From Zeimonas sediminis (GTDB lineage: Bacteria; Pseudomonadota; Gammaproteobacteria; Burkholderiales; Burkholderiaceae_E), in the NCBI RefSeq assembly GCF_023721795.1, contig NZ_JAMQYE010000001.1:1674001-1738000 (forward strand): a DNA stretch of 64,000 nucleotides. Direction: 5' to 3'. Below the pieces are notes generated by a model. The model was given only the letters and a program-made list of their open reading frames with translations, ran no database searches and was not told the DNA's origin. Positions 1-64,000 of the stretch are shown one piece after another; positions within the stretch are counted from its first letter, which is position 1, and each line of letters begins with the position of its first letter. Position numbers and translations under genes: made by a program.

Positions 1-17
1 TCCTCGCGGAGACCGAC

Positions 18-1418
18 ATGGCCGAGCGCTCCCTGGAAACGGACTACCTGATCGTCGGCGCGGGTGCCACGGCGATGGCCTTCGCCGACACGCTGCTCGA
101 CGACAGCGACGCCAGCATGGCGATCGTCGACCGCCGGCACAAGCCTGGCGGGCACTGGCTCGATGCGTATCCCTTCGTGCGGCTGCACGGCCCGTCGGCC
201 AACTACGGCGTCAACTCGCGGCCGCTCGGCTCGGGCCTGATCGACCGGACCGGCCTGAACCAGGGACTCTACGAGCTGGCTACCGGCCCGGAGATCTGCG
301 CCTACTTCGACCAGGTCATGCACCAGCGGCTGCTGCCGAGCGGCCGGGTCGCCTGGCTGCCGCTGAGCGACTACGAGGACGGCGTCGTCCGCTCCCGCGT
401 CAACGGTGCGGGCACCCGCGTGCACGCCCGCCGCAGGATCGTCGATGCGACCTTCGCCGACACCCGCGTGCCTGCCACGCACGCCCCGTCCTTCGCGGTG
501 GCAGATGGCGTGCGCTGCGTGCCGCCGAACGAGCTCGTGCAACTGCGCGAGCCCTGCGCCGGCTTCGTGATCGTGGGCGCGGGCAAGACCGCGATGGACA
601 CGGCGGTCTGGCTGCTCGAGCAGGGCGCGGACCCGGACACGATCACCTGGATACGCCCGCGCGATGCCTGGCTGCTGAACCGCAGGAACGTCCAGCCGAG
701 CCACGACTTCTTCGAGCAGACGATCGGCGCGTTCGCGCACGAGATGGAGTCGGCGCGCGATGCGACATCGCTGGACGACCTGTTCGCGCGACTCGAGGAG
801 AAGGGGCAGCTCTGCCGCATCGACGGCTCGGTCTGGCCGACGATGTATCGCTGCGCGGTCGTCAGCGATGCCGAGCTCGCCCAGATGCGCAGGATCCGCA
901 AGGTGGTGCGCCTCGGCCACGTGACGGCGATCGAGCCCGACCGGATCCTGCTGGAGGGCGGGACCGTCCCGACCTCGCCCGACCATGTCCACGTTCACTG
1001 CAGCGTCGACGGCATCCCGAGAAAGAAGCCGCAGCCGATCTTCCAGGAAGGGAGGATCCTGCTCCAGTACGTTCGCCGCTGCTCGCCGACCTTCAGCGGC
1101 GCGCTCGTCGCGCACCTCGAGGCGACGATCGCCGACGACGCGACGAAGAACGCGATGGCGACGCCGGTGCCGATCCCCGACGAACCGGTCGACTGGCTGC
1201 GCAACCAGCTGGCCGATGCCCGCAACAGCCTCGCCTGGCGCCAGTCGCCCGAGCTGCAGCGCTGGCTGGTCGAGTCGCGGCTGGACACCTTCTCGGCCAT
1301 GATCGCCCGCGCGATGCGCGAGCCCACGCCCGCCGGCAGCGCGATCCTCGAGCGCTGGAGCCGCGCGATCAAGCCGGGGGTGGCGAGGTTGTCCGAGCTG
1401 CTCGCGAGCGCCCGCTGA
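18..1418 (+). CDS. FAD/NAD(P)-binding oxidoreductase, monooxygenase-like
   Basis: Predicted cytoplasmic flavoprotein of 466 residues. An N-terminal dinucleotide-binding motif (IVGAGATAMAF, about residues 12-22) is followed by a DRRHKPGGHW stretch typical of flavin-containing monooxygenase-like proteins. A second Rossmann motif (IVGAGKTAMDTA, near residue 188) would bind NAD(P)H. The ATG at 18 is preceded by GCGGAG, a weak ribosome site. The next gene (DUF1989) starts only 19 bases after the stop, so the two are probably co-transcribed. No substrate can be assigned. Upstream context is cut by the window edge, so the gene could belong to a longer operon. Family call is firm, exact reaction is not. 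Confidence 0.8.
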   Translation: MAERSLETDYLIVGAGATAMAFADTLLDDSDASMAIVDRRHKPGGHWLDAYPFVRLHGPSANYGVNSRPLGSGLIDRTGLNQGLYELATGPEICAYFDQVMHQRLLPSGRVAWLPLSDYEDGVVRSRVNGAGTRVHARRRIVDATFADTRVPATHAPSFAVADGVRCVPPNELVQLREPCAGFVIVGAGKTAMDTAVWLLEQGADPDTITWIRPRDAWLLNRRNVQPSHDFFEQTIGAFAHEMESARDATSLDDLFARLEEKGQLCRIDGSVWPTMYRCAVVSDAELAQMRRIRKVVRLGHVTAIEPDRILLEGGTVPTSPDHVHVHCSVDGIPRKKPQPIFQEGRILLQYVRRCSPTFSGALVAHLEATIADDATKNAMATPVPIPDEPVDWLRNQLADARNSLAWRQSPELQRWLVESRLDTFSAMIARAMREPTPAGSAILERWSRAIKPGVARLSELLASAR

Positions 1419-1437
1419 ACCCGAAGCCCGAACCCGC

Positions 1438-2091
1438 ATGGAGACATCCTTGAACAAGGTCCTCGAAAGAGTCGTGCCCGGAAAGCACGGCATCGCCGTC
1501 GAGATGCAGCCCGGACAGCACCTGAGAGTCGTCGACCTGGAAGGCAGGCAGGTCGTCGACATGGCGTTGTTCAACCTGCAGAACCTGCGCGAGAAGCTCT
1601 CGACCTCGTACTCGCGAACCCGCTACCTGCCGAAGCACGTCGGGGACTACATCCCGCGCGACCGGATCAACGTCGGCGACTCCCTGATGTCCACGCTCTG
1701 CCGGCCGATGATGACCTTCATCGACGAGACGGCTCCCGAGAAGGGGGTGCACGACTGCCACAACCGGATGTGCAACCGCTACCTGTACGAGGTGCAGCTG
1801 GGACTCGGGCCGCAGGACGGCTGCCACGAGATCATCTCGAAGGCCGTCGCGCCCTACGGCCTGCTGCCCGAGGACATCGCGGACACCTTCGACATCAACA
1901 TGCGCTACGAGCACGACTGCACGCGGCATCGATGGGTGATCGGCCTGCCGGCCAGCCGCGCCGGCGACCACGTCGAGTTCCGCGCCGAGATGCCGCTGCT
2001 GGTCGCGCTGTCGGTCTGCCCGCTCGAGTCCGGTGACTGCAACGGCGGCAAGTCGACGCCGGTGCGCGTCGAGGTGTTCGAGCCCGCCTAG
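1438..2091 (+). CDS. DUF1989 / urea carboxylase-associated family protein
   Basis: A 217-residue soluble protein of the DUF1989 family, whose members often lie beside urea carboxylase or guanidine-degradation genes and are thought to bind a metal. Visible family features are the GVHDCHNRMCNRY block (about residues 102-114), a GCHE block shortly after, and the VAPYGLLPEDIADTFDINM stretch. No urea carboxylase or allophanate hydrolase lies in this window. It follows the FAD oxidoreductase closely and probably shares its transcript. Its stop codon overlaps that of the convergent gene on the other strand within a shared CTAG. Function is not known beyond the family. Confidence 0.82.
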   Translation: METSLNKVLERVVPGKHGIAVEMQPGQHLRVVDLEGRQVVDMALFNLQNLREKLSTSYSRTRYLPKHVGDYIPRDRINVGDSLMSTLCRPMMTFIDETAPEKGVHDCHNRMCNRYLYEVQLGLGPQDGCHEIISKAVAPYGLLPEDIADTFDINMRYEHDCTRHRWVIGLPASRAGDHVEFRAEMPLLVALSVCPLESGDCNGGKSTPVRVEVFEPA

Positions 2092-2729
2092 CGGTCGCGC
2101 GGCAGGCCGTAGGGAAGTCGGGTCACCGCCTCCCAGTCGGGCCCGGCGAACCACGGGTCGCCTTCCAGGAAGGCCCGCAGCATCGGCAGCGAGTCCAGCC
2201 CCCAGAACAACCGTCCGTCGACCTCGAAGGCCGGCACGCCGAACACCTTTCGCGAGATCGCATCCGAGGTGTTCGAGCGCAGCAGTGCGCGCACCTCGGG
2301 GCCGTCCGGGTCCAGCACGGGGCTCAGCCTGCGCTCGAGCGCGGCCAGCCGTTCGGGATCCAGCGGGTCCTCGCCGCTCTCCCAGACGTGCCGGAACACC
2401 GCGTCGCACACGGCGGCGCCTGGCCGGCCGCCGGCATCGGTCGCCAGCGCGAGGCGCAGCAGCGACACGGGGTTGAACGGATGCCGCGCTGGCATGCGCA
2501 GCGGCGTGCCCTGCCGGCGCCCCAGCCACAGCACCTGGCGGTAGGTCCAGTCGCGCTTGGGCGGTATCTCGGCCGGGCCCAGGCTGCCGAGCTCGCGCAG
2601 CAGCGCCCCGAGCAGCACCGGCCGGCGGACCACCTCGACCTCCATCCCATCGAGCGCGCGCGGCAGCGCGTCGAAGGCGAGCCAGGCATAGGGCGAAACG
2701 AAGTCGAGATGGAAGGTGATCGTCTTCAT
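2088..2729 (-). CDS. 2-hydroxychromene-2-carboxylate isomerase / DsbA-family protein
   Basis: A 213-residue thioredoxin-fold protein of the DsbA-like HCCA isomerase family, glutathione-dependent enzymes that isomerise hydroxychromene carboxylate in naphthalene-type pathways. The N-terminus (DFVSPYAWLAFDAL) carries the SPY motif with Ser in place of the CXXC of true disulfide oxidases. FGVPAFEVDGRLFWG near residue 180 is the conserved cis-proline loop and following strand. The ATG at 2729 was chosen because homology begins exactly there, although the frame stays open upstream. The PfkB kinase gene ends 5 bases upstream, suggesting co-transcription. No other naphthalene genes are present, so the true substrate is open. 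Confidence 0.85.
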   Translation of the reverse strand: MKTITFHLDFVSPYAWLAFDALPRALDGMEVEVVRRPVLLGALLRELGSLGPAEIPPKRDWTYRQVLWLGRRQGTPLRMPARHPFNPVSLLRLALATDAGGRPGAAVCDAVFRHVWESGEDPLDPERLAALERRLSPVLDPDGPEVRALLRSNTSDAISRKVFGVPAFEVDGRLFWGLDSLPMLRAFLEGDPWFAGPDWEAVTRLPYGLPRDR

Positions 2730-2734
2730 CGGGG

Positions 2735-3733
2735 TCAGGCCTCGAGTGAGGTTCGAGCTCGATCGGCGAGGAAGGCGCGAACCTCGTCCAGGACGGGGAT
2801 GCCGTGCCGCCCCCAGGGCCGCGAGCACTTGATCGCCGCGGCAGCATGCGCCCAGCGCGCCCTTTCCGGCAACGGCAGTCCGCGCGCGAGCGCCCAGGCA
2901 TAGGCGCCGTGCCAGACGTCGCCCGCGTTCAGCGTGTCGACGACCGGCACCTCGAATGCCGGCAGGTGCGATACGGCCTCGTCGGGCGCTTCGCGATCGA
3001 CGAGCACCGCGCCGCGGGCGCCCAACGTGACGCCGAGCACCTTCGCGTCGGGCAGGTCGTCGGCCAGCTGCCGCAGCGCCTGGGCGTAGCCCCCGACCTC
3101 GCCGCTTCCGCCGCTCTCGCCGCTCTCGCCGCTTCCCCCGCTTCCGCCGCTCCCGGCCATCAGCCGCAGCGCGCCCTCCGACAGCAGCAGGTGGTCGGCC
3201 AGCGGCATCAGCCGCCGAAGCGCATCGGGCGGCGCGACGTCGGCGTCGAGCACGGTCGGCACGCCGAACTCGCGGGCCCGCTGCAGCAGCGCGTGCGCGC
3301 CGTCGACCCAGCGCATGTCCGCGAGCACCGCCGCGGCGCCGGTCACACGATCGAGCACCAGCCCGTCCGTTCCGTCGAAGAAGCCCGGCTCCACGCAGGG
3401 CACGACCAGGCGCTCGCCGCGCGCGTCGACCAGCACCGACGAGAACGGAGTGGCCCGGCCCGCGCGGACCTCCACGCCCGACATGTCGACACCGGCGGCG
3501 CGCAGATCGGCCTCCACGCTGCGCCCTGCCGGATCGTCGCCGACCCGGCTCAGCAGCGCGGCCCGTCCGCCGAGGCGCGCGACCGTTATCGCCGCCGCTG
3601 GCGCCATGCCGGACGCATGCTGGCGTCCCGCGCGCGGAACCAGCTTGACGCCGCCGGCAGGCAGCGCGTCGACCTGGAACAGCGACTCCCAGAAGACCGC
3701 GCCGATGCAGAGAATCCGGGGCGCGTCCGCCAT
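2735..3733 (-). CDS. PfkB-family carbohydrate kinase with a Gly/Ser repeat insert
   Basis: A 332-residue ribokinase/ketohexokinase-like sugar kinase. It starts RILCIGAVFWESLFQVDALP, has GMAPAAAITVARLGGRAALL for sugar binding, and ends with DTLNAGDVWHGAYAWALARG, the PfkB signature with the catalytic Asp. The usual Gly before AGD is Asn. Between the central domain and the C-terminal half lies a low-complexity Gly-Ser-Glu run encoded by six near-identical 9-base units (3101-3154), unlike normal family members. The ATG at 3733 was preferred; a GTG about 11 codons upstream is possible. It sits between the isomerase and the MipA-like gene on the same strand. Sugar substrate unknown. Confidence 0.83.
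   Translation of the reverse strand: MADAPRILCIGAVFWESLFQVDALPAGGVKLVPRAGRQHASGMAPAAAITVARLGGRAALLSRVGDDPAGRSVEADLRAAGVDMSGVEVRAGRATPFSSVLVDARGERLVVPCVEPGFFDGTDGLVLDRVTGAAAVLADMRWVDGAHALLQRAREFGVPTVLDADVAPPDALRRLMPLADHLLLSEGALRLMAGSGGSGGSGESGESGGSGEVGGYAQALRQLADDLPDAKVLGVTLGARGAVLVDREAPDEAVSHLPAFEVPVVDTLNAGDVWHGAYAWALARGLPLPERARWAHAAAAIKCSRPWGRHGIPVLDEVRAFLADRARTSLEA
3101..3154. repeat. Six tandem 9-base units inside the PfkB gene
   Basis: Six consecutive imperfect 9-base units (gccgcttcc, gccgctctc, gccgctctc, gccgcttcc, cccgcttcc, gccgctccc) encode alternating Gly-Ser/Glu residues on the minus strand. Units are multiples of three, so gain or loss would keep the frame but change linker length. 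Confidence 0.85.
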
Positions 3734-3762
3734 CCCGCCTGCGCTCCCGGTCGGCGGCGCGC

Positions 3763-4581
3763 TCACCGCGACCCCGCGAAGATCCAGGCAACGCCGAGCC
3801 CGCCGGCCACGTAAGCGCGAGAGCGCACCAGCGGGCTGTCCTCGAGCGCGGAGGCACCGCGCAGCGAGTCCACCCGCAGGAATCCCCCGAACCAGAAGTC
3901 GCCGAAGCGGCGACCGAAGCTCAGCTGCGACTGGATTCCGGCGTAGCCGCCCGGCGCGTCGTAGGCCGGGCGCGCGGCGGTCGCGAACTGCGGCGCAACC
4001 GAGTACAGGTAGTCGTGGTATCGATCGTCGCCGTAGAGCAGGCCGAGCGTGAGGTTGAGGTCCGCCCCGGTGTCCATCGCGTTCGGCAGGTTCAGCCTCA
4101 GGTAGGGGCTCGCGGTCCAGCCCACGTGCTCGATGCGGCCGTCTCCGAACGCGAAGGCCGCGCGCACCGCGAGCCGCAGGTCCAGCCTCGGCGCGCCGCG
4201 GACGTCGCGCTCGCCGACCAGGTGCACGACCAGCTCGGGCCCCGCCTCGCCGGTCGGGTGCAATGTAGGCATGCCCTCGCGCGCCCGATTGCCGCCGCTG
4301 CGCAGCGCGATGCCGCCGGTGAAGCTCGCGTCGAGCTCGACCCGCTCGGAATCGAAGAGCCGCGCCACGATGCCGCTGCGATCGATCCGCAGCCGTTCGC
4401 TGGTGTAGGTGAAGTACGGAAACGGCAGCACGTAGGCGCTGCCCTCGTCCGATCCGCGATAGTCGGGCAGGTAGACGGCCGCGGCGCCGACGCCGGCCTC
4501 CCACTTCGACTGCGCGCCTGCGAGCGGCAGCCAGCAGATCGACGATGCGAGAAGCGCGGCCGCGCAGCGCCGCCCCGTCAT
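3763..4581 (-). CDS. MipA/OmpV family outer-membrane protein
   Basis: A 272-residue exported protein. Residues 1-24 form a signal peptide ending LPLAGAQS. The mature part begins KWEAGVGAAAVYLPDYRGSD, the typical start of MipA/OmpV proteins, which form outer-membrane beta-barrels and in E. coli scaffold murein enzymes. Alternating hydrophobic/polar strands follow, and the chain ends AGGLGVAWIFAGSR. Its ATG overlaps the TGA of the upstream MFS gene (ATGA at 4578-4581), so translation is probably coupled. In this context it may act as an outer-membrane pore for the same solute as the MFS carrier, which is inference. Confidence 0.85.
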   Translation of the reverse strand: MTGRRCAAALLASSICWLPLAGAQSKWEAGVGAAAVYLPDYRGSDEGSAYVLPFPYFTYTSERLRIDRSGIVARLFDSERVELDASFTGGIALRSGGNRAREGMPTLHPTGEAGPELVVHLVGERDVRGAPRLDLRLAVRAAFAFGDGRIEHVGWTASPYLRLNLPNAMDTGADLNLTLGLLYGDDRYHDYLYSVAPQFATAARPAYDAPGGYAGIQSQLSFGRRFGDFWFGGFLRVDSLRGASALEDSPLVRSRAYVAGGLGVAWIFAGSR

Positions 4582-5777
4582 CGCGCCGCCTCCCCCTGGC
4601 GCGGCAAGCCGAGCGCGAGCCACGCGCCGACCAGGTTGCCGCCCGCGGCGACCAGCACCGCCGCGCCGTAGCCGTCGGTGCGGTCGAACAGCCAGCCGGC
4701 CAGCACCGGCAGGCTGATCGCGGCGACGCACCACGCGATGTAGAGCTGGCCCGCGATCCGCCCGAACTCGTTGCGGTGCCAGTAGCGCGCGATCGCGCCG
4801 GCCACCGACCCGGACATGAAGCCGTAGCCCATGCCGATCATCGCCAGCGCCGGCACCGCGAGCAGCGGGCCCGGCCAGAACGTGAGCAGCATCGCGCCGG
4901 CCAGCGACCACAGGTGCGCGCCGGCGGCGACCCGCGGCATCGGGAAGCGGTCTACCAGCCAGCCGCCGCCGATCCGCGCCGCCGCGATCGCCGCGGTGAT
5001 CAGCGTCGTCGCCCACAGCGCGAGCGCCGTGCGCCCGCCGTAGGCCTGGATGATCCCCGCAGCCTGGCTCATCACCGTGAGCCCGGCGGCCGCGGCCAGG
5101 AAGAACACGACGAACAGCCTCGCGAACAAGGGCCAGCGCCGGTCGATCGCGCCGCCGGCCTGGACGCCGGGATCGCGCATCCGGATGTCGGCCCGTTGCA
5201 GCAGCCACGCGGCGAACAGGCAGGCCACGAGCACGGTCGCGCCGAGCCCTGCCAGCGTGGCGCGCAAGCCGAAGGCCGCGATCGTGTAGCCGAACAGCGG
5301 CGCGCCGATCATCGCGCCCAGCGGATACAGCGCCACGACGAAGCCGTTGACCAGTCCGCCGCTCGTGGCCAGCGTCTGGTTGACGCCCTGCTGAACCAGG
5401 ATGAAGCCGACGCCTCCGCCCAATCCGAACATCAGGCCGTAGCCCAGCGCGAGCTGCGCGATGCCGTTTGCGCTGGCCGCCAGCCACAGCCCGAGCGCGC
5501 TGCCCGAGCCGGCCAGCACCAGCACCGCCACCGGCGGCAGCCGCCGATAGAGCCAGGGCGACAGGTTCATGCCCGCGGTCAGGCAGATCGTGGCCAGCCC
5601 GAACACGAAGCTCATCTGCGCGCGGCCGATGCCGAGCATTTCCTCCATCGGCTTCAGGAACACGCTGAACGCGTAGATCGTTCCGAAGGGCAGGTTCACC
5701 GCGGTGGCCGCGGCAACCGCGGCGACGGCGCGCTGTCGGGAGCTCATCGGCTCGCGGGAAGTCATCGGGCTGCGCAT
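4578..5777 (-). CDS. MFS transporter, OFA-like
   Basis: A 399-residue inner-membrane carrier with about twelve hydrophobic helices. The opening AVNLPFGTIYAFSVFLKPME resembles the oxalate/formate antiporter group of the major facilitator superfamily. Starts at 5777, 5765 or 5747 are all in frame (MRSPMTSREPMSS); none has a strong ribosome site, and 5777 is taken as the longest reasonable one. The stop overlaps the MipA start by four bases. Upstream lies a 97-base divergent gap shared with the flavin reductase gene. Likely imports or exports a small organic anion; the substrate cannot be read from the sequence. Confidence 0.83.
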   Translation of the reverse strand: MRSPMTSREPMSSRQRAVAAVAAATAVNLPFGTIYAFSVFLKPMEEMLGIGRAQMSFVFGLATICLTAGMNLSPWLYRRLPPVAVLVLAGSGSALGLWLAASANGIAQLALGYGLMFGLGGGVGFILVQQGVNQTLATSGGLVNGFVVALYPLGAMIGAPLFGYTIAAFGLRATLAGLGATVLVACLFAAWLLQRADIRMRDPGVQAGGAIDRRWPLFARLFVVFFLAAAAGLTVMSQAAGIIQAYGGRTALALWATTLITAAIAAARIGGGWLVDRFPMPRVAAGAHLWSLAGAMLLTFWPGPLLAVPALAMIGMGYGFMSGSVAGAIARYWHRNEFGRIAGQLYIAWCVAAISLPVLAGWLFDRTDGYGAAVLVAAGGNLVGAWLALGLPRQGEAAR

Positions 5778-5874
5778 GCCGCAACTTAGCTTTTCACCCG
5801 GCGAATGGCTATGCTCCGGCCCATCCTTTCCGGGATGACCATCCCGTTTTCCTGGCCGATTTGGCCCCTCCAGC

Positions 5875-6480
5875 ATGAGAAAACCCGTCGCCCTCGCCCA
5901 CGCCTCCCGCCTTCTCAACCACGGCCCCACCGTGCTGGTCAGCAGCGCGCACGCAGGACGGCGCAACCTGATGGCCGCCGCCTGGTCGATGCCGGTCGAG
6001 TTCACGCCGCCGCGAATCGCGGTGGTCATCGACAAGAGCACCTTCACGCGCGAGCTGGTCGCCGCGAGCGGCGCCTTCGCGATCAACCTTCCCTGCCGCG
6101 CGCAGGCCGACCTGGCCTTCACCGTGGGCAGCACCAGCGGACGGGATGCGGTCGCGCGCGGCACCGACAAGTTCGCCGAGTACGGCATCGAGGCCTTCGA
6201 CGGCCCCGAGCTGGGCCTGCCGCTGGTCGCCGGCTGCATCGGCTGGCTGGAATGCCGGGTAATCGCCGAGCCGCACACCGAGCAGGCCTACGACACCTTC
6301 TTCGCCGAGGTGGTGTCGGCCCAGGCGGACGCGCGCGTGTTCGAGGGTGGCAAGTGGGCCTTCGGACCCGAGAACGCGGACCTTCACACGCTTCATCACC
6401 TGGGCAGCGGCGTGTTCGCGGTGGCTGCGGAGGTGGTGCGAGCGAAGCCGCTGCCCGGTCCGCCCAAGGGTCAATCGTAG
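5875..6480 (+). CDS. Flavin reductase family protein
   Basis: A 201-residue FMN-binding split-barrel protein of the flavin-reductase-like family. Supporting motifs are NLMAAAWSMPVEFTPPRIAV (residues 33-52), where family members bind FMN, and GAFAINLPCRAQADL near residue 70. Members supply reduced flavin to monooxygenases or act as stand-alone FMN oxidoreductases. No partner oxygenase is adjacent; it is divergent from the MFS gene. Length and start agree with the family. Physiological partner not identified. Confidence 0.85.
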   Translation: MRKPVALAHASRLLNHGPTVLVSSAHAGRRNLMAAAWSMPVEFTPPRIAVVIDKSTFTRELVAASGAFAINLPCRAQADLAFTVGSTSGRDAVARGTDKFAEYGIEAFDGPELGLPLVAGCIGWLECRVIAEPHTEQAYDTFFAEVVSAQADARVFEGGKWAFGPENADLHTLHHLGSGVFAVAAEVVRAKPLPGPPKGQS

Positions 6481-6586
6481 TGCGCGCAAGCCGTAGGCCA
6501 TCCGGCCGATTTCGTCGAGCCGGCGACGGTGCCATGCTTTCCGCGGTGGGCTTGCCCCCACCGGGCGTCCGCATTACTATTTTCAG

Positions 6587-6829
6587 ATGCGTAAGGAGAG
6601 CGAGCTGGTCGAGTCCACCGTCACGGTCAAGGGCCAGACGACCGTGCCAGCGCGGGTCAGGGACAGGATAGGCGCCGGGCCCGGCACCCGCCTCGTATGG
6701 CACGTGATGCCCGACGGCAGGGTCATCGTCCGTGCCAAGACCCGATCGATCCTGGAGCTCTCCGGAATGCTCGAGCCCCAAAAGGGCAAGCACGTGACCG
6801 TGGAACAGATGAACGCCTGGGGCGATTAG
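6587..6829 (+). CDS. AbrB/MazE-type antitoxin
   Basis: An 80-residue SpoVT/AbrB swapped-hairpin DNA-binding protein. The core STVTVKGQTTVPARVRDRIG (about residues 9-28) is the classical AbrB motif. The C-terminal tail (LEPQKGKHVTVEQMNAWGD) would bind and block the toxin. It is followed after 13 bases by a PIN-domain gene, the standard antitoxin-toxin order. The pair probably represses its own promoter in the 106-base gap upstream, as such systems usually do, though no clear operator was picked out. Confidence 0.87.
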   Translation: MRKESELVESTVTVKGQTTVPARVRDRIGAGPGTRLVWHVMPDGRVIVRAKTRSILELSGMLEPQKGKHVTVEQMNAWGD

Positions 6830-6842
6830 GGTAGTCACGCCG

Positions 6843-7244
6843 GTGCCCGCGCTCGATACCAACGTGCTGGTCCGCTACCTGGTGCGAGACGATGCCACAC
6901 AGCTCGCAGCGGCAAGGAGGCTGATACGGCGCTGCATTTCGGAAGGACAGGCGCTGCACGTTCCGGTCACCGTATTCCTCGAACTGGAGTGGGTGCTGCG
7001 TTCGAATTTCGGCTTCGGAAAGAGCGAAGTGCTTCGGGCTCTTTCCGCCCTGCTCTCCACTGCGGAGCTGAGCTTCGAGTCCGAAACCGCCCTGGAACTC
7101 GCGCTCGCCCGCTACACCGAGAGCTCGGCCGACTTCCCGGATTGCCTGCACGTGGCGTTGGCGATCCAGGCCGGCCATCCGCCGCTGTGGACTTTCGACA
7201 AGGCGGCAGCGCGGATCGACGGCGCAAGGCTGCTGCGCGGCTGA
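6843..7244 (+). CDS. PIN-domain toxin, VapC-like ribonuclease
   Basis: A 133-residue PIN-domain protein, the likely RNase toxin paired with the AbrB-type antitoxin just upstream. Acidic metal-binding residues are visible in ALDTNVLVRYLVRDD (first Asp at residue 4), the Glu in FLELEWVLR, the Asp in SADFPDCLH, and a further Asp in WTFDKAA. Start is a GTG at 6843. VapC toxins cut tRNA or rRNA; the target here is unknown. No inactivating change is seen, so the pair should be functional. Confidence 0.87.
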   Translation: MPALDTNVLVRYLVRDDATQLAAARRLIRRCISEGQALHVPVTVFLELEWVLRSNFGFGKSEVLRALSALLSTAELSFESETALELALARYTESSADFPDCLHVALAIQAGHPPLWTFDKAAARIDGARLLRG

Positions 7245-7272
7245 GCGCCAGTCACCTACCCGGGAGAAAAGC

Positions 7273-7740
7273 ATGGACAAGCTGAGCCTGCACGACCCGC
7301 TGTTCGCCACCTACGCCATCGCCGCAACGCTGATGATCCTGAAGACGGTCGGCATGGCCTGGCTCACCGTTTACCGGATGATGGCCGAGAAGGGCGGTTA
7401 CCGATCGCCCGAGGACCTGAAGAGGACCCCGCTGAACCCTTCGCCCGACCCGCAGCAGCTCGTACCGAACGAGCGGGTGGAACGGATCCGGCGCATCCAC
7501 CAGAACGACCTGGAGAACATCCCGCTCTTCCTGGTGGCCGGATTCCTGTACGTGCTGACCGGCCCGCCGCTGCTGCTCGCGCAGGCGCTGCTTTACGGCT
7601 ACGTGGTCTCGCGCCTGCTGCACTTCGCGGCCTACCTGAGCGCGCGCACCCACGACACGCGGGCGACGCTGTGGACGATCGGCTCGCTGATCCTGATCTT
7701 CATGACCGCGCGCACGCTGCTGGCGGCGCTCGGCTACTGA
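7273..7740 (+). CDS. MAPEG family membrane protein
   Basis: A 155-residue integral membrane protein with four predicted helices. It matches the MAPEG family (microsomal glutathione S-transferase-like), with the conserved VERIRRIHQNDLENIPLFLV block at about residues 69-88. Eukaryotic members conjugate glutathione or handle eicosanoids; bacterial roles are mostly unknown. The start has a fair ribosome site (CGGGAGAAAAGC). It lies 28 bases after the PIN gene and 22 before the hydratase gene, but shared function with either is doubtful. Confidence 0.85.
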   Translation: MDKLSLHDPLFATYAIAATLMILKTVGMAWLTVYRMMAEKGGYRSPEDLKRTPLNPSPDPQQLVPNERVERIRRIHQNDLENIPLFLVAGFLYVLTGPPLLLAQALLYGYVVSRLLHFAAYLSARTHDTRATLWTIGSLILIFMTARTLLAALGY

Positions 7741-7762
7741 CGCCCCCGCCCGCCAACCACCC

Positions 7763-8560
7763 ATGACCATCACCACGAACCCCACCGCGGCAGGTGCCGC
7801 CTCGCTGGTCAGGCAGCGCCTCGACCTGCACCCGATTCTCGAAGTTCCCGACGCCCCTCGCGACCTGCGATCGGGCTACGCGCTGCAGGCCGAAGCGAAT
7901 AGGCTCCTCGAGCGCGCCGGCATGGGCCCGCGGGTCGGCCACAAGATCGGCTGCACCACTCCGGTCATGCAGGCCTTCCTCGGCATCCCCAGCCCCTGCG
8001 CGGGCGAGGTCTTCGGCAAGACGGTCATGAGGAGCGGCGCGCGCATCCCCGCGAAGGGCTTCGTGCGCGTCGGCGTCGAGTGCGAGATCGCCGTGCGCCT
8101 GGGCAGGGACCTGCCCGCGCGGTCGACCGCCTGGGACCGCGAGACCGTCGCCGACGCGGTCGAGGGCGCGATGGCCGCGATCGAGATCGTCGACGACCGC
8201 TACGCCGACTACAAGTCGTTGGGCGTGCCGCTGCTGGTCGCCGACGACTTCTTCAACGCCGGCTGCGTGCTCGGGCCCTTGCGCAGGAACTGGCGCTCGC
8301 TCGACCTGGCCGCGCTGCAGGGCCGGATGTCGATCAACGGCACCGAGGTCGGGCGCGGCCGGGGCGAGCTCGTGATGGGCCATCCCCTTAACGCTCTGGC
8401 CTGGCTGGCCAACGCGCGCATCGAGCACAGCCTGCCGCCGCTCAGAAAGGGCGAGTTCGTGCTGCTCGGCAGCGTGGTGGCCACGCAGTGGCTGAAGGCC
8501 GGCGACCGGGTCGAGACGGAGGTCGAGGGCCTGGGCCGTCTCAGCCTGGCGATCGACTGA
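7763..8560 (+). CDS. 2-keto-4-pentenoate hydratase-like protein (FAH superfamily)
   Basis: A 265-residue enzyme of the hydratase/decarboxylase branch of the fumarylacetoacetate hydrolase superfamily, which adds water to 2-oxopent-4-enoate or decarboxylates 4-oxalocrotonate in meta-cleavage pathways. Supporting blocks are GHKIGCTTPVMQAFLGIPSP (about residues 60-79), VGVECEIAVRLGRDLP with the metal-binding acidic residues, and AIEIVDDRYADY. It is complete at both ends. It converges on the GAF-permease gene 20 bases downstream. No ring-cleavage dioxygenase is adjacent; a related gene survives only as a relic near 23.5-23.9 kb. Confidence 0.85.
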   Translation: MTITTNPTAAGAASLVRQRLDLHPILEVPDAPRDLRSGYALQAEANRLLERAGMGPRVGHKIGCTTPVMQAFLGIPSPCAGEVFGKTVMRSGARIPAKGFVRVGVECEIAVRLGRDLPARSTAWDRETVADAVEGAMAAIEIVDDRYADYKSLGVPLLVADDFFNAGCVLGPLRRNWRSLDLAALQGRMSINGTEVGRGRGELVMGHPLNALAWLANARIEHSLPPLRKGEFVLLGSVVATQWLKAGDRVETEVEGLGRLSLAID

Positions 8561-8579
8561 GCGATCGGCCCGCGCCCCT

Positions 8580-11099
8580 TCAGTGCTCGAACTCGAGGCC
8601 AACCGACCGCGAGTCCAGGATCCGCGCCTTGCACTCGTAACGACGCTCGATCGTTCGCAGCACGCGCTCGAGACTGGCCGAAGTCTCCAGTGGCTGCACA
8701 CCGACCAGGTCTGCATCGGCCCGAGCGTCCCGCACCACCACCGAGAGCCGGAATTCGTCGAACTGGAGCTCCACCCGAAGCCTCGTGGCGCCCGACACGA
8801 TCGCGACCTCCTCGCACCACTCCGTGACGGCCGGCGCCGCTCGGTGGATGACGTCGCCACGCGCCCCCCAGCTGGCACCCTGCCGCTCGAAGAATCGCGA
8901 GATCCTGTCCCTCGTCGCGGCGTCCACCGAAAGCTCCAGCCGCGCCCGACTCGACACCCCTGCGTTCAGGACCAGGTTCAGGCCGAGCGCCAGGATCGTC
9001 GAGATCGCCAGCGGGCTGCCCATCACGGTCACGGCCCAGGCAGGCGCGTCCGCAGCGATGCCCGGCATCACCATCATCCCGACCCCGGCAAGAAGAGGCA
9101 GCCCGACCACGTAGTTGCGTCGCGCGTCGAGCATGCGCGACGTGATCAGCTCGGCCCCGGAGGAAACCAGGTGGCAGGCGACGAACAGCAACCCGGCCCC
9201 CATCACCGGCGCCGGCATCATCGAGAGTAGCGTCGTGACCTTGGGCATGAAGGCCAGCGCAAGGAACATGCCGGCCACGACCAGGCCGATCGTGCGGGCG
9301 GTCGCGCCGGTCGCTGCCGCCAGGCCCACGCTGCCTCCCGAGATCCCGACGCCGGCGCCGCCCAGCGTTCCCGCGGCCAGGTTGCCCAGGCCGCTTGCCA
9401 CGATGCCGCCGCTCGTCGAACGCACATCGAGCCGCTTCCATCGAGCGTCGTTCGTCTTCTGGCAGCTGGTCACCAGCCCGGCGTCCTTCACGACGGAGGC
9501 GAGCACCGCCGCGACGAATGCCATGGCCAGCGCCAGATCGAATCGCAGCGCCTCGGCGGGTAGCGCATGCACCCCGAACAGCGGCACCTCGCCGACCCGC
9601 TGGACTGCCGTCTCGTCCAGCATGCCCGCGGCGGCCCCGGCAAGGTAGCCGAGACCCATGCCGGCGGCCGTCGCGTAGAGACGGATCCTGCGGAACGGCA
9701 GCACTGAGAGGAGCACGATCGTGCCGAGGGTCAGGGCGCCGACCGCGATGCTGGCGGGCCGTCCGACCGGGCCCCCATCGCCGGCCCCGAAGACCTGCGG
9801 CAGCGCGACGGGCACGATCGACAGGCCGACCATCAGCACGACCACACCCGAGACCTCGGGCGGGAACAGCTTGCGAAAGCGCCGCACGAGTTGCGACAGG
9901 ACGAGGGTGGCCAGGCCCGCGAAGATCGTCATTCCGAAGACGAGACCGAGCCCGCCGAGCCTCGCGGCCAGCAGGCTCGGTCCGAGATAGATCGCGGACG
10001 TGACGTACGGGGCGAGAAACCCGGAGCCCACCCACCGGGATCGCAGCGACTGCAGCACGGTCGCGAACGCCATCGCCACGAGCGACATGCTGACGACCGA
10101 TGCGGCAGTTGCGCGCGATCCGCCGGCTTCGAGGGTGACCAGCACCGGGTAGGCGAGCGACATGACCGCGATCAGGACATGCTGGAATGCGAGCAACAGC
10201 GCGATTCCGCCCGGCGGCCGGTCATCGACCGCGTAGATCAGGTCGACCGGCTTCGCGGAGGTCGATTTCAGGGCGCGATCGAGCCGGGCCGCCTCGATGG
10301 CTGCCGCGGCATGCGCCGCCATCGAGTTGACCGCCTGCAGCTCGCCGGCGCTGAACTCGCGTCGCGCCCGCATCCCGGCCACCAGCACCCCGAACACCCG
10401 GTCGTGCGACCTCAGGGGGCTGCAGACGATCGACTGCAGCACGTTTCGCGCAGCCAGCGATCGCGAGTCGGCGGAAACGTCGTTGACGATCTCGCCGACC
10501 CCGGATCGCAGGACCGACGCAATGATGTCGTCCTCGATGTCCCGGGTCGCCCGGTCGTGGAAGGGGTCGCCGCGCCCGGCCACCGTCTCGAGCCGGTTCG
10601 TCTCGGGATTGAGCAGCAACACGGTCGTGCTGTCGCAGCGAAGGAAGCGCGCCACCTCCTCGCACAGCACCTGCGCGACCTCGCCCGGATCCGTGGCCCC
10701 GATGATCTTCTCCGAAAGGGAGTAGAGCATCGTGACTTCCTTGTAGCGGTCGAGCGACTCGCGGGCGAGCGCGCCTGCCTCGTCGTCCTGCGCAGCCAGC
10801 ACGCGCAGCAGGCCTGCAAGCTCGCCCGAGCGCGGCCCGTGCACGCGCGCCACCAGGCGGCCACCGGCGCTGACCTCGTGGCACTCGGCAGCGAGCTCGC
10901 CGCGGTCGCCGACGACCACCTGTCCGCCGGGATCCGTCACGGCGTGTCCGGGGCCGAGGCGGGCGAGTTCGGCTTCGAGGTGCGCCGCGAGCCCGGGCTT
11001 TCTGAGCAGCCGACGCAGGAACCGGCCGGCGGGTCCCGGGCCGGCCGCGTCGCCGGTGCCGGCTTCCCGCACGCCCCCCGGCGCCTTCGGTTCGGGCAC
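8580..11099 (-). CDS. GAF domain - NCS2 permease - ATPase-like C-terminal fusion
   Basis: An 839-residue chimera starting at a GTG. Residues about 120-272 form a GAF sensor domain (EVTMLYSLSEKIIGATDPGE to AAHAAAAIEAARL). Residues about 295-735 are a nucleobase-cation symporter-2 (xanthine/uracil permease) fold with many hydrophobic helices and the KDAGLVTSCQKTND block; the NCS2 signature, normally QN.G....T, reads SGGSVGLAAATG. The last 100 residues (SRARLELSVDAATRDRISRF onward) resemble anti-sigma-factor-type ATPase domains, though ATP-binding boxes are not clear. It is the last gene of a minus-strand operon after the response regulator (8 bases). It may be a transceptor rather than a simple carrier; function is inference. 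Confidence 0.78.
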   Translation of the reverse strand: MPEPKAPGGVREAGTGDAAGPGPAGRFLRRLLRKPGLAAHLEAELARLGPGHAVTDPGGQVVVGDRGELAAECHEVSAGGRLVARVHGPRSGELAGLLRVLAAQDDEAGALARESLDRYKEVTMLYSLSEKIIGATDPGEVAQVLCEEVARFLRCDSTTVLLLNPETNRLETVAGRGDPFHDRATRDIEDDIIASVLRSGVGEIVNDVSADSRSLAARNVLQSIVCSPLRSHDRVFGVLVAGMRARREFSAGELQAVNSMAAHAAAAIEAARLDRALKSTSAKPVDLIYAVDDRPPGGIALLLAFQHVLIAVMSLAYPVLVTLEAGGSRATAASVVSMSLVAMAFATVLQSLRSRWVGSGFLAPYVTSAIYLGPSLLAARLGGLGLVFGMTIFAGLATLVLSQLVRRFRKLFPPEVSGVVVLMVGLSIVPVALPQVFGAGDGGPVGRPASIAVGALTLGTIVLLSVLPFRRIRLYATAAGMGLGYLAGAAAGMLDETAVQRVGEVPLFGVHALPAEALRFDLALAMAFVAAVLASVVKDAGLVTSCQKTNDARWKRLDVRSTSGGIVASGLGNLAAGTLGGAGVGISGGSVGLAAATGATARTIGLVVAGMFLALAFMPKVTTLLSMMPAPVMGAGLLFVACHLVSSGAELITSRMLDARRNYVVGLPLLAGVGMMVMPGIAADAPAWAVTVMGSPLAISTILALGLNLVLNAGVSSRARLELSVDAATRDRISRFFERQGASWGARGDVIHRAAPAVTEWCEEVAIVSGATRLRVELQFDEFRLSVVVRDARADADLVGVQPLETSASLERVLRTIERRYECKARILDSRSVGLEFEH

Positions 11100-11107
11100 G
11101 TCGCCCC

Positions 11108-11491
11108 CTACTCGTCGACGAAGCCCAGCGCCTGGCGCACCGCCGCCAGCAGCGCGTCGGGGTCGAAGGGCTTGATCAGGTAGCCGTTCGCCCCGACCTC
11201 CCGGGCCCTGGCGCGGTCGTACTCCTGTCCCTTGGCAGTAAGGAAGATGACATGCGCGTGGCGGGCAGCCTCGTCGCGCCTGAGGCTCTCGCAGACTTCG
11301 AAGCCGTTCATGCCCGGCATCATCACGTCGAGCAGCACGACGTCCGGGCGCGCCTCGAGGATCGTCGACAGGGCGGTCGTGCCGTCCGGAGCGACGAGGA
11401 TCTCCACCCCGTCGTCCTCCAGTTCCTCGATGCTGCGCTCGATCAGGGTCCGGATATGGGCCTGGTCCTCGGCGATCAACACCTTCTTCAT
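11108..11491 (-). CDS. Single-domain (CheY-like) response regulator
   Basis: A 127-residue receiver domain with no output domain. The acidic pair is at AEDQ, the phospho-acceptor Asp is residue 55 (LLDVMMPG), the switch Thr is in FLTAKG, and Lys107 lies in IKPFD. Its ATG overlaps the TGA of the sensor-kinase gene (ATGA at 11488-11491), making translational coupling and a cognate pair very likely. With no DNA-binding domain it must act by protein contact, possibly with the kinase itself or with the GAF-permease fusion encoded next. Confidence 0.92.
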   Translation of the reverse strand: MKKVLIAEDQAHIRTLIERSIEELEDDGVEILVAPDGTTALSTILEARPDVVLLDVMMPGMNGFEVCESLRRDEAARHAHVIFLTAKGQEYDRARAREVGANGYLIKPFDPDALLAAVRQALGFVDE

Positions 11492-13098
11492 GGGTCCGTG
11501 CTCTCCTGGGGCTTTTGCGCCTGCTCGTCGAATCCGGGAAGCACGAAGCGGAAGGTGCTGCCCTTGCCCGCCTCGCTCTCCACCCAGATCTCGCCGCCGA
11601 AGTCCTTGACGATCTCGCGGCAGATCGGCAGCCCGAGTCCGGTGCCGGTCGGCTTGTCGGTCAGCGTGTCGCCGACTTGCCGGAACTTCTCGAAGATCGC
11701 CTCCTGGTCCTCCGGCGCAATGCCGCGGCCGGTGTCGGCGACGCTGAATTCCACGAAGCCGTCGTGGCGCCGCCGCACCGCGCACCGGATCCCTCCCTGC
11801 GACGTGAACTTGACCGCGTTCGATATCAGGTTGACCAGCACCTGGATCAGGCCGTCCCGATCGGCGCGCACGGCGCCGACGTCCCCGTCCGCGTCGACCC
11901 TGCAGGACAGGCCCTTGGCCGCGAGCAGCGAACTCGTTGCGGCGACCGCTTGCGAAAGGACCTCCGAAGCGTCGACCGGACCGATTTCCCAGCGCATCTC
12001 CCCGGCCTCGATCTTCTCGAGATCGAGAAGATTGTTGATCAGCGAAGTGAGGCGCTCGCCCTCGGCCAGGATGATCCCGATGTGCTCGCTCACCTCCTCG
12101 ACCGCCGGCCCGAGGCTCGCAGGGCCGGACTGGCTGGCCGGACGAATCGTCCGCTCGAGCCGGCGCTGGATCAGGCGCGTGAAGCCGAGGATCGAGGTCA
12201 GCGGCGTGCGCAGCTCGTGGCTGACGTTGGTGAGGAAGGCCGACTTCGCCAGGTTGGCCGCCTCGGCCGCCCTGCGCGCCTCGTCGAGGGACCGCTCGTG
12301 ATCGCGGAGCTCCCGGGTCACCGCATCGAAAACGCCGACCGCCCGGGCCATCTCGCCGATCTCGTCGCGCCGGTCGCGGCCCGGCACCTCGGTCACGCGG
12401 TCTCCGGCCGCGATGGCCGAGAGAATGTCGATCATCTGGCTGATCGGCCGGGAGATCGCCCGGCCGACATAGATCGTGATCCCTATCGAAAGCAGGATCA
12501 CGAGCGCCGCCCCGATCGCAAGCATCCGGGCCAGCCGGGACACCTCCCTCTCGGCGCGCTCGACGGTGGCGAGCGCGGAATCGAGCGATCGCTCGGCGAG
12601 CTCGGAGATATAGCCCTGCAGCTGCTGGTAATGCGCCATGATCGTGCTGATCGACATCGTGTCGACCGGCGCCCCGCCGAACATGCGCATGGAGACTGCC
12701 CTGTGGATCGTCAGGAAGTCCTCGATGTTCGCGACGACGTCGCCGTGTCCGGCCCCGACGGGACTCGCCTTCACGCTGTCGATCGCGCGCGCGATGTCCT
12801 CGTAGCGGTCGAGGATCGATTCGCGAAGATCGCCGAGCACGGGGTCGTCGGGGCCCAGCCGTTGCCGCAGCTGCGCATAGCGCAGCACTGCCGCCTGCAC
12901 CTCCGAAACGGAAAGCAACAGACGCGTCGTGGTTGTCGTGGCGACCGTGAGGGGCCCCTGCACCACTTCGCGGTAGCTGGCCTGCTGCTTGCGAAGCGCA
13001 AGGTCGAACACCAGCATTGCACCGAGCATCAGCACGATGATGATCGATGGCGCGACGAACACGGTCGTCCTGATCGACCACCGGCTCCACGCGCTCAC
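11488..13098 (-). CDS. Membrane sensor histidine kinase with HAMP domain
   Basis: About 536 residues. Transmembrane helices lie at roughly 13-33 and 192-212 and enclose a helical periplasmic sensor region of about 155 residues. A HAMP linker (SRPISQMIDILSAIAAGD) is followed by a coiled stretch, the HisKA box VSHELRTPLTSILGF with His294, and an ATPase domain with NLISNAVKFT, DTGRGIAPED and GTGLGLPI. Start is uncertain: GTG at 13098, or a TTG at 13107 that overlaps the TGA of the TAXI gene and has AAGGG at better spacing. Lying between a TAXI receptor and a receiver protein, it probably senses ligand-loaded receptor at its periplasmic domain. Confidence 0.9.
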   Translation of the reverse strand: MSAWSRWSIRTTVFVAPSIIIVLMLGAMLVFDLALRKQQASYREVVQGPLTVATTTTTRLLLSVSEVQAAVLRYAQLRQRLGPDDPVLGDLRESILDRYEDIARAIDSVKASPVGAGHGDVVANIEDFLTIHRAVSMRMFGGAPVDTMSISTIMAHYQQLQGYISELAERSLDSALATVERAEREVSRLARMLAIGAALVILLSIGITIYVGRAISRPISQMIDILSAIAAGDRVTEVPGRDRRDEIGEMARAVGVFDAVTRELRDHERSLDEARRAAEAANLAKSAFLTNVSHELRTPLTSILGFTRLIQRRLERTIRPASQSGPASLGPAVEEVSEHIGIILAEGERLTSLINNLLDLEKIEAGEMRWEIGPVDASEVLSQAVAATSSLLAAKGLSCRVDADGDVGAVRADRDGLIQVLVNLISNAVKFTSQGGIRCAVRRRHDGFVEFSVADTGRGIAPEDQEAIFEKFRQVGDTLTDKPTGTGLGLPICREIVKDFGGEIWVESEAGKGSTFRFVLPGFDEQAQKPQESTDP

Positions 13099-13103
13099 GC
13101 CGG

Positions 13104-14045
13104 TCAATTCGCGAGGCCCTTGGCCCGGAAGAAACTCAGTGCCCCGGGGTGGACCTCGATCGGACGAACCGCCAGTGCCTTCTCGGCACTGATCCCGCGG
13201 ATCGCCTGGTGCGTTGCGCGGATCTCGTCGAGATTCCCGAAGATCGCCCGCGTGATCTCGAAGATCCGTGTCTCCGGAGCGTCGATCGTCGTGACGAAGT
13301 AGTTGTTCAGCGCCGCGGTCGGAACGGGCTCGCTTTGCCCCGGATAGGTGTTGGCGGGAATCTCGGTCGAGAAGAACATCCGCCCGTTCGTCTCGACGAT
13401 CTCGCGCTCGATCGGCACGATCGCCACCTGCGCGCGAGTGCTCGCGTCGGTGACCGCCTTGACCCCGAGCCCCGCCGAAACGACGATCGCATCGAGCTCG
13501 CCCTTCACCAGCAGCTCGACGCTCTCGCCGTAGTGCAGGTACTCGACGTGGAGCAGGTCGGCGTAGCTGAGCTTGACGGCGCCGAGAAGCGCCCGCGCGT
13601 TGAGCTCGTTCCCGCTGCGCGCGGCGCCCACCGACACGCGCTTGCCGACCAGGTCGCGGATCGAGGAGATTCGCGCGTCGCGGCGGGCGACGACGTGGAT
13701 GTAGTTGGGATACGCAGCGGCGACGAGGCGGATCTTGGTGCGGGAGCTCGGAAAGCCCGCCTCCGGGTTGCCCGCCATCGCCTCGGAGAGAATGTCGCCC
13801 TGGGCCAGGGCGAGCACGCCGACCCCGCGCTGCAACAGGTTCAGGTTCTCGACCGTGCCCTGCGTGGAGCGCACGGTCACCGTGACGCCCTTCAACTCGC
13901 GCTCGAGGATCTCCTTCAGCTTGAGGCCGACCGGATAGTAGACCCCCGCCTTGCCGCCGGTGAGGATCTCGAGCGATTGTGAAGCCGCCGGGCCCGACCA
14001 GCACGCGAGCACCAGCGCGACCCAGCACAGCAAGAGCCTGATCAT
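13104..14045 (-). CDS. TAXI family TRAP-type solute receptor
   Basis: A 313-residue periplasmic binding protein. Signal peptide residues 1-23 end GPAASQS; the mature start LEILTGGKAGVYYPVGLKLK is the characteristic TAXI opening, and GVGVLALAQGDILSEA is a further family block. The start at 14045 has a very strong ribosome site (GGGGAGGAGG). TAXI proteins normally deliver solutes to a fused DctQM membrane component, but none is encoded here. The next gene is a sensor kinase whose start overlaps this stop, so this receptor may feed a signalling system rather than a TRAP permease. Confidence 0.88.
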   Translation of the reverse strand: MIRLLLCWVALVLACWSGPAASQSLEILTGGKAGVYYPVGLKLKEILERELKGVTVTVRSTQGTVENLNLLQRGVGVLALAQGDILSEAMAGNPEAGFPSSRTKIRLVAAAYPNYIHVVARRDARISSIRDLVGKRVSVGAARSGNELNARALLGAVKLSYADLLHVEYLHYGESVELLVKGELDAIVVSAGLGVKAVTDASTRAQVAIVPIEREIVETNGRMFFSTEIPANTYPGQSEPVPTAALNNYFVTTIDAPETRIFEITRAIFGNLDEIRATHQAIRGISAEKALAVRPIEVHPGALSFFRAKGLAN

Positions 14046-14215
14046 GGCCTCCTCCCCAGGGACCACGATTTTCGGGGCACACCGCCCGCGCCAGGGCGCG
14101 CCCGTCACCGGCCGGACGCTCGGTCCCTCGATGCGCCGGCCTTCGGCATTTTTAACCGAGCCGGGAAGCTCTGTCCACGAGTTCCGGCTTCCGCCGGGAG
14201 GGCAGGCGTCGGGGA

Positions 14216-14605
14216 CTACCCGACCACCGCGACCACCTCCACCTCGAGCATCAGGTCTTCGTGCACCAGCGCCGGCGTGGCCACCAGCGTGCTGGCCGGC
14301 TTGTGACCGCCCAGGTGACGGCCACGGACCTCGCGAAAGCAGCGCACCTTCTCCGAGGTCAGGTCGCGCACATAGACGTTCATCTTCACGATGTCGGAGA
14401 ACTGCGCGCCGCCGGCGGCGAGTGCGATCTTCAGGTTGTGGAAGACGCGCTCGGCCTGCTCGGCGAAAGTGGCACCGACCACCTTGCCTGACTCGTCGAA
14501 GGCGACCTGGCCGGACACGTAGACGGTCCGGCCGCCGGTGACGACAGCGGTGTGCGAATAGCTGCCGGCGGCAAGGCCGGCAGGATTGTGGAACTCGACG
14601 GGCAT
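14216..14605 (-). CDS. RidA family protein (YjgF/YER057c/UK114)
   Basis: A 129-residue protein of the RidA superfamily, which hydrolyses reactive enamine/imine intermediates or acts in catabolic pathways on related substrates. VVTGGRTVYVSGQVAFDESG (about residues 21-40) is the family core, and LVATPALVHEDLMLEVEVVA is the C-terminal block with the conserved Glu. In place of the substrate-binding Arg of true RidA, the segment reads KPASTLVATPAL, so deaminase activity is uncertain. Strong ribosome site (GGAGGAG) before 14605. Two further RidA-type genes occur in this window (41.4 and 63.6 kb). Confidence 0.87.
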   Translation of the reverse strand: MPVEFHNPAGLAAGSYSHTAVVTGGRTVYVSGQVAFDESGKVVGATFAEQAERVFHNLKIALAAGGAQFSDIVKMNVYVRDLTSEKVRCFREVRGRHLGGHKPASTLVATPALVHEDLMLEVEVVAVVG

Positions 14606-14717
14606 CGGTACTCCTCCGGGGTGGCAGCCGGCTCGGTCGCCTGCCGCTCTGAACCGAAGTATCGCGCCTTTGCCCGGTGTCGAGACAGTGGACCGGACGT
14701 GCTGCGGCCCCGGCCCC

Positions 14718-15089
14718 TCAGGGCGAGCCGTCGGCGAGCCGAGCGGCGCCGGGGTACGACGGCGTCGCCCTCGACCATTCGTGCAACTTCAGGAAGTCGC
14801 CGCCGAAGGCCCGATTCTTCAGGGTCTCGTAGACCATCGAGCACCGCATGATCCCGACCGACGTCAGCAGGCCGGTCATCGCGGCCCGGTCGCACGCCAG
14901 GTAGGCATGCTTCAGCTCGGCGATCGGGGCCGAGGCGAGCCAGTCGTCGGGCGCTTGCTCCCGCGCCCAATGGGTCGCGGGCCACGCGAGCGCGAGCACG
15001 GCCAGGCCGGTCGCGAGCAAGCGGGCGCCGGGATGACAGGTCCGGCGGAACACGCCGCGGTTGAACGAGGGGCAGGTACGAGGGTTCAT
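14718..15089 (-). CDS. Small conserved hypothetical membrane-anchored protein
   Basis: About 123 residues. The ATG at 15089 is chosen because it has AAGGAGACGTCG in front; the frame continues upstream without need. One N-terminal hydrophobic segment (LLATGLAVLALAWPATHW) suggests an anchor or signal, followed by a short soluble part with the pattern HAYLACDRAAM, CSMVYETLKNRAFGGDF and a Trp-rich end. The Cys and YETL blocks look conserved, and similar small proteins of unknown role are recalled from other betaproteobacteria. Function unknown. Confidence 0.6.
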   Translation of the reverse strand: MNPRTCPSFNRGVFRRTCHPGARLLATGLAVLALAWPATHWAREQAPDDWLASAPIAELKHAYLACDRAAMTGLLTSVGIMRCSMVYETLKNRAFGGDFLKLHEWSRATPSYPGAARLADGSP

Positions 15090-15314
15090 CGACGTCTCCT
15101 TCGGTCGGCGCCGGCGAGATGCCGGAGCCAGCGAAGGAATCGTCCCGATCTTCGGCAAGGGGCGCATGAGGCACCCGTCCCGACGCGGGCGAGCGCCGGG
15201 GCGACAGTCGCCCGGAAGGCGGGACCGATGTCCCGATGCCGGACAGCTCGCGCCCCCCGGGCGCCGCCGCGCGTCGGCGATCCGCGGGCCGCCCGGCCCG
15301 GCGCATCGCCCGGA

Positions 15315-16379
15315 TCAGCGTCCCGTACCGAACCCGGCGTCGCGCGCCATCACGATCGCCTGCGCGCGCGACGCCACCTCCAGCTTCGCGAACACGTTCG
15401 ACACGTGGTTGCGCACCGTCTTCTCGCTGATGCCGAGGTGCGCGCCGATCTGGTGGTTGTCGAGCCCGCGCGCGAGCAGCTCGAGCAACTCGCGCTCGCG
15501 CCCGGTGAGATCGCCGAACGGACCCGCCTGCGGGGCGGGCGCCGGCAGGAACTCGTGCAAGGCCTCGACCAAGCGCGGCCAGGCCGGTTCGCCGGCGAGC
15601 ATGAAGTGGTTCGCGCTGTCGAGCAGCAGGAAGCGCGCGCCAGGGATGACCTGCGCGAGCAGGCGCCCCTCCTCGACCGGCACCGCCGCGTCGCGCTCGG
15701 CGTGGGCGACCAGTGTGGGGCACGCGACGCGAGACGCCGAGGGCTGCACGTCGACCTCGAACATCGCCTGGGTCAGCACCGCGGCATCGGCGGCGGTGGC
15801 CGCCGCGCACTGCAGCTCGTACCACGAACGCAGGTGCTCCGCCGTGCCCTCGGGCTGGAACTGCGTGGCGAACACGCTCATGAAGGCATGGTCCGGTTGC
15901 GCCCAACCGACCCTGATCATGTCGAGCATCACCTTCGCTTTCTCGGGCTCGAGCGGAACCGTGGAGCGCCGGTTGCGGCCCCGCGCGTAGGTGCCGTAGA
16001 GGACCAGCTTCTCGACCCGTTCCGGGTGGCGGGCCGCGAACTCGATCGCGATCGGCCCGCCCTGGCAGATGCCGATCAGCGAGAAACGATCGAGGCCCGC
16101 AGCGTCCACGACCGCGCCGAAATCGCGCACCCAGGACTCCAGCGAGGCCTTCTCCACGTTGCGATCGGAGAGCCCGCAGCCGCGCGGATCGTAGCGCAGC
16201 AGCCGGTGGCGCGAGGACAGCGCCTCGAGCCAGGGTCGCCATGCGACGCTGCGCCACTGGTACTCGAGATGCGTGAGCCAGCTCGGAAGCAGGACGACCG
16301 GCGGCCCCTCTCCCGAGACCGCCCACGCGATCTCGGCGCCGTCGAAACTCTTGCAGAAGCGGACCTGCTGGTTCGGCAT
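15315..16379 (-). CDS. Alpha/beta hydrolase fused to LuxR-type HTH, Cys nucleophile
   Basis: A 354-residue fusion. Residues 1-275 are an alpha/beta-hydrolase with oxyanion region VVLLPSWL, HRLLRYDPRGCGLSD, a nucleophile elbow GICQGG with Cys105 instead of the usual Ser, an Asp in HAERDAAVP and a His in SANHFML. Residues about 291-354 are a LuxR/GerE DNA-binding domain (LTGRERELLELLARGLDN, then GISEKTVRNHVSNVFAKL). Such proteins may sense or process a small molecule and regulate transcription. It stands alone; neighbours on both sides are unrelated. Ligand and targets unknown. The frame is open upstream, but homology begins at 16379. Confidence 0.88.
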   Translation of the reverse strand: MPNQQVRFCKSFDGAEIAWAVSGEGPPVVLLPSWLTHLEYQWRSVAWRPWLEALSSRHRLLRYDPRGCGLSDRNVEKASLESWVRDFGAVVDAAGLDRFSLIGICQGGPIAIEFAARHPERVEKLVLYGTYARGRNRRSTVPLEPEKAKVMLDMIRVGWAQPDHAFMSVFATQFQPEGTAEHLRSWYELQCAAATAADAAVLTQAMFEVDVQPSASRVACPTLVAHAERDAAVPVEEGRLLAQVIPGARFLLLDSANHFMLAGEPAWPRLVEALHEFLPAPAPQAGPFGDLTGRERELLELLARGLDNHQIGAHLGISEKTVRNHVSNVFAKLEVASRAQAIVMARDAGFGTGR

Positions 16380-16459
16380 CGTTGCAGCTCTCCGTCGAAG
16401 CGGGACCCAGGTCGAGGGTAATGCGGCACGCAGCGCCCGTCCACCCGCCCTCCCGGCAG

Positions 16460-17089
16460 TCACTGCATCGGGCGGAACCGGAGACTGTCGAGGGTCCGGG
16501 CGCATTCGCCGCGCAAGGCGTCGTCGAGCATCGAGGGACTGTCCGCCGCGCGCCGCTCGCTGCAGGTGAGCACCACGTAGTGCGCCGGCGAGGCCGGATG
16601 CCGGCAGGCCTTGCCCCAGCTCGTCATCAGCAGCAGCTTGCCGGGCTGGCGAGGGTTGTCGCGCTCCTCCATCCTCGTCTCGAAGCGGACGCAGTCGGTG
16701 CCGAGAGCCGCATCCGCATAGGACTCGGTCTTCGAGTCGAGCACCCGGATTCGCCCGGAGGTGGCACGGATCGATCCGTCGACCTCGGCACGAAGGCGCT
16801 CGGGGCTGCCGATGTCCGCGCGCGCCGCCGCCCGCATCGCGCTCACCACGAACGAGCTGCCCTGGCGGGCCCGCTCGACGTGGGCCTTGCCGAACACCAC
16901 CGCGTCGCGTAGCGGCCCTGCGCCGCGCACCCAGTTCGATCCGCCCGGTGGCAGCACGCTGAAGCCGGCCCCCTCGACCGGAACTGCCGGATCGGCCACC
17001 GGCGAAAGCGGAGGCGCGGACGCGCAGCCGGCCATCCACGCGCACAGGACCGCGACCGGCCAACGCAGGAACGAGCGATCGGGCAGCAT
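16460..17089 (-). CDS. Putative lipoprotein of unknown function
   Basis: A 209-residue exported protein. The N-terminus has a hydrophobic stretch ending in a lipobox-like MAGC at about residues 19-22, so it is probably lipid-anchored. The mature part contains four Cys and ends DDALRGECARTLDSLRFRPMQ. No domain was recognised. It is divergent from the exported methyltransferase gene with a 77-base gap between starts, where both promoters must lie. Confidence 0.72.
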   Translation of the reverse strand: MLPDRSFLRWPVAVLCAWMAGCASAPPLSPVADPAVPVEGAGFSVLPPGGSNWVRGAGPLRDAVVFGKAHVERARQGSSFVVSAMRAAARADIGSPERLRAEVDGSIRATSGRIRVLDSKTESYADAALGTDCVRFETRMEERDNPRQPGKLLLMTSWGKACRHPASPAHYVVLTCSERRAADSPSMLDDALRGECARTLDSLRFRPMQ

Positions 17090-17166
17090 CTCGGGTCTCT
17101 CCTCGGATCACGACGGCCAGGGTGTAGGCTGATGCGATTCTGGACCCGATATCCGCGAATGCAAGC

Positions 17167-17838
17167 ATGAAGCCCGTTGCGCTGCACCGTTCGATCCTCG
17201 TCGCCCTGGCTGCCGCGATCGGCCTGTCGGCCGGCCCGGCGCTGTCGCAGTCTCCGCACACCCACCAGCACAGCTTCAGCGGCGCCGAGCGCTGGGCCCA
17301 CGTGTTCGACGACCCGGCCCGCGACGCGTGGCAGAAGCCGCACGAGGTCATCCAGGCGCTGGCGCTGCCGCCCGACGCCTTGGTCGCCGACGTGGGCGCC
17401 GGCACCGGCTACTTCGCCGCGCGGCTCGCGAACATGCTTCCCCGGGGCAAGGTCTACGCGGTCGACGTCGAGCCCGACATGGTCCGCTACCTGGGCGAGC
17501 GGGCGAAGCGCGAGGGCCGCCCGAACATGATCGCCGTGGCCGGAGCCCCGAGCGACCCGAAGATCCCGGAGAAGGTCGACCTGGTGCTGATGGTCGACGT
17601 GCACCACCACATCGACGAGCGGGTGCGTTACTTCCGCGAGATGCAGCGCTACCTGAAGCCCGGCGGCCGGGTCGCGATCATCGACTTCCGCCCCGATTCG
17701 CCGACCGGCCCGCCGCGCGCGGCCCGGCTCGAGGCCAGCGTGGTCGTGGACGAGCTCGCGCGCGCCGGCTACCGCCTGGCGCGGGAGCACGGCTTCCTGC
17801 CGAACCAGTACTTCCTGGTGTTCGAACCGAAGAGCTGA
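17167..17838 (+). CDS. Class I SAM-dependent methyltransferase with export signal
   Basis: A 223-residue protein. Residues 1-27 (VALAAAIGLSAGPALSQ) form a typical Sec signal peptide. The rest is a Rossmann-fold methyltransferase: motif I VADVGAGTGYFAARLA, acidic loop VDVEPDMVRYL, and VDLVLMVDVHHHIDERVRYF. The reading is puzzling because S-adenosylmethionine is cytoplasmic. Either the N-terminus is an uncleaved anchor, export fails, or the protein has another role. It converges with the aroQ-like gene; 45 bases separate the stops. Confidence 0.8.
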   Translation: MKPVALHRSILVALAAAIGLSAGPALSQSPHTHQHSFSGAERWAHVFDDPARDAWQKPHEVIQALALPPDALVADVGAGTGYFAARLANMLPRGKVYAVDVEPDMVRYLGERAKREGRPNMIAVAGAPSDPKIPEKVDLVLMVDVHHHIDERVRYFREMQRYLKPGGRVAIIDFRPDSPTGPPRAARLEASVVVDELARAGYRLAREHGFLPNQYFLVFEPKS

Positions 17839-17843
17839 ATCCG

Positions 17844-17863
17844 GCCCGGGAGCCCGGCCCCCG
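17844..17863. terminator. Possible bidirectional hairpin between convergent genes
   Basis: CCGGG-AG-CCCGG with further flanking GC pairs lies between the convergent methyltransferase and aroQ-like genes. It lacks a T-run on either strand, so it is at best a weak terminator. Confidence 0.25.
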
Positions 17864-17883
17864 TCCACGCCCGACGACTTCGA

Positions 17884-18330
17884 TCAGCCGCGCGCCTTCA
17901 GCGCGTCGGCCACTGCGCGAACCGCCAGCAGGTAGCCGCCCGGCCCCAGCCCGCAGATCACGCCGGTCACCCCGCGCGAGATCAGCGAGTGCGTGTGCGG
18001 CTCGGGCCGCGCGTGGATGTTCGAGATGTGCACCTCGATCACCGGCTGCTTGATCATTCGCACCGCATCGAGCACCGGCACCCGACCGAACGAGAAGCCG
18101 GCCGGGTTGATGATCAACGCCGCGTCCTTCTCGAAGGCTTCCTGGATCCACTCGACCAGCTCGCCCTCGTGGTTGGTCTGGCGAAAGTCGCAGTCCAGCC
18201 CCAGCTCGGCCGCGAGCTTCTCGGTCATCTCCTGGACTTCGGCGAGCGTGGTCGTGCCGTAGATGTGCGGCTCGCGCTTGCCGAGCATGTTCAGGTTGGC
18301 GCCGTTCAGGACGAACAGGGGAGTTGGCAT
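17884..18330 (-). CDS. AroQ-like protein (type II 3-dehydroquinate dehydratase family), divergent
   Basis: A 148-residue protein of the type II dehydroquinase family. The N-terminal FVLNGANLNMLGKREPHIYG carries the catalytic Arg and Tyr, and VHISNIHAR holds the catalytic His. However the NPGAYTHTS loop of real enzymes reads NPAGFSFGRV, and the RE.FR..S segment reads RPEPHTHS, losing residues that hold the substrate. It may act on a related compound rather than in the shikimate pathway. The ATG at 18330 fits family length. A decayed copy of its 5' end occurs at 24030-24079. Confidence 0.8.
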   Translation of the reverse strand: MPTPLFVLNGANLNMLGKREPHIYGTTTLAEVQEMTEKLAAELGLDCDFRQTNHEGELVEWIQEAFEKDAALIINPAGFSFGRVPVLDAVRMIKQPVIEVHISNIHARPEPHTHSLISRGVTGVICGLGPGGYLLAVRAVADALKARG

Positions 18331-18477
18331 GGCAGTGACGTCTCGCTCGTTGGAATTGGGGCGCCGGCCGCCGGGCGTGACCGCGGACGGCGTGGAAAGC
18401 ATATAACGCGGGCGTCGCGATAACATCGCACGGAGGGCCCGAGCCGTCACGCTCGTCGCGCGACAGGAGGACAGCGA

Positions 18478-19509
18478 ATGAAGGCGGTGTTCATCACCGG
18501 CCACGGCGGAAACGAAGTGGTCGAGGTCAGGGACTGCGAGCGCCCCGCGCGACAGCCGGGAGAGGCGCTGGTGCGGCTGCACGCGGCGACCCTCAACCAG
18601 GTCGACCTTTACATGCGCAACAGCGGCGCGGGCATCACCCACCGGCTGCCACAGATCATGGGGCTCGATGGCGCCGGCATCGTCGAGGAGATCGACCCCG
18701 ACGAGAAGCTGCTGTCGCCCGGGCAACGAGTCGTCGTCTACCCGGGCATCACCTGCGGCCGGTGCGAGTTCTGCCAGCGCGGCGAAGGCGTGCTGTGCAC
18801 GAAGATGCAGCTGCTGGGCGAGCACCGCGACGGCACCTTCGCGCAGTGGATCAGCGTGCCGGCCCGGAACCTGTTCCCGATGCCGCCGGGCCTGGGCTTC
18901 GTCCAGGCCGCCGCGCTGGGGGTCAATCACCTGACCGCGTGGCGAATGCTGTTCACGAAGGCCCGCCTCAGGCCCTGGGAGACCGTGCTGGTGTTCGGCA
19001 TCGGGGGCGGGGTCTCGCTGGCCGCGATGCAGCTGGCCAAGGCCTATGGCGCCAGGGTGATCGTCACCTCGCGCGAGGACACCAAGCTCGAGCGCGCGCT
19101 GGCGATGGGAGCCGACCACGGGATCAACGGCAAGACGCAGGACGTGGCGAAGGCAGTCCTGTCGCACACCGGCGGCCGGGGCGTCGACGTAGTGATCGAG
19201 AACGTCGGCGAGGCGGTCTGGCCCTCGGCCATGAAGTCGCTTGTGCGCGGCGGACGGCTGGTCACCTGCGGCGCCACGACCGGCGACCAGCCCCCGGCGG
19301 ACCTGCGCCGGATCTTCATCCGGCAGTTGCAGATCCTCGGATCCACGCTGGGCGACCTGTCGGAGTTCCGGGACCTGCTGGCCTTCGTCGAGCAGCGTGG
19401 CATCGTGCCGGTGATCGACAGCGAGTTCGCGATCGACCGCGTCCACGAGGCGCTGAGCCGGCTCGAGTCGGGCGTGCAGTTCGGGAAGATCGGGCTGGAC
19501 CTTCGCTAG
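18478..19509 (+). CDS. Zinc-type alcohol dehydrogenase / quinone oxidoreductase (MDR family)
   Basis: A 343-residue medium-chain dehydrogenase/reductase. The structural zinc Cys cluster CGRCEFCQRGEGVLC is present near residues 97-111, and the NADP-binding loop is VLVFGIGGGVSLAAMQLAKA. The catalytic domain begins MKAVFITGHGGNE. Substrate unknown; such enzymes oxidise alcohols or reduce quinones or enoyl compounds. Divergent from the aroQ-like gene; the 147-base gap should hold promoters for both. Ribosome site GGAGGACAGCG precedes the ATG. Confidence 0.88.
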   Translation: MKAVFITGHGGNEVVEVRDCERPARQPGEALVRLHAATLNQVDLYMRNSGAGITHRLPQIMGLDGAGIVEEIDPDEKLLSPGQRVVVYPGITCGRCEFCQRGEGVLCTKMQLLGEHRDGTFAQWISVPARNLFPMPPGLGFVQAAALGVNHLTAWRMLFTKARLRPWETVLVFGIGGGVSLAAMQLAKAYGARVIVTSREDTKLERALAMGADHGINGKTQDVAKAVLSHTGGRGVDVVIENVGEAVWPSAMKSLVRGGRLVTCGATTGDQPPADLRRIFIRQLQILGSTLGDLSEFRDLLAFVEQRGIVPVIDSEFAIDRVHEALSRLESGVQFGKIGLDLR

Positions 19510-19647
19510 TGATCTTCACTTTCGGCCTGCTGCCGCTGAGCGGCGTCGCGTCACTGGCGCTCCTCGCTCGCGGGCGCGGGCACCCGCCCGGCAGGTGAAG
19601 CGCGCCGCGCCGGGCGAGCGCGCACGCGCACGCGACCGCGGCCGGGC

Positions 19648-20226
19648 TCAGCGCTGTCCGTCGTGGACGGAGACCTGCTCCTTGGTGAGGCCGCCGATCC
19701 GCGCATGGATCCGGCCACCGGTGCCCATCACCAATGCGAAGAGGATCTCGTTGGGGCGCGGCGCATCCTGGATGCCGACTTCCATGCTGTTGAAGTGACT
19801 GCGCACGTAGGCAGCGTGGATGTAGTGAAGCGGCACCATCAGCCGATAGCCGGTCGCGGCGACCGCCTTTGCCGCCGGGACGATCGCCTTTGGATCGCCC
19901 AGCACCGCGCGCATCGCCCAGCCACCGGCCTCGTGCCAGACGGCCCCGTGCTCCAGCTCGCCGTCCACCCCCACGATCGCGGCCTTGCTGTAGACCTCGA
20001 CGTTCTCCTTTCCCAGCACGCCGACGAGCTCCTCGGCAAGCGAAGTGCCCAGCGAACGCAGCTCGGCCATGAAGGGCATCAGGTCGGGCTCGTAGCGGCC
20101 GGCATAGGGGTTCCGGATCACCGCGCAGGCCGCCGCAAGCTTCAGCGGCCTCTCGGCAACGGGACCGCCCTCGTGGTGGATGGTCTCGATCGTCAGGCTA
20201 CGTTTTCGAACAGCGATGAGTGACAT
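19648..20226 (-). CDS. Amino acid synthesis family protein (DUF1185)
   Basis: A 192-residue soluble protein matching the DUF1185 family, labelled amino acid synthesis in databases without a known reaction. Characteristic blocks are CAVIRNPYAGRYEPDLMPFM (about residues 34-53) and VPLHYIHAAYVRSHFNSMEV (about 131-150). It is the last gene of a minus-strand cluster, 6 bases after a Bug receptor, and is often found next to amidohydrolase or TTT-transport genes. Function open. Confidence 0.83.
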   Translation of the reverse strand: MSLIAVRKRSLTIETIHHEGGPVAERPLKLAAACAVIRNPYAGRYEPDLMPFMAELRSLGTSLAEELVGVLGKENVEVYSKAAIVGVDGELEHGAVWHEAGGWAMRAVLGDPKAIVPAAKAVAATGYRLMVPLHYIHAAYVRSHFNSMEVGIQDAPRPNEILFALVMGTGGRIHARIGGLTKEQVSVHDGQR

Positions 20227-20232
20227 GGCGGC

Positions 20233-21198
20233 TCACTGTTTCGGAATGTTGGCGTCGGCCACGACCTGGGACCACTTCTGGACCTGCTCCGTCACCATGG
20301 CCTTCATCTCCGCGGGGCTGCTGCCGCGTGCCTCGCCCCCCATGTCCGCCAGCCGGGTCTTGATGGCCGGCACTTCGAGCGCCTTCAGGACCTCGGCGTT
20401 GAGTCGATCGACGATGGGCTGCGGCGTGCCGCGCGGTGCCATGAGCCCCGCCCAGGACCGGACGTCGTAGCCCGGCACGCCCTGCTCCGCGACCGTCGGC
20501 ACATCCGGAAGCCCGGCCCAGCGCTGCGGCCCGGTCGCCGCCAGCGCCCGGAGTTTCCCGGCCTTGATGTTTCCGAGCACGGCAGTGGGCGGCGAGATGA
20601 TGAATGGCACGTCCCCCGACAGCAGGCCTGCCTGCGAGGCGGCGTCGCCCCGATAGGGCACGTGATTCAGCTTCGCCTTGGCCATCCTCGCCAGCAGCTC
20701 GAGCCCCAGGTGATGCGTGCTGCCGATGCCAGCGGTGCCGTAGTTCACGCCACCGGCGGACGAACGGGCATCCGCCAGCAGGTCGCCGAGCCCCTTGTAC
20801 TTCGAATCGGCGGTCGTGACGATCAGGAACGGGAAGTAGGTGATCGTCGAGATCATCTCGAAGTCTTCGACCGTCCGGTACTGAAGGCTGTTGTACATCG
20901 CGCCGGCCACCGCATGGCCACCGGTCGCGAGCAGCAGCGTGTAGCCGTCGGGATTCGAACGAGCGACCGTCGTGGAAGCGATCGTTCCACCCGCGCCGGT
21001 CTGCGACTCGACCACGAACGGTTGCCCCAGCCCCTTGCTCATCTCCGCACTGACCACGCGAGCGATCGTGTCGGCGTTGCCGCCGGGCGCGAAGCCCTGC
21101 AGGATCTTGATCGGCCGCTCCGGATAGCCCTGCGCAAGGGCCGGCAGCGCGGGCAACGCAAGCACGGCTCCCGCTGCGAGAAAGTTTCTGCGGTCCAT
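20233..21198 (-). CDS. Bug/TctC-family solute-binding receptor
   Basis: A 321-residue periplasmic receptor of the Bug family, typical of Bordetella and relatives and used by tripartite tricarboxylate transporters. A signal with RR and hydrophobic core (MDRRNFLAAGAVLALPALPA) precedes the mature start YPERPIKILQGFAPGGNADT. Family blocks HVPYRGDAASQAGLLSGDV and VPTVAEQGVPGY are present. No tctA/tctB membrane genes are nearby, so it is an orphan that must share a remote transporter or act as a sensor. In the cluster it lies between the FAH enzyme and the DUF1185 protein. Confidence 0.9.
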   Translation of the reverse strand: MDRRNFLAAGAVLALPALPALAQGYPERPIKILQGFAPGGNADTIARVVSAEMSKGLGQPFVVESQTGAGGTIASTTVARSNPDGYTLLLATGGHAVAGAMYNSLQYRTVEDFEMISTITYFPFLIVTTADSKYKGLGDLLADARSSAGGVNYGTAGIGSTHHLGLELLARMAKAKLNHVPYRGDAASQAGLLSGDVPFIISPPTAVLGNIKAGKLRALAATGPQRWAGLPDVPTVAEQGVPGYDVRSWAGLMAPRGTPQPIVDRLNAEVLKALEVPAIKTRLADMGGEARGSSPAEMKAMVTEQVQKWSQVVADANIPKQ

Positions 21199-21272
21199 CG
21201 TCGTCTCCTCGTTCTTGAACGCTTGTCTTCGTTGCGGCGCCCGGCAGGCGCCGCGGGTGCCTCATCTGCGAT

Positions 21273-22136
21273 TCAGGTCTGCGCCACGATCGGATTGCGC
21301 AGCACGCCGATGCCCTCGATTTCGACCTCGCACACGTCGCCCGGCTTCATGAAACGGGGCGGCTTGCGGCTCCAGCCCACGCCGGCCGGCGTGCCGGTCG
21401 CGATCACGTCTCCCGGAACCAGCGTGAAGATCGCGGAAGCGTAGGCAATCAGCTTCGGAACGCTGAAGATCATGTGGCCGGTGTGGCTGGACTGCATGAG
21501 TTCGCCGTTCAGCCGCACCTCGAGCTTCAGGGGCTTGCCGGGCTCGATCTCGTCGGCCGTGACCATCCACGGGCCGAAGCCGCCGGTCGACTCGAAGTTC
21601 TTGCCGGACGCGATCTGCTTGGCGTGGAACTGCCATTCGCGGATGCTGCCGTCGTTGTAGCAGGAGTAGCCGGCCACGTGCTCGTAGGCGCGCTCCTCGG
21701 GAATGTTCCGGCCTTCCTTGCCGATGATCACCGCGAGCTCGCCTTCCCAGTCGAGCGACTCGGACACCTTTGGCAACACGATCGGCTGGTTGTGCGCGCA
21801 CTGCGAGCGCCAGACGCGCAGGAAGATCGGCGGCTGCTCGGACAGTTCGCGCTGCATGCCCGCCGCGATCACCTCCTGGTGGTGGTCCATGTAGTTGCGC
21901 ACTGCGCAGACGATCTTCTCCGGACGCGGAATCACCGGCAGGAAGGTGATGTCCGCGAGCTTCGCATCGGCAGCGCGCCCCGCCACGTGCTTTGCAGCCT
22001 CGAGGTACGCGCCGGAGCCGATGTAGTCGGCCAGCGTGGCGTACTGGGGAAAGACCTTCCCGAGGTCGACGACGCCGTCGCCGACGACGGCGCCCCAGGT
22101 CTCGCGACCACCATTGATGAAGGAAAGCAGTTTCAT
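21273..22136 (-). CDS. Fumarylacetoacetate hydrolase family protein
   Basis: A 287-residue enzyme of the FAH superfamily (acylpyruvase/hydrolase branch), cleaving carbon-carbon bonds in beta-dicarbonyl intermediates. The metal-binding acidic cluster is seen in WEGELAVIIGK, and GDVIATGTPAGVGWSRKPPR near the C-terminus is the family signature. The ATG at 22136 starts exactly at family homology. It follows the VOC protein by 38 bases; a ring-cleavage-like enzyme beside a hydrolase fits a meta-cleavage-type pathway for an aromatic compound, which is inference. Confidence 0.88.
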   Translation of the reverse strand: MKLLSFINGGRETWGAVVGDGVVDLGKVFPQYATLADYIGSGAYLEAAKHVAGRAADAKLADITFLPVIPRPEKIVCAVRNYMDHHQEVIAAGMQRELSEQPPIFLRVWRSQCAHNQPIVLPKVSESLDWEGELAVIIGKEGRNIPEERAYEHVAGYSCYNDGSIREWQFHAKQIASGKNFESTGGFGPWMVTADEIEPGKPLKLEVRLNGELMQSSHTGHMIFSVPKLIAYASAIFTLVPGDVIATGTPAGVGWSRKPPRFMKPGDVCEVEIEGIGVLRNPIVAQT

Positions 22137-22174
22137 TGAGTCTCCGTTGAAAGTTCCTGGATCGGTTCGAGCGA

Positions 22175-22732
22175 TCAGCCGCGCCGCGGGACCGAAGCGG
22201 CGGCCTCGAAATCCGCCTGCCACTGGTCGAGCGGCTTGAAGGTGGGATCGGCCCGGCAGATGGCTTCCGTTTCGCGCATCAGTTCGTCGTCGCTCTTGGA
22301 CAGGTCGAGCGGGTCCCCGTGCGGCTGCGCAATGTAGAAAGGCATGTCGACGTAGACCTCTACCGTGTTGCCCTCGGGGTCATGCATGTAGACGGACAGG
22401 GCGTTGCCGTGGTTCAGCCCGCGCACGTTGGTTGCGCCCATCTCCGCCGCAAGGCGGGAAATATCCCGCAGGTGCTGGATGTCGGGCACGGCGAACGAGA
22501 TCTGCATCACGGTGCTGAAAGTGGCCTCAGGGGGCCGACCCGATGCCAGCACCAGCTGGTGGTGCTGGTCGGGGCTCGCGCTCATGAACACCAGCGTGTT
22601 CTTGAAGGTCCGGCCGACCCCGCGATCCGTGATCGTCAGGCCGAAGACCTTGGTGTAGAACTCCACCATGCGCTCGACGTCGGTGACGTAGATGCCGAAG
22701 TGCGATGGTGTCGGACGGCTGACTTTCAGCAT
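22175..22732 (-). CDS. VOC family protein, extradiol dioxygenase-like
   Basis: A 185-residue vicinal-oxygen-chelate protein. Metal ligand candidates are His in PSHFGIYV (residue 11), His in DQHHQLVLASG, and Glu in DPEGNTVEVYVDMPFYIAQP. The pattern matches type-I extradiol dioxygenase small forms such as 2,3-dihydroxybiphenyl dioxygenase relatives. It would open a catechol-like ring ahead of the FAH enzyme encoded next. First structural gene after the GntR regulator (32 bases). Confidence 0.83.
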   Translation of the reverse strand: MLKVSRPTPSHFGIYVTDVERMVEFYTKVFGLTITDRGVGRTFKNTLVFMSASPDQHHQLVLASGRPPEATFSTVMQISFAVPDIQHLRDISRLAAEMGATNVRGLNHGNALSVYMHDPEGNTVEVYVDMPFYIAQPHGDPLDLSKSDDELMRETEAICRADPTFKPLDQWQADFEAAASVPRRG

Positions 22733-22764
22733 GAGGTCTCCTCGGGTGCCTGTCTTGCAGGGGC

Positions 22765-23469
22765 TCAGTGCGATCTCGATCCCGCGGCGGCACGCATCGC
22801 GAGATCTACATTGCGCCGCGTGCTCTCGATGTGATCGGCAAGCAGAGCGCAGGCCGTTCCGGCATCACGGCGCAGCGCCGCATCCATCAGCTTGCGGTGC
22901 TCCGTCGATTTCCGGCGTCGAACCTGGCGATGACGCGCCGAGTACCGCCGGTAGCGTTCCGCCTGGTCGAAGAGGCTCGCGCTCCATTGCTTCTGGCGCT
23001 CCGACGGGCAGGCGGAAAGAAGCGTCATGTGGAAGTCGCGATGAACCCGCGACCAGTCGTCGTCGAGCACGAGAGGGCCGTCACCGAAGCGCGACTCGAT
23101 CCGCTCGAGCAGGTGGAAGGCCGCGACCACGGCCGCTTCCCAGGCATCGTCGCCGTGCGCGATCGCATCCGCCAGGGCCGGGACGTCGAGCATGAGGCGC
23201 ATCCGGGTGATGTCCTCGAGATCGGCCAGCGAGATCGCTGCCACCCGGAAGCCGCGCCGCTCGTCCGCGCGCACCAGCCCTTCCTGGGACAGGCGGGTCA
23301 AGGCCTCGCGCAGCGGGCTGCTGGAGAAGCCGTAGAGGTGCTGAAGCTCCTCGAGCTTCAGTTTCGCGCTCGACTCGAACCGTCCTTTCAGGATGTCTCC
23401 GCGCAGGCGGGCGAAGGCCTGCTCTGCCAAGGTCGGTGCATGGTCGTCTTGTTTTTGCATGACGTTCAT
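22765..23469 (-). CDS. GntR-family (FCD) transcriptional regulator
   Basis: About 234 residues. The N-terminal winged helix is shown by LAEQAFARLRGDILKGRF and SSPLREALTRLSQEGLV; the C-terminal FCD ligand-binding helices contain the metal-binding Asp/His pattern VHRDFHMTLLSAC. Starts at 23469 or 23460. A fused-looking open frame continues upstream into a hydratase relic, but homology to GntR begins here. It probably controls the VOC-FAH-Bug-DUF1185 genes downstream on the same strand and itself. Confidence 0.85.
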   Translation of the reverse strand: MNVMQKQDDHAPTLAEQAFARLRGDILKGRFESSAKLKLEELQHLYGFSSSPLREALTRLSQEGLVRADERRGFRVAAISLADLEDITRMRLMLDVPALADAIAHGDDAWEAAVVAAFHLLERIESRFGDGPLVLDDDWSRVHRDFHMTLLSACPSERQKQWSASLFDQAERYRRYSARHRQVRRRKSTEHRKLMDAALRRDAGTACALLADHIESTRRNVDLAMRAAAGSRSH

Positions 23470-23497
23470 TTTATGCACAAAGTTGGGGTCATGACAA
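23469..23497 (-). promoter_or_regulatory. Possible promoter of the GntR-VOC-FAH cluster
   Basis: On the minus strand TTGTCA (23497-23492, 5 of 6 to consensus) is followed after 16 bases by CATAAA (4 of 6). The stretch is AT-rich compared with its surroundings. It would give a very short leader to the ATG at 23460. Confidence 0.35.
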
Positions 23498-23499
23498 AT

Positions 23500-23853
23500 T
23501 TCTTGCACAGCCGCCGACCGAACTTGCTCGTAACGGGTCGCCCATCGCTCGCCGGCCCTCACCGGCCAGGCGTCGGTCCAAGTGCCGGTGGTCACCATGT
23601 CGCCTGCCCTCAGGTCGGCCGCGCCAGCGCATGAGCGCAGCTCGGCAGCGGAGTGCCCGAGCGCGAGCAGCGGATCATCCAGCACGTTGGCGCCGATGCC
23701 CAGCTCCACGAACTCGCCGCTCCGGAACAACTCGACGCGAGCTGCGGCCAGCGCGGTTTCGTAGGCCGAGGCGAGGCCGCCGAAGTCGACGCTGCCAGCC
23801 GGCCACGGCTCGCTGCTAACGCTGTGATCGAGGATCTGGCGGGTCGTGAGCAT
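23500..23853 (-). pseudogene. C-terminal relic of a 2-keto-4-pentenoate hydratase-like gene
   Basis: The open frame upstream of the GntR start encodes a stretch alignable to the last third of FAH-superfamily hydratases. Matching blocks are AAARVELFRSGEFVELGIG, ANVLDDPLLALG and LRAGDMVTTGTWTDAWPVRA, parallel to the C-terminal blocks of the intact hydratase at 7763-8560. The N-terminal two thirds, with the metal site, are missing, and the frame runs straight into the regulator. It is read as a truncated gene, perhaps the former first enzyme of this cluster. A short fused protein cannot be excluded. Confidence 0.6.
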
Positions 23854-24029
23854 CTTCGGCGGCGCGGTGAGTCCGCAGCCAGAGTCTGCTGGGCGCGGAG
23901 CGTCGCGCGCATCCGTATGGGACGTCGATCGACGTTTCGAGGCCCCTCACGCCGAAGCACGGCGGCGATCCTTGCGAGAGTCAGTGGTGCAGAAGGTCTT
24001 TCGCGAGGCATGCGGATGGGGGCCAGCAC
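23854..24029. other. Intergenic stretch between two relics
   Basis: No gene, hairpin or repeat is seen between the hydratase relic and the aroQ relic. Together with 24080-24257 it is decayed, non-coding sequence. Confidence 0.5.
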
Positions 24030-24079
24030 CGCCCGAGCATTTTCAGGTAGGTGCCGTTCAGGACGAATGGCGGGGGCAT
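24030..24079 (-). pseudogene. Relic of the 5' end of an aroQ-like gene
   Basis: About 50 bases match the 5' end of the intact aroQ-like gene (18281-18330) with few mismatches and one 3-base gap. On the minus strand it reads M-P-P-P-F-V-L-N-G-T-Y-L-K-M-L-G, against M-P-T-P-L-F-V-L-N-G-A-N-L-N-M-L-G. Similarity stops right after the LG, so the rest of the gene is lost. Confidence 0.7.
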
Positions 24080-24257
24080 GGCGGGGACCTCGGGCGGTAG
24101 CAAGCGGTCTCCCCGGCTTGACGGGTGTCAAGGAGCCAATGAGTGCCCGAATGCTCTAATCGGTTCGCGTTGGCTTGTTCACCTTCGGGCTTGCGGGCCA
24201 TGGCCTGCCTCTTGGCCAGGGCAGACACGTCTTTCAGGTCAGACTCGGGGGCGCCAA

Positions 24258-26384
24258 GTGATCGTCCGGTGGCTCGCAATCGGTTTCATGGCAATGCTTG
24301 CCGCATGCGGAGGCGGCGGAGGCGATGATTCCACCGTGATCGACGATCCCGACAAGGTCGGCGCCGGCTGGGTCACGATCGAGGTGCCAACCCCGCCCGC
24401 CTATTCGACCGACTCGCCGGGGGTATTTCTCTCGGGCGAGGCGTTCATCAGCCCGACGTGGTCGCGTTGCTGCAGCGGCAGCGCCACCGATACCGGGGTG
24501 ACCGTCACCTGGTCCAACGCAGCGACAGGCGAGAGTGGCCAGGCCACCCAGCGGGTCAGCTACGTCTGGCTGTTCGGCACGGCGATCCTGGGCACCCACA
24601 CGTGGTGGGAAGGTATCGACCTGGCGCTCGGCGACAACCCGATCACCGTGACCGCCACCGATCCCTCAGGCAACCTGGGGCGCGCGCGAATCACCGTGAC
24701 GCGCACGCCGGACACCGTCGCGCCGACGATCACCTCCACGACGCCCGCGAACGGCGCAACCGGGGTGGCGGTCAACGGCTCGCTTCTCGTCGTCTTCAGC
24801 GAGCCGATGAACCCGGCGACGATGACTCCGTCGAACATATTGCTCCAGGACGAGTCGGGCGGCGCCGTTGCTGGAACCGTCAGCTACGCGGACCGGGTGG
24901 CAACCTACACCCCGGGCTCCCTGCTCGAGACGTCGAAGCGCCATACGGTGACCGTCACGACCGGCGTGAGGGACGAATCGGGCAATTCCCTCGCAGCGCC
25001 GTATACCTGGTCGTTCACGACCGGCACCCTGGACCTCGTTCCCCCTACCGTTGCGTCCACGTCCCCGGCGAATGGCGAGACATGCGTGCCGACCGAGGCT
25101 CCGGTGTCCGCTCGCTTCAGCGAAACGCTCTACAGGGAGTCGGTGAACGAAAGCAGTTTCCTGCTGAAGGACGCAACGAACCAGCTGGTCAGCGGCTCGG
25201 TCGGGGTTGACTACACTGGCACGCTCTACCTGTTCCCCAGGAATCCGCTGGCCAACGCAGCAACGTACACCGCGACGCTCACGACCGGCATCGAGGACCT
25301 CGCCCGCAATCCGCTGGCCACGGAGTATTCCTGGTCTTTCACGACGCAGCCCGCAGGCAGCGGCATGTGGGGCACGACATCGACGACCGGCGCGCCGACG
25401 CCGAGGACGGGCCACACCGCCGTCTGGACCGGCAGCCGGATGATCGTATGGGGCGGCGGCTACGCGGACGGCGCGAGCTACGAGCCGGCATCCGACGCCT
25501 GGTCCCCGATCAGCGGCGCGGCCGCGCCGGAATCGCGCACCGACCACGTCGCCGTCTGGACCGGCAGCCGGATGATCGTGTGGGGCGGCGTCAGGCCTGG
25601 CGCATACCTTGACTCGGGCGCGCTCTACGATCCGACGTCGGACACGTGGAGCCCGATGTCGGCATCCGGCGCGCCGTCGCCGCGTTCCTCGGCCACGGCG
25701 GTGTGGACTGGCGCCGAAATGATCGTCTGGGGAGGTTACGGCAGCGGCGGCGTGCCCCAGGGCGACGGCGCGCGCTACGACCCGTCGACGAACACCTGGT
25801 CGCCGATCTCCGCAGCCGGCTCGCCCAGCCCTCGCGTCTTCCACACGGCCGTGTGGACGGGCAGCGAGATGATCGTGTGGGGAGGGGGCAACACCAGCGG
25901 AAGCCTGGGCGATGGCGCACGGTACGACCCGGCTGCCGACGCGTGGTCGCCGATTCCCGCATCCGGCGCGCCGAGCCCGCGGGCAGCACACTCGGCGGTG
26001 TGGACCGGGAAGGAGATGCTGGTCTGGGGCGGCAGGAATGCGACGGATCCGCTGCGCTCCGGAGGCAGGTTCAGCCCGGCCTCCGGCTCCTGGGCGCCGA
26101 TCGGCGAACTCTGCGCGCCCCTGGCCCGCTACGGCCACGTCAGCGTCTGGACCGGGACCGAAATGCTGGTCTGGGGAGGTGGCCAGGCGAACGGCCCGCA
26201 CTACTCGGCGGGCGGACGCTATTTGCCTGGCACGGATACCTGGCAGGCGATCCCGGTGATCGGAGCGCCCGCCCCGCGAATGGGTCACACCGCGGTGTGG
26301 GACGGAGGCGGCATGATTCTCTGGGGCGGCTACGACGTATTCCTCACGAACCTGGACAGCGGAGGACGCTACCAGCCGCAGTGA
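24258..26384 (+). CDS. Lipoprotein with Ig-like domains and Kelch repeats
   Basis: About 708 residues from a GTG. The hydrophobic leader ends in a lipobox (MAMLAAC) followed by five Gly and an acidic run, a leader style common in Burkholderiales lipoproteins. Two bacterial Ig-like (Big_5) domains follow, marked by STTPANGATGVAV and STSPANGETCVPT and by YTWSFTT/YSWSFTT. The C-terminal half is a beta-propeller of repeated units such as RTGHTAVWTGSRMIVWGG and SDTWSPMSASGAPSPR, about seven copies. Probably displayed on the outer membrane to bind a surface or glycan. The ribosome site is weak; the GTG was chosen for the signal peptide. Confidence 0.82.
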   Translation: MIVRWLAIGFMAMLAACGGGGGDDSTVIDDPDKVGAGWVTIEVPTPPAYSTDSPGVFLSGEAFISPTWSRCCSGSATDTGVTVTWSNAATGESGQATQRVSYVWLFGTAILGTHTWWEGIDLALGDNPITVTATDPSGNLGRARITVTRTPDTVAPTITSTTPANGATGVAVNGSLLVVFSEPMNPATMTPSNILLQDESGGAVAGTVSYADRVATYTPGSLLETSKRHTVTVTTGVRDESGNSLAAPYTWSFTTGTLDLVPPTVASTSPANGETCVPTEAPVSARFSETLYRESVNESSFLLKDATNQLVSGSVGVDYTGTLYLFPRNPLANAATYTATLTTGIEDLARNPLATEYSWSFTTQPAGSGMWGTTSTTGAPTPRTGHTAVWTGSRMIVWGGGYADGASYEPASDAWSPISGAAAPESRTDHVAVWTGSRMIVWGGVRPGAYLDSGALYDPTSDTWSPMSASGAPSPRSSATAVWTGAEMIVWGGYGSGGVPQGDGARYDPSTNTWSPISAAGSPSPRVFHTAVWTGSEMIVWGGGNTSGSLGDGARYDPAADAWSPIPASGAPSPRAAHSAVWTGKEMLVWGGRNATDPLRSGGRFSPASGSWAPIGELCAPLARYGHVSVWTGTEMLVWGGGQANGPHYSAGGRYLPGTDTWQAIPVIGAPAPRMGHTAVWDGGGMILWGGYDVFLTNLDSGGRYQPQ

Positions 26385-26401
26385 ACCCGGGAGATGCGGA
26401 C

Positions 26402-28147
26402 CTAGCGCTGCCGCACGTAACTCCCCGGCGCGTCCTCGATCGGCGCGTAGCCCTTGCGCGGCGCGCCCATCGCGGGAGGCTTGACCCGCACGCCCGAACG
26501 GGCCGCGAGCCAGGCCTGCCAGGCCGGCCACCAGGAGCCCTCGTGCTTCGTGGCGGCCTCGACCCACTCGTCCGGCGCCATGTGCGGATCGGCCAGCCCG
26601 CGGGTGAGCATGCGGTAGTGCCGCTTAGGGTGCACCGGCCCGCTGATGATGCCCGCGTTGTGGCCACCCGAGGTGAGCAGGAAGGTGAAGTCGTCCGAGC
26701 GCACCAGGTTGTCGACCTTGTAGACCGATTTCCAGGGCGCCACGTGGTCGGTCTCGGTGCCCACGACGAACATCGGCACCCGGATGTCGGAGAGCCGTAC
26801 CAGCCTGCCACCCACCGGGAACCGGTTCGTCGCGAGCTCGTTGTCCAGGTACAGGCGATACAGGTACTCGGTGTGCATGCGCCAGGGCATTCGCGTGCCG
26901 TCGGCGTTCCAGGCCATCAGGTCGACCATCGGCGCGCGCTGCCCCTTCAGGTACTGGTCGACAATCGGTTGCCAGAGCAGGTCCTGCGCGCGCAGCAGCA
27001 CGAAGGCCCCGCTCATCTGGCGGCTCTCGAGCACCCCCTTGCGGTGCATCGTGGCCTCGAGCATCGCGAGCTGGCTCGGGTTGATGAAGAAGGCCAGCTC
27101 GCCAGGCTCGGTGAAATCGGTCTGCGCGGCGAACATCGTCACCGAGGCGAGCCGCTCGTCGCGGTCGCGCGCCAGCGCTGCCGCGCCGATCGACAGCAGC
27201 GTGCCGCCGATGCAGTAGCCCACCGCGTGGATGCGCCGCTTCGGCACGATCGCTGTCACCGCATCGATCGCGGCGCGCAGGCCCTTCTCGACGTAGTCGT
27301 CCATGCCCATCTCGCGGTCGCTCTCGTCGGGGTTCTTCCAGGAGATCATGAAGACGGTGTGCCCCTTGTCGACCAGGTACTTCACCATCGAGTTGCGCGG
27401 GCTCAGGTCGAGGATGTAGTACTTCATGATCCAGGCCGGCACGAACAGCACGGGCTCGGCGAACACGTCCTGCGTTGCCGGCGAGTACTGGATCAGCTCG
27501 ATCAGCTCGTTGCGGAACACCACCTTGCCCGGCGTGACGGCCAGGGTCTCGCCGACCTCGAACGCTTCCACGCCCGCCGGCGCCGCGCCCCGCAGCGTGC
27601 GGTCGATGTCCTCGAAGAGGTGCTTCAGCCCGCGCGCCAGGTTCTGTCCCTGCTCGGCCTGGGTCAGCGCCAGCAGCTCCGGATTGGACGCAAGGAAGTT
27701 CGACGGCGAGCTCGCGTCGAGCAGCATCCGCAGGGCGAACTCCAGCAGCTGCGAGTGGTACTCGGTGACCCCACCCACGCCGCCGATCGCCGACTTCATC
27801 AGCGCCGCGTTGTTCTGGTAAGCGCGGGCATACACGTTGAAGGGAAAGCGCGTCCAGTCGCTGCCGCCGAAGCGGCGGTCGGCTTCGCCTTCGAAACCCT
27901 CGGCCGGCGACACGCTCTCGCCGCCCAGCGCCCGCAGCGCGAAGGCCCAGGTATCCTGCGCGCGCTCGAAGGCCTGCTTCTGCAGCGCGGCCTGGCGGCT
28001 CGGCGACTGCGCCAGGTGCATCGCCCAGTCGGCCCAGGCGGTGGTGAACGCGGTCGGCGCCATGCCGGCGGTCATCTGCGAGAGCTGCGCGCGAAACTCG
28101 CGGTCGAAATCGTGGGTCTCGGGAACGGGCTGGCCCGGCTTGCTCAT
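26402..28147 (-). CDS. phaC: Class I poly(3-hydroxyalkanoate) synthase
   Basis: A 581-residue polymerase that links (R)-3-hydroxyacyl-CoA units into polyhydroxyalkanoate storage granules. The lipase-like box is GYCIGG with catalytic Cys312; Asp467 (VGTETDHVAPW) and His496 (SGGHNAGI) complete the triad. Length and N-terminal domain fit class I enzymes. The start at 28147 has GGGGGAGACGCCG in front and is preferred to an open extension upstream. No phaA, phaB or phasin genes are adjacent, so it may be a second, unlinked synthase. It converges with the Kelch lipoprotein gene. Confidence 0.93.
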   Translation of the reverse strand: MSKPGQPVPETHDFDREFRAQLSQMTAGMAPTAFTTAWADWAMHLAQSPSRQAALQKQAFERAQDTWAFALRALGGESVSPAEGFEGEADRRFGGSDWTRFPFNVYARAYQNNAALMKSAIGGVGGVTEYHSQLLEFALRMLLDASSPSNFLASNPELLALTQAEQGQNLARGLKHLFEDIDRTLRGAAPAGVEAFEVGETLAVTPGKVVFRNELIELIQYSPATQDVFAEPVLFVPAWIMKYYILDLSPRNSMVKYLVDKGHTVFMISWKNPDESDREMGMDDYVEKGLRAAIDAVTAIVPKRRIHAVGYCIGGTLLSIGAAALARDRDERLASVTMFAAQTDFTEPGELAFFINPSQLAMLEATMHRKGVLESRQMSGAFVLLRAQDLLWQPIVDQYLKGQRAPMVDLMAWNADGTRMPWRMHTEYLYRLYLDNELATNRFPVGGRLVRLSDIRVPMFVVGTETDHVAPWKSVYKVDNLVRSDDFTFLLTSGGHNAGIISGPVHPKRHYRMLTRGLADPHMAPDEWVEAATKHEGSWWPAWQAWLAARSGVRVKPPAMGAPRKGYAPIEDAPGSYVRQR

Positions 28148-28402
28148 CGGCGTCTCCCCCTGCTCTGCTCTTGGCTTTGCGGGCAGTCTACGGCAACCCG
28201 CACGTCCCGACGCCGGACCGCCACCGTTCGGCCTTCTCCGGAGGCTGCAGCGCGCTATCGGGGAACCTGCAGGCGCGCGAGTGTTCGGGTCATGATCGAT
28301 AGCCACGCGGCTCGAGCAGGGTCAGGATCTGCCTCGAGACCAACCGGGTCCGGAGCCGCACGAACCACGAGCGCCGACTTGCCCCTGCGGAGAATGGACA
28401 CC

Positions 28403-28431
28403 ATAATCTCCGCATGAAACGCGGAGATTAT
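28403..28431 (+). promoter_or_regulatory. Perfect 11-base inverted repeat spanning the fic start codon
   Basis: ATAATCTCCGC (28403-28413) and GCGGAGATTAT (28421-28431) are exact reverse complements flanking ATGAAAC, which contains the start codon. It could be an operator for the Fic protein's own winged-helix domain, or an mRNA hairpin that hides the start. Confidence 0.75.
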
Positions 28432-29538
28432 CGCTACATCTGGCAGGCCCGCGACTGGCCGAACTGGCGATACGACCTGGCGGCGCTGGCCGACCCGATG
28501 GCCGAGGTCAGTCGCGCGCAGGGCTTGCTGATGGGCCGCCTGACAGACGCCGGAATGCCCTTGCGCGATCAGGCGAGCCTGGCTGCGCTCACCGAAGATG
28601 CGGTCAAGACCAGCGAGATCGAAGGCGAGCGGCTGGATGTCGAATCCGTGCGCTCCAGCATCGCCCGGCGCCTGGGCCTGGACATCGGCGCGCTGGCCCC
28701 GGTGGATCGCCACGTCGAAGGCATCGTCGACATGGTCCTCGATGCCACCGCCAACTGTCATGCGCCGGTATCGCGCAAGCGCCTGTTCGGCTGGCACGCC
28801 GCCCTCTTCCCCACCGGCTACTCGGGCCTTGACGAGATCAGGGTTGGCCGCTGGCGCGACGACGCCCGCGGCCCGATGCAGGTCGTGTCGGGCCCGGTCG
28901 GCAGGCAGCACGTGCACTTCGAGGCCCCCCCTGCAGATCACCTGGAGGCGGAGACACGGCAATTCCTCGACTGGATCAATGCCCCGCCCGGGGAACCGGC
29001 GCTGCTGAGGGCCGGCATCGGTCACTTGTGGTTCGTCACGCTACACCCGTTCGACGACGGCAACGGCCGGATCGCCCGGGCCATCGGCGACCTGCTGCTG
29101 GCACGCGCCGACGGCAGCCCCCAGCGCTTCTACAGCCTGTCGGCGCAGATCCAGCGCGAGCGCAAGGCCTACTACGACATCCTGGAGCGCACGCAGAAGG
29201 GAACGCTCGACGTTACCGAGTGGCTCGCCTGGTTCCTCGAAACCTTGCACCGGGCCATCGACCAGGCCCAGCATGACCTCGACACCGTACTTGCCAGGGC
29301 GCGCTTCTGGCAGCGATGGGGCGCGCAGCCCTTGAACGAAAGGCAGGTGAAATTGCTCAACCGCCTGCTCGACGGCTTCGAAGGCAAGCTCACCACCAGC
29401 AAGTGGGCGGCGATCACCAGATGCTCGCCCGATACGGCCCTGCGCGACATCAGCGACCTGCTTGCGCGGGGCCTGCTGCGGAAATCGGACGCGGGAGGAC
29501 GCAGCACCAGCTACGAGCTGAACGAGCCGCCGCAATAG
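28414..29538 (+). CDS. Fic family protein (AMP transferase) with C-terminal winged helix
   Basis: A 374-residue Fic-domain protein. The catalytic motif HPFDDGNGR is at residues 211-219 with His211. A class-II inhibitory motif, TSEIEGE, lies N-terminal at residues 66-72, so the enzyme is probably self-inhibited. The N-terminal domain (DYRYIWQARDWPNWRYD) matches the DUF4172 type. The last 70 residues look like a winged-helix DNA-binding domain (LTTSKWAAITRCSPDTALRD). Fic proteins usually transfer AMP to a Ser, Thr or Tyr of a target; the target here is unknown. Isolated between phaC and the sulfoxide reductase gene. Confidence 0.9.
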   Translation: MKRGDYRYIWQARDWPNWRYDLAALADPMAEVSRAQGLLMGRLTDAGMPLRDQASLAALTEDAVKTSEIEGERLDVESVRSSIARRLGLDIGALAPVDRHVEGIVDMVLDATANCHAPVSRKRLFGWHAALFPTGYSGLDEIRVGRWRDDARGPMQVVSGPVGRQHVHFEAPPADHLEAETRQFLDWINAPPGEPALLRAGIGHLWFVTLHPFDDGNGRIARAIGDLLLARADGSPQRFYSLSAQIQRERKAYYDILERTQKGTLDVTEWLAWFLETLHRAIDQAQHDLDTVLARARFWQRWGAQPLNERQVKLLNRLLDGFEGKLTTSKWAAITRCSPDTALRDISDLLARGLLRKSDAGGRSTSYELNEPPQ

Positions 29539-29643
29539 AAGCCGGCATGGCCCGCGCTGCGCCCGGCCCGGTCCGGCGCACGAGCGCCGCGCGCCAGCGT
29601 CGAGCCTTGGCTTAGACTGCCCCCGACACAACCGGAGACGCCG

Positions 29644-31920
29644 ATGATCCAGCGAATTCCCCACTGCGCGCACTGGGGCGCATTCACGATCCTCGTGGAC
29701 GGCGGGAAGATCGTCGGCATCGAGCCGTTCGACAAGGATCCCGCGCCCTCGCCGATCATCCAGGCGGTCAAGGACTGGATGGATCCGTCGCGCCGCATCG
29801 CCGGCCCGATGGTGCGGGAGGGCTGGCTGAGCAAACGCGAAGGCAGCGACCGCAGCGGGCGCGGGCGCGAGCGCTTCGTGCCGGTCGGCTGGGACGAGGC
29901 CGCCCGGCTGGTGGCGGGCGAGATCGACCGTGTGCGCCGCCAGCACGGCAACGATTCGATCTTCGCCGGATCGTACGGCTGGACCTCGGCCGGGCGCTTC
30001 CACCACGCGCAGAGCCAGATCAAGCGGCTGCTGAACCTGGTCGGCGGCTACACCGGGCACAAGGACACCTACAGCTACGGCGCGGGCGCGGTCATCGCGC
30101 GCCACGTGCTCGGCAGCGATGCCGACTACCTCGGCCTGGGCACCTCGCTCGAGGCGGTGTCGAATCACGCCGAGGTGGTGCTCGCCTTCGGCGGGCTCAC
30201 GCCGCGAACCGCGCAGAACGAGGCCGGCGGCGTCGCGCGCCACACCCTGGAAACGCACCTCCGGCGGCTCGCTAGCCGCAAGGCCCGGGTGGTGCTGGTC
30301 TCGCCGCGCCGCGACGACACGCCCGACTGGCTGAACGCGGAATGGTGGCCGATCATTCCCGGCACCGACGCGGCGCTGCTGCTCGGCCTGGCCGGAGAGG
30401 TCGTCGCGCGCGGCCGGCAGGACGCGGACTTCCTGTCGCGCTGCTGCAGTGGCTCGGACGAGTTCCTCGCCTACCTGAGCGGGCGCACCGACGGCATCGC
30501 GAAGAACGCCGAATGGGCCGCGCCGATCACCGGGCTCGACGCCGACCGGATCCGCAAGCTTGCGGTATCGCTGGGCGGCCGCCGGACCTTCATCTCGCAG
30601 AGCTGGAGCCTGCAGCGCGCGGTGCACGGCGAACAGCCCTGGTGGGCCGCGGTGGGCCTGGCCTCGGTGCTCGGCCAGATCGGCCTGCCCGGCGGCGGCG
30701 TGGCCTTCGGCTTCGGCTCGACCGCCGGCACCGGCGCCGCGGTCACGCTCGGCCCGTCGCCCGCGCTGCCGCAAGGGCGCAAGCCGAACGCGAGCTTCAT
30801 CCCGGTAGCGCGCATCGCGGACCTGCTGCTGAACCCCGGCGCGCCCTTCACCTACGAAGGCCGGGAGCACCGCTACCCAGACATCCGCCTGGTCTACTGG
30901 GCCGGCGGCAACCCGTTCCATCACCACCAGGACCTGAACCGGCTCGGCAAGGCCTGGCAGCGCCCCGAGACCATCGTCGTGCAGGAGCCGCTCTGGACGC
31001 CCACCGCGCAACGCGCGGACATCGTGCTGCCCGCGACGACCTCGATCGAGCGCAACGACATCGCAGGCAACCGGCGCTCCGAGTACGTGCTGGCGATGCG
31101 CAAGGCGGTCGAACCCTTCGGGCAGTCGCGCAGCGACTACGAGATCATGCGGCACGTGGCGAGCGAGCTGGGCGTGGAGCAGGCGTTCACCGAAGGCCGC
31201 GACGAGATGGGCTGGCTGCGCCACCTGTACGGCGAGATGTCCACCGTGCTGCGCGAGCGGCTAGGGCACGAGATGCCGGCGTTCGACGCGTTCTGGGAGC
31301 GCGGCCACGCGCAGCTTGCCTGCCGATCCGGCTACCAGCACATGGCCGACTTCCGCGCGGATCCGAAGGCGCACCCGATCCAGACCGAATCGGGGCGGAT
31401 CGTGCTCCACAGCAAGACGCTGGAAAAGCTCGGCTATGCCGACTGCCCGCCGCACCCGAGCTGGCTCGAGCCGCCCGAGTGGCTGAACGGCCCGCTCGCC
31501 GAGCGCTTCCCCTTCCACCTGATCAGCCCTCAGCCGCCGCTGAAGCTGCACAGCCAGATCGACTACGGCGCGCTGAGCCAGTCGGGCAAGGTGGGCGGGC
31601 GCGAGGCGGTCACCCTCAACCCCGAAGACGCGCAGCGGCTCGAGCTGAGCGACGGCGACGTGGCCGAACTGTGGAACGACCGCGGCCGCTGCCTGGCGGG
31701 CGTGAGGATCTCGGATTCGATCCGGCAAGGCGTGGCGTCGCTGCCGACGGGCGCCTGGTTCTCGCCGAGCTCGGATGCCCAGGGGGCGATCGAAGACTCG
31801 GGCAACCCGAACGTGCTGACGCTGGATCGCGGGAGCTCGGCCTTTTCGGGCGGATGCAGCGCGCACACTTGCCTGGTGGGGATTCGGCGGTACGAACTTG
31901 GGGCGTTGCGGGGAAAGTGA
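29644..31920 (+). CDS. Molybdopterin-dependent sulfoxide reductase (DMSO/TMAO/biotin sulfoxide reductase type)
   Basis: A 758-residue Mo-bis-MGD enzyme of the DMSO reductase family. It opens PHCAHWGAFTILVDGGK like BisC/TorA and has GSYGWTSAGRFHHAQ with the predicted molybdenum-ligand Ser near residue 115. There is no iron-sulfur Cys cluster and no Tat signal, so it is probably cytoplasmic and most like biotin/methionine sulfoxide reductase BisC. GGNPFHHHQDLNRL and the C-terminal cofactor-binding domain are intact. No TorC/TorD-type partner is nearby. It converges with the enolase-superfamily gene 16 bases on. Confidence 0.87.
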   Translation: MIQRIPHCAHWGAFTILVDGGKIVGIEPFDKDPAPSPIIQAVKDWMDPSRRIAGPMVREGWLSKREGSDRSGRGRERFVPVGWDEAARLVAGEIDRVRRQHGNDSIFAGSYGWTSAGRFHHAQSQIKRLLNLVGGYTGHKDTYSYGAGAVIARHVLGSDADYLGLGTSLEAVSNHAEVVLAFGGLTPRTAQNEAGGVARHTLETHLRRLASRKARVVLVSPRRDDTPDWLNAEWWPIIPGTDAALLLGLAGEVVARGRQDADFLSRCCSGSDEFLAYLSGRTDGIAKNAEWAAPITGLDADRIRKLAVSLGGRRTFISQSWSLQRAVHGEQPWWAAVGLASVLGQIGLPGGGVAFGFGSTAGTGAAVTLGPSPALPQGRKPNASFIPVARIADLLLNPGAPFTYEGREHRYPDIRLVYWAGGNPFHHHQDLNRLGKAWQRPETIVVQEPLWTPTAQRADIVLPATTSIERNDIAGNRRSEYVLAMRKAVEPFGQSRSDYEIMRHVASELGVEQAFTEGRDEMGWLRHLYGEMSTVLRERLGHEMPAFDAFWERGHAQLACRSGYQHMADFRADPKAHPIQTESGRIVLHSKTLEKLGYADCPPHPSWLEPPEWLNGPLAERFPFHLISPQPPLKLHSQIDYGALSQSGKVGGREAVTLNPEDAQRLELSDGDVAELWNDRGRCLAGVRISDSIRQGVASLPTGAWFSPSSDAQGAIEDSGNPNVLTLDRGSSAFSGGCSAHTCLVGIRRYELGALRGK

Positions 31921-31936
31921 GGCGGTCCTTCGTTGG

Positions 31937-33076
31937 CTAGACGTAACCCGGCCCCTCGATGACGGGATGGGCGCGAATGAACTCCTCATCGATCTCGACA
32001 CCCAGTCCGGGAGCCTCGGGAGGAAGCACGAACCCCTCCGGATCGACCTCGCAAGCCTTGCTGGTCAGCCGATCGCGAAAGAGGTTTTCCGTCGAGGCAT
32101 CGGCCTCGTAGTAGCCGCCATTGTCGATGCTGGCCAGGAAGTGCAGCGTCGCCGCCATGTTCAGCCCGGTTGCCGAGGTGTGCGGGTTGATGCGCAGCTT
32201 CCAGGCCGAGGCGAGCGCAGCGATGCGCAGCCCCTCGGTCAGCCCGCCGGTCTTCGACAAGTCGGGCTGAATGACCGAGATGACGCCGTCCTCGATTACC
32301 CGCTGAAACTCGAACCGGGTGTAGTGATTCTCGCCCGCTGCCAGGGGCGTGGAGCCGAACCCCGCTGCAGCGCGGTAGCTGCGCGCGTCGTGCGGCGGGA
32401 ACGGCTCCTCGAGCCAGCCGACCCGGAGCGCGTCGAAGGCAGGCATCGCGTGCCGCGCATCGTCCACCGTGTAGTTGGTGTTCGCATCGACGAGGATCTC
32501 GATGGACTCCCCGAGAGCCTTGCGGACCGCCTCGACCCGTTCAACGTCCGCCCGCCAGGAGTCACCGACGCGCAGCTTCAGCGCGCGGTAGCCCCGCTCG
32601 ACCAGTCCGCGCGCCTCGTCGACCAATTGGGCGGGCGGCTGGTAGCCGAGGGAGATCCCCCCTGCATAGGCCGGGATCGGCTTAGAGCGCCCGCCCAGAA
32701 GGCGATACAGGGGCCAGCCGACCGCCTTGGCGCGCAGGTCCCAGAGGGCCATGTCGACGCCGCTCAGCGCGATTGCCGATGCCGCACCCATGCCGTGGCT
32801 CGAGAGCTGCATCTTGTACACACGCTCCCAGACGCCGACAACGTCGGTGGCCTCCATGCCCATCACCAGATTGGCGAGCGTCGTGTTGATGAGGTGCGCG
32901 ACGCTTCCGGGCGCCCTTCCATGATGCGCCTCCCCCCAGCCGACCAGACCCTCGTCCGTGCCGATCTTGACGATCACCGTATCGCGCTTGACGGTTCGCC
33001 CGATCCCCAGCCGGACGGCGCCGGCACTGGAAACCCGGAAGGACAGAGGGTAGGCCTTGATTTCGCTGATCTTCAT
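31937..33076 (-). CDS. Enolase-superfamily enzyme, mandelate racemase group
   Basis: A 379-residue acid-sugar dehydratase or racemase-type enzyme. Metal ligands are Asp197 (VDANTNY), Glu223 (LEEPF) and Glu249 (GENHY). The catalytic bases are Lys167 in KLR (K-x-R rather than K-x-K) and the His299-Asp272 dyad (INPHTSATG; QPDLSKTGG), as in mandelate racemase-group members. Substrate unknown. It is the last gene in a long minus-strand array, 24 bases after livF, suggesting it acts on the imported compound or a product. Confidence 0.88.
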   Translation of the reverse strand: MKISEIKAYPLSFRVSSAGAVRLGIGRTVKRDTVIVKIGTDEGLVGWGEAHHGRAPGSVAHLINTTLANLVMGMEATDVVGVWERVYKMQLSSHGMGAASAIALSGVDMALWDLRAKAVGWPLYRLLGGRSKPIPAYAGGISLGYQPPAQLVDEARGLVERGYRALKLRVGDSWRADVERVEAVRKALGESIEILVDANTNYTVDDARHAMPAFDALRVGWLEEPFPPHDARSYRAAAGFGSTPLAAGENHYTRFEFQRVIEDGVISVIQPDLSKTGGLTEGLRIAALASAWKLRINPHTSATGLNMAATLHFLASIDNGGYYEADASTENLFRDRLTSKACEVDPEGFVLPPEAPGLGVEIDEEFIRAHPVIEGPGYV

Positions 33077-33100
33077 CTCAGGAGAACAGTTGATGGTGGG

Positions 33101-33838
33101 TCATGCGCCGAGGTACGACTCGCGAAGCGCCGGGTCGTTCCGGAGATCCGCAGCCCGGCCGGAAAAGGCGACTCGGCCGTTCTCGAGCACGTATGCCCGA
33201 TCCGCGATCCGCAGTGCGATGTGCGCGCTCTGCTCGGAAAGCAAGAGGGTCATGCCGCGCTCGCGGATCAGCCTGAGCGTCTCGTAGATTACCTTCACCA
33301 TGACGGGCGCCAGCCCGAGGGAGGGCTCGTCGAGCAGCATGACGTCCGGCTCGCGAACCATCGCCCGCCCGATCGCGAGCATCTGCTGCTCGCCGCCCGA
33401 CAAGGTGGCCGCGACCTGGTCGCTCCGCTCACGTAGCCGTGGAAACAATCCGTAGATCTCCTCGATCCGTTTCCCGACCTGGCCCCCGTCACGAACAACG
33501 TAGGCCCCCATCAGAAGGTTCTCGTGCACGGTCAGGTCGCCGAAGACCCGGCGCCCTTCCGGAGCGTATGCCATGCCGTGCGCTACCCGGACATCGCTCC
33601 TGGCCGCGCCGATTTGCTGACCGCGCAGCAGCACCTCGCCGCGCGGCGCCGGCACCAGCCCCATCAGGGCCCGCATGACGGAACTCTTTCCCGCGCCGTT
33701 CGCGCCGAGGATGGCGACGACCTCGCCCTGCCTCACCTCGATGGAAACCCCCTGGACCGCGTGAACCTTCCCATAGAAGACGTGCAGGTCGCGCGTCTCC
33801 AGGACCGGGGTCCCGCCATTGGCATCAGCGTTCGGCAC
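33101..33838 (-). CDS. livF: Branched-chain amino acid-type ABC transporter ATP-binding protein LivF
   Basis: A 245-residue ATPase. Walker A is GANGAGKSS, signature LSGGEQQMLAIGRAMV, Walker B VMLLDEPSLGLAP. Start is a GTG at 33838 inside the end of livG, chosen because GAGGAGG lies 6 bases upstream; a longer in-frame start has no such site. With livG it powers the importer. The substrate of this HAAT-family transporter need not be an amino acid given its hydantoinase neighbours. Confidence 0.92.
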   Translation of the reverse strand: MPNADANGGTPVLETRDLHVFYGKVHAVQGVSIEVRQGEVVAILGANGAGKSSVMRALMGLVPAPRGEVLLRGQQIGAARSDVRVAHGMAYAPEGRRVFGDLTVHENLLMGAYVVRDGGQVGKRIEEIYGLFPRLRERSDQVAATLSGGEQQMLAIGRAMVREPDVMLLDEPSLGLAPVMVKVIYETLRLIRERGMTLLLSEQSAHIALRIADRAYVLENGRVAFSGRAADLRNDPALRESYLGA

Positions 33839-34613
33839 TCGTCGCCTCCTCGGTTTCAGCCTCGCCGAAATAGGCGGCCAGGACACGGGGATCGTTGATG
33901 ACTTCGGCCGAGGGGCCGTCGGCGATCTTCTCGCCGTGATCGAGGGCGATCACTCGCTGGCAAAGCCCGGTGACCATTCGCACGTCATGCTCGACCAGCG
34001 CAATCGTCACGCCTTCCTCGTGAACCGATTGGATCAACTCGCGCAACTCGCCGCGCTCGGCGGGATTCAAGCCGGCCGCCGGTTCATCGAGGAGCAGGAG
34101 ACGAGGCTGCAAGGCGAGCGCCCTCGCAATCTCGAGCCGATTCTGTGCGCCGTACGGCAGGTCCTTGGCAGCAACATCTCCCCAATCGGAGAGTTGGACC
34201 CGCTCGAGGCACTCCCGTGCCAGCTCCAGGGCAGCAGCCGAGGCCGCGCGCGAAGAGGAAAGCCCGAAGACGTCGCCGGCGGCCGATCCTCCGCGGCCCT
34301 TCATCGCGGCGACCAGGACGTTTTCCAGCACGGTCATCGACCCGAAAAGCCGCTTGTTCTGGAATGTCCGAACGAGGCCGTGTCGAACGATGCCGGCGGC
34401 GCCCAGTCTCTCGATCCTCGCGCCGCCGAACGCGATGCGCCCCTGGTCACAGCGATAGATGCCGGACAGGACATTGAACAGCGTGCTCTTTCCGGAGCCG
34501 TTCGGGCCGATGATGCCAACGAGCTCGCCCTCGGCGATCTCGAGGTCGACATCCACCAACGCGCGCACGCCCCGGAAAGCCAGGCTCAACTTCGAAGCCT
34601 CGAGAAGCTTCAT
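33825..34613 (-). CDS. livG: Branched-chain amino acid-type ABC transporter ATP-binding protein LivG
   Basis: A 262-residue ATPase. Walker A is GPNGSGKST, the Q-loop region RTFQNKRLF, and Walker B LLLLDEPAAGLNP. The ABC signature is unusual: where LSYGQQ is expected it reads LPYGAQNRLEIARAL. The start ATG overlaps the TGA of livM (ATGA), and its own end overlaps the livF start by 14 bases, so the four genes are tightly coupled. Confidence 0.92.
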   Translation of the reverse strand: MKLLEASKLSLAFRGVRALVDVDLEIAEGELVGIIGPNGSGKSTLFNVLSGIYRCDQGRIAFGGARIERLGAAGIVRHGLVRTFQNKRLFGSMTVLENVLVAAMKGRGGSAAGDVFGLSSSRAASAAALELARECLERVQLSDWGDVAAKDLPYGAQNRLEIARALALQPRLLLLDEPAAGLNPAERGELRELIQSVHEEGVTIALVEHDVRMVTGLCQRVIALDHGEKIADGPSAEVINDPRVLAAYFGEAETEEATSAER

Positions 34614-35572
34614 TGCGTCCCCTCCCCGGCCTGCGCCTTCGTACCCCGCCGCTGAACGAGCGTCAGAATGCCTTTCGGGAAGTACATCATCCCGAGCAGC
34701 AGGATCAGGCCGTAGACGATCATCCGGAACTCGCCGAAGGGCCTGAGGTATTCCGTCGCGGACTCGAGCACGGCGGTGGCGAAGATCATGCCTTCGAGCG
34801 AACGATAGCCGCCGAACATGCTCATCACGAGGAAGAGGACGGACGGCTCGAGGCCGAACATGTCCGGATGGATGTAGCGGACGTAGTGGGCATAGAGGAA
34901 TCCTCCCGCCCCCGCCCATGCCGCGGACAAGGCCAAGGCCGTGACCTTGGCCCGGTTGACGTCGACCGCGACGGACGAGGCGGCCAGCTGGTCGTCGCTC
35001 AGGGCGCGCAGGAACAGCCCGAGCCGGCTGGCGATGATCCGCTTGGCCAGCACGTAGGAAACGGCGGCGAACGCCAGCGCCAGGAAGTAGAACTGATGAG
35101 TCGTCTCGAAAGCGTGGCCGCCGATGCTCACTGGCGGGATCGACCTGACCCCCTGCGGGCCGTTCGTCAGATCGATCCAGTTCATCAGGACGATCCAGAC
35201 GATCTGCTGGATTCCGATCGTGGCCATCACGAAGTAGAGGCCCGCGAGGCGGACCGCAGCCCCGCCGAGCGTAACTGCGAGCAGCACAGTCACCAGGATC
35301 GCCGGCGCGAGTGTCGCGATCGGGCTCCAGCCAAAGCCCGTCGTGAGGAGCGCCGTCGTGTACGCGCCGACCCCGAAGAGCGCCCCCTGTGCAAGAGACA
35401 CCCGCCCGGTGAATCCGGTGAGGAAGCCGAGCCCGATCACCGGCAGCGTGTAGATGAAGACGAAGTTGACGATGTGGACGACGTACTGCGGCGCAAAGGC
35501 CGGCAACACGGCAAGAGCCAGCAGCGCGAGCAGCGCCAACGACCAGCGCTTGTACGGTCTTTTCACCTTCAC
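34610..35572 (-). CDS. livM: ABC transporter permease LivM
   Basis: A 320-residue inner-membrane permease with about ten helices. GRVSLAQGALFGVGAYTTAL (about residues 55-74) is the LivM signature. Start is a GTG at 35572 overlapping the TGA of livH (GTGA); another GTG follows two codons later. Forms the channel with LivH. Confidence 0.92.
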   Translation of the reverse strand: MKVKRPYKRWSLALLALLALAVLPAFAPQYVVHIVNFVFIYTLPVIGLGFLTGFTGRVSLAQGALFGVGAYTTALLTTGFGWSPIATLAPAILVTVLLAVTLGGAAVRLAGLYFVMATIGIQQIVWIVLMNWIDLTNGPQGVRSIPPVSIGGHAFETTHQFYFLALAFAAVSYVLAKRIIASRLGLFLRALSDDQLAASSVAVDVNRAKVTALALSAAWAGAGGFLYAHYVRYIHPDMFGLEPSVLFLVMSMFGGYRSLEGMIFATAVLESATEYLRPFGEFRMIVYGLILLLGMMYFPKGILTLVQRRGTKAQAGEGTQ

Positions 35573-36432
35573 ACCTTGATCGGAGTCTCGCGCCCGAGGA
35601 GCCCCGTGGGCCGCCAGACGAGCATGATCAGCAGAATGACGAAGGCGACCAGATCCTTGTATGCGGACGAGACATAGCCCCCCGCGAGATTCTCCAGGAC
35701 GCCGATCACGACTCCGCCGAGGATCGTCCCGGCAACGCTGTTGATTCCACCGAAGACGGCCGCGGAGAAGGCCTTCAGGCCGACCATGTCCCCCATGTCG
35801 AAGGCGACGAAGTAGAGCGGTCCGATCAGGACTCCAGCCATGGCCGCGACAGCGAAGCTCAGGCCGAAGGTCGCCCCGATCGCCCGCGTCACGTTCACGC
35901 CCACCGCTCCGGCGATTTCGGCGTCGGAGGCAACCGAGCGCAGCGCCCGGCCGGCGCGGGTGTAGCTGAACATGACGTGCAGCAGCGCAACGAAGACAAC
36001 AGTGCACCCGACGACCCAGAGACTGGCCTCCGGGACGCGGGCCGTCCCGATCTCCACGATCGCCGTCCCGAACACCTTCGGAAAGGGCACCGGCTCGGGG
36101 AAGAAGACGCGCACCCCGTTCATCAGGATGATCCCCAAGCCGATCGAGCCGACGATGAACACCTCGTGGTTGTGATAGAGGCGCCGGAACACGACGCGCT
36201 CCAGGATCATCCCGAGAACGAAGGCCACCGCCCCGACCGCGACCAGCAGCAACGGGGCGGGCAGCGGCACACGCTCGGCGATCACCAGCCCCAGGAATGC
36301 CCCGGCCATGAAGACGTGGCCCTGCGCGAAGTTCACCATCCGCAGCGTGCGGTAGACGAGCGTGAACCCCAGGCCGACGACCGCATAAATGCAGCCGGTG
36401 GCGAATCCGCCGATGACGAGTTGCTCGAACAT
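35569..36432 (-). CDS. livH: ABC transporter permease LivH
   Basis: A 287-residue inner-membrane permease. GCIYAVVGLGFTLVYRTLRM followed by NFAQGHVFMAGAFLGL is the conserved LivH N-terminus, with about eight helices. ATG at 36432, 18 bases after the stop of the receptor gene livK. Forms the channel with LivM. Confidence 0.93.
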   Translation of the reverse strand: MFEQLVIGGFATGCIYAVVGLGFTLVYRTLRMVNFAQGHVFMAGAFLGLVIAERVPLPAPLLLVAVGAVAFVLGMILERVVFRRLYHNHEVFIVGSIGLGIILMNGVRVFFPEPVPFPKVFGTAIVEIGTARVPEASLWVVGCTVVFVALLHVMFSYTRAGRALRSVASDAEIAGAVGVNVTRAIGATFGLSFAVAAMAGVLIGPLYFVAFDMGDMVGLKAFSAAVFGGINSVAGTILGGVVIGVLENLAGGYVSSAYKDLVAFVILLIMLVWRPTGLLGRETPIKV

Positions 36433-36450
36433 GGCCGCCCCTTGCCAGGC

Positions 36451-37581
36451 TCACTGACCCTTGAAGGCCTGGAAGGCGCCGCCGCGCACCTCGACCAGGA
36501 CCGACTGCTGGATCAGCTGACCGGTCTTGTCGAAATGGGCCTCACCGGGCACGCTGAAGATCTTGCCCTTCCAGCCCGAGAAGCACTGGCGCAGCTTCTC
36601 CTTGTCGGTGCCGGCGGCTTCCAGGCAGGGAACCGCGATGAACTTGATGGCCCGGTACTCCCATGCCGCCAGCACGGGGCGCGGCGGCTGGGAGCCGCCG
36701 CTGAACTCCTTGACATATCGCTCGGCCCAGGCCTTGGCTTCGGGATCGACGTCCTCGTGGAAGTAGGTCGTGAACACGGTCCCTTCCGAGGCCTTCGGCG
36801 CCAGCGTCATCAGGTTCTCGTTGGCGAGTCCGCCCGTGCCGATGAAGCGCGCCTTGATGCCGAGGTCGCGCGCCTGGTTCATGATCGCCGGCGCCGCGGG
36901 GATGGTCCCGAACACCGCGACGCCATCCGGGTTCGCCTCGCGGATGCGGCTCAGCTGTGCGGTGAAGTCCTTGTCGGCGCTCTGGTAGGAAACCACGCTG
37001 ACCGGATCGACGCCGAGCTTCTTGAGGTTCTCGACGAAGACGTCGCGATTCCCGACTCCATAGTCGTTGGCGTCGTGGATGATCGCTATCCGCTTCATGC
37101 CGAGTCGCTTGACCGCGGCGTCGGCGATCTGCTCGGCCTGCACTGCGTCGGTGAAGATCACGCGGAACGTCCACTTGTTCTTCTCGGTCGTGATCTTCGG
37201 GTTGGTCGCTCCGACGACGATGTACGGGATTCCCGCGCGCTCGGCGACTTCCATGTTCGCGAGCACCTGAGAGCTGCCCCAGCCGCCGACGATCAGGTCG
37301 ACTCCCTCGCTCGAGAGCCGCTGCATGGCGGTGACCGACTGCGCCGGATTGCTCGCGTCGTCGACGACGACCAGCGAGATCTTGCGACCCTTGACCCCGC
37401 CGGCGGCGTTGATCTCCTTGACCGCCATCTCGGCGCCCTGGCGGATGCCGATGCCGTAGGACGTCCCCGGCCCGGACATTCCCGCGATGACGCCCATCTT
37501 GATGTCCTGGGCCTGGGCGGACGTCGCGCTCGCAAGGACTGCGGCCGCCGACAAGGTGGTGAGTAGTGTTCCGATCTTCAT
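36451..37581 (-). CDS. livK: ABC transporter substrate-binding protein, LivK-like
   Basis: A 376-residue periplasmic receptor. Signal peptide residues 1-24 end SAQAQD; the mature start IKMGVIAGMSGPGTSYGIGI is typical of the type-1 periplasmic binding fold of the HAAT family. FGTIPAAPAIMNQARDLG and a pair of Cys are further support. The start at 37581 has GGGAGCGAGAG. An intrinsic terminator just upstream separates it from hyuB, so it probably has its own promoter or depends on read-through. Ligand unknown, perhaps a cyclic amide acid in this context. Confidence 0.92.
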   Translation of the reverse strand: MKIGTLLTTLSAAAVLASATSAQAQDIKMGVIAGMSGPGTSYGIGIRQGAEMAVKEINAAGGVKGRKISLVVVDDASNPAQSVTAMQRLSSEGVDLIVGGWGSSQVLANMEVAERAGIPYIVVGATNPKITTEKNKWTFRVIFTDAVQAEQIADAAVKRLGMKRIAIIHDANDYGVGNRDVFVENLKKLGVDPVSVVSYQSADKDFTAQLSRIREANPDGVAVFGTIPAAPAIMNQARDLGIKARFIGTGGLANENLMTLAPKASEGTVFTTYFHEDVDPEAKAWAERYVKEFSGGSQPPRPVLAAWEYRAIKFIAVPCLEAAGTDKEKLRQCFSGWKGKIFSVPGEAHFDKTGQLIQQSVLVEVRGGAFQAFKGQ

Positions 37582-37595
37582 CTCTCGCTCCCTTT

Positions 37596-37610
37596 GTGCC
37601 GAGACGGCAC
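37596..37610 (-). promoter_or_regulatory. Short perfect hairpin in the livK leader
   Basis: GTGCCG-TCT-CGGCAC (minus-strand reading) forms a perfect 6-base stem with a 3-base loop, 14 bases upstream of the livK start and just after the terminator T-run. It may protect or regulate the livK transcript. Confidence 0.45.
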
Positions 37611-37614
37611 GCTC

Positions 37615-37637
37615 AAAAAACGGCCCTTCCCGGGGCC
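37615..37637 (-). terminator. Intrinsic terminator between hyuB and livK
   Basis: On the minus strand GGCCC-CGGGAA-GGGCC-G is followed by six T. It lies 11 bases after the hyuB stop, the textbook layout for a Rho-independent terminator, and would cut or attenuate transcription from the upstream genes into livK. Confidence 0.8.
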
Positions 37638-37648
37638 ACGAGCGCAAC

Positions 37649-39295
37649 TCATGCGGACGTTGCGGTTCCGTAGTCCCGGGCAGCCTCCTCCTTCGATACG
37701 TAGCCTTCCGCGACGTCCGCTTCGATCGCCTCGATCGGGCGATCGCGCGGATCACCGAAGCCTCCACCCCCCGGCAACTCGAGCGTGATCTGCTCGCCAG
37801 GCCGGATGGTGGTCCTGCCCTTCGAAGGCAGGGGACGCCCGTCCTCGCCGCGCACGGCCCCGGGAGCGCCATCACGCCCGCCCTGGGTGCCGCGAGGCGC
37901 GAATCGCACCCGGTCGTACATGCCGGAGAGCGTTGCCGGGCCTTCCGACCTGACCTCGAAGCGGATCACCTGCCCGAGACCGCCCCGATGTCGTCCGGCC
38001 CCTCCAGAGTCCGGCCGCAACTCGCGCTGGCGAAGCACGACAGGCGACTCGGACTCGATCACTTCGGTGGCCACGTTCTGGATGCCGCTCGGGAACGAGG
38101 TCACCGACAGCCCGTCTTTCGTCCGGCGGGCCCCCATCCCTCCGCAGGAAAAGAACGCGAAGGAGAACGGCTCCTGCCCCGCCTTCATCCCCGATACCTG
38201 CGTGACCCACAGGCCGGCGGCGCTGTCGGCCGGAACCTTCTCCGGCAGCGCCTGCTCGAGGGCGCCGAATACCACGGTCGGCAGGAAGTGGCCGACGATG
38301 TGGCGGGCTGCGGTGGGCGCTGGATGAACGGGATTCAGCAGCGAGCCTCGCGGCGCCCGGACCTCGATCGGAAGGAAGCTTCCCTCGTTGTTCGGCACAT
38401 CCGGCGCGACGACGCACTTCACCGCATACGACGAATAGGCGGTCGTGTAGGCCAGCGGCACGTTGATCCCGCGATCGACGCTCGGATCGGTCCCGTCGAA
38501 ATCGACGACCAGGCGGTCGCCGTCCCGGAACACCGCCACCTGGATATGAAGCGGCTTCTCGAATCCGTCGTTCTCGCAGCCATAGTCGAACCGTCCGGCC
38601 GGGAAATCCCGGACGGCGGCCCGCACGGCCGCCTCCGACCTCGACACGATCTCGTCGGAAAGCGCCTCGATGTCGGCGAGTGCGAACTCGCCGAGCAGTT
38701 GGGCCAGTCTGCGGGCGGCCACCTCGCCGGCGGCCACCTGCGCGTAGAGATCGCCGATGACCTCCTTGGGCGTTCGCACGTTGGCCCGGATGAACCGGAA
38801 GACGTCCCGGTTCTCCTGCCCCCGCACCAGGAACTTGCAGAAGGGAACCTGAAGCCCCTCCTCGAACACGTTCCGCGCGTCGGCGGTCAGGCCGACGCCC
38901 CCCACGTCGACCATGTGGCAGCAACTCGCGAAGAAGCCGACGCACCGGCCCTCGTGGAAGGCGGGCGTGACGATGCACATGTCGTTGAGCTGTCCTGCGA
39001 GCTTGTAGGGATCGTTCGACAGCAGCACGTCGCCCGGCTCGATCGTGTCGAGCGGGAACTCCTCGAGGAAGAAGCGCATCCCCCTGGCCATCGTGTTCAC
39101 GTGGCCGGGCGTGCCGGTTCTCGCCTGGGCGACCATGCGGCCCCTGCGGTCGAAGATCGCGGCCGACAAGTCGCCCGCCTCGCGCACGATCGTCGAGAAA
39201 GCCGTGCGCATCAGCACCTGCGCCTGCTCTTCCGCGAGCGCGAGAAGCCGATTCCAGAGGATCTCCAGAAGGTACGGAGGGAAGTTGCTTGCCAT
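37649..39295 (-). CDS. hyuB: Hydantoinase B / oxoprolinase family protein
   Basis: A 548-residue subunit of the ATP-dependent hydantoinase/5-oxoprolinase family, whose two subunits open a cyclic amide such as 5-oxoproline, N-methylhydantoin or a lactam. Blocks RTAFSTIVREAGDLSAAIFD, GDVLLSNDPYKLAGQLNDM and a Gly-rich C-terminus (LELPGGGGFGDPRDR) fit HyuB. Follows hyuA by 19 bases. Which cyclic substrate is used cannot be told from sequence alone. Confidence 0.9.
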   Translation of the reverse strand: MASNFPPYLLEILWNRLLALAEEQAQVLMRTAFSTIVREAGDLSAAIFDRRGRMVAQARTGTPGHVNTMARGMRFFLEEFPLDTIEPGDVLLSNDPYKLAGQLNDMCIVTPAFHEGRCVGFFASCCHMVDVGGVGLTADARNVFEEGLQVPFCKFLVRGQENRDVFRFIRANVRTPKEVIGDLYAQVAAGEVAARRLAQLLGEFALADIEALSDEIVSRSEAAVRAAVRDFPAGRFDYGCENDGFEKPLHIQVAVFRDGDRLVVDFDGTDPSVDRGINVPLAYTTAYSSYAVKCVVAPDVPNNEGSFLPIEVRAPRGSLLNPVHPAPTAARHIVGHFLPTVVFGALEQALPEKVPADSAAGLWVTQVSGMKAGQEPFSFAFFSCGGMGARRTKDGLSVTSFPSGIQNVATEVIESESPVVLRQRELRPDSGGAGRHRGGLGQVIRFEVRSEGPATLSGMYDRVRFAPRGTQGGRDGAPGAVRGEDGRPLPSKGRTTIRPGEQITLELPGGGGFGDPRDRPIEAIEADVAEGYVSKEEAARDYGTATSA

Positions 39296-39314
39296 GGCCC
39301 GTTGCCCCTTTCCG

Positions 39315-41387
39315 TCAATGAACCAGGGTCACCTGGATGAGCCCGTCTTCACGCATCAGCGCGGTGGCATCCGGGCCGACCGTGACGGTCGCGTCGCCCA
39401 GCTCGATCAGCGCCGGCCCATGGATCGATTCCCCCGGCTCCATCGAAGGCCGGGGCACGACGAGCGTGTCCATGAACCCTCTGTCCGCGCCGAAGTAGAC
39501 CAGCCGGCGCGACCGCGAGGCCGCCTTACCCGCCGCGGCGCCGGCTCTCAAGGGCAGATCCGGAACGGGTCCGCGCGCGCTGGCGCGCCAGGTCACGAAG
39601 TCGATCGGGGCGTCCGGGCCCTTGACCGCGTTCAGGCGCTCGTACTCGGCACGGAAGCGATCGAGCACCTCTTCGGCCGACACGTCCGGCCAGTCGAGCC
39701 CTTCCAGATCCACCTGGACCTCGTGGCCCTGCCCGCGATAGCGCATGTCCACGGAGCGAACCGCAACGATCGCTTCCGGCGGCACCCCGGCGTCGCGCAC
39801 CTTGCGGCGGCAGTCCTCGATCATCTCGTCGAGGAAGGCGGCGATCTCGTCCCAGCGGGCCTCCGAGACGGGCACGCTCAGGCTTCGGGCCAGATCGAAC
39901 GAAACCGGCGCGCACAGCATCCCGAACGCGGAGCCCACGCCCGCCTGCCACGGCACGACCAGCTCGCGAAGCCTCAGCGCCTTCGCGACCCCATAGGCGT
40001 GAGTGGGCCCGGCGCCGCCGAACGCGACCATCGCGTAGTCGGCCGGGGTGCGGCCGTGCTCCAGCAGGTGAACGCGCGCCGCCGAGGCCATGTTCTCGTT
40101 CACGACCTGATGCATGCCCCACGCGGCCTCCTCGACGCTCAGCCCGAGGGGTTCGGCGAGGTGCTGCGCGATGGCCCGCCGCGCCGCCTCCCGGTCGAGG
40201 CGCATCTTGCCGCCGAGGAAGCTCTCGGTCCCGATGTAGCCGAGCACCACGTCGGCGTCCGTGACGGTGGGAAGCGATCCCCCCAGGCCGTAGCAGGCCG
40301 GGCCGGGCTCGGACTCCGCGCTGTCCGGGCCCACCTTCAGGAGGCCCAGGCGGTCGATTCGCGCGATGCTTCCGCCCCCCGCCCCGATCTCGATCATGTC
40401 CACGGCGGGTATCTGGACGGGCAGCCCGCTGCCGTGCTTGAACCGGTAGACGTGCGCCACCTCGAGCTTCCGAGCAACGATCGGAGCGCCGTCGTCGACG
40501 ATGAACGCCTTCGCCGTCGTGCCGCCCATGTCGAAGAAGAGCACCTTCTGCCGCTCGATCGCCCGCGCGATGTAGGCCGCTCCGATGGCCCCTGCCGCCG
40601 GGCCCGACTCGAGCAGCCGCACCGGGAACTGCGAGGCGGTCTCGGGAACCGCCGTCCCTCCGTTGGACTGCATCACGAGCAGGGCCCCGCGGACCTCCAT
40701 CCGCTCGAGCTTCTCCCGCAGGGCCCGCAGGTAGGGCTCGACGATCGGCGCCACGTAGGCGTTGATCGCCGTCGTGGACGCGCGCTCGTACTCACGGATC
40801 TCCGGCGCGACCTCGGACGACAGCGACACGTGCATGCCTGGGGCCATCTCCAGGATGAGGTCGCGAAGCGCGCGCTCGTGCACCGGGTTCCGGAAGGCGT
40901 GAAGCAGGCAGATCGCGATCGCGTCCACCCCGTCGGCGAGAAGCGCGGCAATCTCGGCCCGCGCTTGCGCGAGGTCGATCGGCGTCTCCACCGTTCCGTC
41001 GGCGAGCACGCGTTCCCGGACCGGACGGCGGAGATGCCGGGGTATGACCGGCTGCGGCTTATCGATGTCGAGATCGTAGAGATCGAACCGGTGTTCGGTG
41101 CCGATCTCGATCGCGTCGCGAAAGCCTTCCGTGACGAGCAGCGCCGCGCGCGCGCCGCGGCGCTGGATGAGCGCATTGGTGACGAGCGTGGTGCCGTGCA
41201 GGACGCGCGCGATCTGCTCCGCCCGCACCTCGCCAGTGGCTATGAGCTGCTCGATTCCACGCGAGACGCTGCTCGTCGGGTCGTCGTGATTCGTGAGGAC
41301 CTTCGCGGTCAGCGAACGCCCGGTCTCGACTTCGACCGCGAACAGGTCGGTGAAGGTGCCGCCGATATCGGTGCCGACGAAATACAT
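39315..41387 (-). CDS. hyuA: Hydantoinase A / oxoprolinase family protein
   Basis: A 690-residue ATP-binding subunit partnering HyuB. The N-terminus FVGTDIGGTFTDLFAVEVET is the phosphate-binding motif of the family; ARVLHGTTLVTNALIQRRGA and VLFFDMGGTTAKAFIVDDG are additional nucleotide-binding blocks. Together with HyuB it would phosphorylate and hydrolyse a cyclic amide. It lies 14 bases after the RidA-like gene in the same transcript. Confidence 0.92.
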   Translation of the reverse strand: MYFVGTDIGGTFTDLFAVEVETGRSLTAKVLTNHDDPTSSVSRGIEQLIATGEVRAEQIARVLHGTTLVTNALIQRRGARAALLVTEGFRDAIEIGTEHRFDLYDLDIDKPQPVIPRHLRRPVRERVLADGTVETPIDLAQARAEIAALLADGVDAIAICLLHAFRNPVHERALRDLILEMAPGMHVSLSSEVAPEIREYERASTTAINAYVAPIVEPYLRALREKLERMEVRGALLVMQSNGGTAVPETASQFPVRLLESGPAAGAIGAAYIARAIERQKVLFFDMGGTTAKAFIVDDGAPIVARKLEVAHVYRFKHGSGLPVQIPAVDMIEIGAGGGSIARIDRLGLLKVGPDSAESEPGPACYGLGGSLPTVTDADVVLGYIGTESFLGGKMRLDREAARRAIAQHLAEPLGLSVEEAAWGMHQVVNENMASAARVHLLEHGRTPADYAMVAFGGAGPTHAYGVAKALRLRELVVPWQAGVGSAFGMLCAPVSFDLARSLSVPVSEARWDEIAAFLDEMIEDCRRKVRDAGVPPEAIVAVRSVDMRYRGQGHEVQVDLEGLDWPDVSAEEVLDRFRAEYERLNAVKGPDAPIDFVTWRASARGPVPDLPLRAGAAAGKAASRSRRLVYFGADRGFMDTLVVPRPSMEPGESIHGPALIELGDATVTVGPDATALMREDGLIQVTLVH

Positions 41388-41401
41388 TGCAGGCCCGTCC
41401 G

Positions 41402-41815
41402 CTATGCGAGGGAGATCGCGCCGAGGCGCTGGGGATCGGCGGCGATGAGGTCGATCTCGACGTCGATGCCCCGAAGCCCTGCCTGGACCAGGGTCCGCGC
41501 GGGCAGCGGCGAAGGCACCAGTCGCTCGTAGATCCGATTGAATTCGGGGATGTTCGCGAGGTCGGTCAGGTAGACGGTGACCTTCACGATGTGCTCCAGG
41601 CCGAGCCCGGCAGCTCGCAGGATGGCCTGCGCGTTCGCGAAGGTCTGCTCGACCTGCGCGACGAAGCCGGCGTCGATCGGCTGGTTCGTGACGGGCGAGA
41701 GGGGCCCCTGACCGGACACGAAGACCAGCGGGCCGACGATCACCGCCTGGGGAAAGGGCCCGCGCCCCTTGGGCGCCTGGTCGGTGCTGACCGTTCGCTT
41801 GAGTTCAGGCCGCAT
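41402..41815 (-). CDS. RidA family protein
   Basis: A 137-residue RidA-superfamily protein. VGPLVFVSGQGPLSPVTNQP and KVTVYLTDLANIPEFNRIYE are the standard blocks, and PARTLVQAGL places the substrate-binding Arg in its normal position, unlike the RidA at 14.2 kb. The start overlaps the end of the GntR gene by 11 bases. It may remove enamine intermediates made in the hyu pathway. Confidence 0.9.
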   Translation of the reverse strand: MRPELKRTVSTDQAPKGRGPFPQAVIVGPLVFVSGQGPLSPVTNQPIDAGFVAQVEQTFANAQAILRAAGLGLEHIVKVTVYLTDLANIPEFNRIYERLVPSPLPARTLVQAGLRGIDVEIDLIAADPQRLGAISLA

Positions 41816-42476
41816 CTGCGACACCCTCGTCATCGGCCGGGACGGCCTCATAGGAGACGGCGATGTTCCCGATGTGCTGCCGCATCGCCTCGGCAGCCGC
41901 GTCGGGATCTCGCCGCTCCATCGCATCGAGCACGCGATCCATCTCGTGCAGCGACGCATCGACCCGGCCGGGCAGGACCGCGGTCGTGACCCGGACCCAG
42001 TGGATCTGGTCGCGCAGGTTCTGGAGGATCTGCGTGATCAGCGGGTTTCCCGCCACCCGGTAGACCAGACCGTGGAACAGGTCGTCGAGGTCGAGGAACT
42101 CGTCGAAATGCCCATCGACGCCCGAAGCCTTCAGGGATTCGAACTTCGCCCGCAGCAGCGCCAGTTCGTCGGGCGACACCCGCAGCGCCGCCACGCTTGC
42201 GGCGTGCGACTCCAGCAGGAGCCGCAACTCGCTCATGGCGGCGATCTCCTCCAGGGACAGTTTCCGGACGAAGGTCCCGCTCTGCGGCAGCACCCGCACC
42301 CAGCCATCCCGCTCGAGGCGCGCCAGCGCGCCCCGGATCGGCGACCGGCCGAGCCGGAGCTCTGCCGCAAGCTTCGTTTCGGAGAGCTTCTGTCCCGGTC
42401 GATACCGCAGTTCGAGGATCCCCTCCTTGATCTTGCGGTACGCCTCGGCGAGCCCCGTATGGGAGTGAGTCGTCAT
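41805..42476 (-). CDS. GntR-family (FCD) transcriptional regulator
   Basis: A 223-residue regulator. The winged helix LGRSPIRGALARLERDGWV sits at about residues 42-60; the FCD ligand-binding domain contains FLDLDDLFHGLVYRVAG. It heads the long minus-strand hyu-liv array and has a large palindrome right before its start codon, so it probably represses this array, itself and perhaps the divergent hydroxyacid dehydrogenase until an acid ligand appears. Confidence 0.9.
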   Translation of the reverse strand: MTTHSHTGLAEAYRKIKEGILELRYRPGQKLSETKLAAELRLGRSPIRGALARLERDGWVRVLPQSGTFVRKLSLEEIAAMSELRLLLESHAASVAALRVSPDELALLRAKFESLKASGVDGHFDEFLDLDDLFHGLVYRVAGNPLITQILQNLRDQIHWVRVTTAVLPGRVDASLHEMDRVLDAMERRDPDAAAEAMRQHIGNIAVSYEAVPADDEGVADAA

Positions 42477-42477
42477 C

Positions 42478-42503
42478 TGAGTGACTAGTTAACTAGTTAC
42501 TCA
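42478..42503. promoter_or_regulatory. Palindromic operator, likely GntR target
   Basis: TGAGTGACTAGTT (42478-42490) and AACTAGTTACTCA (42491-42503) form a 26-base inverted repeat with one mismatched pair; the central 14 bases ACTAGTTAACTAGT are a perfect palindrome. It lies one base upstream of the GntR start and 83 bases from the divergent dehydrogenase start. Confidence 0.8.
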
Positions 42504-42586
42504 GACTCTAGTATCCTTCGACAAACCGGTCAAGCAACATTTCTCCCCGAGAAACCCATCGCCGACCCACGCCGAGGCCCGACCCC

Positions 42587-43543
42587 ATGCGCAAGACAGT
42601 CCTCATCACGCACGCGATTCATCCGGACGCCATGAAGCTGCTGCAGAGCGAAGCCGAGGTCCAGGTGTTGTCCGACCCGTCGCCTGCAGGCCTCCTGAAG
42701 GAAATCCCTTCCGCCGACGCGCTGCTCGTGCGCATGCCGATCGCTCCCGATGCAATCCGCGCCGGCTCCCGCCTGCGCGTCGTCGCCAGGCACGGGGTCG
42801 GCCTCGACTACATTCCCGTGGACACCTGCACTGAACTCGGCATCCCGGTCGTGTTCACGCCGGACGCCAATACCGAATCGGTGGCCGAGCACGTGGTCGG
42901 CACGATGATCGCGCTCGGTCACCACATCGCCCGTGCCGACCGGGCAGTGCGGGCGGGCCGCTGGAGCGAGCGCGACACGCTTATGGGCATCGACCTTCGC
43001 GGACGCACCATCGGCATCGTCGGTATCGGCCGGATCGGGGCACGGGTCGCGGAAATCTGCCGCCTCGCATTCGGCATGCGCGTCCTCGGTCACGACCCGC
43101 ACCTCGACGCCGAGACGATCCGGTCACGCGGCGCCGAGCCCCGCTCGCTCGGCGCCTTGCTGGCCGAATCCGACTTCGTGACCCTGCATACCCCGTCGAC
43201 CAAGGAAACCAGGCACCTCCTGGATCGGCGCGCCATCGGGGCGATGAAGCACGGCGCCTTTCTGATCAATCACGCTCGAGGCGCGCTGGTCGACACCGCC
43301 GCGCTCACCGATGCGCTGAAGAGCGGTCACCTTGCAGGCGCCGCGGTGGACGTACTCGAAGTCGAGCCGCCTCCGTCCGACCTCGAGCTGCTGTCGCTGC
43401 CCAACGTGATCGTGACGCCGCACAGCGCCGCCCTGACCGACGAGGCGATGCGGCGGATGGGATGCGACGCCGGGGAGGACATCCTGCGGGTCCTGCGCGG
43501 GGAAAAGCCGCGCGCATGCGCGAACCCGAAGGTTCTGGGCTAG
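42587..43543 (+). CDS. D-2-hydroxyacid dehydrogenase family protein
   Basis: A 318-residue NAD-dependent dehydrogenase of the D-isomer family, interconverting 2-hydroxy and 2-oxo acids. The NAD fold motif is GIVGIGRIGARVAEI, the substrate-binding Arg is in INHARGALVD, and the catalytic His in VTPHSAA; an acidic residue precedes it. Divergent from the GntR-hyu array and sharing its operator region, so probably part of the same regulon. Its stop overlaps the convergent GMC gene within CTAG. Confidence 0.9.
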   Translation: MRKTVLITHAIHPDAMKLLQSEAEVQVLSDPSPAGLLKEIPSADALLVRMPIAPDAIRAGSRLRVVARHGVGLDYIPVDTCTELGIPVVFTPDANTESVAEHVVGTMIALGHHIARADRAVRAGRWSERDTLMGIDLRGRTIGIVGIGRIGARVAEICRLAFGMRVLGHDPHLDAETIRSRGAEPRSLGALLAESDFVTLHTPSTKETRHLLDRRAIGAMKHGAFLINHARGALVDTAALTDALKSGHLAGAAVDVLEVEPPPSDLELLSLPNVIVTPHSAALTDEAMRRMGCDAGEDILRVLRGEKPRACANPKVLG

Positions 43544-45234
43544 CAGCCCGGCGACGAATCCCGGATCAGGTCCGCCGCCCTCTCCGCCACCATCATCACC
43601 GGCAGGTACATGCCGGCGCGCACGATGACCGGGAAGGACGACGCGTCGACCACCCGGAGTCCCTCGACGCCGCGCACCCGACAAGCCTCGTCGAGCACCG
43701 CCATCGGATTTTCCGCCCGGCCCATACGGCAGGTGCAGCTCACGTGATGCGAGAGCCCGGTGTGCCGGCGCACGACCTGCCGCAGCGCGGCCTCGTCGTT
43801 CGCGAGTTCCACCACATCAACGATCGAGGCGCCCAGCCCGAATCGCCGAACCGACGGGATGTCCAGCAGGCACCTGGCGAGCCATGCCCGCCACCAGTTG
43901 GCGGCGGAACGGCGCGCCAGGCGACGCACCATTTTCCCGTCGGGCAGGAAGACCTGATTGCGCTCACGCGCCACCTCCGGGTCGGCCAGCACGTCGAGCG
44001 CGAAGCGCAATCCCGTCACCATCCGCTCGAAATCGCGCGGATCGTCGAGCAGCCCGAAGCGGATGCGCGGCATACCTGCCGGATCCGCGTCGTCGAGCTC
44101 CACGCTGCCGCGAGACAGCGGCTGGTAGAGCGCGACGCCCACCGCCCCGATGCGCTCGCCCAGCGGATGCCAGGCGGCCTTGCTGATCGAGACCAGCCCC
44201 ATGTCGTGCGGCGCGCAGCCGGCCAGCCCCGACGAGAAGCGCAGGCAGTTCTGGCCGAGATCGCGCTGGCGCCGCGACTGCGCGCTCGATGCCGGCAGAT
44301 GCACGGCGAGCTCGATCTTCGGGTGATTCTGCAGGCCCTGCCCGACGCCCGGAAGGTCGTGCACGACCGCGATGCCCATGGCCTGCAGGCGACGCCCCGG
44401 GCCGATGCCGGAACGCATCAGCAGCGCCGGGCTGAAGATTCCCCCGCAGGACACGATCGTTTCGCGAGCGCGCACGGTCGACACGCCGGACGCGTTCCGC
44501 GCCACCACGCCCCCGACACGGCGACCGTCGACGAGCAGCCGCTCGACCAGGGTGTCCGGAAGGATGCTCAGGTTCGGGCGGCGCCGCACCGCCTCGGTCA
44601 GGTAGGCGCTCGACGCCGACACCCGACGGTCGGGCAGGTTGGTCATCGGCAGCGCGCTCAGGCCGTCGCCGAAGTCGCCGTTGTAGTCGTCGATCCGAGG
44701 GTGCCCGCGGCGCAGCAGCGCGGCCCCGACCGCGCGGCTGAACGGCGCCCACTCCCGCTCCGGGTTGCGCCGGACCGCGACCGGACCCGCGTCGCCGTGG
44801 AGCGGTCCGTCGAAGTCGAGGTCCGTTTCGAGCTTCCTGAAGTACGGGAGGACGTCGCGCCATCCCCAGCCCGCCGCGCCCTGCTCGACCCAGGCGTCGT
44901 AGTCGCCGGGCTGGCCCCGGAATGCGATCGAACCGTTGATGTTGGTGCCGCCGCCCACGCCGAATCCCTGCAGGAAGTGCCGGGCGGCGCGCGGCTGGCC
45001 GTTGCCCGGATCGGCGCAAACCTCGGCCACCAGCGCCGGCCACGAGAAGGTCGGATTGCCGAAGGACACCGGCAGCGGATCGCGGATGTCCGGGTGCTCG
45101 CGGCCGGCCGGCGCATCGGGTCCGGCCTCGATCAGCAGCACCTTCGACTCGGGGTCCTCCGACAGCCGGCTCGCCAGCACGCAGCCGGCAGCGCCAGCGC
45201 CCACCACGACGAAGTCCCAGACGATGTCGCTCAT
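43540..45234 (-). CDS. GMC family FAD-dependent oxidoreductase
   Basis: A 564-residue flavoenzyme of the glucose-methanol-choline oxidoreductase family. FAD motif VVGAGAAGCVLASRLSED, the GMC block GVGGGTNINGSIAFRGQPGD, ETIVSCGGIFSPALLMRSGI and a C-terminal active-site region SHHVSCTCRMG (His-His variant) are present. It oxidises an alcohol group, reducing oxygen or a dye/cytochrome. Last gene of a three-gene minus-strand operon after the transthyretin-like protein (10 bases). Substrate unknown. Confidence 0.92.
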   Translation of the reverse strand: MSDIVWDFVVVGAGAAGCVLASRLSEDPESKVLLIEAGPDAPAGREHPDIRDPLPVSFGNPTFSWPALVAEVCADPGNGQPRAARHFLQGFGVGGGTNINGSIAFRGQPGDYDAWVEQGAAGWGWRDVLPYFRKLETDLDFDGPLHGDAGPVAVRRNPEREWAPFSRAVGAALLRRGHPRIDDYNGDFGDGLSALPMTNLPDRRVSASSAYLTEAVRRRPNLSILPDTLVERLLVDGRRVGGVVARNASGVSTVRARETIVSCGGIFSPALLMRSGIGPGRRLQAMGIAVVHDLPGVGQGLQNHPKIELAVHLPASSAQSRRQRDLGQNCLRFSSGLAGCAPHDMGLVSISKAAWHPLGERIGAVGVALYQPLSRGSVELDDADPAGMPRIRFGLLDDPRDFERMVTGLRFALDVLADPEVARERNQVFLPDGKMVRRLARRSAANWWRAWLARCLLDIPSVRRFGLGASIVDVVELANDEAALRQVVRRHTGLSHHVSCTCRMGRAENPMAVLDEACRVRGVEGLRVVDASSFPVIVRAGMYLPVMMVAERAADLIRDSSPGC

Positions 45235-45244
45235 CGGGGCAGCG

Positions 45245-45610
45245 TCAGAGTCCCGGCGCGATCGCCAGCACCGAGCAGCTCGCGGGCGTGATGCTGATCG
45301 GGAAGTGGTAGCGCGCGTCGGGGTCGGGCATCGCGAATCGCACGACCAGCGCCCGCATCACCGACGGCGCATCCGGAATCGGCCCCTGGCGCGCCAGGAA
45401 TGCCGCGGTGGCGAACGCCAGTTCGTACTCGGCCTCGCGGTGCCCGGCGGCGACGCTCACGGTCTCGCTCAGGCGTCCGCCCTCGTCGGTGACGGTGCGG
45501 AACAGCGTGACGGCCTCCCCGGAAGGCAGGATCCGTCGCAGGACGACCTCGAGCCCGCCGGCGTGCCCGCCGCGCACCGCGTCGAGCGCATGACTTGAAA
45601 TGACGGCCAT
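45245..45610 (-). CDS. Transthyretin-like / hydroxyisourate hydrolase-related protein, divergent
   Basis: A 121-residue protein resembling the HIUase/transthyretin fold. ISSHALDAVRGGHAGGLEVV parallels the THVLDT...G.PA opening with its catalytic His, TDEGGR carries the conserved Arg, and PDARYHFPISIT matches the YHVPLLLSP block. The C-terminal YRGS tetrapeptide of true HIUases is absent; the end reads SCSVLAIAPGL. It therefore may not hydrolyse hydroxyisourate. Located between the TPP enzyme and GMC oxidoreductase in one operon, away from any purine genes. Confidence 0.68.
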   Translation of the reverse strand: MAVISSHALDAVRGGHAGGLEVVLRRILPSGEAVTLFRTVTDEGGRLSETVSVAAGHREAEYELAFATAAFLARQGPIPDAPSVMRALVVRFAMPDPDARYHFPISITPASCSVLAIAPGL

Positions 45611-45618
45611 GGCGTGCC

Positions 45619-47349
45619 TCACTCGATCGACGACTTGTCGCGCTTGCTGGTGACCGCGCCGATGATCGGCGTGATCACCCCCTTGGCCTTCACGTTCACG
45701 CAGGCAGGCTTTCCGCTCGCGAGCGCGCGCTCGATCGCGGGCCTCAGGTCCTCGAGCCGCTCGACGAGTTCGCCGTGCCCGCCCATCCCCTGCACCATGC
45801 TGTGGAAGGGGATGTCCCGGAAGTCGGTCGCGTAGTGCGAGCCGTCGGGGAACAGGCGCTCCTGCTGCTGCGAGATGCAGTCGAGCCCGCCGTTGTTGTC
45901 GATCACGACCACGATTGGCAGCCTCTCCTGGAACGCCAGCTCGAGCGACATGCCGCCGCACATGAAGGCGCCGTCGCCGCTGACCAGAACGACCCGCGCC
46001 TCCTGTTGCGTGTTCTTCACCGCCAGCGCCATCGACACGCCGACCCCCAGGATGCTGAAGCTGCCGGGGTGCAGGATTCCCGCCAGCCGCTTGCCCTGCG
46101 CCCCGTGGACCTTCACACCGATCTCGGCCCAGAAGTGGGTGTTGCCACCGTCGTAGACCAGCCAGTCCTTCTCGCCGAGGACCGACTGCACCGCCAGCGA
46201 CAGCTGCAGCGGATGGATCCGGCCGTCGTCGCGGCTGTCGAGGTCCAGCTCCACGAGCGTCTTCTCGACCCACTCGTCGCGCCATCGCCGGTTCTGGTCG
46301 AGCCACTCGGTGCCGAGCGACCACCGCCCCCGCGACTTCAGGCCGGCGAGCGCCTCGAGGAAGGCGGCCGGATCGCTCAGCAGGGCTTCGTCGGCCGAGC
46401 GGTTGTACTCGAGCTCCTCGTGCGAGCCGTTCACGCACACCAGCTTCGTGGACTTCGGGAACAGCCCCGTGTTGCCGAAGTCCATCTGGTTGTCCAGCCG
46501 TCCTCCGACCAGGATCGCCACGTCGCAGGCCTGCAGGGCCGGCGCGGAAGGCGGGTACTGGTGGACGTCGGCCAGGCCCATGTACGCGCTCGCGTTCTCC
46601 GGGATCATCTTGCGGTGGCCCGGCATGTTCAGGATCGGAATGTTCAGCTCGCGGCCGGCGGCCTCGAGCAGGGACTCGGCGCCCGACCACCACACGCCGT
46701 GGCCGCCGATCAGGACCGGCCGCTTCGCACCGGCGATCAGCGCGAGCAGCGACTCGAGCCTCGCGGGCTCCGGCCAGGCACGGGGCACGGGCCTGGCGCC
46801 GCGGTCGAACGGACGCTCCTCGCGCCCGGCGTCCTCGGCGAACGACGAGAACATCACGTCGACCGGCACGCTCAGATGCACCGGCCCCGGATAGCCGCTC
46901 AGGGCGATCTGCCACGCCCGGTCGACGAACTCGCCGATGCGGTTGCCGTCGTCGACGCTCGCGCTGTACTTGGTGAAGGGCAGGGCCATGGCCACCGTGT
47001 CCACTTCCTTGAAGCCGCCTGCGCCGCGGCGCCGGAACGTGCTCGCCGAGGTCACGAAGATCACCGGCACGCGCTCGCCCCAGGCCTCCATCATCGCGCC
47101 GGCCGTGTTGGGGCTCTCGGGGCCCGCCAGGCAGACCGCCGGCTTGCGCGTGATGCGGGTGTGGGCGTCCGCCAGGAAACCGGCGACCTGCTCGTGCGGG
47201 CAGTTGACGACGCGCATCCCGCACTCCTTGAAGCCCTCGAGCGCGGGATTGCAGAAGCCTCCCGACAGCGTGAAGACGTGCTCGACCCCCTTCTCGCACA
47301 GCGCGCGGGCGAGCAGCTTGCCCCCCCTGATCTTTCTTTGCTCGGACAC
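45619..47349 (-). CDS. Thiamine pyrophosphate-dependent enzyme, acetolactate synthase-like
   Basis: A 576-residue three-domain TPP enzyme. The activating Glu53 is in NCPHEQVAGFLADA; the cofactor motif is GDGAFMCGGMSLELAF ending VVVIDNNGG. The presence of the Glu excludes glyoxylate carboligase, which lacks it. Could be an acetolactate-synthase-like carboligase or a 2-oxoacid decarboxylase. Start is a GTG at 47349 with GGAGGGGAGCCG. First gene of the TPP-transthyretin-like-GMC operon; divergent from a Bug receptor, so the pair may form an uptake and catabolic unit for an oxo or hydroxy acid. Confidence 0.88.
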   Translation of the reverse strand: MSEQRKIRGGKLLARALCEKGVEHVFTLSGGFCNPALEGFKECGMRVVNCPHEQVAGFLADAHTRITRKPAVCLAGPESPNTAGAMMEAWGERVPVIFVTSASTFRRRGAGGFKEVDTVAMALPFTKYSASVDDGNRIGEFVDRAWQIALSGYPGPVHLSVPVDVMFSSFAEDAGREERPFDRGARPVPRAWPEPARLESLLALIAGAKRPVLIGGHGVWWSGAESLLEAAGRELNIPILNMPGHRKMIPENASAYMGLADVHQYPPSAPALQACDVAILVGGRLDNQMDFGNTGLFPKSTKLVCVNGSHEELEYNRSADEALLSDPAAFLEALAGLKSRGRWSLGTEWLDQNRRWRDEWVEKTLVELDLDSRDDGRIHPLQLSLAVQSVLGEKDWLVYDGGNTHFWAEIGVKVHGAQGKRLAGILHPGSFSILGVGVSMALAVKNTQQEARVVLVSGDGAFMCGGMSLELAFQERLPIVVVIDNNGGLDCISQQQERLFPDGSHYATDFRDIPFHSMVQGMGGHGELVERLEDLRPAIERALASGKPACVNVKAKGVITPIIGAVTSKRDKSSIE

Positions 47350-47555
47350 CGGCTCCCCTCCGTTGCGATCGATCGGCGGAACCGGCAGGCGCACTGCCCG
47401 CCGATCCGCTGGCCATTGTTCGCAAGGCCATGGCCGGCCGCCATCGCCGATCGGCCCGAAGTGTCCAAACCCTGACAGAGTCGCCGCGCTTCGCCGATCG
47501 GCCGCGGCCCGGCTCGCGCATAGTGAAGCCTCCCAAGCAGAACGCAGGAGACAGC

Positions 47556-48575
47556 ATGAAACGCCCCATCTCCCCTCGCCGGAGCCGCGCGCGGCCCGAC
47601 CTCTCGCGGCGCAGCCTGCTGGTGGCCGGCGCCGCCGGCCTGTCAGGGTTGCCGAGCGCGTGGGCCGCCGGCCAGCCGGACTTCCCGAGCAAGCCGGTGA
47701 ACGTGATCGTGCCCTTCACGCCAGGCGGCGGCGCGGACATCGACGTGCGCCTGCTGACCCCGGGCATGGGCAAGTCGCTCGGGCAGCCGATCGTGGTGGA
47801 GAACGTCAGCGGCGCCGGCGGGACGATCGGCGTCCACAAGGGCACGCGCGCGCCCGCGGACGGCCACACGCTGTTCTACGGCTCGCCGAGCGAGACCGTG
47901 CTGATGCCGATGATCAAGCCGGAGCTGCCGTACCGGACCGAGGACCTGCTCGCGGTCGCGCTGTCGGGCTTCACGCCACTGGCCTTCTTCACCCGCCCAG
48001 ACCATCCGGCGCGGGACATGGACCAGCTCGTCGACTACGCGGGACGCAACCCGGGCAAGGTCACCTTCGGCACCTCGGGCATCGGGTCCTTCCAGCACCT
48101 AGCCACCGAGCTGGTCAAGAGCAGGACGGGCACCTTCATGCTGCACATTCCCTACCGCGGCGGCGCGGGGGTGGTCGCCGACGTGATGGGCGGGCAGCTG
48201 GACTTCGGCGTGGTGGTCGTGCCGGTCGTTGCAGGACTGTCAGCGCAGGGGCGGGTCAAGGTGCTGGGCGTCTCGTCGCCCGAGCGCTCGGCGGTCGTGC
48301 CGAACGCGCCGGCCTTTGGGGAGAGCAAGGCCCTCGCGGGCCTGGACCTGCAGACCTGGGGCATGTTCTTCGCGCCCAAGGGCGTGCCGGAGCCGGCGCT
48401 GCGCCGGCTCAACGCCGCGATCGCGGCAGCGGCCCAGGCGCCCGCAGTGATCGAGCAGCGCAGGAAGATGGGCACCGTGGCGGCAAGGCCGATGGACCCC
48501 GAGCAGGCGCAGGCCTTCCTGCTGGCCCAGCGGGACCTGTACCGGCCGGTCGTCGGCCGCATCAAGTTCGAATGA
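47556..48575 (+). CDS. Bug/TctC-family solute-binding receptor
   Basis: A 339-residue receptor. The leader RPDLSRRSLLVAGAAGL has a twin-arginine-like motif, and the mature part starts FPSKPVNVIVPFTPGGGADI. HIPYRGGAGVVADVMGGQL is the family block. The ATG at 47556 has AGGAGACAGC. No tctA/tctB genes nearby. Divergent from the TPP-enzyme operon across a 206-base gap, which should contain both promoters. Confidence 0.9.
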   Translation: MKRPISPRRSRARPDLSRRSLLVAGAAGLSGLPSAWAAGQPDFPSKPVNVIVPFTPGGGADIDVRLLTPGMGKSLGQPIVVENVSGAGGTIGVHKGTRAPADGHTLFYGSPSETVLMPMIKPELPYRTEDLLAVALSGFTPLAFFTRPDHPARDMDQLVDYAGRNPGKVTFGTSGIGSFQHLATELVKSRTGTFMLHIPYRGGAGVVADVMGGQLDFGVVVVPVVAGLSAQGRVKVLGVSSPERSAVVPNAPAFGESKALAGLDLQTWGMFFAPKGVPEPALRRLNAAIAAAAQAPAVIEQRRKMGTVAARPMDPEQAQAFLLAQRDLYRPVVGRIKFE

Positions 48576-48614
48576 GGCAACGCCCCGGCGCCCGCGAGGG
48601 CGAGGCCGCGCGGC

Positions 48615-49334
48615 TCAGCCGTTCGCGCAGGCCTTCAGGGCGTCCAGGTCCGTGATCGTGATCCGCGAGTAGGACATCCTGATGCAGTCGCGCGCCTGCA
48701 GTTCACCGATCGCCGCGTTGGCCCGCTGCCTGCTGATGCCAAGCATGTCGGCCAGGTCGGCCTGCGAGATCCTGACGTCGAGCAGCACCTCGCTCGCGCG
48801 CGGCAGGCCGTAGAGTCCGGTCCAGCTCAGCAGCAGCCTGGCCAGCCGCGCCTCGACCGGCAGCGAAGGGTCGGCGGCCAGGCGGTCGTAGAGAACGCGG
48901 CTTCGGAACGCGAGCTGGCTCTCGCAGGCGCGCACGATCTCGGGGTGCCGGGCCCGCATGGTCATCACCACGGCGCGCGGGATCATCATCACCCTGCAGG
49001 CCTCGCGCGCCTTCAGGTCGGTGACGTGGCCGCCGCCGTCGAGCAGCCCGATGAAGCCCACCAGGTCGCCCACCTGCAGGTAGCTCACCAGCAGCCGATT
49101 GCCGTCGTGGCGCGTGATGCTCGACTCGAGCGAGCCCTCGATCAGGATGCCGAGCGCGTCGAACGAGCCGCCCCGCCGGGTCAGGTACTCGCCCTTGTCC
49201 AGCGTTCGCACCTGGCCGGCCTCGATCAGCGCGTCGAGCACGCCGGGCGGACAGTCCCGGAAACCCAGCGCGCGGCCGAGCAGGGCGCGCGACAGGGTGA
49301 TCAGCGAAGAAGAAGATTCGCTCGGGGCCGCCAT
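48615..49334 (-). CDS. Crp/Fnr-family transcriptional regulator
   Basis: A 239-residue regulator. The N-terminal cyclic-nucleotide-binding-type barrel has KGEYLTRRGGSFDALGILIE and LQVGDLVGFIGLLDGGGHVT; the C-terminal helix-turn-helix is ISQADLADMLGISRQRANAA. No Cys cluster for an iron-sulfur site, so not an FNR oxygen sensor. Effector unknown. It converges with the Bug receptor gene and may respond to the catabolic state. Confidence 0.9.
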   Translation of the reverse strand: MAAPSESSSSLITLSRALLGRALGFRDCPPGVLDALIEAGQVRTLDKGEYLTRRGGSFDALGILIEGSLESSITRHDGNRLLVSYLQVGDLVGFIGLLDGGGHVTDLKAREACRVMMIPRAVVMTMRARHPEIVRACESQLAFRSRVLYDRLAADPSLPVEARLARLLLSWTGLYGLPRASEVLLDVRISQADLADMLGISRQRANAAIGELQARDCIRMSYSRITITDLDALKACANG

Positions 49335-49362
49335 GGAGCGGCAGTGTACAGCGCGGGTAGCA

Positions 49363-49893
49363 CTAGCCGATGTCCTTGGTGAAGTAGTGCAGGTAGGGCC
49401 GGAGCATCGGTTGATCGATGTACGTCGTCGTTTCGATCGGCCCCTTCACCTCAACGAAGCCGAGCTTCGGATAGAGGCTGCGCATCTCGACATTGGGCGT
49501 CAGCGTATCCGCGACCAAGCGCTTCAGGCCCATCTTCCGCGCCGCTGCCTCGCGAGCCTCGATCAGGCGACGGCCGGTGCCGGTGCCCCGCGCGAGGTCG
49601 GTCACGAAGACCCGCTTCAACTCCCCCGTGTCCTGGTCGAGACGCTTCAGCATCCCGCAGCCGACGATCCGGCCGGCGTCGTCGCGCGCCACGACCAGAC
49701 AGCCATTCGGGGGCAGATAGTCGCTCGAATTCGCCCAGAACTCCGCGAGAGCGCTTTGCGGCGCGGCAAGATCGATCTCGAAACCCATGGCCCGCATCCG
49801 CTGGACGATGAGTTCGTAGTACTGGGCCAGGATGTCGTTGAGCTCATCTCTTGGCGGCAGGCGGTCGCACAAGACGATGTCGATGTTCTTCAT
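49363..49893 (-). CDS. GNAT family N-acetyltransferase
   Basis: A 176-residue acetyl-CoA-dependent acetyltransferase. The acetyl-CoA loop is VTDLARGTGTGRRLIEAREA and the C-terminal block is YPKLGFVEV. Substrate unknown. ATG at 49893 preceded by GAAAGGAGCGGGAAACG. It stands alone, 28 bases from the Crp/Fnr start. Confidence 0.87.
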   Translation of the reverse strand: MKNIDIVLCDRLPPRDELNDILAQYYELIVQRMRAMGFEIDLAAPQSALAEFWANSSDYLPPNGCLVVARDDAGRIVGCGMLKRLDQDTGELKRVFVTDLARGTGTGRRLIEAREAAARKMGLKRLVADTLTPNVEMRSLYPKLGFVEVKGPIETTTYIDQPMLRPYLHYFTKDIG

Positions 49894-50021
49894 CGTTTCC
49901 CGCTCCTTTCGACATTGGGTTGACGGGCACATCCGAGTCGGTGTGAGCAGGCGGTCGTCAGGCTCCCTGGCTGTTGACTGCCGGCAGCGGAGGTCATCCG
50001 ACGACTGTCAGTGCAGGGCCG

Positions 50022-50471
50022 TCACGGTTTTTCGATTTGCCCACCGAGAGCGGCGAACGCAGTGCCGATGCGGTTGATTTCCCCCAATGCGCGACGGTGG
50101 GTGGCCACATTTTCAGAGTCCCAGCCGAAGCCGCCGAACCTGCACCAGGTCCAGGTGCTTTCGGCGACGGTGAAATTCACCGATCGGTAGCGGCCGCCCG
50201 TACCGGTGACGAGAAGCCTCAGCTTGCCATAGGGAAAGGTCTGGCCGTTGCGGAGCGTCATCGAACCGTTGTTGATTGCGCCGCACCTCTCTCCTGCGTC
50301 CACAGGCGTCGCGACCAGCCCGGCAGGCGCCTTCCAGTTCTGCAGAAAGGACAAGGCCACTTCAGTCGGCATTTCACCGATCGCACTCGTGTCCGGTCTG
50401 ACGGGGAGTGTGGGGTCACACCCAGCGAGCAGGCTGCAAAACAGGGCGGCGGTGGCAATCGTATGTTTCAT
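50022..50471 (-). CDS. Putative lipoprotein, unknown function
   Basis: A 149-residue exported protein. The leader MKHTIATAALFCSLLAGC is a clear lipoprotein signal with Cys18. The mature part (CDPTLPVRPDTSAIGEMP) contains two more Cys and is Trp-rich near WTWCRFGGFGW. No domain recognised. It is the last of four same-strand genes encoding exported proteins and is separated from the next by 134 bases. Confidence 0.72.
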   Translation of the reverse strand: MKHTIATAALFCSLLAGCDPTLPVRPDTSAIGEMPTEVALSFLQNWKAPAGLVATPVDAGERCGAINNGSMTLRNGQTFPYGKLRLLVTGTGGRYRSVNFTVAESTWTWCRFGGFGWDSENVATHRRALGEINRIGTAFAALGGQIEKP

Positions 50472-50605
50472 GGCTGAGTCTTCGAGTTTCTCGCGGGTGA
50501 AGGCACGCTGGTGATGGGCGTGGAGAGCAAGACGACGGTTGCGGCCCGACATGTCCTTTCGAGGGGTATCGTCGCATTCCAGTCTCCGGCAAGGCCATGC
50601 ATCCA

Positions 50606-51400
50606 TCAACCCCGAGGGCCGCCGGCCTGCGGCACGCGTTGCGGCTCGAGATACCGGCGGCAGTCGTCACCTTCATTGCTCTTGGCGGCGCAGCGTTGCC
50701 GGTTTTCGCGTTCGATTTCGTCAGCGTGCTGCCGGAGCTTGCCTTTCATCTGTGGAACGGCGCCCGCTTCCGGCATGGTCCCGGGGAATCCTGAACACAG
50801 TCGTCGCACCAGAAGGGCGGGAGGCTGTCCGTCAGGCTTCCTCTCGAAAGCGCGATATTCCTCGCGCGGAATCTGCACGGCACCGTCTTGCAACTGAAGC
50901 ACCGCAACGCGCTCGTTCTCCCCCTTCAGCTGCCAGTCGAAATCGATGTTGCGCCCATCGGCACACTGTGCGCGACCGCGCCGCGGCCCCTGGCCTTCAA
51001 TGCCGCTGCCGTCGGATGGGCAACGATAGCTGCCATCCGGACCGAATTCGATGCGCGTATACGGGCCCGTGCAGGCGCCAAGGTCGATGTCGACATTATC
51101 CGGAACGGTATAACTGTTGACGTAACGCTCTCCTGGAGAAAAGTGCCTCCCCTGGCGGAAATGCTTGGGCGGCTTGCAGGGATAGGCCGTCCCGCCGCGG
51201 TGACACCAGAAGACATAAGTGCGCACCGCGCAGTTGTTCACCAGGACCTTGCGTGTCTTGCCTTGCCGGGCAGGATCGCTTTCGGAGACGAGCCGTATGC
51301 AATCCTTCATGTCGCCGGCGAATGCGTCCGAAGACGTCGCCGCATATACAGTCGCCAATGTCATCAGGGCCAACAGGGCAGTCGATACGCTGCGGTTCAT
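50606..51400 (-). CDS. Exported Cys-rich protein, unknown function
   Basis: A 264-residue protein with a signal peptide (residues 1-29, ending SSDAFAGD). The mature part opens MKDCIRLVSESDPARQGKTR and has several Cys (including NNCAVRTYVFWCHRGGTAYPCK) that could form disulfides. The C-terminal third is charged and helix-prone. No domain recognised. The ATG at 51400 was chosen for the signal peptide. Third gene of the exported-protein series. Confidence 0.7.
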   Translation of the reverse strand: MNRSVSTALLALMTLATVYAATSSDAFAGDMKDCIRLVSESDPARQGKTRKVLVNNCAVRTYVFWCHRGGTAYPCKPPKHFRQGRHFSPGERYVNSYTVPDNVDIDLGACTGPYTRIEFGPDGSYRCPSDGSGIEGQGPRRGRAQCADGRNIDFDWQLKGENERVAVLQLQDGAVQIPREEYRAFERKPDGQPPALLVRRLCSGFPGTMPEAGAVPQMKGKLRQHADEIERENRQRCAAKSNEGDDCRRYLEPQRVPQAGGPRG

Positions 51401-51503
51401 GGCGCGGCGCCGGCTTGAGCGGTGCGTGGATGGAGCAGACGAAGGCATTTGATGATGATATCCACGCAAGACAATGTTTCTCTTGCGGCAGAAGATAGAC
51501 GGC

Positions 51504-52559
51504 TCATTTGCGACTGGAAAGTGCCGCGGTCGATACGTCCTGAAGCTCGACACCATCGATATTCAGGCCGTTGATCCGAATCCGGTTTCCGTTCCTGAGA
51601 ACCGTCACGACGAATGGATTGACGAGTCCGGGGGCACCTGCACCGGGTCCGGTCCCGGCGGCGCGGCTGGCGAGTCCCATCAGAGCGGCCTTGTTTCGGA
51701 CCTTGAACTCGCGGTTCGCTTCGGGGACGAGCACGCTCACGACGACATCGTCGGCTTCCAGACCGCTCTGCGCGCCGCCGGATCCCGAGGCGACACTGAC
51801 GACTCTGACCACAGTCGGGCCGAGCCCGGATATCGTCGACATCGTTTGATCGGACGGGCCCGCAGCCGCCGCAGCCGGCCCCCGGTACACCACGATGCCG
51901 GGGCCGAGCGCCGCCGAGTCCGCGGCGGTGGCCGAGAGTTCGTTGCCGGTGAGCTTGCCCGGTTTGAGGTCAATGCGCACTCCCGCCGGCGTCAATGCAT
52001 ACAGGGTAGGACCGGCGAGCGCGTCAGCGCCATCATCAACGCTCACCACTGCGTATCCCCACTCGGTATTCACGCGCTTGATCTCTCCCACGCGCACGGA
52101 TGCCGCGAGCATCGCGGCATGTGCAGCCTCGCGCTGCCGACGGGCTTCCTCTGCGCGACGTGCGGCAGCCTCCCGCGCCTCCTTCCGCTCGAGGATGTTC
52201 GACAGCATGGCAATCGCCGGCTTGTAGTTGCGGGCCCTCGGGCCGGCGCCCTCGACGTAACGCTTGAGCGCCGCCTCGGCCTCTTCCGCCTTGCCGAGCG
52301 CGTTGAAGGCGTTGCCCTCGAAGAAATCGAACTCCGGGTTGAGCGGGCGGTTCATCGCGCGGGCATCGGCGATCAGCTTGAGCGTCAGTGGGTGATTCTC
52401 GACCTTGATGGCTTCCACCAGTCGATGCTTGATGACGTCGAGTTGAACGTCGGCGGATACATCCTGCGCAAGCAGGTTCGGAGAGGCGGCAACCAGGATG
52501 ACAGCGGCTGCCAGCGCCACTCGCTGCGGCCCGCGAATCAGCAGATCCGTGATCTTCAT
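51504..52559 (-). CDS. Exported protein with TPR-like and PDZ-like regions
   Basis: About 351 residues. Signal peptide (RVALAAAVILVAASPNLLAQ) is followed by helical, TPR-like segments (DFFEGNAFNALGKAEEAEAA), then a basic coiled-coil (AREAAARRAEEARRQREAAH). The last 120 residues look PDZ-like (SGGAQSGLEADDVVVSVLV; NPFVVTVLRNGNRIRINGL), a fold that binds C-terminal peptides. Start could also be 52592; 52559 keeps the signal peptide. Second gene of the exported-protein series, probably a periplasmic scaffold. Confidence 0.72.
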   Translation of the reverse strand: MKITDLLIRGPQRVALAAAVILVAASPNLLAQDVSADVQLDVIKHRLVEAIKVENHPLTLKLIADARAMNRPLNPEFDFFEGNAFNALGKAEEAEAALKRYVEGAGPRARNYKPAIAMLSNILERKEAREAAARRAEEARRQREAAHAAMLAASVRVGEIKRVNTEWGYAVVSVDDGADALAGPTLYALTPAGVRIDLKPGKLTGNELSATAADSAALGPGIVVYRGPAAAAAGPSDQTMSTISGLGPTVVRVVSVASGSGGAQSGLEADDVVVSVLVPEANREFKVRNKAALMGLASRAAGTGPGAGAPGLVNPFVVTVLRNGNRIRINGLNIDGVELQDVSTAALSSRK

Positions 52560-52649
52560 GTGCAGGGAGTTCCGGAAATTTCCAATCGACATTCAGACTG
52601 CGTCCAACATGAAAAACACCGGCGACTCCGCGTGCCAGCGCCGCATCGG

Positions 52650-54326
52650 CTACCGGATGCTGCGGCAGGTCGGATCGCCGCAAGCGCTGCTGCACTGGGC
52701 CCGGGCGGAATCCATCGATTCGGCCTTGTTGCAGGCGTAGGCCTCGATGAAGCGCTTCTTGGCGGCCAGGCATGCCTGGCTGAGATAGGTGATGACATGC
52801 ACCACGGCGTTGCGTGTCGTCACCTCCCCTTCGAAATGGGTCAGCCTGTTCCGTACCTGACAGTCGGGCCTGAACTCTTCACGCTGCACGTTGGACAGCG
52901 CGTTCACCGGCTCGGCCGACGGGGGCCTGATCGCGCTGTTGGCAGGGTTGGCGGCGATTTCACCCGGATTGAATCCCGGTACGGCTGCTGCCGGAGAGGC
53001 GTTCAATGCCGCGGCCACCGCGGGCGGCGGCGGGGTATTGTTCAGCTTGCCCTGCGCAATGAGTTGCTGCCGGCCGGCCTCGCTGCGCTGTACCGACTCG
53101 CGGTAAAGCCGTTGCCCCTCGGTCATGCGTTGCGGCTGCGAGGCCAGTGCCAGGCGGTTCTGCTCCTCGATCTCGGCGAGTCGCTGATTCATGCCCTGGT
53201 TCATCGCGGCGGAGTATTCCGCAAAACCCGCACCCGCATTGCCGCGTGCAATATTGGCGCCGAGCCGGCCCGCCATCTCTCCTGCGTTCTGGAGGCCGGC
53301 GCGATGGCCTGCGACGCCGAGAACGGTGCCGGCGACGAGGCCGGCTATCAGGCGGCCACTGCGCGACGATTCGGCCTCTGCCTGACGGCGGCGTTCCGCT
53401 TCCGCAAGGCGCTGGTCGACCTGCTGATGCGACTGCGAGACTTCGAACAGCAGCTTGTTCTGCATGGACTGCTGCTCTATCAGTCCATTGCGCAGGCTTT
53501 CCGCATGCGCGACGTAAGCCTTTCGCTCACGCTCCCGGTCACGCAAGCTGAGCGCGTCGCCCAGGGCGTCATCGATCCGGGAGCCCGAACCTGCGCTGGC
53601 AACCGGCGAAGCACCGGCTGGACCCGGTTCCAGCGCCGCTTCCACGCTGTCCGGGCGCGGCGCAGCTGCGGTGGTGGCGGGGTGCAGCGGCGCTGCATGC
53701 GTGGCTGCCGTGCTCCCCAGCAATGCGTCGACATCCAGGCCCGCAACGGCCGGGCCCGGACCTGATGACGGAGGGGTGGCGGGCGCGGCGACAGGTGGCG
53801 GCGCATCCAGCAGGCCACCGACATCGATGGCCGGTCGGCTATCGCCGGCAGCCTGACCGGCTGGCGCGGAAGAGGTTACCCGGCCGTCGAGACTGCCATT
53901 CTGTCCGTTCTGGCTGTAGCGGATCCGGTACGACCAACTGAAGGGTCGGCTGGAGTCGTCGGCGAGCGCCAGCCTCTTGAGGGTCTTTTGCGGAATGGCA
54001 TCCAGATAAATGTAGCCCCGAATCGCGTCGCCCGCCGAGCCGCTTCGCAGATTGGCGTGGGACAGGATTTCGAGCCCGTCGATGCGCATGCCTGCCTCGC
54101 TTGCCGACACAGACAGTTCGTGCGCGGCCTGCATCGACACCCCGTGCAAGGGCGGGGCTGGAGCCTGGAGTTCGACGACCTGCACAATCAGCCCGCCCCG
54201 CTGCTCACGGGCAATGATCTGGCCGGCCTGTGCAGTCAGGCAAGACAGCACGGATGCCATCGCGACCCCCAGGGCGAAAGCACGGAGGACCGCATGCGTC
54301 GACTGCCCTATCAATCGATACCCCAA
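52650..54326 (-). CDS. Large exported protein with coiled coil and Cys-rich tail, unknown function
   Basis: About 558 residues. A signal peptide ends MASVLSCLTAQAGQ. A beta-rich first domain, a Pro/Ala-rich linker, a long charged coiled coil (LRDRERERKAYVAHAESLRN onward) with a Gly-rich hydrophobic patch (LIAGLVAGTVLGVAGHRAGL), and a Cys-rich C-terminus (CNKAESMDSARAQCSSACGD) follow. Start is uncertain: TTG at 54326, or TTG at 54314 with a GGGG site closer in. No known domain. First of four exported proteins; the Gly patch may insert in a membrane. Confidence 0.72.
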   Translation of the reverse strand: MGYRLIGQSTHAVLRAFALGVAMASVLSCLTAQAGQIIAREQRGGLIVQVVELQAPAPPLHGVSMQAAHELSVSASEAGMRIDGLEILSHANLRSGSAGDAIRGYIYLDAIPQKTLKRLALADDSSRPFSWSYRIRYSQNGQNGSLDGRVTSSAPAGQAAGDSRPAIDVGGLLDAPPPVAAPATPPSSGPGPAVAGLDVDALLGSTAATHAAPLHPATTAAAPRPDSVEAALEPGPAGASPVASAGSGSRIDDALGDALSLRDRERERKAYVAHAESLRNGLIEQQSMQNKLLFEVSQSHQQVDQRLAEAERRRQAEAESSRSGRLIAGLVAGTVLGVAGHRAGLQNAGEMAGRLGANIARGNAGAGFAEYSAAMNQGMNQRLAEIEEQNRLALASQPQRMTEGQRLYRESVQRSEAGRQQLIAQGKLNNTPPPPAVAAALNASPAAAVPGFNPGEIAANPANSAIRPPSAEPVNALSNVQREEFRPDCQVRNRLTHFEGEVTTRNAVVHVITYLSQACLAAKKRFIEAYACNKAESMDSARAQCSSACGDPTCRSIR

Positions 54327-54636
54327 TTCACGGTCTGCACGACACGTTCGACACTTCGTCTGGACACCTGCCAGCGATTCCTGAAGACGGACATCGCTCG
54401 ATCAATGCGGCAATGAATCGAACAGAAGCACATGACCGGTGCTCCTGCAACCCGCCCGTCGACCGAAGCTACTGAATGGCCTTTTCATCGGCAACATGTC
54501 CGGCGGCCTCACTCGACAAACGGCCGCATTTGCCAGTCATCCGGGGGCTTGATTGACAATATTCTAGTCAAGCTCCAGTCCGCTCTGCGACGCCCTGACC
54601 TGTCCCAGCTCTTCGAACCACTGAATCCTGGAAAGA
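54327..54636. other. Non-coding upstream region of the exported-protein series
   Basis: About 310 bases with no gene. A short inverted repeat GCTTGA...TCAAGC lies at about 54547-54573 around a TTGACA. Possible control region for the 54326 gene, but no clear promoter pair could be fixed. Confidence 0.4.
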
Positions 54637-54663
54637 CGGCTCTTCTTCGCGAAGAAAGAGCCG
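54637..54663 (+). repeat. Inverted repeat just before the IS3-type orfA relic
   Basis: CGGCTCTTCTTCGCG pairs with CGCGAAGAAAGAGCCG apart from one unpaired A, forming a long hairpin that ends directly at the orfA start codon. Confidence 0.6.
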
Positions 54664-54839
54664 ATGAGAAAGAGCCGATTCACCGAGGAGCAGATGGTCG
54701 CCATCCTCCGGGAAGCCGAGAAGTCGACCGTCGCCGCGGCGGCCAAGCGCAACAAGGTCAGCGAGCAGGCGATCTACGCCTGGCGATCCTGAAGTGGCTC
54801 ACCGAGAACAAGGTGGAGACCGCCCACATCGATCCGGGA
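54664..54839 (+). pseudogene. IS3-family transposase relic, orfA head joined to orfB fragment
   Basis: From 54664 the frame reads RKSRFTEEQMVAILREAEKS and ends after VSEQAIYAWRS with a TGA at 54790-54792: the start of an IS3-type OrfA HTH protein. In another frame 54783-54839 reads AILKWLTENKVETAHIDPG, which matches the integrase core of IS3-type OrfB. The rest of both proteins is missing, so a large internal deletion has left a dead fragment. Confidence 0.78.
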
Positions 54840-55123
54840 CTTGTCCGAGAGGCGCAAGAAAGTCGAAGACGATCTATTCTCGCTGTCGACGCTTCTCGGA
54901 CGTTGAACTGCTCAGGCTCGACGGGCGCCAACTACGCGAAGCTGCCTTGCATGAGGCGTTGCCCGAACGACAACGTGCGACCCTCGAGCGACGTTGACCG
55001 CGCTGAGTTCATCGCTCCCGATGCAGTCGCTCGGGTGCCCTGATCCATTTCGCCGGACGATTGAAGGTCTCTTCGTGCCATGCGTTCCGGTCACACGGCT
55101 TCCAGCGGCATTCTCACGGACAA
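54840..55123. other. Non-coding stretch after the IS relic
   Basis: No clear gene. A short frame ending DVELLRLDGRQLREAALHEA looks protein-like but could not be assigned to a family and has no start context; it may be another decayed fragment. Confidence 0.4.
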
Positions 55124-56176
55124 TCAACGCGGCGGCGGCAGATCCTCGCCAAGCAGGCGCCGGCCGAGCCAGCCGGACATGCGCCCGACCTGGCCGAGCC
55201 AGCCGAACCTGTGCCCGGCATCCATGCCGTCTCGACTGCCGACGCGGATCGGCTTGACCTCGGCCAGGGGGCTGGCGCGCCGGGCCACCTCGAACGAGAA
55301 CACGTAGAACGGCTCCTGGCCCATCCGCAGGTCGGTGATCGTCAGCCGACCGTCGTGCTCGCGCATGCGGAAGAAGCCCCTGCTGATCCAGGCGACGCTG
55401 GCCACGGCTGGGATTGCTGCAGTCTCCGCGTACAGCGCGGCATCGCGGGAGAACCGGTCGAAGCGGATGTCGCGGCCGCGATCCAGCAACGAATAGAACC
55501 CCTCATCGTAGCCGTCCGGGTACATGGCTACGACCCGCCACAGCACCGTGTTGAACGGCGCTGGCGTGACCAGTACGCGCTCGGGCCGCATGCCGCGCTC
55601 GGCCAGCTGCTCGCGCACGATGCCGGTGACATGCGTCTGCGCGAGCAAGGCCCAGCCCAGGTAGGCGGTCGAGAGCGCGAGACCGATCCGGTTCCAGCGC
55701 AATCGGCCCGGGCCGCGCGCGAGCAGCGCCGCCGCGATCCCGAAAAGCAGCGGCAACGTGTACAGCGGATCGACGATGAAGACGCTGCCCAAGCCGAACG
55801 GGTGATTGCTGAACGGCAGCGCGAGCTGCGTGCCGTACACCGTGGTCGCATCGAGCAGCGCATGCGTGACGAGCACCAGCCAAACCGCGCCCCACCAGCG
55901 CGCGAAGCGCTCGGTGAACCGCGGCCCAGCGCGATCGACGCCGGCGACTGCTGCGGCGATGAACGGTGAGGCCACGCTCTGCCAGAAGATCGAGTGCGTC
56001 TCGGCGCGGTGCATCGTCATGTTGCTGACCGCGTCGCCGTAGTCGACCAGGGCGTCTAGATCGGGCAGCGTGCCGACGACGCCGCCCAGGAGCGCAGCCT
56101 TCCAGGGCGCCGTGCGCCGACCCATCGCGGCCAGCCCGACCGCGGCTCCGAGCGCGAACTGTGATACAGAGTCCAT
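55124..56176 (-). CDS. Metal-dependent hydrolase-like membrane protein (YdjM/DUF457 type)
   Basis: A 350-residue integral membrane protein. The N-terminal half has GAAVGLAAMGRRTAPWKAAL, GTLPDLDALVDYGDAV and HRAETHSIFWQSV, the Asp/His pattern of the LexA-regulated YdjM-like hydrolases, with about five helices. The C-terminal 140 residues are soluble. The extreme C-terminus carries a 10-residue tandem duplication (WLGQVGRMSGWLGRRLLG). Activity unproven in the family. Confidence 0.82.
   Translation of the reverse strand: MDSVSQFALGAAVGLAAMGRRTAPWKAALLGGVVGTLPDLDALVDYGDAVSNMTMHRAETHSIFWQSVASPFIAAAVAGVDRAGPRFTERFARWWGAVWLVLVTHALLDATTVYGTQLALPFSNHPFGLGSVFIVDPLYTLPLLFGIAAALLARGPGRLRWNRIGLALSTAYLGWALLAQTHVTGIVREQLAERGMRPERVLVTPAPFNTVLWRVVAMYPDGYDEGFYSLLDRGRDIRFDRFSRDAALYAETAAIPAVASVAWISRGFFRMREHDGRLTITDLRMGQEPFYVFSFEVARRASPLAEVKPIRVGSRDGMDAGHRFGWLGQVGRMSGWLGRRLLGEDLPPPR
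55161..55220. repeat. 30-base tandem duplication at the 3' end of the YdjM-like gene
   Basis: Units 55161-55190 and 55191-55220 share the core GGCCGAGCCAGCCG and a similar tail. In frame, it repeats about ten residues near the C-terminus. Confidence 0.7.
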
Positions 56177-56476
56177 GACTCAGCAGACTACAGCCTACGG
56201 ACCGCCGACGTGCGAACCTCGATTACCGCTCCGCGGCGCGAGCCCGATCGGCACATCTCGGTCATCGATACGCGTTGGCGAAGGGCGGCTTCCTGGCCTC
56301 TCATCGAGCGAGGCGCATAGGGGGCATATGCAACGCGCTCATCCGAAGGTGGTCGCACGAAGGCGGTCATTTACAGGTACGCAGTGCTCGCCAGAAGTCG
56401 CCAATGCCGACCTTTCCGGTGCACCGCGTCTCTACCGCGGGATGGCGATCGCCGTGCAGCGCAGCGCACCGAGGCG
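56177..56476. other. Non-coding stretch
   Basis: About 300 bases upstream of the YdjM-like gene; no gene, hairpin or repeat recognised. It should hold that gene's promoter. Confidence 0.4.
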
Positions 56477-56827
56477 CTATCCGCCGCGCCGGTGCGACAG
56501 AGTCCAGAGCGCAAGCGCGATTGTCAGACCCACCAGTACGAAGAGCGTAACGCGCGGCGCATCGCCCTGGGCGGGATTGGTCAGACCGTTCATCGCGAGG
56601 AACGCGAGGTTCAGGCCCAGATAGGCGGCGACCGCCGCGAAACCGGCGCTGCGGACGCGCGCAACACCCGATAGCGACCACACGGCCCAACCGCCGATGA
56701 TCACGTTCGACAGGATGCGGATCAACTCGGCCTGGCCCGTTGCGACATGCACTGCGACATCGATTAGCTGAATGACGACGACGCCAAGGCCGAAAAGCAA
56801 GCCGGTCTTGCTGCTGGTGGTTTCCAT
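56477..56827 (-). CDS. Small four-helix membrane protein, unknown function
   Basis: A 116-residue protein with four hydrophobic helices (LLFGLGVVVIQLIDVAVHVA; LSNVIIGGWAVWSLSGVA; FAAVAAYLGLNLAFLAMNGL; VTLFVLVGLTIALALW) and a short basic tail. Start at 56827 has GGAGGGAGGGC at close spacing. No family recognised. No link to neighbours apparent. Confidence 0.68.
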   Translation of the reverse strand: METTSSKTGLLFGLGVVVIQLIDVAVHVATGQAELIRILSNVIIGGWAVWSLSGVARVRSAGFAAVAAYLGLNLAFLAMNGLTNPAQGDAPRVTLFVLVGLTIALALWTLSHRRGG

Positions 56828-57150
56828 GCCCTCCCTCCATTCGACCGGCAATTCCCGGTTGGCCGGATGCTGGCGAGCTTACCTGAAGCCTGCAGTGGGT
56901 GTGACGTGTCCACCCAAGCCAGTCTGAGTTGGCGCGTGTTTGGCACGTATCCGATCGTCTGAATCGCCGCGGTCAGCGTTAGCCGAGACTCCCGGCAGTC
57001 AGTCCAAGGATCGCTTCGCTGAAACGACAGGCACTCGCGTGCTGTCGCGGAGGCCTACTGCGCGCTGCTTTTCCGACCGTCGACTTGCTGTCCCACGAGC
57101 CCCATCAAGAGGCTGACTTCGGCGGCTTCGCATCGACGGCCGGCAGTCGA
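56828..57150. other. Non-coding stretch
   Basis: About 320 bases between the small membrane protein and the gamma-glutamyltransferase. Nothing recognised apart from a possible promoter region for the membrane protein gene. Confidence 0.4.
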
Positions 57151-58725
57151 TCAGCCTTCCCCCGCCACCGCGTCGCCCCAGGGCGTGTAGACCTCGGTGC
57201 AACCGCTGTTGATGCCCCCGCCCCGGGCGACGCCTGCCGGACAGGCATAGGCGTACGGATAGACGTGGCGGCGCGCGGTGCTGGTCGGCAGCGTTGCCGC
57301 CAGCGCCTCGAGCGTTTCCGCCGGCAGCGTCGGGTCGGCGATGATCTCGTCGCCGCCGCTGACATCGATGCGCGGCTGGTGAAACGCGGCTTCGAGGTCC
57401 ATGCCGTGGTTCGTCATGAACGAGACCAACTGCATGACCGAGCCGAGGATCTTCCTGCCGCCCGATGCGCCGACGGCGAACTCGCGGCCATCGGCGGTTC
57501 GCCCGATCACCGGACAGTAGTTCGTCAGGCAGCGCTTGCCGGGCGCGAGTGAATTCGGCTTGCCCGGCTCGGGGTCGAACCACATGATGCCGTTGTTCAG
57601 CAGCAGGCCGGTGGACGGCGACGTGACCTTCGAGCCGAAGATCGACAACAGGGTCTGCGTCACCGCGCACAGGTTGCCCTGCGCGTCGACGACACTGAAA
57701 TGCGTGGTGCAGCCCGGACTCGCCGGCGACTCATGGTCGCCCATGCTGGCGAGCCGATCGTCGAACGCCTCGTCGAGGGCGAGCGCCATCGCGCGATAGG
57801 CCGCGGCATCGGGCGGCCCGTCGTTCAGCTGCGCGCGGTTCAGGTTGCCCAGGGCGCGCAGGAAAGTGGGGCCGCCCGTCAGGTCCGGCGCCGCGAACAC
57901 TTCCCCCTTGCTCCAGGCCATGTGCAGGGGCTCGACCATCGACGCCCGGTAGCCGGCCAGGTCATCGAGGCTCAGGCAGCCGCCCTTGGCGCGCACGTCG
58001 TCGACCAGGGCCCGCGCGATGCTGCCGCGATAGAACTCCGCGGGGCCCGCCTCGGCCAGGGTCTCGAGCGTGCGCGCCAGCGCCGATTGATCGAGCCGCT
58101 TCTGCTCCACCGCGGTCCAGCCGCCGACGATCGGCCACTTACCGTCCTGCAGGAAGCAGGCCGCGGTGTCCGGATCTTCGGACAGCGCCTGCGCATTGGC
58201 GCCGGTCAGCAAGGCCGAATACCAGTCGACCAGCATGCCCTCGCGAGCCAGCTGCGCCGCGGGCTCGACGAGCCGCCGCCAGGCGAAGGTTCCGAAGGCC
58301 TGGTGCGCCATCTCCAGCCCGGCCACCATGCCGGGCACCGCCACCGCGGTGGCGCCCTTCACGTTTCGATCACCGACAACGTGCGGCCACGGGAACAGGT
58401 CCGACGAGACCGCCTGACCGCTCAGCGGGTAATCGGCCGGATCCAGTTCGGCCGGCGCCCGCATCCCGAAGTTCACCACATACGCCTTCCGCTCCCTGGC
58501 GCGCCACAGCACCATGCAGCCGCCGGCGGCGAGACCGCTCATCCAGGGTTCCACCACGCCGAGGGCCAGCGAGGTGGCGATCGCCGCGTCGACCGCGTCG
58601 CCGCCCTGGTGCAGGATGCGGGCGCCCACGCGGGCCGCAACGACGTGCTGGGCGGCGACGACTCCGGCGGCCGATCGAACCGCTGGCTTGCGGACCTGTT
58701 GCGAGATGGAGAAGTTGTCGAGCAT
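57151..58725 (-). CDS. Gamma-glutamyltransferase family protein
   Basis: A 524-residue Ntn-hydrolase proenzyme. The autoprocessing site is at TTHFSVVDAQGNLCAV with catalytic Thr340; SPSTGLLLNNGIMWFDPEPG and GASGGRKILGSVMQL are the family's substrate-binding blocks. There is no signal peptide, unlike the periplasmic E. coli enzyme, so it is probably cytoplasmic. It would transfer or hydrolyse gamma-glutamyl groups, or act on related amides. The neighbouring cluster with M19-like and D-amino-acid enzymes makes a peptide-salvage role plausible. Confidence 0.9.
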   Translation of the reverse strand: MLDNFSISQQVRKPAVRSAAGVVAAQHVVAARVGARILHQGGDAVDAAIATSLALGVVEPWMSGLAAGGCMVLWRARERKAYVVNFGMRAPAELDPADYPLSGQAVSSDLFPWPHVVGDRNVKGATAVAVPGMVAGLEMAHQAFGTFAWRRLVEPAAQLAREGMLVDWYSALLTGANAQALSEDPDTAACFLQDGKWPIVGGWTAVEQKRLDQSALARTLETLAEAGPAEFYRGSIARALVDDVRAKGGCLSLDDLAGYRASMVEPLHMAWSKGEVFAAPDLTGGPTFLRALGNLNRAQLNDGPPDAAAYRAMALALDEAFDDRLASMGDHESPASPGCTTHFSVVDAQGNLCAVTQTLLSIFGSKVTSPSTGLLLNNGIMWFDPEPGKPNSLAPGKRCLTNYCPVIGRTADGREFAVGASGGRKILGSVMQLVSFMTNHGMDLEAAFHQPRIDVSGGDEIIADPTLPAETLEALAATLPTSTARRHVYPYAYACPAGVARGGGINSGCTEVYTPWGDAVAGEG

Positions 58726-58960
58726 GCTGGGAGCTAAGTGCCAGTGGTGAAGGGGGCGGCCTCTGCGCCGACGCGAGCGGCTCGGTCTTGCGCGCGGGAA
58801 TTTGGAATTCAAGCACGGCGCGCCACATTCGGGACGGATCGGTGCGTCGGAATCGACATTCGAACCGCCACGTATGCCCAGAGAAGCTCGGAAAGGCCGT
58901 TCTCGAGTTCCGCCGTGTCGAGGGCCGCACCGCCCCCGTCATCGGAGAAGATCGGACCGG
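58726..58960. other. Upstream region of the gamma-glutamyltransferase gene
   Basis: No gene seen. It must hold the gamma-glutamyltransferase promoter on the minus strand; no confident -35/-10 pair was found. Confidence 0.4.
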
Positions 58961-59110
58961 TGTCTCCGTAAGCTCCCCTAGCCGGTGGACATTCGGAAGT
59001 AGACTTTTCTGGCAGTGTGACGTCGGAGGAAGTCCGATGAAGAGGACGAAGTTCAGCGAATCGCAGATCGTGGCGATTCTTCAGGGACGCGACGCGGACG
59101 TGCCGTTGAC
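58961..59110 (+). pseudogene. IS3-family left end and orfA relic
   Basis: A segment beginning TGTCTCCGTAAGCTCCCCTA resembles an IS3-type end. After GGAGGAAGTCCG an ATG at 59038 starts MKRTKFSESQIVAILQGRDA, the usual OrfA N-terminus. Homology stops after about 25 residues and no HTH remainder or orfB follows. A different IS3 subgroup from the relic at 54.7 kb. Confidence 0.65.
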
Positions 59111-59258
59111 AGCGGGGAAGATGCCGGCAGGCGAGACGTATATAAGGATCTCGCTGCTCGACCGCCCGAACCAGCCCAGTCGGCGACCGCTCCCGAACTC
59201 GCGGGGTATCGACCGACACGCGTAAGCGTCGTCGGATGCTCGACAGACCCGTTCAGCC

Positions 59259-60518
59259 CTAGAATCGGCTAATGTCGAACGGGCGTATGTCGACCTCGGG
59301 CTCATCACCCGCTACGAGCGCTGCGATGATCTCGCCCGTGGGTGCGGCCGCCGTGAGCCCGACATGCCCATGCCCGAAAGCGAAGTACACGTTGGGCACG
59401 CGCGGCGCCCGACCAACGACGGGCAAGGAATCCGGCAGCGAGGGCCGATGCCCCATCCAGCGCTCGAGCTTGCCGAAGGCCAGATCAGGAAACAGGTTCC
59501 GACTCAGCGCAACGAGTGCGTCGGCGCGACTGTAGTTCGGCGGTGCGTCGAGGCCAGCGAGCTCGACGGTCCCGGCTATCCTCAGCCCGCCTTCCATCGG
59601 GGTGCAGAAGTACTTCCCCTCTCCCGACATCACAGGCACCTTTGGCACGACCGTGGGCGCCGACAGCATCACGTGGTAGCCGCGCTCGGTCTCGAGGGGC
59701 ACGACGTGCCCAAGGGCTTTAGCGAGCTCGCCAGAATGGGCGCCGGCGGCGATCACCACGTGATCGGTATCGATCTGGCCGGCATCGGTCAGGACACGAT
59801 TGGCCCGCCCCTCGCGATGCTCGAATCCAAGGGCTTTCCCCGCGAAGAAACGTGCGCCGCCGGCATGCAAGACCGCGGCGAGCGCCTGTGAGAGGCGAAG
59901 CGGATTGGGGCAATGACCTTGTTCGGGAAGCACGACCAGATGAGTGACCGCCTTCGACAGCGCGGGCTCGAACTCCCGGACCTCGCCGCCAGTCAGTACC
60001 TCGATCGATACCCCTCGCGCGCGCCTCAGCTCCCTGCCGAGCCCGTCTCCCAGGAAGGCCGACTCGCTCCGATAGGCAAACGCGTAGCCGTTCTGGACGA
60101 CCAGCTCCGGAACGCCGGCCCGCTGGGCCAGGGGCACCCAGGCGTCGATGCTGCGGTCGAGCAAGGGGTGCAGCGCGTCGGCGATCCGATTGACCTGGTC
60201 CAGGGAACTCGCCTTGTGCAGGCGCCACAACCATGGCGCGATGCGCGCTGCGTAGCGCCACGGGATCGAAAGCGGGCCGAGCGGATCCGCCAGCCAGCCC
60301 GGCACCTTCTTCCAGGCCCCGGGCAAGCCGAGCGGCACACATGAGGCGCGACTGAAACAACCGGCATTACCGAGCGAGCAGTACTCCCCGGGCGGCCGGG
60401 GATCGACAAGCGTTACCGCATAGCCTCGGGCCTGCAGTTGAAGGGCGCAAGCGAGGCCGACGACGCCCGCCCCGACGATGCAGACCCGCTGCGCCATGTC
60501 GCCCGGCCGATCACTCAT
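59259..60518 (-). CDS. D-amino acid dehydrogenase-like FAD oxidoreductase
   Basis: About 419 residues. The FAD motif is VCIVGAGVVGLACALQLQAR near the N-terminus, and YCSLGNAGCFSRASCVPLG is typical of DadA-like enzymes that deaminate D-amino acids to 2-oxo acids. The C-terminus has PNVYFAFGHGHVGLTAA. Start at 60518 is preferred; 60497 is an alternative. It follows a Bug receptor by 9 bases in the same operon. Exact amino acid substrate unknown. Confidence 0.87.
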   Translation of the reverse strand: MSDRPGDMAQRVCIVGAGVVGLACALQLQARGYAVTLVDPRPPGEYCSLGNAGCFSRASCVPLGLPGAWKKVPGWLADPLGPLSIPWRYAARIAPWLWRLHKASSLDQVNRIADALHPLLDRSIDAWVPLAQRAGVPELVVQNGYAFAYRSESAFLGDGLGRELRRARGVSIEVLTGGEVREFEPALSKAVTHLVVLPEQGHCPNPLRLSQALAAVLHAGGARFFAGKALGFEHREGRANRVLTDAGQIDTDHVVIAAGAHSGELAKALGHVVPLETERGYHVMLSAPTVVPKVPVMSGEGKYFCTPMEGGLRIAGTVELAGLDAPPNYSRADALVALSRNLFPDLAFGKLERWMGHRPSLPDSLPVVGRAPRVPNVYFAFGHGHVGLTAAAPTGEIIAALVAGDEPEVDIRPFDISRF

Positions 60519-60527
60519 GTCGCCCAA

Positions 60528-61502
60528 TCAGTCGAGCTTCGTGCCCGATACGTCGGCGACCATCTTCCACTTCTTGTTCTCGGCTTCGAGGAAGGTCTTG
60601 AACTCCTCTGGCGTGTTGCCGACCACGTCGAAGCCCATCTCGCCAAAACGCTTGCGCACGTCAGGCATGGCCAGGATCGACACGATTTCCCGGTTCAAAC
60701 GCTCCATCACCGGCTTCGGCGTTCCTGCCGGTGCCGCGATCCCGAACCATTGGACCGCCTCGTAGCCGGGCACTCCCGACTCGCCGACCGTCGGCAATTG
60801 CGTCTGGGTCGTCGAACGCTTCGGATTCGTGACCGCTAGCGCCGTGACCTTGCCGGTCTTCACGTGCGGCAGGAAGGCCACGGCCGTGCCGAAGGCCATA
60901 TCCACCTGGCCACCAATCAGGTCGACAACCATCTGCGCGTCGCCGCGATACGGAACATGATTCAGGTCGACCTTCGCCATGGACTTGAAGTACTCGCCAA
61001 GCAGGTGCGAGATCGAGCCGTTTCCGCCAGACGCGAAGGTCAGTTTGCCGGGGTTGGCTTTCGCGTAGTCCAGCAACTCGGGAACCGTCTTGATCGGCAG
61101 GCTGGAGCGCACGACGATCATGATGTCCGCCGTACCAAGCAGCGTGATCGGGCTGAGATCCCGGACCGGCTGGTACGGAAGCTTCGTGTAGACGTGCGGG
61201 GCGATCGCCATGGTGCTGGCCGTGCCGACCAGCAGCGTATAGCCGTCCGCGGGCGACTTGGCGACATAGTCGGAGCCCAACGCCCCTCCGACTCCGGCAC
61301 GGTTCTCGACGATCACCGGCTGGCCGAGCTTTGGCGCCAATCTCTCGGCGATCAGGCGGGCCACCGTGTCGGTCGAGCCGCCAGCAGTGAACGGCACCAC
61401 CATGCTCACCGTCTTCGACGGCCAATTCTGGGCGTTCGCCGGCGCGGCAAACGTGGATGCGAGCCCGAGGGCAAGCAGGGCGACAAGGAATCCACGCTTC
61501 AT
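60528..61502 (-). CDS. Bug/TctC-family solute-binding receptor
   Basis: A 324-residue periplasmic receptor. Signal peptide ends APANAQ; the mature start is NWPSKTVSMVVPFTAGGSTD; HVPYRGDAQMVVDLIGGQV is the family block. The ATG overlaps the TGA of the M19-like gene (ATGA at 61499-61502). An orphan without tctAB in the window. It probably captures the substrate used by the flanking M19-like and DadA-like enzymes. Confidence 0.92.
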   Translation of the reverse strand: MKRGFLVALLALGLASTFAAPANAQNWPSKTVSMVVPFTAGGSTDTVARLIAERLAPKLGQPVIVENRAGVGGALGSDYVAKSPADGYTLLVGTASTMAIAPHVYTKLPYQPVRDLSPITLLGTADIMIVVRSSLPIKTVPELLDYAKANPGKLTFASGGNGSISHLLGEYFKSMAKVDLNHVPYRGDAQMVVDLIGGQVDMAFGTAVAFLPHVKTGKVTALAVTNPKRSTTQTQLPTVGESGVPGYEAVQWFGIAAPAGTPKPVMERLNREIVSILAMPDVRKRFGEMGFDVVGNTPEEFKTFLEAENKKWKMVADVSGTKLD

Positions 61503-62521
61503 TTCCAGACCTCCTTCAGTACACGGATGAAGTTTCCACCCAGGATCTTCGTGATCGTCTGCCGGCTGTAGCCTCGTCCCAGCATGGCGGCCGCGACGTT
61601 CTCGAGCTCCGATCTGTGTGCGAAGCCTTTCATCCCGAGGTTCTCGAACTTCGTGCCTCGAGTGACCTCCGGGTAGTACCACGGCGTCGCCCAGTTGACC
61701 TTCGTCTTGCCATCGAACCAATCCGTCGCGAAGCTCACGTGATCGTCCCCGACCACAGCGAGCGCGTGATCGAAATGATCGAGGAAATCGTCGAGGGTCG
61801 GCTGGCGGTCGGACCGAATGAACGGGGCGTACGTCGTGATTCCGACGACGCCTCCCTTGGCAGCGACCGCCTTGAGTTGCTCGTCGGTCACGCAACGCGG
61901 GTTGTCCGTGATTGCGCGCATCGCAGTGTGCGAGATCACTATCGGCTTCATGGAGTGCTCGACCGCATCGAGCGTCGTTCGCACGCCAACGTGGGAGCAG
62001 TCGATCAACAGTCCGAGTCGATTGCACTCGCGCACAACCTGCATCCCGAAGTGAGTCAACCCGCGGTTCTCCGGCTCCAGGCAGCCGTCGCCGAGGAGAT
62101 TGCGCTCCATGTAGGTAAGCTGAAATGAGCGCAAGCCCAGCTTGTGCAGGAGCCTGAGGCGCTCGCGCTGCGAACCAATGCAACTCGGGCTCTGGATGCC
62201 GAGGATCACCCCCAACTGCCCGTTCTTCTTTGCCTCGAAGATGTCCTCGACTCGCTCGACGTGTCGAACCTTCGGGCTCATCTCGAAATTCAGCAGGTTC
62301 TCGTAGATCGCAAGCTGAGCCTGCTCCCAGGTGGGGTTGTAGTTGGGCTCGGAGACGAGGGTGACGTGCAGCACGTTCCAGCCCCAGCCAACCAGGCTTT
62401 CCTCGTACGTCGAGCCCGGGGGCGCGGCTGGCGTGGGATGAACCACGGCACCACCGAGGCCGTCGAGGACTATCGCGTCGCCGAGGATCTCACGCGCACT
62501 CTGTGTCTTGGGTTCCGCCAT
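61499..62521 (-). CDS. M19 (renal dipeptidase) family protein lacking some metal ligands
   Basis: A 340-residue amidohydrolase-fold protein. The M19 blocks DCSHVG, ISHTAMRAI and FATDWFDG are present, giving the two later His ligands and an Asp. The early D-G-H-N-D metal motif reads DGLGGA, and the bridging Glu region reads GIQSPSCIG, so the first metal site is lost. It may be a mononuclear enzyme with another specificity. It heads the operon to the Bug receptor and DadA-like oxidase, under the LysR regulator upstream. Confidence 0.83.
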   Translation of the reverse strand: MAEPKTQSAREILGDAIVLDGLGGAVVHPTPAAPPGSTYEESLVGWGWNVLHVTLVSEPNYNPTWEQAQLAIYENLLNFEMSPKVRHVERVEDIFEAKKNGQLGVILGIQSPSCIGSQRERLRLLHKLGLRSFQLTYMERNLLGDGCLEPENRGLTHFGMQVVRECNRLGLLIDCSHVGVRTTLDAVEHSMKPIVISHTAMRAITDNPRCVTDEQLKAVAAKGGVVGITTYAPFIRSDRQPTLDDFLDHFDHALAVVGDDHVSFATDWFDGKTKVNWATPWYYPEVTRGTKFENLGMKGFAHRSELENVAAAMLGRGYSRQTITKILGGNFIRVLKEVWK

Positions 62522-62598
62522 TCCGCCAACTCGCTTTTCGTGGGAGTCGGACCAGTCTAGAGAGCGGATCCATTAATCACAAATTTAACTTTATTGCC

Positions 62599-62623
62599 AG
62601 AGCATTAATTTAATTAATGCTCT
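62599..62623. promoter_or_regulatory. AT-rich palindrome between LysR and M19 genes, possible LysR box
   Basis: AGAGCATTAAT-TTA-ATTAATGCTCT is a perfect inverted repeat with 11-base arms. It contains the T-N11-A pattern used by LysR regulators. It overlaps the LysR stop codon and lies about 80 bases upstream of the M19 start, so it could be an operator or a weak terminator hairpin. Confidence 0.6.
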
Positions 62624-63507
62624 GCCCGCCTTGGCAGGGTCTCCTTCAGATGACTGACGAACGCATCGACGATGCGCGAGGAGGTCGCATTTCGTGGGCG
62701 CAACAGGAGCGCCCGTATCTCCACCGTCGGCTCGAGCGGCACCATCACCAGGCCTTCGAGCGGGCGCGCGAGGAACAGGGCGGTTTCCATTAGCGCGATC
62801 CCCGCACCATGGAGGGCAAGGGTGACCCCGGTCGCCGAAGTGCCGGTCTCGACCACGATATTCAAGGAGGCGTCCGAGGCACTCAAGACCCTGTCGACAT
62901 GAGGTCGAAGGACAGCCTGGGAGAGATACGTGACGACAGGATATGGTCGAAGATCGCGCAACCTGAGCTTCCTGCGACGGGCAAGCGGGTGAGTCGCCGG
63001 CATGATGCAGCCGATGACCGCACGCATCACCTCGTCGACCCGTACCACAGCGCTCGAAGCAGGCTCGTAGGCGACACCCACGTCCACTTCACGGTTGATC
63101 ACCCGGTCGAGCACTGCGGACGATGGCAGCGCCCGAAGGCTGACACGAACGCCCGGGCGCCGGGCCACGAAGGTCGCCACGGCCTTCGCGACAAAGCCGT
63201 CGCACAGCGGACCGGATGCAGCGATCGACAGGACGCCGCGGGAACCCCCTGCCAGGTCCTGACTGAGGCGTTCGAGGTCCGAGATGCGCCCGAAGATCTC
63301 GGCGACGTCAGGGAGCAATGCCTTGGCTTCCGGGGTAGGCTGCAAGCGACCGCCGCTGCGGTCGAAGAGCTTCATCTTCAGCCGACTCTCGAGCTGCTTC
63401 AACGCGATGCTAACGGCAGGCTGGGTGACGTTGAGGAGCCGGGCGGCCTCGGTGATCGAGTTGGTGCGCATGATCGCGTAGAAGACCTCGACATGGCGCA
63501 GGTTCAT
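62614..63507 (-). CDS. LysR-family transcriptional regulator
   Basis: A 297-residue regulator. The N-terminal helix-turn-helix NSITEAARLLNVTQPAVSIA (residues 15-34) and the C-terminal periplasmic-binding-like effector domain (SRGVLSIAASGPLCDGFVAK onward) are standard. Located directly upstream of, and on the same strand as, the M19-Bug-DadA operon, which it probably activates when its small-molecule ligand is bound. Confidence 0.92.
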   Translation of the reverse strand: MNLRHVEVFYAIMRTNSITEAARLLNVTQPAVSIALKQLESRLKMKLFDRSGGRLQPTPEAKALLPDVAEIFGRISDLERLSQDLAGGSRGVLSIAASGPLCDGFVAKAVATFVARRPGVRVSLRALPSSAVLDRVINREVDVGVAYEPASSAVVRVDEVMRAVIGCIMPATHPLARRRKLRLRDLRPYPVVTYLSQAVLRPHVDRVLSASDASLNIVVETGTSATGVTLALHGAGIALMETALFLARPLEGLVMVPLEPTVEIRALLLRPRNATSSRIVDAFVSHLKETLPRRAEH

Positions 63508-63594
63508 TGCGATCGATCTCCCGATTTCCAGAGGTAGTGCGAGATTCTAGCCAGCACCACAGCCGTGCCGTCCAGCGCATCCGGGAAACTGCCC

Positions 63595-64000
63595 TCACAC
63601 TCTCTTGATGGCGACCTCGGCGGCAAGGATCACCGGGCAGCTCAGCGGCGTGGCCGATACCCCCATGGCCGCTCGAGCGTGCCGCCCGCGTTCGGGCCCA
63701 AAGATTTCGATGATCAGGTCCGAGCAGCCGTTGATCACGTTCGTCGTGCGATCGAAACCGGGGGCCGCCAGCACGAACCCGTCGACTCGGAGCCAGGCCA
63801 CTATACGGTCCAGATCCCCGAGCTCGCGTGAAAGGCTGCCGAGCATCGACATCGTCGCGAGCTGCGCAGCCCGATTCGTCTCGTCGGCAGTGACCTCGGC
63901 GCCAACACGTCCGAACGGGCGATGCTGCCATCTCGCGCCTGCGGGCCATGACCGGCCACGCAGACCCGATCGCCGAAGGAACGAGTCCACGCAAAAGACA
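63595..64000 (-). pseudogene. RidA-like gene, 5' cut by window edge and apparently frameshifted
   Basis: The 3' part encodes a RidA-type protein (LGDLDRIVAWLRVDGFVLAA; FGPERGRHARAAMGVSATPL). The expected N-terminal part, FGDRVCVAGHGPQARDGSIA, lies in another frame (63930-63997), and the two join at about 63920-63927, where one missing base would restore ARFGRVGAEV. Either a real one-base deletion makes it a pseudogene or it is a sequencing error. The true start lies beyond 64000. Confidence 0.7.

Follow-up and report, generated by a model that had tools for sequence, protein, structure and literature searches.

Why a TAXI-type solute-binding protein should be encoded next to a histidine kinase, a receiver and a permease carrying signalling domains, with no TRAP permease beside it, is the question raised by a locus of Zeimonas sediminis. 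The window, by which we mean the entire stretch of 64,000 nucleotides that was analyzed, holds four tightly packed genes on the minus strand in the order TAXI receptor, kinase, lone receiver and GAF-permease, separated by 5, -4 (an ATGA overlap) and 8 bases. We suggest, with a probability of roughly 55%, that this operon specifies a ligand-controlled, perhaps binding-protein-fed, permease. The features on which this reading builds are the following, the start codons being of our own choosing:

13104..14045, minus strand: TAXI-type solute-binding protein of 313 aa whose N-terminus bears a hydrophobic, signal-like segment (ATG at 14045; assigned by family matches)
11488..13098, minus strand: membrane histidine kinase of 536 aa (GTG at 13098) with HAMP (residues 211-254), HisKA (284-366, containing His294) and HATPase_c (413-521) domains
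11108..11491, minus strand: single-domain receiver of 127 aa with Asp55, overlapping the kinase gene by ATGA (ATG at 11491; Response_reg)
8580..11099, minus strand: GAF / NCS2-like permease / RsbW-like fusion protein of 839 aa (GTG at 11099)
10293..10697, minus strand: GAF domain of the fusion protein, residues 135-269 (PF13185, E 3.9e-14)
8964..10253, minus strand: NCS2-like membrane domain, residues about 283-712 (Pfam and structure model)
8583..8963, minus strand: C-terminal domain with a predicted RsbW/SpoIIAB fold, lacking the N-box Asn, residues 713-839 (structure model)

An earlier note on this DNA had described the four genes as one operon, and the coordinates, the spacing and the synteny with Zeimonas arvi bear this out. 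The gene set, the order and the strand are identical in Z. arvi (L009), the four proteins are 91, 94, 91 and 81% identical, and dN/dS values between the two species range from 0.08 to 0.22 across the four genes; hence, the arrangement is not a product of chance. The same note looked to conserved synteny of the four families across genomes. This expectation failed in its strict form, as the exact four-gene set was found in these two closely related species only among the loci searched, while the wider theme of receptor, kinase and partner switch recurs in a minority of the permease family. Among papers listed by searches of the open-licence PMC literature, we recognized no operon of this composition beyond the TAXI-GltS and BctC/BctE precedents.

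The receptor is a member of the TAXI family (TIGR02122 TRAP_TAXI, E 1.1e-85, 287 bits at a cut-off of 84; PF16868, E 2.7e-71). Excerpts of the work on VcGluP, which like TtGluBP is a TAXI receptor for L-glutamate, name Tyr45 and Gln93 as critical for ligand binding; in an alignment read by eye both are kept in the window protein (as Tyr36 and Gln82), and Ser75, Glu125, Tyr200 and Met201 of VcGluP are replaced by Thr, Asn, Val and Ser. That this receptor stands without a TRAP permease, as previously claimed, holds true: no DctQM permease is encoded beside it, and the nearest PF06808 match detected by HMM search of its own genome lies 115 kb away, which rules out a TAXI-TRAP system with a neighboring permease. 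This genome has six other TAXI-type matches above the cut-off: five have a PF06808 match at a distance of 345 to 577 bases, and the DctM nearest to the sixth, a partial match of 58 bits, is 6.9 kb away. A tblastn screen of the order sample found a DctM-like gene near all 17 other TAXI matches at E <= 1e-55, although this screen is imperfect and missed L002, one of the five TAXI-DctM pairs of the own genome that the HMM search had seen. The TRAP partner may nevertheless be encoded away from the receptor locus, since the genome carries more than 20 DctM genes (PF06808) and relatives of an orphan DctP receptor found at the related locus L010 (up to 50% identity; 178 records matched) adjoin DctQM in all three plasmid regions viewed. 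We have consequently dropped the notion that the orphan DctP proteins form a family peculiar to the NCS2-like permease system.

The membrane domain of the fusion protein shares its Pfam family and its fold with UraA, XanQ and SVCT1: Xan_ur_permease (PF00860) matches residues 300-679 with an E value of 8.6e-39, and the predicted model superimposes on UraA (8omz_A; E 5.6e-15, TM-score by target about 0.78) as expected of the NCS2/SLC23 fold. The full-length model is poor in its GAF part, with pLDDT values below 50 over much of residues 175-281. Canonical NCS2/SLC23 transporters rely on a TM8 Glu and a following Q/E-N motif, which we take to be their key residues. The window protein, which differs from UraA, XanQ and SVCT1 also by its extra GAF and RsbW-like domains, has Lys538 where UraA and SVCT1 have the TM8 Glu, and Gly589-Ser590 where UraA has Glu-Asn and SVCT1 has Pro-Asn. 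It is not alone in this: of 52 family members, one retains the TM8 Glu and none has Gln or Glu in the motif that follows. Other positions are strongly conserved (Trp554 in 52/52, Asp551 in 49/52), and a tree gives 100/100 support to the split between the family and two more canonical relatives. The residues on which NCS2 transport usually depends have thus for the most part disappeared from this sparse NCS2-like family, and an ordinary xanthine/uracil permease is ruled out.

The C-terminal domain adds a component that the earlier reading did not contain. Its model (mean pLDDT 86) has the RsbW/SpoIIAB fold according to Foldseek; 18 of the 20 PDB matches at E <= 1e-3 stem from RsbW, SpoIIAB or anti-sigma-F entries (among them 6m36_A, RsbW by its entry listing), the other two being LvrC chains. 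A comparison by hhalign with RsbW-like proteins encoded beside permeases of the family gave moderate agreement (P 1.6e-4, probability 50). The domain that was earlier labelled 'ATPase-like' is RsbW-like in its predicted fold but lacks a residue of the ATP site: the N-box Asn of the ATP site is found in none of 52 members at residue 764 and in one of 52 at residue 763, with the alignment uncertain by one residue, so that a docking domain is more likely than an ATPase. The RsbU/RsbV/RsbW and SpoIIAB partner switches are the closest counterparts, through this fold and through the RsbV-, RsbW- and SpoIIE-like neighbors of the relatives; they differ from the window domain, which has no N-box Asn and is built into a membrane permease. 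SLC26/SulP transporters, entries of which are also among the structural matches of the permease model, carry a C-terminal STAS domain on a related membrane fold. In partner-switch terms, they bear the STAS half, whereas the window permease bears a domain resembling the RsbW half.

The phospho-acceptors of the two-component pair are present with their usual motifs (His294 in the kinase; Asp55, Thr85 and Lys107 in the receiver), and Response_reg is the sole domain match of the receiver, which has neither an output nor a DNA-binding domain. Between its hydrophobic segments (residues 13-31 and 193-211), the kinase has a region of about 160 residues with no Pfam match. A search of 300 genomes of the order found this sensor region only in Z. 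sediminis and Z. arvi, and it was dropped as a general marker for the system.

We compared 64 loci of the permease family; genes of the relatives were called by a simple script that is surely wrong in some cases, and the neighbors cited here were checked by Pfam. The theme of receptor, kinase and partner switch is a recurrent one. At 17 of the 64 loci the permease match has a STAS (RsbV-like) gene no more than 400 bases away, 14 of these 17 having an RsbW-like gene as well, and the 12 genomes picked for this pairing contain only 46 STAS matches altogether. The remaining 47 loci have no STAS neighbor; 38 of the 64 gave no match to any signalling query within 9 kb, and 51 none to our receptor queries, which covered few receptor kinds, some loci being cut by contig ends. 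The two alphaproteobacterial loci L010 and L194 have the order DctP receptor, hybrid kinase, REC-SpoIIE phosphatase, RsbW, RsbV and permease, and L012 combines RsbW, RsbV, permease, DctP and kinase. DctP is joined directly to the permease at L018 and L023, with no kinase match at the locus. An HMM search found no TRAP permease near these two pairs; tblastn gave no DctM match at L010, L012 and L194, a result weaker than the HMM searches at the window, L018 and L023, since the tblastn queries overlooked a known pair. The counts include a weak TAXI-like gene at L184, 3.3 kb from the permease with opposite-strand genes in between, which we do not use as support. Neighboring genes at L114, L026 and L124 suggest short or CoA-activated acids, but the other strand at L114 also carries, further along, genes for guanine deaminase and urate hydroxylase, and we therefore assign no substrate.

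What the comparisons and models show is the content, order and conservation of the genes, the missing neighboring TRAP partner, the homologies, an RsbW-like fold as a prediction, the loss of canonical catalytic residues of NCS2 and RsbW, and the recurrent linkage to partner-switch and receptor genes; the contacts between the proteins, the nature of the ligand and the transport activity are all inferred from these. The TAXI protein would close on a periplasmic ligand, probably a small carboxylate, and the loaded receptor would engage the periplasmic domain of the kinase, which would autophosphorylate at His294 and pass the phosphate to Asp55 of the receiver. The phosphorylated receiver would then bind the cytoplasmic part of the permease, at the GAF and/or the RsbW-like domain, and set its activity. 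The last step in the relatives seems to be a partner switch of a receiver-controlled SpoIIE phosphatase, a STAS protein and an RsbW-like domain; the window operon would represent a shortened version of this chain, reduced to kinase, receiver and permease. A circuit running from receptor through kinase and receiver to permease had been proposed before, and it is supported in outline because L010, L194 and L012 link the permease family to DctP receptor, kinase and RsbW/RsbV genes; the contact of receiver and permease is a step that we still infer. What goes beyond that proposal is, besides the RsbW-like domain, that the receptor may feed the permease: besides signalling, the TAXI protein may deliver its ligand for uptake, as proposed for TAXI-GltS. 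That one periplasmic protein should both open the gate of a permease and feed it is a tentative suggestion.

A reading that we consider somewhat doubtful makes the TAXI protein a co-sensor of the kinase only, with the permease importing on its own and merely being regulated by the receiver. NCS2 proteins, to our knowledge, need no binding protein, and TorT/TorS/TorR provides an example of a periplasmic binding protein acting as co-sensor of a kinase. A gap of 5 bases separates the TAXI gene from the kinase gene, and the DctP and kinase genes of L010 and L194 are coupled as tightly (2-base gap, 4-base overlap), their kinases matching the TorS sensor domain. The window kinase gave no such match, and its likeness to TorS is one of functional analogy, given that its sensor region contains no recognized domain and has such narrow occurrence. 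BctC, together with BctDE, serves both transport and signalling according to excerpts of a review (PMC5812351). Both systems pair a binding protein with a kinase as the window does, but their regulators act on gene expression, whereas the window receiver lacks an output domain and adjoins a permease with signalling domains. Against a mere co-sensor speak L018 and L023, where receptor and permease are paired with neither a kinase match nor a TRAP permease nearby. The non-TRAP precedent for such pairing is the TAXI-GltS system of Bordetella pertussis (BP0403/BP0402), in which, according to excerpts of PMC12344293, a TAXI gene is coupled to a secondary transporter thought to be an elevator, with no DctQM nearby, as in the window. 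Its permease belongs to the GltS (ESS) family instead of being NCS2-like, and the word 'kinase' is absent from the main text of that paper, whereas the window operon has a kinase; BP0403 is elongated, and TAXI genes of usual size beside gltS are described there too.

We regard it as unlikely that the NCS2-like protein is a membrane sensor (transceptor) that signals through its GAF and RsbW-like domains and transports nothing. The loss of the TM8 Glu in all but one of 52 members, and of the Gln/Glu of the following motif in all 52, would suit such a role, as would the signalling domains and the partner-switch neighbors; however, the majority of loci (38/64) lack a match to the signalling queries, Trp554 and Asp551 persist, and some members adjoin catabolic genes as a transporter would, such as the one in Azospirillum placed after genes for 3-oxoacid CoA-transferase and 3-hydroxybutyrate dehydrogenase. 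Least probable of all is an expression-regulating two-component system with a chance-neighbor permease and a TAXI protein that uses a TRAP permease encoded elsewhere, for even though orphan receptors are known (excerpts of PMC12344293), DctM genes are many in this genome and two of the four plasmid TAXI-TRAP operons viewed continue with a gene whose annotation reads sensor histidine kinase or 'ATP-binding protein', the receiver has no DNA-binding domain, the genes are closely spaced and syntenic in Z. arvi, and distant relatives link receptor, kinase and permease as well.

In the excerpts of PMC12344293, the authors of the TAXI-GltS study name additional classes of receptor-dependent secondary transporters as a test of whether it is the elevator mechanism that enables such a transporter to work with a receptor. 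Since excerpts of PMC11362169 describe SLC23 proteins, whose fold is that of NCS2, as elevators, the ligand-controlled permease proposed here makes this NCS2-like family a direct test case for that idea. If our reading is true, a partner switch, a device best known from sigma-factor control, would act on a membrane permease, and the relatives suggest that a membrane transporter is controlled, and perhaps fed, in a manner hitherto undescribed.

The earlier note had placed four genes in one operon, and this reading was borne out: the genes lie on the minus strand between 14045 and 8580, and Pfam and NCBIfam identify their domains clearly.

14045-13104, minus strand: TAXI-type TRAP receptor
13098-11488, minus strand: kinase
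11491-11108, minus strand: lone receiver
11099-8580, minus strand: GAF-permease fusion (839 residues; GAF 135-269, NCS2-like membrane domain about 283-712, RsbW-like C-terminal domain 713-839)

Five bases separate the TAXI and kinase genes, kinase and receiver genes overlap in an ATGA, and eight bases lie between the receiver and permease genes. The operon is flanked upstream by a RidA-like gene and downstream by a converging FAA-hydrolase-type gene; none of the scanned flanking proteins resembles DctQM, the TRAP permease. The window also holds a likely toxin-antitoxin pair, made up of a MazE-like antitoxin gene and the PIN-domain gene after it (6587-7244), and an alpha/beta hydrolase fused with a LuxR-type DNA-binding domain (15318-16322).

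Zeimonas arvi (locus L009) carries the same four-gene set with order and strand unchanged, and a contig of genome G007 gave match values equal to those of L009. All four genes are under purifying selection (dN/dS between the window and Z. arvi of 0.16, 0.15, 0.08 and 0.22); within the fusion protein, conservation is lowest in the N-terminal 134 residues (63%), and amounts to 90% in the GAF domain, 85% in the membrane domain and 73% in the C-terminal domain. The exact operon is rare, because the full-length permease protein (61 genomes searched as relatives) and the first 219 residues of the kinase (300 genomes of the order) were each matched only in the window's own genome and G007. Two genomes of the same genus (L097, L098) possess a distant permease copy with RsbW-like and STAS genes in place of TAXI, kinase and receiver.

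In its residues, the window permease departs from standard NCS2 proteins. The best match of its full-length model is UraA, and in alignments to PDB entries Lys538 falls where UraA and SVCT1 have their TM8 Glu, and a Gly-Ser stands at the next motif (Glu-Asn in UraA, Pro-Asn in SVCT1). A tree of 55 rows sets 53 family rows apart, with full support, from two NCS2 relatives of more canonical type; it was built without the second L011 copy and the loci fetched afterwards, and one of the 53 rows duplicates the same gene, so that residues were counted in 52 copies. One of these retains the TM8 Glu and none carries Gln or Glu in the second position, whereas Trp554 is present in 52/52 and Asp551 in 49/52.

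The C-terminal domain has no Pfam match. Its AlphaFold2 model, built from 23 sequences (mean pLDDT 86), best matches 6m37_A, from an RsbV/RsbW complex (E 5.5e-6); among the 20 PDB matches at E <= 1e-3, 18 stem from RsbW, SpoIIAB or anti-sigma-F entries and two are LvrC, and 6m36_A and similar matched chains were verified to be RsbW rather than RsbV. Profile comparison with RsbW-like neighbour proteins gave moderate agreement (P 1.6e-4, probability 50). Since the N-box Asn is absent (0/52 at residue 764, 1/52 at 763), the domain is more likely a binding module than a working kinase.

The window TAXI receptor is an orphan. A genome-wide HMM search found no DctM within 115 kb of it, the nearest lying at that distance. 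Six further TAXI-type matches exceed the cut-off in this genome (seven with the window copy): five lie 345-577 bases from a DctM match, and the sixth, a weak one (58 bits), lies 6.9 kb from a DctM. In the order sample, all 17 other TAXI matches at E <= 1e-55 have a DctM-like tblastn hit inside the fetched 1.5-kb flanks; such a hit is absent for both TAXI copies of the four-gene operon. Plasmid relatives (138 records matched) adjoin a TRAP permease in 4/4 cases viewed, followed in one by an annotated sensor histidine kinase and in another by an 'ATP-binding protein'. In these two TAXI-TRAP operons, on Gemmobacter and Agrobacterium plasmids (L159, L160), a DUF1850 gene stands between the TRAP permease and the gene so annotated. 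A study of VcGluP names Y45 and Q93 as the two most critical residues for glutamate (PMC11574862); by alignment, both are kept in the window TAXI (Y36, Q82) and four other ligand residues differ.

The permease family is sparse, occurring in 4/398 genomes of the phylum sample and in 6/61, 4/76, 13/347 and 14/385 genomes of further, partly overlapping samples. We compared 64 loci, with duplicates removed by hand; some end at contig ends and several come from one genus. STAS genes occur within 9 kb in 17 loci, never more than 400 bases from the permease match, and 14 of these also contain an RsbW-like HATPase_c_2 gene (examples confirmed by Pfam and PDB searches). Because 12 genomes chosen for such pairing hold only 46 STAS matches, about four in each genome of some 4.5 Mb, we estimate that chance would yield fewer than one neighbour at up to 400 bases over 64 loci. 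The pairing falls into about six groups of rows on the tree by our count, and four of the 17 loci belong to a single genus (L147, L148, L149, L151); a single origin followed by losses is possible. Within 9 kb, 47/64 loci lack a STAS neighbour and 38/64 gave no match to any signalling query.

In the four loci of that genus (L147:1-4693), a 540-residue ORF, read by eye as receptor-permease fusion-like, lies beside an NCS2-like permease and precedes a protein with an RsbW-type HATPase_c_2 domain at its end (the N-terminal part resembles a membrane permease by eye) and a HAMP-SpoIIE phosphatase; such loci perhaps encode another kind of transporter to which an RsbW domain is attached. On an Azospirillum plasmid (L114:6783-10740), a member of the family comes after genes for 3-oxoacid CoA-transferase and 3-hydroxybutyrate dehydrogenase, with purine-breakdown genes further on, on the opposite strand.

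Receptors and kinases accompany the permease elsewhere as well. The alphaproteobacterial locus L194 carries on one strand DctP, a hybrid kinase (TorS-type sensor), receivers, REC-SpoIIE, RsbW-like, STAS and permease genes, an order shared by L010; L012 holds RsbW-like, STAS, permease, DctP, an ABC_sub_bind receptor and a large hybrid kinase, with REC-SpoIIE divergent. The clusters of L119 and L120 include an ABC_sub_bind receptor. A DctP gene lies directly 5' of the permease gene in L018 and L023; the 51-kb contig of L018 has no DctM, and the sole DctM on the permease contig of L023 is about 283 kb away. No DctM-like hit lay within 9 kb of the permease in any of the 64 loci by a tblastn screen of imperfect sensitivity. 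Queries for a few receptor kinds matched DctP in five loci, TAXI in three (one doubtful) and four other kinds in five, with a Cache protein in one more, and found nothing in 51/64. In L154 (7850-8776), the gene of a secreted-looking Cache-domain protein lies about 5 bases ahead of the permease gene.

The operon's parts are of known kinds; no description of this wiring of receptor, kinase, receiver and permease was found in the open-licence PMC literature searched. Read most simply, the operon would encode a phosphorelay that the receptor triggers and that has the permease protein itself as its output, through contacts that we infer throughout. The DctP-permease pairs of L018 and L023, together with the published example of TAXI-GltS (PMC12344293), suggest that the TAXI receptor may also feed the permease, a transport role that we likewise infer. 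For one receptor serving both transport and a kinase, BctC offers a precedent (review PMC5812351).

For the relatives, the path that links the kinase with the permease would lead through the REC-SpoIIE phosphatase and the STAS protein. The natural partner of a STAS protein is an RsbW fold, and by model such a fold forms the end of the permease. In the window, the lone receiver would replace both the REC-SpoIIE phosphatase and the STAS protein.
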